Shown here: positions 1 through 14,031 of the stretch, piece by piece
Position numbering within the stretch: the first letter of the stretch is position 1
How the letters are laid out: every line of letters starts with the position of its first letter
Source: Candidatus Latescibacterota bacterium
Lineage (GTDB): Bacteria > JAAXHH01 > JABIQT01
Direction: 5' to 3'
DNA length: 14,031 nt
NCBI GenBank assembly: GCA_018667995.1
Contig: JABIQT010000187.1
Coordinates: 1-14,031, forward strand
Program-made: the position numbers and the translations under genes
The notes under the pieces: generated by a model
Databases searched by the model: none
The model's input: the letters and a program-made list of their open reading frames with translations, nothing else
What the model was told of the DNA's origin: nothing

Positions 1-1
1 G

Positions 2-703
2 CTCGTGGAGGCCGCACACGATTCCGACTCAGCCGTCTACGGTATGGTTCAGCCATACAGTGCCGATGCCAGCACAGGAGCGACTCAGCCAATTCACGCT
101 ACCTCGGCGCATATTCGCGCGGCGGCTGCAAATTACCGCGCGAAAGGAGTCGATGGCCTCTACGCCTGGTTTTTGCCCTGGCCCATGGGGGAAACCGAAA
201 AAGGTATCCTATCGGATATGAAAGATGGTGATTTATCGCGGCATCGAGACAAGCACTACTTGGTACCAAGAAATGTGGCACCTGGGGAGGAACTCCATTA
301 TCAGGTACCCCTGCCCGTGGCAATAGAGGCCCATGAAACTGGAATTGAGCACGAGATACCGTTCCACATTGCCGACGACATGGAGACTGAAACAGCCTCA
401 ATAAACGAGGTGATTCTTCGCATGAATGTCACGGACCTGGTTGCGGCCGACCGGATCGCAATATCCCTCAATGGTAGACCACTGGATACAGAAAAGTGCA
501 CCCGCGATTTCGGCCACTGGAACGCTCCGTATGTAGGCCAATGGCTGACCTTCCATCTGGAAACGATCCGGCCAGAAACCGGATATAACCAGCTGGTTTT
601 CACGGTCATAAAACGCCCCGATGACTTGGCCGGCACCCTTTGCATCAACGATGTTGAAATCATGATCGTCTATGGACCATACAAACCGAAGTTAAATCCA
701 TGA
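2..703 (+). CDS. C-terminal part of a TIM-barrel glycosyl-hydrolase-like protein (5' truncated)
   Basis: The reading frame is open from the left edge, so the GTG at 5 is probably an internal valine and the gene starts outside the window. The first 65 or so residues look like the end of a (beta/alpha)8 barrel: a strand with VYGMVQPYS, then a helix AAANYRAKG, then a last strand GVDGLYAWFLPW, the typical closing strand of family-10-like or GHL-type hydrolases. After a linker with DKHYLVPRN come about 130 residues rich in alternating beta strands, with an LNGRPL turn and a WLTFHL strand, which I read as a beta-sandwich accessory domain. No membrane segment is visible. The catalytic residues would lie upstream and cannot be checked. 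The gene converges on the PhyH gene with a 40-base gap and no clear terminator. The substrate is unknown. The fold call is moderately sure; an enzyme function is inference. Confidence 0.6.
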   Translation, partial: LVEAAHDSDSAVYGMVQPYSADASTGATQPIHATSAHIRAAAANYRAKGVDGLYAWFLPWPMGETEKGILSDMKDGDLSRHRDKHYLVPRNVAPGEELHYQVPLPVAIEAHETGIEHEIPFHIADDMETETASINEVILRMNVTDLVAADRIAISLNGRPLDTEKCTRDFGHWNAPYVGQWLTFHLETIRPETGYNQLVFTVIKRPDDLAGTLCINDVEIMIVYGPYKPKLNP

Positions 704-743
704 TTGAACAAAAACAGAGTGATCAACAGGGAAGAAATTCCGG

Positions 744-1553
744 CTACTTAGCCGTCGGATCGTCTCCCAGTGTCACGCGACCAGGACGATGAGGCGGTTC
801 AAACATGGCCAGTTCGGCGCTGGTCGGATCGTTTATGGGACATTCCGTAAATGCACCGCCCCATGCCAGGTACCCCGGTGCATATTTGAATAGTATGGAG
901 CGACGTTCCCGATCCTTCGGAATCCAGGGCAACGTGCCATGGATGAGAGCCTCGGTGAAAATAACAAGTGACCCCGCCGGCGCGGAAACCTGCTTAATGC
1001 AATCCCAATTCTCCTTGAGCGTCAAGACAGACATAGGAGTCCTGTAGTTTGCCTTGTGGCTCCCAGGTATACAGGCGAAGCCCCCATCACCGGGCCTTAC
1101 CTCTGCAAGTTGCCACGCTGCCACCGTGAGACCACAGTGGATCTGCTCGTGATAGAAATGGTGAAACTGACTGGGGTCAAAGGTAGAACCACCATGGAAA
1201 CGATGGCCTTCAGTGCCACTGTTCATAGTAATCAAGCCCGGCCCGTGGTCCAGGCGGTATCCAGGTCCGAGAATCTCATTGAAGACATCTATCGTCTTGG
1301 GATGCGTCAGCATATTCCGAAAGGGATCGCACCACGGATGCTCTAGGGTCAAAGGGCTCTGACTCAATTCCCCTCTACCAGATGACCCCTTAAGGTCGGG
1401 ATGCCCTTCGGATAGACCGGGTTCGCGATTTTCAATCAGATCGGAATGATGAGTAATGGCAGCATTGGCGGTTGTCAACTCCTCCTCGGACAGCGCATTC
1501 TCGATGACCACGTATCCCCACAAATCGAACAGATACTTTTCGCGCTCTGTCAT
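744..1553 (-). CDS. Phytanoyl-CoA dioxygenase (PhyH) family protein
   Basis: A 269-residue protein of the PhyH family of Fe(II)/2-oxoglutarate oxygenases, which hydroxylate small molecules in the cytoplasm. Family marks are the N-terminal FDLWGYVVIENALS segment (residues 9-22), the core GDGGFACIPGSHK (155-167), the distal histidine in FTEALIHGTLPW (H205) and the following arginine pair in RERRSILFKY (R217/R218), which fits the 2-oxoglutarate carboxylate site. The canonical proximal HxD is not obvious: the candidate stretch is HRFHGG (117-122) plus HHFYHEQ (131-137), rich in His with one Glu. The ATG at 1553 is preceded by a purine-rich AGGGGAAAAGG. The gene is divergent from epmC, with 190 bases between them. 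PhyH homologues of this type are often numerous in large marine genomes and few have known substrates, so none is assigned here. Confidence 0.88.
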   Translation of the reverse strand: MTEREKYLFDLWGYVVIENALSEEELTTANAAITHHSDLIENREPGLSEGHPDLKGSSGRGELSQSPLTLEHPWCDPFRNMLTHPKTIDVFNEILGPGYRLDHGPGLITMNSGTEGHRFHGGSTFDPSQFHHFYHEQIHCGLTVAAWQLAEVRPGDGGFACIPGSHKANYRTPMSVLTLKENWDCIKQVSAPAGSLVIFTEALIHGTLPWIPKDRERRSILFKYAPGYLAWGGAFTECPINDPTSAELAMFEPPHRPGRVTLGDDPTAK

Positions 1554-1743
1554 TACCTTTTCCCCTTGTACTTGTGAACCAGATCACCAGATAGTATTGG
1601 AACGATCTCTCGTAAGCCCACTACTCGTCCTGAAGGAATCACGGACCGCTATTCGGCCCTGCATGAGATGTGGCCGTTGTATCAGGATCAACATGATTCG
1701 TGGCCCTGTTGTTGATACCCCTGAAAGTTGTTAAGGACGTTAC

Positions 1744-2277
1744 ATGGATCTTCAGACATTTACATGTATTCTAAACAAACACTTCCTGCATCGATACGGC
1801 ACGATCCTGACAGGCGGGCACGAGGAGCCGTTCTATCGAGCCCGGTCCAACGATCTCTCGGCGAATATCCAATTTACGCGTGATTACATCAGAAGCGCTA
1901 TGCATGAGCTGGCGCACTGGTGCCTGGCAGGAAAAAAGCGGCGTCTTCAGGATGACTTTGGATACTGGTATCTGGAAGATGGGCGTACTCAGATCCAGCA
2001 GGAAGCTTTTTTCAAAGTAGAAGTAAAGCCGCAGGCCATTGAGTGGGCATTTGCTACCGTCTGTGACGTCCCTTTTGAGGTAAGTGTGGACAACCTGGAG
2101 AATCATGTAAGTGGCAGTTTGATATTCCAGGACATGGTCCACCTACAGATCTCAGAGTATCTTGACTCCGGATACCCACGGAGAGCACAGGAGATTCTCG
2201 CTTTACTGCATGACTATCGAGATGGTAATAGCGATACACTTTCGAGTTTTCTCAGGGACGCATCTCCGCAAGCCTAA
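1744..2277 (+). CDS. epmC: Elongation factor P hydroxylase EpmC
   Basis: A 177-residue protein matching the EpmC/YfcM family (E. coli protein about 180 residues). In E. coli EpmC hydroxylates the beta-lysyl-lysine already attached to EF-P Lys34; EpmA and EpmB make that modification, which lets EF-P relieve ribosome stalling at polyproline. The signature is clear: SAMHELAHWCLAGKKRR (51-67) with the HExxH metal site H54/E55/H58, then DDFGYWYLEDGR (70-81), then QEAFFKVEVKPQAIEW (86-101), whose Glu100 is the likely third ligand. The ATG at 1744 has a good AAGGA at 1733-1737. No efp, epmA or epmB is in the window, so the gene stands alone between PhyH and the fucosidase. The family is mainly gammaproteobacterial. 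The family call is firm; activity depends on EF-P elsewhere in the genome. Confidence 0.93.
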   Translation: MDLQTFTCILNKHFLHRYGTILTGGHEEPFYRARSNDLSANIQFTRDYIRSAMHELAHWCLAGKKRRLQDDFGYWYLEDGRTQIQQEAFFKVEVKPQAIEWAFATVCDVPFEVSVDNLENHVSGSLIFQDMVHLQISEYLDSGYPRRAQEILALLHDYRDGNSDTLSSFLRDASPQA

Positions 2278-2407
2278 CTTTGGAAGGTTCATCCCCGTAA
2301 TTCTGACATTGTTTCCGGATGGAACCCACGACACATTCTCAATGCCAGATATGACAGTGTCTCTTTCCTGTCGATTGGGTACATTGAACGCGGAACCCTG
2401 CCCACCT

Positions 2408-3829
2408 CTATGATCCCGGTGTGATCTTGAGAACAAAGACGTGGTCACACGGCTTCTGATCGGGCAACCTCACACGCAATCCCCGCGACGAGCGTGACCA
2501 TTTGAGATCGGCATTGCATCCCAATAGACGGACGCTGTCGATTTCTTGAGTGTAGAGGCGCATGTCGGTACCAAGTGACTGGATCAGCGCTTCTCCTTTG
2601 GTGGGCCAGGCCAGCAGGATGGCATAGAGCGTATCGCCTCGTCTTGTGAATCTGATGTCGCGACTGGTAAAATCATTCCGGTTCGTATCGGTGAACTCAC
2701 CGGACTCGACGCGCGTGGGACCTTCCCCAAAGACCTTCCACGGTGTCGAATCATATATGGCCTCACCATTGATCTGCATCCAGGCGCCAATTTCCAGCAG
2801 CAGAGCCTCCTCTTCCTCAGGGATGGTTCCGTCAGGCTTTGGACCGACGTTCAGAAGCAGGGCCCCGTTCTTGCTCACAATATCTGCAAGATCGCCTATG
2901 ATCTGATCGGCCGATTTGTATCCCCGTTCTGTCTTCACATACCCCCAGGACACCCGCGTCAAACTCGTATCCGTCTGCCAGAAATCGGGATTGATATCGT
3001 CCAACTGTCCGCGCTCTACATCGAACACGGCGGCTTGTGGCGGAAATGCGTCGAACTTGTAATTGATGGCCACACCACGTTCCCATTGGGCTGCCCTATT
3101 GTAGTAATAGGCCGCGAATCGTTTCAGATACGGTTCGAATGCCGGCTCCTTGATCCACCAGTCAAACCAGAATAGCTGCGGTTGGTACCTATCAACCAGT
3201 TCACAAGATCTCGCGAGCCAGTCATCCAGGAATTCCTGATTGGGCTGTGTGTCCCGGTGCTGGGCAGGTCCGTAGAACGCGGCATACTTTGGATCCTGCA
3301 CATCGGATTCGAAGTCCATGCCACCGTTCATAAACCACCAATGCTCCGCACGATGACTCGATACCCCGAAGGTCATCCAATGCTTGCGCACAGCCTCGGC
3401 CAGCTCGCCGACAAGGTCCCTCTTCGGTCCCATTTTTCCTGCACACCAGTCCGACAGCAACGTATCGTACATGGCGAAACCGTCATGATGCTCTGCCACG
3501 GGTACTACGAAGCGGGCTCCCGCCTTTCGGAAGAGGTCGGCCCATTGGTCAGGATCGTACTTTTCGGCTTTGAACAGAGGAATGAAATCCTTGTACCCGA
3601 AATCTGTATGCGGTCCATAGGTGGCAATGTGATGCTTATAGGCCTCTGAGTCTTTCTGGTACATGCTCAGCGGATACCATTCATTCTCAAATGCTGGTAC
3701 CGAATAGACTCCCCAGTGGATAAAGATGCCGAATTTCCCATCCTTGTACCAGGAAGGGACCTGGTATGCAGACAGAGAACTCCAATCCGGCTGGAACGGA
3801 CCATCAGGGACTAAGGTCGGGGATGTCAT
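2408..3829 (-). CDS. GH29 alpha-L-fucosidase
   Basis: A 473-residue glycoside hydrolase of family 29, which removes terminal alpha-L-fucose by a retaining mechanism. Family motifs in order: KFGIFIHWGVYSVPA (32-46), WYPLSMY, then KYDPDQWADLFRKAGARF (90-107), EHHDGFAMYD (113-122), the barrel strand LFWFDWWIKEP (219-229) with Asp223 as probable nucleophile, and NGALLLNVGPKPDGTIP (321-337) near the end of the barrel. The last 110 residues form the usual beta-sandwich. There is no signal peptide (the N-terminus is MTSPTLVPDG), so the enzyme is probably cytoplasmic and acts on imported oligosaccharides. The ATG at 3829 is preceded by GGGAGG at a good distance. The gene is convergent with epmC (130-base gap) and divergent from the larA-like gene. 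Linkage specificity cannot be read from the sequence. Confidence 0.95.
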   Translation of the reverse strand: MTSPTLVPDGPFQPDWSSLSAYQVPSWYKDGKFGIFIHWGVYSVPAFENEWYPLSMYQKDSEAYKHHIATYGPHTDFGYKDFIPLFKAEKYDPDQWADLFRKAGARFVVPVAEHHDGFAMYDTLLSDWCAGKMGPKRDLVGELAEAVRKHWMTFGVSSHRAEHWWFMNGGMDFESDVQDPKYAAFYGPAQHRDTQPNQEFLDDWLARSCELVDRYQPQLFWFDWWIKEPAFEPYLKRFAAYYYNRAAQWERGVAINYKFDAFPPQAAVFDVERGQLDDINPDFWQTDTSLTRVSWGYVKTERGYKSADQIIGDLADIVSKNGALLLNVGPKPDGTIPEEEEALLLEIGAWMQINGEAIYDSTPWKVFGEGPTRVESGEFTDTNRNDFTSRDIRFTRRGDTLYAILLAWPTKGEALIQSLGTDMRLYTQEIDSVRLLGCNADLKWSRSSRGLRVRLPDQKPCDHVFVLKITPGS

Positions 3830-3878
3830 ATTGCCTCCCGGTTAAGGTGGGTTTTCGGTCTTCATGCTCGCCGGAGGT

Positions 3879-3906
3879 ATTATTGTCTCCAACGAGTGCC
3901 AGGCAA
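3879..3906 (-). promoter_or_regulatory. Possible sigma70-type promoter of the fucosidase gene
   Basis: Read on the minus strand, TTGCCT (3906-3901, four of six matches to the -35 consensus) is followed after 16 bases by AATAAT (3884-3879, five of six matches to the -10 consensus). The start site would lie near 3872, giving a leader of about 40 bases ahead of the ATG at 3829. This is a consensus match by eye only. Confidence 0.4.
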
Positions 3907-4182
3907 TCTGGGGGAAAATCTCATATGTTTCAATGTATAAATCAAGCTCTGAAGTTTTCTGTTATAGATGCTTTTGGCTCAGCGACCGATTATTGGATTC
4001 GTGGGGGAGCGGGGCAAACGCCGCCAGGCCATAAGTTCGAGATAAACTTCTTTCTAACATTCTCAATCTGGCACGTGCAATCCCCTTTTCAAGCACATAA
4101 TCAAGGGCAAACACCAGAGCTTTATATCGCCCGTAAAGCCCGGCGCACCTAGCTGAGTCTTCCCGTAGCGCACGCAATCTGG
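3904..4182 (+). repeat. Three dispersed copies of CAATCTGG
   Basis: The exact octamer CAATCTGG occurs at 3904-3911, 4064-4071 and 4175-4182. In the second and third copies the similarity goes further: CAATCTGG-CACG-TGCAAT against CAATCTGG-TGCAAT, i.e. the same two blocks with or without a four-base spacer. The third copy runs into the inverted repeat TGCAATTTTGCA (4183-4194). The first copy overlaps the proposed fucosidase -35 box. They could be operator sites of one regulator; that is inference. Confidence 0.4.
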
Positions 4183-4264
4183 TGCAATTTTGCAGCAGGG
4201 ATTGTCCTGAAAAACTACAACCCGTGATGGACATCCTGAACGCCTTCGACCGAGAGAATTTCGC

Positions 4265-4292
4265 TTGAAACCGGTCGAACTGTCTGTATAAT
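4265..4292 (+). promoter_or_regulatory. Strong sigma70-type promoter of the larA-like gene
   Basis: TTGAAA (4265-4270, five of six consensus bases) and a perfect TATAAT (4287-4292) are separated by 16 bases. Transcription should start near 4299, about 52 bases before the ATG at 4351. This is the best promoter match in the window and lies in the right orientation in non-coding DNA. A 17-base tandem repeat begins two bases downstream. Confidence 0.72.
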
Positions 4293-4293
4293 C

Positions 4294-4327
4294 GAATAAC
4301 TTGCTTAACTGAATAACCTGCCTAATT
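4294..4327 (+). repeat. Two-copy 17-base tandem repeat at the transcription start
   Basis: GAATAACTTGCTTAACT (4294-4310) is followed directly by GAATAACCTGCCTAATT (4311-4327). Fourteen of 17 bases match and all three differences are C/T changes. The array covers the expected transcription start and early leader of the larA-like gene. A repressor site or a leader structure are possible roles; replication slippage is the simple alternative. Confidence 0.7.
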
Positions 4328-4350
4328 GAATCTGAGAAGAACTGACAAAC

Positions 4351-5610
4351 ATGATCCAGTTAACCGCTCCCCCGAACAGCCAACTCGATGAAGCCACGAT
4401 TCGCCAGGCTCTCATATCGGCATTAGAGGGTTGCTACCAGAAACAGAAGGTACTGGTACTGATCCCAGATCATACCAGAACGGTACCACTGCCGCTCCTG
4501 TTTCGCTGCCTGACGGAGGGCCTGCATGATTCCAGTCAACTGGACTTCATGGTGGCGCTGGGTACTCACCCTCCTCTCGATGATGTAAAGCTGCGGCAGC
4601 TTGTGGGCATTGACCAGGCGTCACGGGAGACTACATATCGGCATATCGGACTATTGAACCATCTTTGGGACACGTCCGATGCGCTGGCAACAATCGGAAG
4701 CATATCGCAGGATCACATCAGGGCGATGGCCGGTGACCGCTGGCATCCATCGCTCGGCAACGACGTCCCGGTGAGGATCAGCAAGGCCATACTCAACTAC
4801 GACCACGTTATTATCCTGGGTCCTACATTCCCTCATGAAGTTGCGGGCTTCTCCGGAGGCGCCAAGTACTTCTTTCCCGGCATTTCGGGTCCTGAGATGA
4901 TCAATACGACCCATTGGCTTGGCGCTCTGGCCGGAGTGCGGGGCACGATCGGAATCCAGGACACACCAGTGCGTGCGATGATACATGCAGCGGCGGAGAT
5001 GATCTCGACACCATCGACCCTGATAGGGTTGGTCACTGAGAATGATGGTTTGGCAGGCATGTTTATTGGAAACTACCTCGAGGCCTGGTCCGCAGCCGCC
5101 AATCTGTCGGCTGAACGACATATCATATGGGTCGATAGACCCTTTGACCGCATTCTTTCCTGCGCACCGTCCATGTACGACGAACTATGGACAGCGGGAA
5201 AAGCCATGTATAAGCTGGAACCCGCCCTCGCCGAGGATGGGGAACTAATCATTTACGCTCCAGACCTCGAGGTAGTGAGCCATGTACATGGCAAACACAT
5301 CTACGAGGTAGGGTACCATGTGTTACCTTATTTCCTCAATCAATGGAACAGATTCAAACATGTGCCTTTAGGCGTCCTGGCACACAGCACCCATGTACGT
5401 GGAGAGGGCACCTACCGTAATGAGGTGGAATATCCGCGCGCCTCGGTTTCTCTGGCCACGTCATTGCCACCGGAATCCTGCCGAAAACTATCACTCGGCT
5501 ATACCGATCCGACGACTATTGACACGTCGGAATGGAGCCACAAGGAAGAGGATGGTGTGCTATACGTCCGTAAAGCCGGGGAGATGTTATACCGAGTTCG
5601 GCCAAAATGA
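4351..5610 (+). CDS. LarA-like nickel-pincer 2-hydroxyacid racemase/epimerase homologue
   Basis: A 419-residue protein, close in length to lactate racemase LarA (about 424). LarA inverts a 2-hydroxy acid by hydride transfer through a nickel-pincer nucleotide cofactor (NPN) bound to a lysine. Family landmarks: DHTRTVP (40-46), MVALGTHPPL (67-76) with a probable catalytic His73, PHEVAGFSGGAKYFFPGI (161-178) with probable catalytic His162 and Lys172 as the likely cofactor-bound lysine, TTHWLGA (186-192) with His188 matching the nickel-ligand histidine, and TAGKAMYKLEP (281-291). The LarA family includes enzymes acting on lactate, malate and larger sugar acids, so the substrate cannot be named. 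No larB, larC or larE is here; cofactor must come from elsewhere. The ATG at 4351 has only a weak Shine-Dalgarno (GAGAAG, about 11 bases away) but follows a strong promoter. An M20 gene lies 121 bases downstream. Confidence 0.87.
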   Translation: MIQLTAPPNSQLDEATIRQALISALEGCYQKQKVLVLIPDHTRTVPLPLLFRCLTEGLHDSSQLDFMVALGTHPPLDDVKLRQLVGIDQASRETTYRHIGLLNHLWDTSDALATIGSISQDHIRAMAGDRWHPSLGNDVPVRISKAILNYDHVIILGPTFPHEVAGFSGGAKYFFPGISGPEMINTTHWLGALAGVRGTIGIQDTPVRAMIHAAAEMISTPSTLIGLVTENDGLAGMFIGNYLEAWSAAANLSAERHIIWVDRPFDRILSCAPSMYDELWTAGKAMYKLEPALAEDGELIIYAPDLEVVSHVHGKHIYEVGYHVLPYFLNQWNRFKHVPLGVLAHSTHVRGEGTYRNEVEYPRASVSLATSLPPESCRKLSLGYTDPTTIDTSEWSHKEEDGVLYVRKAGEMLYRVRPK

Positions 5611-5731
5611 CCACGCCCAAATCTCGACATAGGTCCAGACCAGTACATGAGCCCACAGAAACCGTATCAACCGCACTGGAATTCACCGCAGCGCGATAAA
5701 GAGTTCGCAATTACAGATTGGAGTAAGCCGA

Positions 5732-7063
5732 ATGGCAAATTCCTCAGAATTGAAACAGAAGGTCTGCAAGGCTATTGATGCACGCCGGGAACAGATAATC
5801 GGAATAGGAGAGTCCATTATGGACGCTCCCGAATTGGGCTTTAAAGAACAGAAAACCGCTGGGCGGGTGAAGGACATCCTGGGAGGCCTGGGACTGCAAT
5901 CCGAGAGCGGCCTCGCCATTACCGGTGTTAAGGCTGTGCTGAAAGGAGCAAAACCCGGCCCCACGGTCGCAATCATGGGCGAGCTCGACGCCCTTCAGGT
6001 TCCCGGGCATCCTCGGGCCGACGGAGATACGAATGCCGCCCACGCCTGTGGTCACAATGCCCAGATAGCCGGCCTGATGGGGGCGGCAATGGGACTTTCG
6101 CAGCCTGCTATTGTCGAGGAACTGGAAGGGAATGTAGTCTTTTTTGCGGTCCCGGCAGAAGAATACGTGGAGATCGAATACCGCATCGGACTGGTCAAGT
6201 CTGGCGCCACCTCATTTCTGACCGGCAAGCAGGAACTGGCCAAACTGGGACAGTTCGATGATATCGACATGGCCATGATGATACATACCACAGGCCCGGA
6301 TGTCTCCGAGGGCAGCATGGGCATCGGCCGTTCCAGCAACGGTTTTCTCGCCAAGAGTATTCGGTTCATAGGCAAGGCGTCCCACGCGGGCGGTTCCCCC
6401 GAAAGAGGCGTGAACGCACTCTATGCCGCACAACTCGCTCTAAGCGCAATCAATGCGCAACGCGAGACATTTCGCGATGAAGACTGCGTCCGAGTACATC
6501 CAATCATCACAAAGGGCGGTGATCTGGTAAACATCATTCCCGCGGAGGTGACGCTGGAGACCTACGTGCGTGCCAAGACCGCCGACGCGATCCTCGATGC
6601 GGCCCATAAAGTGGATCGTTCGCTCAGAGGATCAGCTATCGCCATGGGATGCAAGTTAGAAGTCGAGACGGTACCCGGCAACCTACCGTTGAGAAATGAT
6701 CCCGTGCTCGCCAACATTTTTCAAGAAAATGCAGAGACACTCTTCGGAAAAGGCACCTTTAGAGAGTACGGCCACGGTGGTGGATCGACAGATGCGGGAG
6801 ATTTGAGCCAGTTCATGCCCGTATTGCACCCGATGATGACCGGGGCGGCCGGTACCCATCATCAAACCGACTGGCATATAGCCGATCCCGATGCCGGATA
6901 TGTGGCACCCGCGAAGACGCTCGCCATGATGGCTATCGATCTGTTAGCCAATGGAGCAGCTAAGGCCCATGAGGTGATAGACCGTTTTGAGCCGATCATG
7001 TCTCGCCGGGAATACGTGAACAGGCAACAGGCTGTCTTCAAGACCGAGACATTCTCGGATTAA
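5732..7063 (+). CDS. M20-family metal-dependent amidohydrolase (AbgB/PM20D2-like)
   Basis: A 443-residue M20 amidohydrolase, likely cytoplasmic with a binuclear metal site. Visible motifs: IMDAPELGFKE (29-39), GELDALQVPGH (83-93), HACGHNAQIAG (104-114) with Cys106/His108 as metal ligands, FFAVPAEEYVE (137-147) with Glu143 as general base and Glu144 as ligand, MMIHTTGP (182-189) with His185, then the dimerisation domain opening with KASHAGGSPERGVNAL (215-230), and GTHHQTDWHIA (374-384) with the last histidine ligand. The HACGHN form and the long middle segment fit aminobenzoyl-glutamate-hydrolase-like members better than classical hippurate hydrolases. No signal peptide. The ATG at 5732 has GGAG eight bases upstream. 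It may share a transcript with the larA-like gene, though 121 bases separate them. The substrate is an amide or N-acyl compound, not identifiable further. Confidence 0.88.
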   Translation: MANSSELKQKVCKAIDARREQIIGIGESIMDAPELGFKEQKTAGRVKDILGGLGLQSESGLAITGVKAVLKGAKPGPTVAIMGELDALQVPGHPRADGDTNAAHACGHNAQIAGLMGAAMGLSQPAIVEELEGNVVFFAVPAEEYVEIEYRIGLVKSGATSFLTGKQELAKLGQFDDIDMAMMIHTTGPDVSEGSMGIGRSSNGFLAKSIRFIGKASHAGGSPERGVNALYAAQLALSAINAQRETFRDEDCVRVHPIITKGGDLVNIIPAEVTLETYVRAKTADAILDAAHKVDRSLRGSAIAMGCKLEVETVPGNLPLRNDPVLANIFQENAETLFGKGTFREYGHGGGSTDAGDLSQFMPVLHPMMTGAAGTHHQTDWHIADPDAGYVAPAKTLAMMAIDLLANGAAKAHEVIDRFEPIMSRREYVNRQQAVFKTETFSD

Positions 7064-7132
7064 TAGTCACCACCGGGCCCAAGTTCAACAGACGGTGCAT
7101 GCTCTGCACTGCCCTGAGATTCTGCAACAACA

Positions 7133-9019
7133 TCAAACCTGGCCGCTTCGCAAAGGGTTCTCTCTCGAGAACGGCTGCGTCTCAGGGCAGTTGGTGACCG
7201 GCAGCCAGGAACAATAAGGCGTACCGGCCTCACCTGCTGATCCGAAGTCGCAAAGGCGGACTGTCCGGCCCGATTCCCCCTCTACCTCGAGGAGCAGCAT
7301 AGGGGGCAACCAGTCGGTCCAGGCGACGCGCTTCGGTTTGAGACGGGATGCGTCCAATTTTGGAATATCCAGCATACACGTGACCGGATCCCAGGTTTTC
7401 GTATCTCGTACCTGCTGTTCACCATCGGCATTATCCAAATTGTATCGATGGTCGTAGGTCATGAGAATCGGCCCGCGGTAGATGGACGCCAGACCTTCAC
7501 AGTCTCTGGCACCTTCCCAGACGTGTAGGGAGAGATCCATATCCACCTCTATCGAATCGCCCTCCTGCCAGACACGCACAAGAGATAAATACCGTCCTGG
7601 CTTTACACCGGGAACGGTCTTCCCATTGAGTCGAACGCGTGTGGTCGAAGACCAATAGGGGATTCGTAGTTTCAAAGCGAATTCTGTCGCTTTGGAAGGA
7701 CTCACTGATATGATTATCTTACCCGCCACAGGATACTCCGTCTCTTGCTTAACCGTCACGTTCAAATGTCCCCGGAGTCGAGCAGTTATCTTCGAAGGTC
7801 CGTAGTAATTGAGTATCAACCCCTCTTCATCCCGCATCAACGCCCAGTCACTGAGCATGCCGAAACCACGGGGCGTATTGACGCTACAGCAATTGAGCTC
7901 CGGGGTCCCCTCGCGCGATTGAAAGACAATGTCATGGGCACTGGCACATCGCACGCCGTTCATGGGTGTATTGTACGTGGCCCAGCGACCTGTAGACGAG
8001 TGCATGCCCATAACTGAATTCACCAGGCTGAGTTCGAGCTCATCTGCCACGACTGAATTTCTGGTGAGCTTGAGCATCTCCACACTCAGAGCCGCCCACG
8101 CAATGGTGCAACAGGACTCAATTGCCGCCAGGTGATAGGGATTTCCAGTAGCCTTTTCACCAGAGGAGAACCCACCGTTATTATGTCGGTCCAATTTAAC
8201 AATGCTCCACCATATCTGTTCGAAAGCCTCTCGATAGGTATTGTTTCCGGTTATCCAGTACAGTTCGGCCAGCCCCATTATCGGGTGGAGGCTTTCCCAG
8301 CGCGGCTTCGGAGTTTCAAAAAACTCGGTGCCCTGCAACGCCTTATCCAGATAGTCTCCTGCTAAGGGTTGTCCATCTCTGCTGGCACCGAATTCCTCAA
8401 CGATCTGCAGAGAAAGATCCAGATACTTTTCCTCTTTCGTTTTTTTGTACAGAAGACAGAGGCCATGAATAGGCGCCAGATTCATCTCCGTGGATCCCGT
8501 GTCAACCAATTGAACCTTCTGTTTGCCCAGGTACTTTTCGCATAGCAGATCAGCAATTCGACGTGCGCAGGCCAAAGCCTCCGGATCCCGACATTCCTCG
8601 TCCCAGAGCACGAGACCCAGAATGGCGTGATAGTGGCCCCAAGTATCCCAGGTATTGCCGCCCAGGGCATCCGTATTGGTAAGTCGGTGCCGTTTCGGCC
8701 AAGGTCCCAGGTAACCGTCTTCGTCCTGGAGTTCTATCAGTATTCCTACGAACTCACTAAGCCACGTTTTGAGCGCCTTGTCCCTTGCGACCCGCATTAC
8801 CTGTACAGCAGATGTCAGATATTTGCCCACAAACTCACCCGCCCAGGGCACCATCTGTCGCAGTGGGGATGCATCTCGATCACGGAACATCTCCAACATA
8901 CCCGGATTGGCCTTCGGGGCGATCATCAACCACTGGTCAACCACACCTCGTAGATAGGCGCCAACTGGCCCCTCCAGCTTCATTCTGGTTCCTTTTACTC
9001 TCTCGCAGATCGGCCTCAT
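7133..9019 (-). CDS. GH127 beta-L-arabinofuranosidase (DUF1680)
   Basis: A GH127 enzyme that removes beta-L-arabinofuranose through a zinc-bound cysteine nucleophile. I chose the ATG at 9019 (628 residues): it follows AAAGGGGG, and the upstream ATG at 9094 has no ribosome site. The ATG at 8983 has AAGGAA but would cut the first strand of the fold. Numbered from 9094, the alpha/alpha barrel shows ANPGMLEMFRDRD (62-74), LQDEDGYLGPW (122-132) and GHYHAILGL (153-161). The zinc-thiolate set seen in HypBA1 is intact: Glu326 and Cys328 in AAIESCC, and Cys402/Cys403 in ELNCCSVNTPRG; Glu313 in SSGEKATGN is the likely acid/base. The C-terminal 230 residues are beta domains. No signal peptide, so probably cytoplasmic. 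It is convergent with the M20 gene and divergent from the dehydratase gene. Confidence 0.93.
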   Translation of the reverse strand: MRPICERVKGTRMKLEGPVGAYLRGVVDQWLMIAPKANPGMLEMFRDRDASPLRQMVPWAGEFVGKYLTSAVQVMRVARDKALKTWLSEFVGILIELQDEDGYLGPWPKRHRLTNTDALGGNTWDTWGHYHAILGLVLWDEECRDPEALACARRIADLLCEKYLGKQKVQLVDTGSTEMNLAPIHGLCLLYKKTKEEKYLDLSLQIVEEFGASRDGQPLAGDYLDKALQGTEFFETPKPRWESLHPIMGLAELYWITGNNTYREAFEQIWWSIVKLDRHNNGGFSSGEKATGNPYHLAAIESCCTIAWAALSVEMLKLTRNSVVADELELSLVNSVMGMHSSTGRWATYNTPMNGVRCASAHDIVFQSREGTPELNCCSVNTPRGFGMLSDWALMRDEEGLILNYYGPSKITARLRGHLNVTVKQETEYPVAGKIIISVSPSKATEFALKLRIPYWSSTTRVRLNGKTVPGVKPGRYLSLVRVWQEGDSIEVDMDLSLHVWEGARDCEGLASIYRGPILMTYDHRYNLDNADGEQQVRDTKTWDPVTCMLDIPKLDASRLKPKRVAWTDWLPPMLLLEVEGESGRTVRLCDFGSAGEAGTPYCSWLPVTNCPETQPFSRENPLRSGQV

Positions 9020-9380
9020 GAGGCCCCCTTTCGTGTGTCGTCTCTGGTTCGCTATCCTATCGCTGCAGTAAAGATAGATGACGATTGCCTGCATACGCTC
9101 GGGTGACCGGAGCCCCCCGTGCTACAATGTCATCGAGCCGCATATGGATTTCTGTCGGTAAGATTACAGGTAGTTCATCAAGCCAACTTGTCTTGTCTCC
9201 GCCGTCATACCAATATAAATGCATACCACTGCATGCCGTATAGATTCGTAGAGATATCGTACACTAGGACACGGTAGATACCTGTTGAAAATAACGTCGC
9301 GGTACATTACCATGCAGTGATCTTGAATCAAGCCCATTTCCACGACAGTAATTTCTTATTATCTGCAAGAGGCCCATTTA
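9020..9380. other. Divergent intergenic region, GH127 / dehydratase
   Basis: This 361-base region carries control signals for two divergent genes. A weak plus-strand promoter can be proposed (TTGTCT 9193-9198, 15 bases, TATAAA 9214-9219), which would give a leader of about 155 bases. That leader contains an 11-codon open frame at 9285-9320 that duplicates the first codons of the downstream gene. No RNA gene, hairpin with a T tract, or mobile element is visible. I found no convincing minus-strand promoter. Confidence 0.55.
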
Positions 9381-9395
9381 ATGAAAATAACGTCG
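9286..9395 (+). repeat. 14-base exact direct repeat spanning the dehydratase start codon
   Basis: TGAAAATAACGTCG occurs at 9286-9299 and again at 9382-9395, where it forms the start codon and first codons of the dehydratase gene. The copies are 96 bases apart. The upstream copy follows a T, so it reads TTG AAA ATA ACG TCG, coding the same first five residues if TTG is used as a start, and this frame stops at TGA 9318-9320. The upstream copy also contains TTGAAA, which could act as a -35 box (TACCAT 17 bases later). Confidence 0.7.
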
Positions 9396-10538
9396 ATCAA
9401 GACTGCGGCCACGACCGGACACGGTATGCACCTTTGGGTCCGTGTCACCACTGATACTGGAGTTACCGGCACGGGTGAGTGCGTCCACGGTGGCACGCAG
9501 GCCATTGCCATTATTCAGTACCTGGAGAGTAAACTCATAGGGCGTGATCCCTTCGCCGTTGATGCTATATTTGAGGAGATGCGCCGCAGCCACGTCTTTG
9601 ATGGTGGGGACGCCGGGGCGTTGATCACGGCACTCACAGGCATAGAGATCGCGCTCTGGGACCTGAAGGGAAAGGCCCTGGGTGTACCGGTAAACGAACT
9701 TCTCGGAGGTCGTTTCCGTGACAAGATCCGCGTGTACGCCGACTGCCAAGTGGCGCCTGGCATGAACTTCGACGAAATCAAGAAGGTGGTTGACGACGTA
9801 CTTCATAGAGGTTTTACGGCCCTAAAAATCGATGTGGATATCGACGCCTATGGCTACAGAGACAGCGAAGTGGCCCATTTCGAAAAAGATCGGTTCAACT
9901 ATACGGCGAATCAGTGGGAGCATGAACGAATGATTGCGCTCGTAGACATGGTGACGCAGGCCGCAGGCCGGGATATAGATGTGGCCGCCGACGTCCATAC
10001 GAAGCTGGACGTACCAAGCGCCATCCGCCTCGCTCGGGCACTCGAACCCTATCACCTTATGTGGCTCGAGGAACCTGTACCCGCTGAGAATATCGATGCC
10101 ATGCGCACTGTGACACAGTCTACAAGCTTGCCAATATGCAGTGGGGAAAACCTCTACCTTCGACATGGCTTCCGCGAATTATTGGAAAAACAGGCGGTGA
10201 ACATCATCATGCCCGACATACCCAAGTGTGGTGGGCTCTCGGAATGCCGAAAGATTGCGAACATGGCAGAACTCTACTACATTCCCTTTGCGCCGCACAA
10301 TGTGTCCTCCCCCATAGGCACGCTCGCCTCTGCCCACGTCTGCGCCACCGTACCCAACTTTCTGGTGCTCGAATACCATTGGCTCCATCGCGACTATTGG
10401 ACTACCATTATCCGCGAAAAGAAGGACATCATTAAAAACGGATTCATTGAACTGGACGACACCCCGGGAATCGGTGTGGAACTCGATGAGGAAGTGGGTC
10501 GCCAGTATCAATATCCCGGTACTAACTGGTTCGAGTAA
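9381..10538 (+). CDS. Enolase-superfamily (mandelate racemase/muconate lactonising type) acid-sugar dehydratase
   Basis: A 385-residue enolase-superfamily protein with the N-terminal capping domain (1-115) and C-terminal barrel. Magnesium ligands are Asp204 in VAADVHTKLD, Glu230 in MWLEEPVPAEN and Glu256 in ICSGENLYL. Catalytic candidates are Lys149 in TALKIDVD, His206 (giving the D-x-H seen in galactonate and mannonate dehydratases), and the dyad His306 in APHNVSSPIG with Asp279 in MPDIPKCGG. Such enzymes dehydrate an aldonate to a 2-keto-3-deoxy sugar acid. D-x-H argues for a galactonate/mannonate/gluconate-type substrate and against L-fuconate dehydratase, which as I recall has D-x-N. The ATG at 9381 has AAGAGG eight bases upstream. 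The ABC gene begins 53 bases downstream on the same strand and may be co-transcribed. Exact substrate unknown. Confidence 0.9.
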   Translation: MKITSIKTAATTGHGMHLWVRVTTDTGVTGTGECVHGGTQAIAIIQYLESKLIGRDPFAVDAIFEEMRRSHVFDGGDAGALITALTGIEIALWDLKGKALGVPVNELLGGRFRDKIRVYADCQVAPGMNFDEIKKVVDDVLHRGFTALKIDVDIDAYGYRDSEVAHFEKDRFNYTANQWEHERMIALVDMVTQAAGRDIDVAADVHTKLDVPSAIRLARALEPYHLMWLEEPVPAENIDAMRTVTQSTSLPICSGENLYLRHGFRELLEKQAVNIIMPDIPKCGGLSECRKIANMAELYYIPFAPHNVSSPIGTLASAHVCATVPNFLVLEYHWLHRDYWTTIIREKKDIIKNGFIELDDTPGIGVELDEEVGRQYQYPGTNWFE

Positions 10539-10591
10539 TGATCGCTACCTACAGAAACTATTTACCTTGAAGGGTGAGATCCCGTTCCCAT

Positions 10592-12145
10592 ATGTCATCT
10601 CCTGACTCTTTTAAATACCAGATCCATATTTCTGTCGACGGCCACAGTCTGCTGGACATTAACAACTTCGAAATTCCGCGCAACAAGGTCACCCTCCTGT
10701 TCGGCGAGTCCGGCATTGGGAAATCCATGCTGTCCAAGGCGGTCTACGGTCTGCTTGATCCTCAAGAACTCGATGTCGTTGTTAACGAGCAGCCCTACGA
10801 TTCATACTTGGAGACCAGGGCGGCCATGGAAATGAAGGAGTACGGTTTCTTCGTCTTCCAGGAACCGTCATCGCATCTCAATCCGCTTTTGACGTTATCT
10901 GAACAGTTGCAAGAGGGCAGTCTCGCCCAGGCTGGTACGGAAGCGGAGATCCTCAAGAACCTCTGGGGATCCACCCAAGGCATGGGTGTGCGTCAGGTTT
11001 TGAGCGTCTATCCCAAACCCTACCGACCCAGCGGAGGAGAGAAGCAGCGTGTTCTCCTGGCCATGGCCTTCAAGAAAATAGAGCTGTACACCGAGGAGCT
11101 TGAGCCATCTCCGTACTCCGTGTTTGTGTTCGACGAACCCACTGGAAGTCTCGACAACGAGACTCGGGATATGTTTCTCAATGCATTGTTTAAGAAGTAC
11201 CGAAAATGTCCCTTCACGGTTCTCCTGATTACCCATGATTACTCAATGATCAGTGAGATATTCAAGAATCATGAAGACCTGGTCGATCAGATCGCGTTCA
11301 AGGAACTTACCCTGAAGAAACGCAAATTGTCCTTGAATGACTTTTACCCGCAGGATTATCTGGACTGGTTGGAAACAAATAAGGAAGGGACCAAGCGCCG
11401 AAGAGCCCATCTGAGCCGATCGCCCAAGGACGTTTTATTGAGGCTGGAGACGGGATCCATCATTTTTGGGCGGCGCCTACACACGTCAAAAGCCTCCCGC
11501 ACCGAAAAAACAAACCCGTTGATACTGAGAAAAAACCAGATTGTCTATCTGAAGGCTGCAAGTGGCGTCGGTAAAACAACAATGGCGAAGGTTGTTATGG
11601 GCCTGATGCGCTGTCGAGAACTGGATCTCAAAATCGGCCAACACAGGCTCACCGATGAGACACCAACTCGATACTGGCAGGATCATCTTTGGGGACGGAA
11701 AATTGGCATGGTCTTCCAGCATGCTGACGAGGCGCTGAATCTGAACGCCCGGGTCAAAGATATCTTCGCGGGCCTGCCTTTCCCGGAACACATCACTCCT
11801 GATTATGTAGCTCAACAGTTGGAGTCGTACTTCCCGGGAGAAGTGGACGAGATCTTCCTGAATAAACCAATAAAGCTACTAAGCGGGGGACAGAAGCAGA
11901 GACTCAATCTGCTCCGCACATTCTCATTGGATCCGGACGTCTTGATTCTGGACGAACCGCTCAATGGGCTCGATTTCCTCAGCATCAAGAAGATCATCGA
12001 TCTGCTTCTGGCAAAGCAGCAAGAGGGGAAGGGCATCCTCCTGATCTCCCACAACGAAGAGATATTTGACAGCCTGGGTACCGCGGACAAACTACACCTC
12101 AGGGCGGAGCACGCCGGATACCATCAGTCATCCTCTACGGCGTAG
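10592..12145 (+). CDS. Tandem-ATPase ABC protein (oligopeptide/YejF-like architecture)
   Basis: A 517-residue protein with two ABC nucleotide-binding domains in one chain. Domain 1: Walker A GESGIGKS (38-45), Q-loop VFQEPSSHLNP (88-98), signature PSGGEKQR (146-153), Walker B VFVFDEP (177-183), H-loop THD (His215). Domain 2: Walker A AASGVGKT (322-329), whose first Gly is Ala, Q-loop VFQHADEALN (374-383), signature LSGGQKQR (430-437), Walker B VLILDEP (450-456), H-loop His487. A basic linker lies near 241-300. The layout matches fused DppD/DppF-type ATPases (YejF, GsiA) of oligopeptide importers, but no permease or binding protein is in the window. The start is uncertain: ATG 10592 has GGTGAG about 13 bases upstream; GTG 10574 is the in-frame alternative (523 residues). 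The end overlaps the oppositely transcribed oxygenase by 22 bases. Confidence 0.88.
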   Translation: MSSPDSFKYQIHISVDGHSLLDINNFEIPRNKVTLLFGESGIGKSMLSKAVYGLLDPQELDVVVNEQPYDSYLETRAAMEMKEYGFFVFQEPSSHLNPLLTLSEQLQEGSLAQAGTEAEILKNLWGSTQGMGVRQVLSVYPKPYRPSGGEKQRVLLAMAFKKIELYTEELEPSPYSVFVFDEPTGSLDNETRDMFLNALFKKYRKCPFTVLLITHDYSMISEIFKNHEDLVDQIAFKELTLKKRKLSLNDFYPQDYLDWLETNKEGTKRRRAHLSRSPKDVLLRLETGSIIFGRRLHTSKASRTEKTNPLILRKNQIVYLKAASGVGKTTMAKVVMGLMRCRELDLKIGQHRLTDETPTRYWQDHLWGRKIGMVFQHADEALNLNARVKDIFAGLPFPEHITPDYVAQQLESYFPGEVDEIFLNKPIKLLSGGQKQRLNLLRTFSLDPDVLILDEPLNGLDFLSIKKIIDLLLAKQQEGKGILLISHNEEIFDSLGTADKLHLRAEHAGYHQSSSTA

Positions 12146-13203
12146 TCATCTCCATAGTACTTGCTGGTCGTTCGCGTATGAAATTTCACGGCTGATATGG
12201 GCTCATACTTGGCTTTCCCAAGGCCTGGCAGCACTTCGAGTATTTCTTCCTCCCAGACATATACAGCCATCGGTATGCTCACTCGGGGCGTGCCATACAT
12301 CCCTTCATCAAGGGGTTTGCTCACTCGGTGAGTCGTGGACGGCATGCGGTCGTTGGTAATCCGCTGCATGTAGTCCCCGATATTCAGGATGATACTGCCG
12401 TCTGGCGGATTTACGCGAATCCACTTCATATTCATCCGATTCAGCACCTGCAGCCCGTCGATGCCATAGGAGGGCAGTATGGTGAAAAGATCGATATCCT
12501 CGTGTCCCAACATGCGTCCTGCGCCGGACTCGGCGTCTTCGTCACTGATGGGGGGATAGTAGTTCAGTCGGAAGCCGTAATTTGTTTTCTCGAGCTTGCT
12601 ATCATAGAAGTGAGGATCCACCCCTAGATGCGTGAAGATGCTCTGCATAAGAGGGAGGATAAGCTTCTCATGGTGCTTTACGATTTCACGAAAGAACGGC
12701 TCGTACGCAGCATCAGGCCAGAAGTCATCCACGCTATAATCGGAATGTTCCCCAAAATCGAAAGCGCGTCGACAGAACACCCATCCTTCCACCAGATCGG
12801 GATGCATGCGACTCGTTTTCTTGATCGGGAAGTATCCCTGATTCACGGAACCAAAGCGAGCCGCCTCGAAGCGCATTTTGTCCTTCAGCGGAATGGTCTT
12901 GAAGAACTCGCAGACCTTTTCGTGGGCTTGCGCATAGAGCTCAGCGGGCACCTCATGCCCTTCGAGAATCACGAAGCCAATCCCCTCCATTGCCTCCCCA
13001 ATCTCCCTCGCGAACTGTGCCTTCCCCTCGGGCCCACCGTGGTAGAACTGGCTCATGTCGCACGTCGAGATCTGAGTTTCCTCATCAAATACTTCTTCGG
13101 ACGCCCCCTCCGCCAGCTGATATACCTGGTCCTTCTTAACCTGATCGAACTGTGTGAATTCTTGATTTACCGCTTTTATGCCTTTTTCCTGGGAAGTACT
13201 CAT
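12124..13203 (-). CDS. Isopenicillin-N-synthase-like Fe(II)/2-oxoglutarate oxygenase
   Basis: A 359-residue protein of the isopenicillin-N-synthase / 2OG-Fe(II) oxygenase superfamily, cytoplasmic. The N-terminal domain has the helix-strand FAREIGEAMEGIGFVILEGH (64-83) and FFKTIPLKDKMRFE (100-113). The double-stranded beta-helix core keeps the full iron triad: His234 and Asp236 in GHEDIDLFT, His292 in STTHRVSKP. The 2OG-binding pair Arg307/Ser309 in PRVSIPMAVY is also present, as is NIGDYMQRITN (274-284). The active site therefore looks intact. The substrate is unknown; relatives include hydroxylases, desaturases and ethylene-forming enzymes. I chose ATG 13203 because GGAGGGAG lies just upstream; the frame extends to an ATG at 13248 without a ribosome site. 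The 3' end overlaps the ABC gene by 22 bases, and the gene is divergent from the M19 gene (239-base gap). Confidence 0.9.
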   Translation of the reverse strand: MSTSQEKGIKAVNQEFTQFDQVKKDQVYQLAEGASEEVFDEETQISTCDMSQFYHGGPEGKAQFAREIGEAMEGIGFVILEGHEVPAELYAQAHEKVCEFFKTIPLKDKMRFEAARFGSVNQGYFPIKKTSRMHPDLVEGWVFCRRAFDFGEHSDYSVDDFWPDAAYEPFFREIVKHHEKLILPLMQSIFTHLGVDPHFYDSKLEKTNYGFRLNYYPPISDEDAESGAGRMLGHEDIDLFTILPSYGIDGLQVLNRMNMKWIRVNPPDGSIILNIGDYMQRITNDRMPSTTHRVSKPLDEGMYGTPRVSIPMAVYVWEEEILEVLPGLGKAKYEPISAVKFHTRTTSKYYGDDYAVEDD

Positions 13204-13262
13204 CTTGACTCCCTCCGCATGCCGATACCGGGTAAGGCCGGTTCTCAACGCGTGATCTCTAT

Positions 13263-13268
13263 GTTATA
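13263..13268 (-). promoter_or_regulatory. Possible -10 box of the oxygenase gene
   Basis: On the minus strand TATAAC (13268-13263) matches five of six -10 consensus bases and lies about 60 bases before the ATG at 13203. No good -35 box is found 16-18 bases upstream (TGTCTG at 17), so this is weak and would need an activator or another sigma factor. Confidence 0.25.
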
Positions 13269-13392
13269 GAATGTGCTGGTAAATGCAGACAGGTTCTTTC
13301 ATATTTCGCTTCTGTGCATCGCTTGACCGAAAAGCACAGACCCATTTGGGCAGCGACGTCCATATGACCAATGCCTGAGCCGAATACGTCAA

Positions 13393-13398
13393 TATAAC
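13393..13398 (+). promoter_or_regulatory. Possible -10 box of the M19 gene
   Basis: TATAAC (13393-13398) matches five of six -10 bases and would place the start near 13405, giving a leader of about 38 bases before the GTG at 13443. The -35 position is poor. The same hexamer occurs on the opposite strand at 13263-13268, so the two divergent genes may have matching weak promoters. Confidence 0.22.
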
Positions 13399-13442
13399 CG
13401 GACCAGTACCGCATCACAACCCTATCTTCGAGGACGGTAACC

Positions 13443-14031
13443 GTGGAAATAAGCACACATGCCCAGCAGTTGCACACCGATTCTATTGTTATAGATCCCT
13501 GTGTACAATACCTGATCAAACGCACAGAGCGCAGCGACAGCTCCGGTCTAACAGCCGTGGGCTTGACGATTCCCCGACCGGGTGGGGACATGGTCGAGAC
13601 TATGCCCTACGTGCGCGATTTCCTCGACGTAATTGTTTCCGAGCCTCAATTCTGCCTCGGGGATACTCCTCAAGCCATTAGAGACGCACATGCCGCCGGA
13701 AAGCTCGCCCATCTTTTTCTGTCACAGGATTCGAACTTCGTCGGTACCAATACGTCGAATCTCCTGATCTGGAAGCAGCTTGGTCTGCGAATAATGCAGA
13801 TTACCTATAACGAACTTAATCCTGCAGGCGCGGGATGTCTCGAGCTGAACGATGGCGGACTGAGTCAGTTCGGAAAGGTGCTGATCCGCGAGATGGAACG
13901 CGTCGGGATTACGCTTGATCTGACCCACGTGGGGGCCCAGACATTTATGGATGCCTGCCAGGTAGCCACGGCTCCCGTCATAACTTCGCACTCAAACCCC
14001 AGAGCGATTGCCGAAAATCCTCGCAATAAGA
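13443..14031 (+). CDS. M19 (renal/membrane dipeptidase) family protein, 3' truncated, atypical metal site
   Basis: The frame is open from GTG 13443 to the right edge (196 codons shown) and the gene continues outside. The GTG start is supported by GAGGA at 13430-13434, eight bases upstream. Translation gives HTDSIVIDPC (11-20), then LIWKQLGLRIMQITYNEL (108-125), NDGGLSQFGKVLIREMERVG (136-155), TLDLTHVGAQT (157-167) and VITSHSNPRAIAENPRN (179-195). The last four are the standard core of peptidase family M19. The two histidines of the second zinc (His162 in DLTH, His183 in TSHSN) are present. The family's H-x-D after the first strand (as in DGHND) reads Cys20-Val-Gln22, and the bridging Glu of the EGG motif reads Gln95 in LSQDS. 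Normal binuclear zinc hydrolysis is therefore doubtful. No signal peptide or lipobox at the start. It is divergent from the 2OG oxygenase. Confidence 0.85.
   Translation, partial: MEISTHAQQLHTDSIVIDPCVQYLIKRTERSDSSGLTAVGLTIPRPGGDMVETMPYVRDFLDVIVSEPQFCLGDTPQAIRDAHAAGKLAHLFLSQDSNFVGTNTSNLLIWKQLGLRIMQITYNELNPAGAGCLELNDGGLSQFGKVLIREMERVGITLDLTHVGAQTFMDACQVATAPVITSHSNPRAIAENPRNK

Follow-up and report, generated by a model that had tools for sequence, protein, structure and literature searches.

The window analysed here is 14,031 nucleotides long, comprises one entire contig (G000:C856) and ends inside a gene of the M19 peptidase fold. This gene begins with a GTG codon on the forward strand and occupies positions 13443–14031, a stop-free reading frame of 196 codons that is cut by the contig end. 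A Fe/2OG oxygenase with DIOX_N and 2OG-FeII_Oxy domains is encoded divergently from it, on the reverse strand (12124–13248). Further away, the genes of an alpha-L-fucosidase, a lactate-racemase-like protein (Lar_N), an M20 amidohydrolase and a GH127 protein follow one another at 2408–9094, and a PhyH dioxygenase is found at 744–1553.

The M19 fragment scores 130 bits against the Pfam Peptidase_M19 profile (PF01244), for which the curated cut-off is 26 bits, and the full-length orthologue scores 220 bits. Completion of the gene, which had been proposed in the first-pass annotation, recovered the 3' half: the missing C-terminal 148 residues are encoded in the same genome at bases 5–451 of contig G000:C210, in a piece 82% identical to residues 195–342 of the orthologue. 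The joined protein has about 343 residues, with the catalytic aspartate present as Asp254 in the C210 part and the remaining fold kept. The end of the window (..CAATAAGA) and the start of C210 (CAATATC..) have CAATA in common and then diverge, so that residue 196 (Lys) is doubtful. A comparison of window positions 14019–14031 with bases 1–12 of C210 suggests that the window's final three bases are an error of assembly at the contig end.

An AlphaFold2 model was obtained for a 74% identical orthologue (L039; pLDDT 84, residues 257–291 being poorly modelled). Its top 17 PDB matches are all M19 proteins (Z 36–44), and the next group of matches, at a Z of about 16, includes NagA and phosphotriesterase. 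Together with the profile score of the fragment, these matches confirm the M19 fold recognised at first reading.

Metal-site residues and orthologues

In the alignment, Cys20-Val21-Gln22 (13500–13508, forward strand, as are all residues below) replaces the alpha-metal motif His-x-Asp, with Cys20 (13500–13502) and Gln22 (13506–13508) in the canonical ligand columns, and Gln95 (13725–13727) replaces the bridging Glu125. Both beta-metal ligands are intact, His162 (13926–13928) corresponding to His198 and His183 (13989–13991) to His219. Arg194 (14022–14024) stands where the substrate-binding Arg230 is found, and Asp254, on C210, where the catalytic Asp288 is found. The Cys-x-Gln and Gln replacements and the two C-terminal histidines had been read correctly from the sequence alone. 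A further change, not in that list, concerns position 152 by human numbering, His or Trp in canonical M19 members, which is Tyr122 (13806–13808) in the window protein. Compared with a binuclear zinc dipeptidase, the protein thus lacks the His-x-Asp motif and the bridging Glu and retains the beta histidine pair, the Asp and the Arg.

The first-pass annotation had considered that a differently placed His-x-Asp, or a sequencing error in the first 100 codons, might account for these changes. The sole other H-x-D of the region, H11-T-D13, lies in a helix that precedes strand 1 in the model and reads H-A-A in L039; it is therefore no replacement ligand pair, and the alignment keeps the ligand columns as assigned. 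Sequencing error is ruled out by full-length orthologues in two genomes of the same order (L038 and L039, 73–74% identical over the fragment), encoded on contigs G011:C28 (a lake MAG with the record name Zixiibacteriota) and G013:C120 (MAG ERR599008_bin.45). Both carry IDPC-V-Q, LSQD, the TY motif, THVG and SHSNP, and every ligand-site change of the window protein is common to them. Between orthologue pairs dN is about 0.17–0.20, with dS near, at or beyond saturation, and the window protein is therefore under strong purifying selection.

A distant paralogue in G013 (L040, 31% identity) likewise has Cys-x-Gln and Gln, and groups in the tree with the window protein and its orthologues (support 84/95). 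The suggested Cys/Gln/Gln clade thus exists, comprising the two orthologues and L040, but the loss of H-x-D extends well beyond it to a whole branch of the family (see below). A search of GTDB r220 for a wider Cys-x-Gln clade by exact 8-residue patterns returned only the two known genomes, and plasmid searches gave no match above about 36% identity. The L040 gene (L040:1507–2556) adjoins a dipeptide-type ABC transporter, composed, as judged from sequence, of a substrate-binding protein and two permeases.

A divergent branch of the M19 family

Sixty-three M19 proteins, drawn from the search for relatives, from sampled families and from annotated plasmids, were aligned; the set is biased toward relatives of the query and is no census. 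In 33 of them the canonical combination is found: His-x-Asp, Glu and, at 152, either His or Trp. The remaining 30 lack His-x-Asp, and all 30 have Tyr at 152, a residue found there in none of the canonical proteins; their bridging position is occupied by Gln in 23, Asn in four and Glu in three. The equivalents of His198, His219 and Arg230 are invariant in both groups, as is Asp288 wherever the sequence extends that far. A maximum-likelihood tree built without the eight site columns divides the two groups by a single branch, which has an ultrafast bootstrap of 95 and an SH-aLRT of 98 and recurs in 94% of bootstrap trees; the window protein sits on the divergent side. As the position of the root is not known, a single loss is the simplest reading and not a proven one. 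Five divergent members (L010, L055, L060, L063 and L083) carry unusual combinations, either Asn-x-Glu together with Gln or a retained Glu alongside Tyr, and are possible intermediates of the ligand loss.

Among the 30 divergent proteins, invariance is limited to 11 of the 311 well-filled columns, namely six Gly or Asn together with Tyr122, His162, His183, Arg194 and Asp254, and the lost alpha-ligand columns rank 167th and 280th of 311 in conservation. Constraint has therefore gone from the alpha half of the site and been kept on the beta half, a pattern that is hard to reconcile with simple decay and fits an active site that has been retained with one metal or none. It also bears on whether Cys20, Gln22, Gln95 and Asp254 might bind a second, softer metal in a rebuilt alpha site particular to the window's own subclade. 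All three orthologues and the distant paralogue L040 have the Cys-x-Gln that such a site would use, but in the wider branch Cys occurs in only five and Gln in only six of the 30 proteins at those places, and Gln is a poor ligand; we regard a rebuilt site as very improbable.

On the sequences compared, the divergent branch appears to be a sister of canonical M19, large, widespread and little described, with members in bacteria and haloarchaea. The window protein is a genuine oddity and was rightly described as such, although it is ordinary inside its own branch: the changes are not particular to it, since loss of H-x-D is the rule across a branch that includes a solved structure, 2i5g. This structural-genomics entry, an "amidohydrolase" of Pseudomonas aeruginosa, is the nearest to the window protein in both sequence and fold. 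It is the best structural match of the L039 model (Z 43.8, rmsd 1.9, 316 residues), and its whole-length profile match reaches 440 bits, against 207 bits for the best canonical dipeptidase. It shares with the window protein the loss of H-x-D (here GLI), the exchange of Glu for Gln, the Tyr at 152 and the retention of both His, the Arg and the Asp, but the two are about 30% identical and Leu-x-Ile is found where the window protein has Cys-x-Gln. A literature search for 2i5g or for PA5396, which we take to be the same protein, found no paper, and the structure is apparently unpublished.

The M19 membrane (renal) dipeptidases DPEP1 (1itq), Sco3058 (3id7) and GliJ (5lwz) resemble the window protein in fold (Z 40–41) and in the beta-site His pair, Arg and Asp, but they keep H-x-D, the bridging Glu and His/Trp152, all three of which it lacks. 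PvdM (3b40) also has the M19 fold in common (Z 41.2), with a sequence score of 175 bits against the 440 of 2i5g, and no special relation of it to the window protein was found.

Active site and possible chemistry

With one half of the metal site lost and the other unchanged, the protein is probably a one-metal hydrolase and no dipeptidase. We give a probability of roughly 55% to the reading that the divergent branch has lost the alpha site while keeping the beta half and fixing the Tyr, and that the window protein hydrolyses a small nitrogen-containing metabolite with one metal. The alpha-metal site, made up of His-x-Asp and the bridging Glu carboxylate, would have been lost, most simply once, with the beta half (two His, the catalytic Asp and the Arg) remaining fully constrained and the Tyr becoming fixed beside it. 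The window protein would then most likely be a cytosolic enzyme in which His162, His183 and perhaps the oxygen of Gln95 hold a single divalent metal, which would polarise an amide-like or ester-like bond; Asp254 would activate water, and Arg194 and Tyr122 would hold the substrate or its oxyanion. We infer in this way the number of metals, the chemistry and the kind of substrate, which would not be a dipeptide. The three possibilities raised in the first-pass annotation (one metal, a different chemistry or no catalysis) were the right ones to consider, and the conservation pattern favours either of the first two over the third.

E. coli NagA, which has Gln-x-Asn instead of His-x-His, functions with one metal and an Asp (PMC6016474). 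Like the window protein it is a barrel hydrolase that has lost the first metal motif and has one metal site left, but it belongs to a different family (Z 16.6, 13% identity) and would serve as a mechanistic analogy, not as a family placement. NagA retains a Glu ligand where the window protein has Gln95, so that the latter may be at most NagA-like in action; as Gln is the weaker ligand of the two, the beta metal might also be missing.

In that case the invariant His-His-Asp-Arg-Tyr set would itself bind and convert the substrate, as a metal-free lyase, isomerase or hydrolase. Such an enzyme would agree with the weakening of the remaining site by the Glu-to-Gln change, with the Asn at the bridging position of one subgroup and with the fixed Tyr, a possible acid–base residue. 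We nevertheless consider it rather unlikely, as the beta-site His pair is kept in 30 of 30 proteins, as metal ligands should be, and three members still have Glu.

Gene neighbourhoods

Twelve annotated loci of relatives were inspected, and most lie in operons that also encode ABC or TRAP transporters along with FAD oxidoreductases, aldehyde dehydrogenases or aminotransferases; amidohydrolases are also among the neighbours of divergent-branch members. One further locus, from Halomonas (L037), has the order M19, DUF5943, dgcA-like, DUF3483/Fe-S and ETF, which is that of the pepD_hp_dgcAB arrangement in Vibrio natriegens and P. aeruginosa (PMC12093977). The divergent branch includes the "dipeptidase" that precedes dgcAB in glycine-betaine clusters, and a list of the RoxR regulon of P. 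alloputida contains the "dipeptidase" PP_0308 alongside dgcA and dgcB (PMC10963909). Taken together, the transporter/oxidoreductase and dgcAB neighbourhoods point to a role of the branch in small-molecule catabolism.

These neighbourhoods also speak against a pseudoenzyme, a non-catalytic binding or scaffold protein, which we hold to be improbable. Three of the five canonical ligands are gone, and human DPEP3, with fewer changes than the window protein, is reportedly inactive according to the paper on PDB 6vgo; both points would favour such a protein. The catalytic Asp, the Arg and both His, however, do not vary between proteins that are about 30% identical or between domains of life, and the relatives are located in catabolic operons.

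The one-metal reading has a point against it in that no catabolic neighbour is conserved among the three genomes of the window clade. Close relatives of 2i5g, such as the Halomonas protein, are found in dgcAB clusters, whereas the window gene lies outside them. Tentatively, and at odds well short of even, the "membrane dipeptidase" branch might form a distinct class of one-metal hydrolases in small-molecule catabolism, within which the window subclade would have rebuilt the vacated alpha site as Cys-x-Gln for a substrate or metal of its own.

The divergent branch merits attention because it is annotated as dipeptidase with half of the metal site gone and the other half untouched, and in many genomes the "membrane dipeptidase" label stands on proteins without the defining two-metal site. 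The diagnostic Tyr and the half-kept site offer a simple rule for separating these proteins from true dipeptidases, and because members are co-located with dgcAB and with transporter operons, their actual substrates can be tested.

That the divergent 2OG oxygenase and the M19 protein jointly modify a small molecule, as raised in the first-pass annotation, is not supported. The oxygenase has a 78% identical orthologue in G013, on contig C38 and thus apart from the M19 gene on C120, in whose flanks no 2OG oxygenase gene was found; G011 has no orthologue, its best match being 28% identical. The clade therefore does not keep this neighbour in either genome. In G011 and G013 an AmrS-type radical SAM gene lies beside the M19 gene, but in the window's genome it is on contig C824, and as both candidates are unlinked in some of the three genomes, the window clade has no conserved partner among them. 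Two of the three genomes have ankyrin-repeat genes close to the M19 gene (G000:C210:512–1852 and L039:1768–3858), the latter fused, as judged from sequence, to a sigma-factor-like N-terminus.

Elsewhere in the window, positions 1744–2277 of the forward strand encode EpmC, the elongation factor P hydroxylase (PF04315, 181 bits). A search of 14 relatives from the same order did not find EpmC, and of 14 control genomes E. coli alone has it. EF-P is present in the window's genome.
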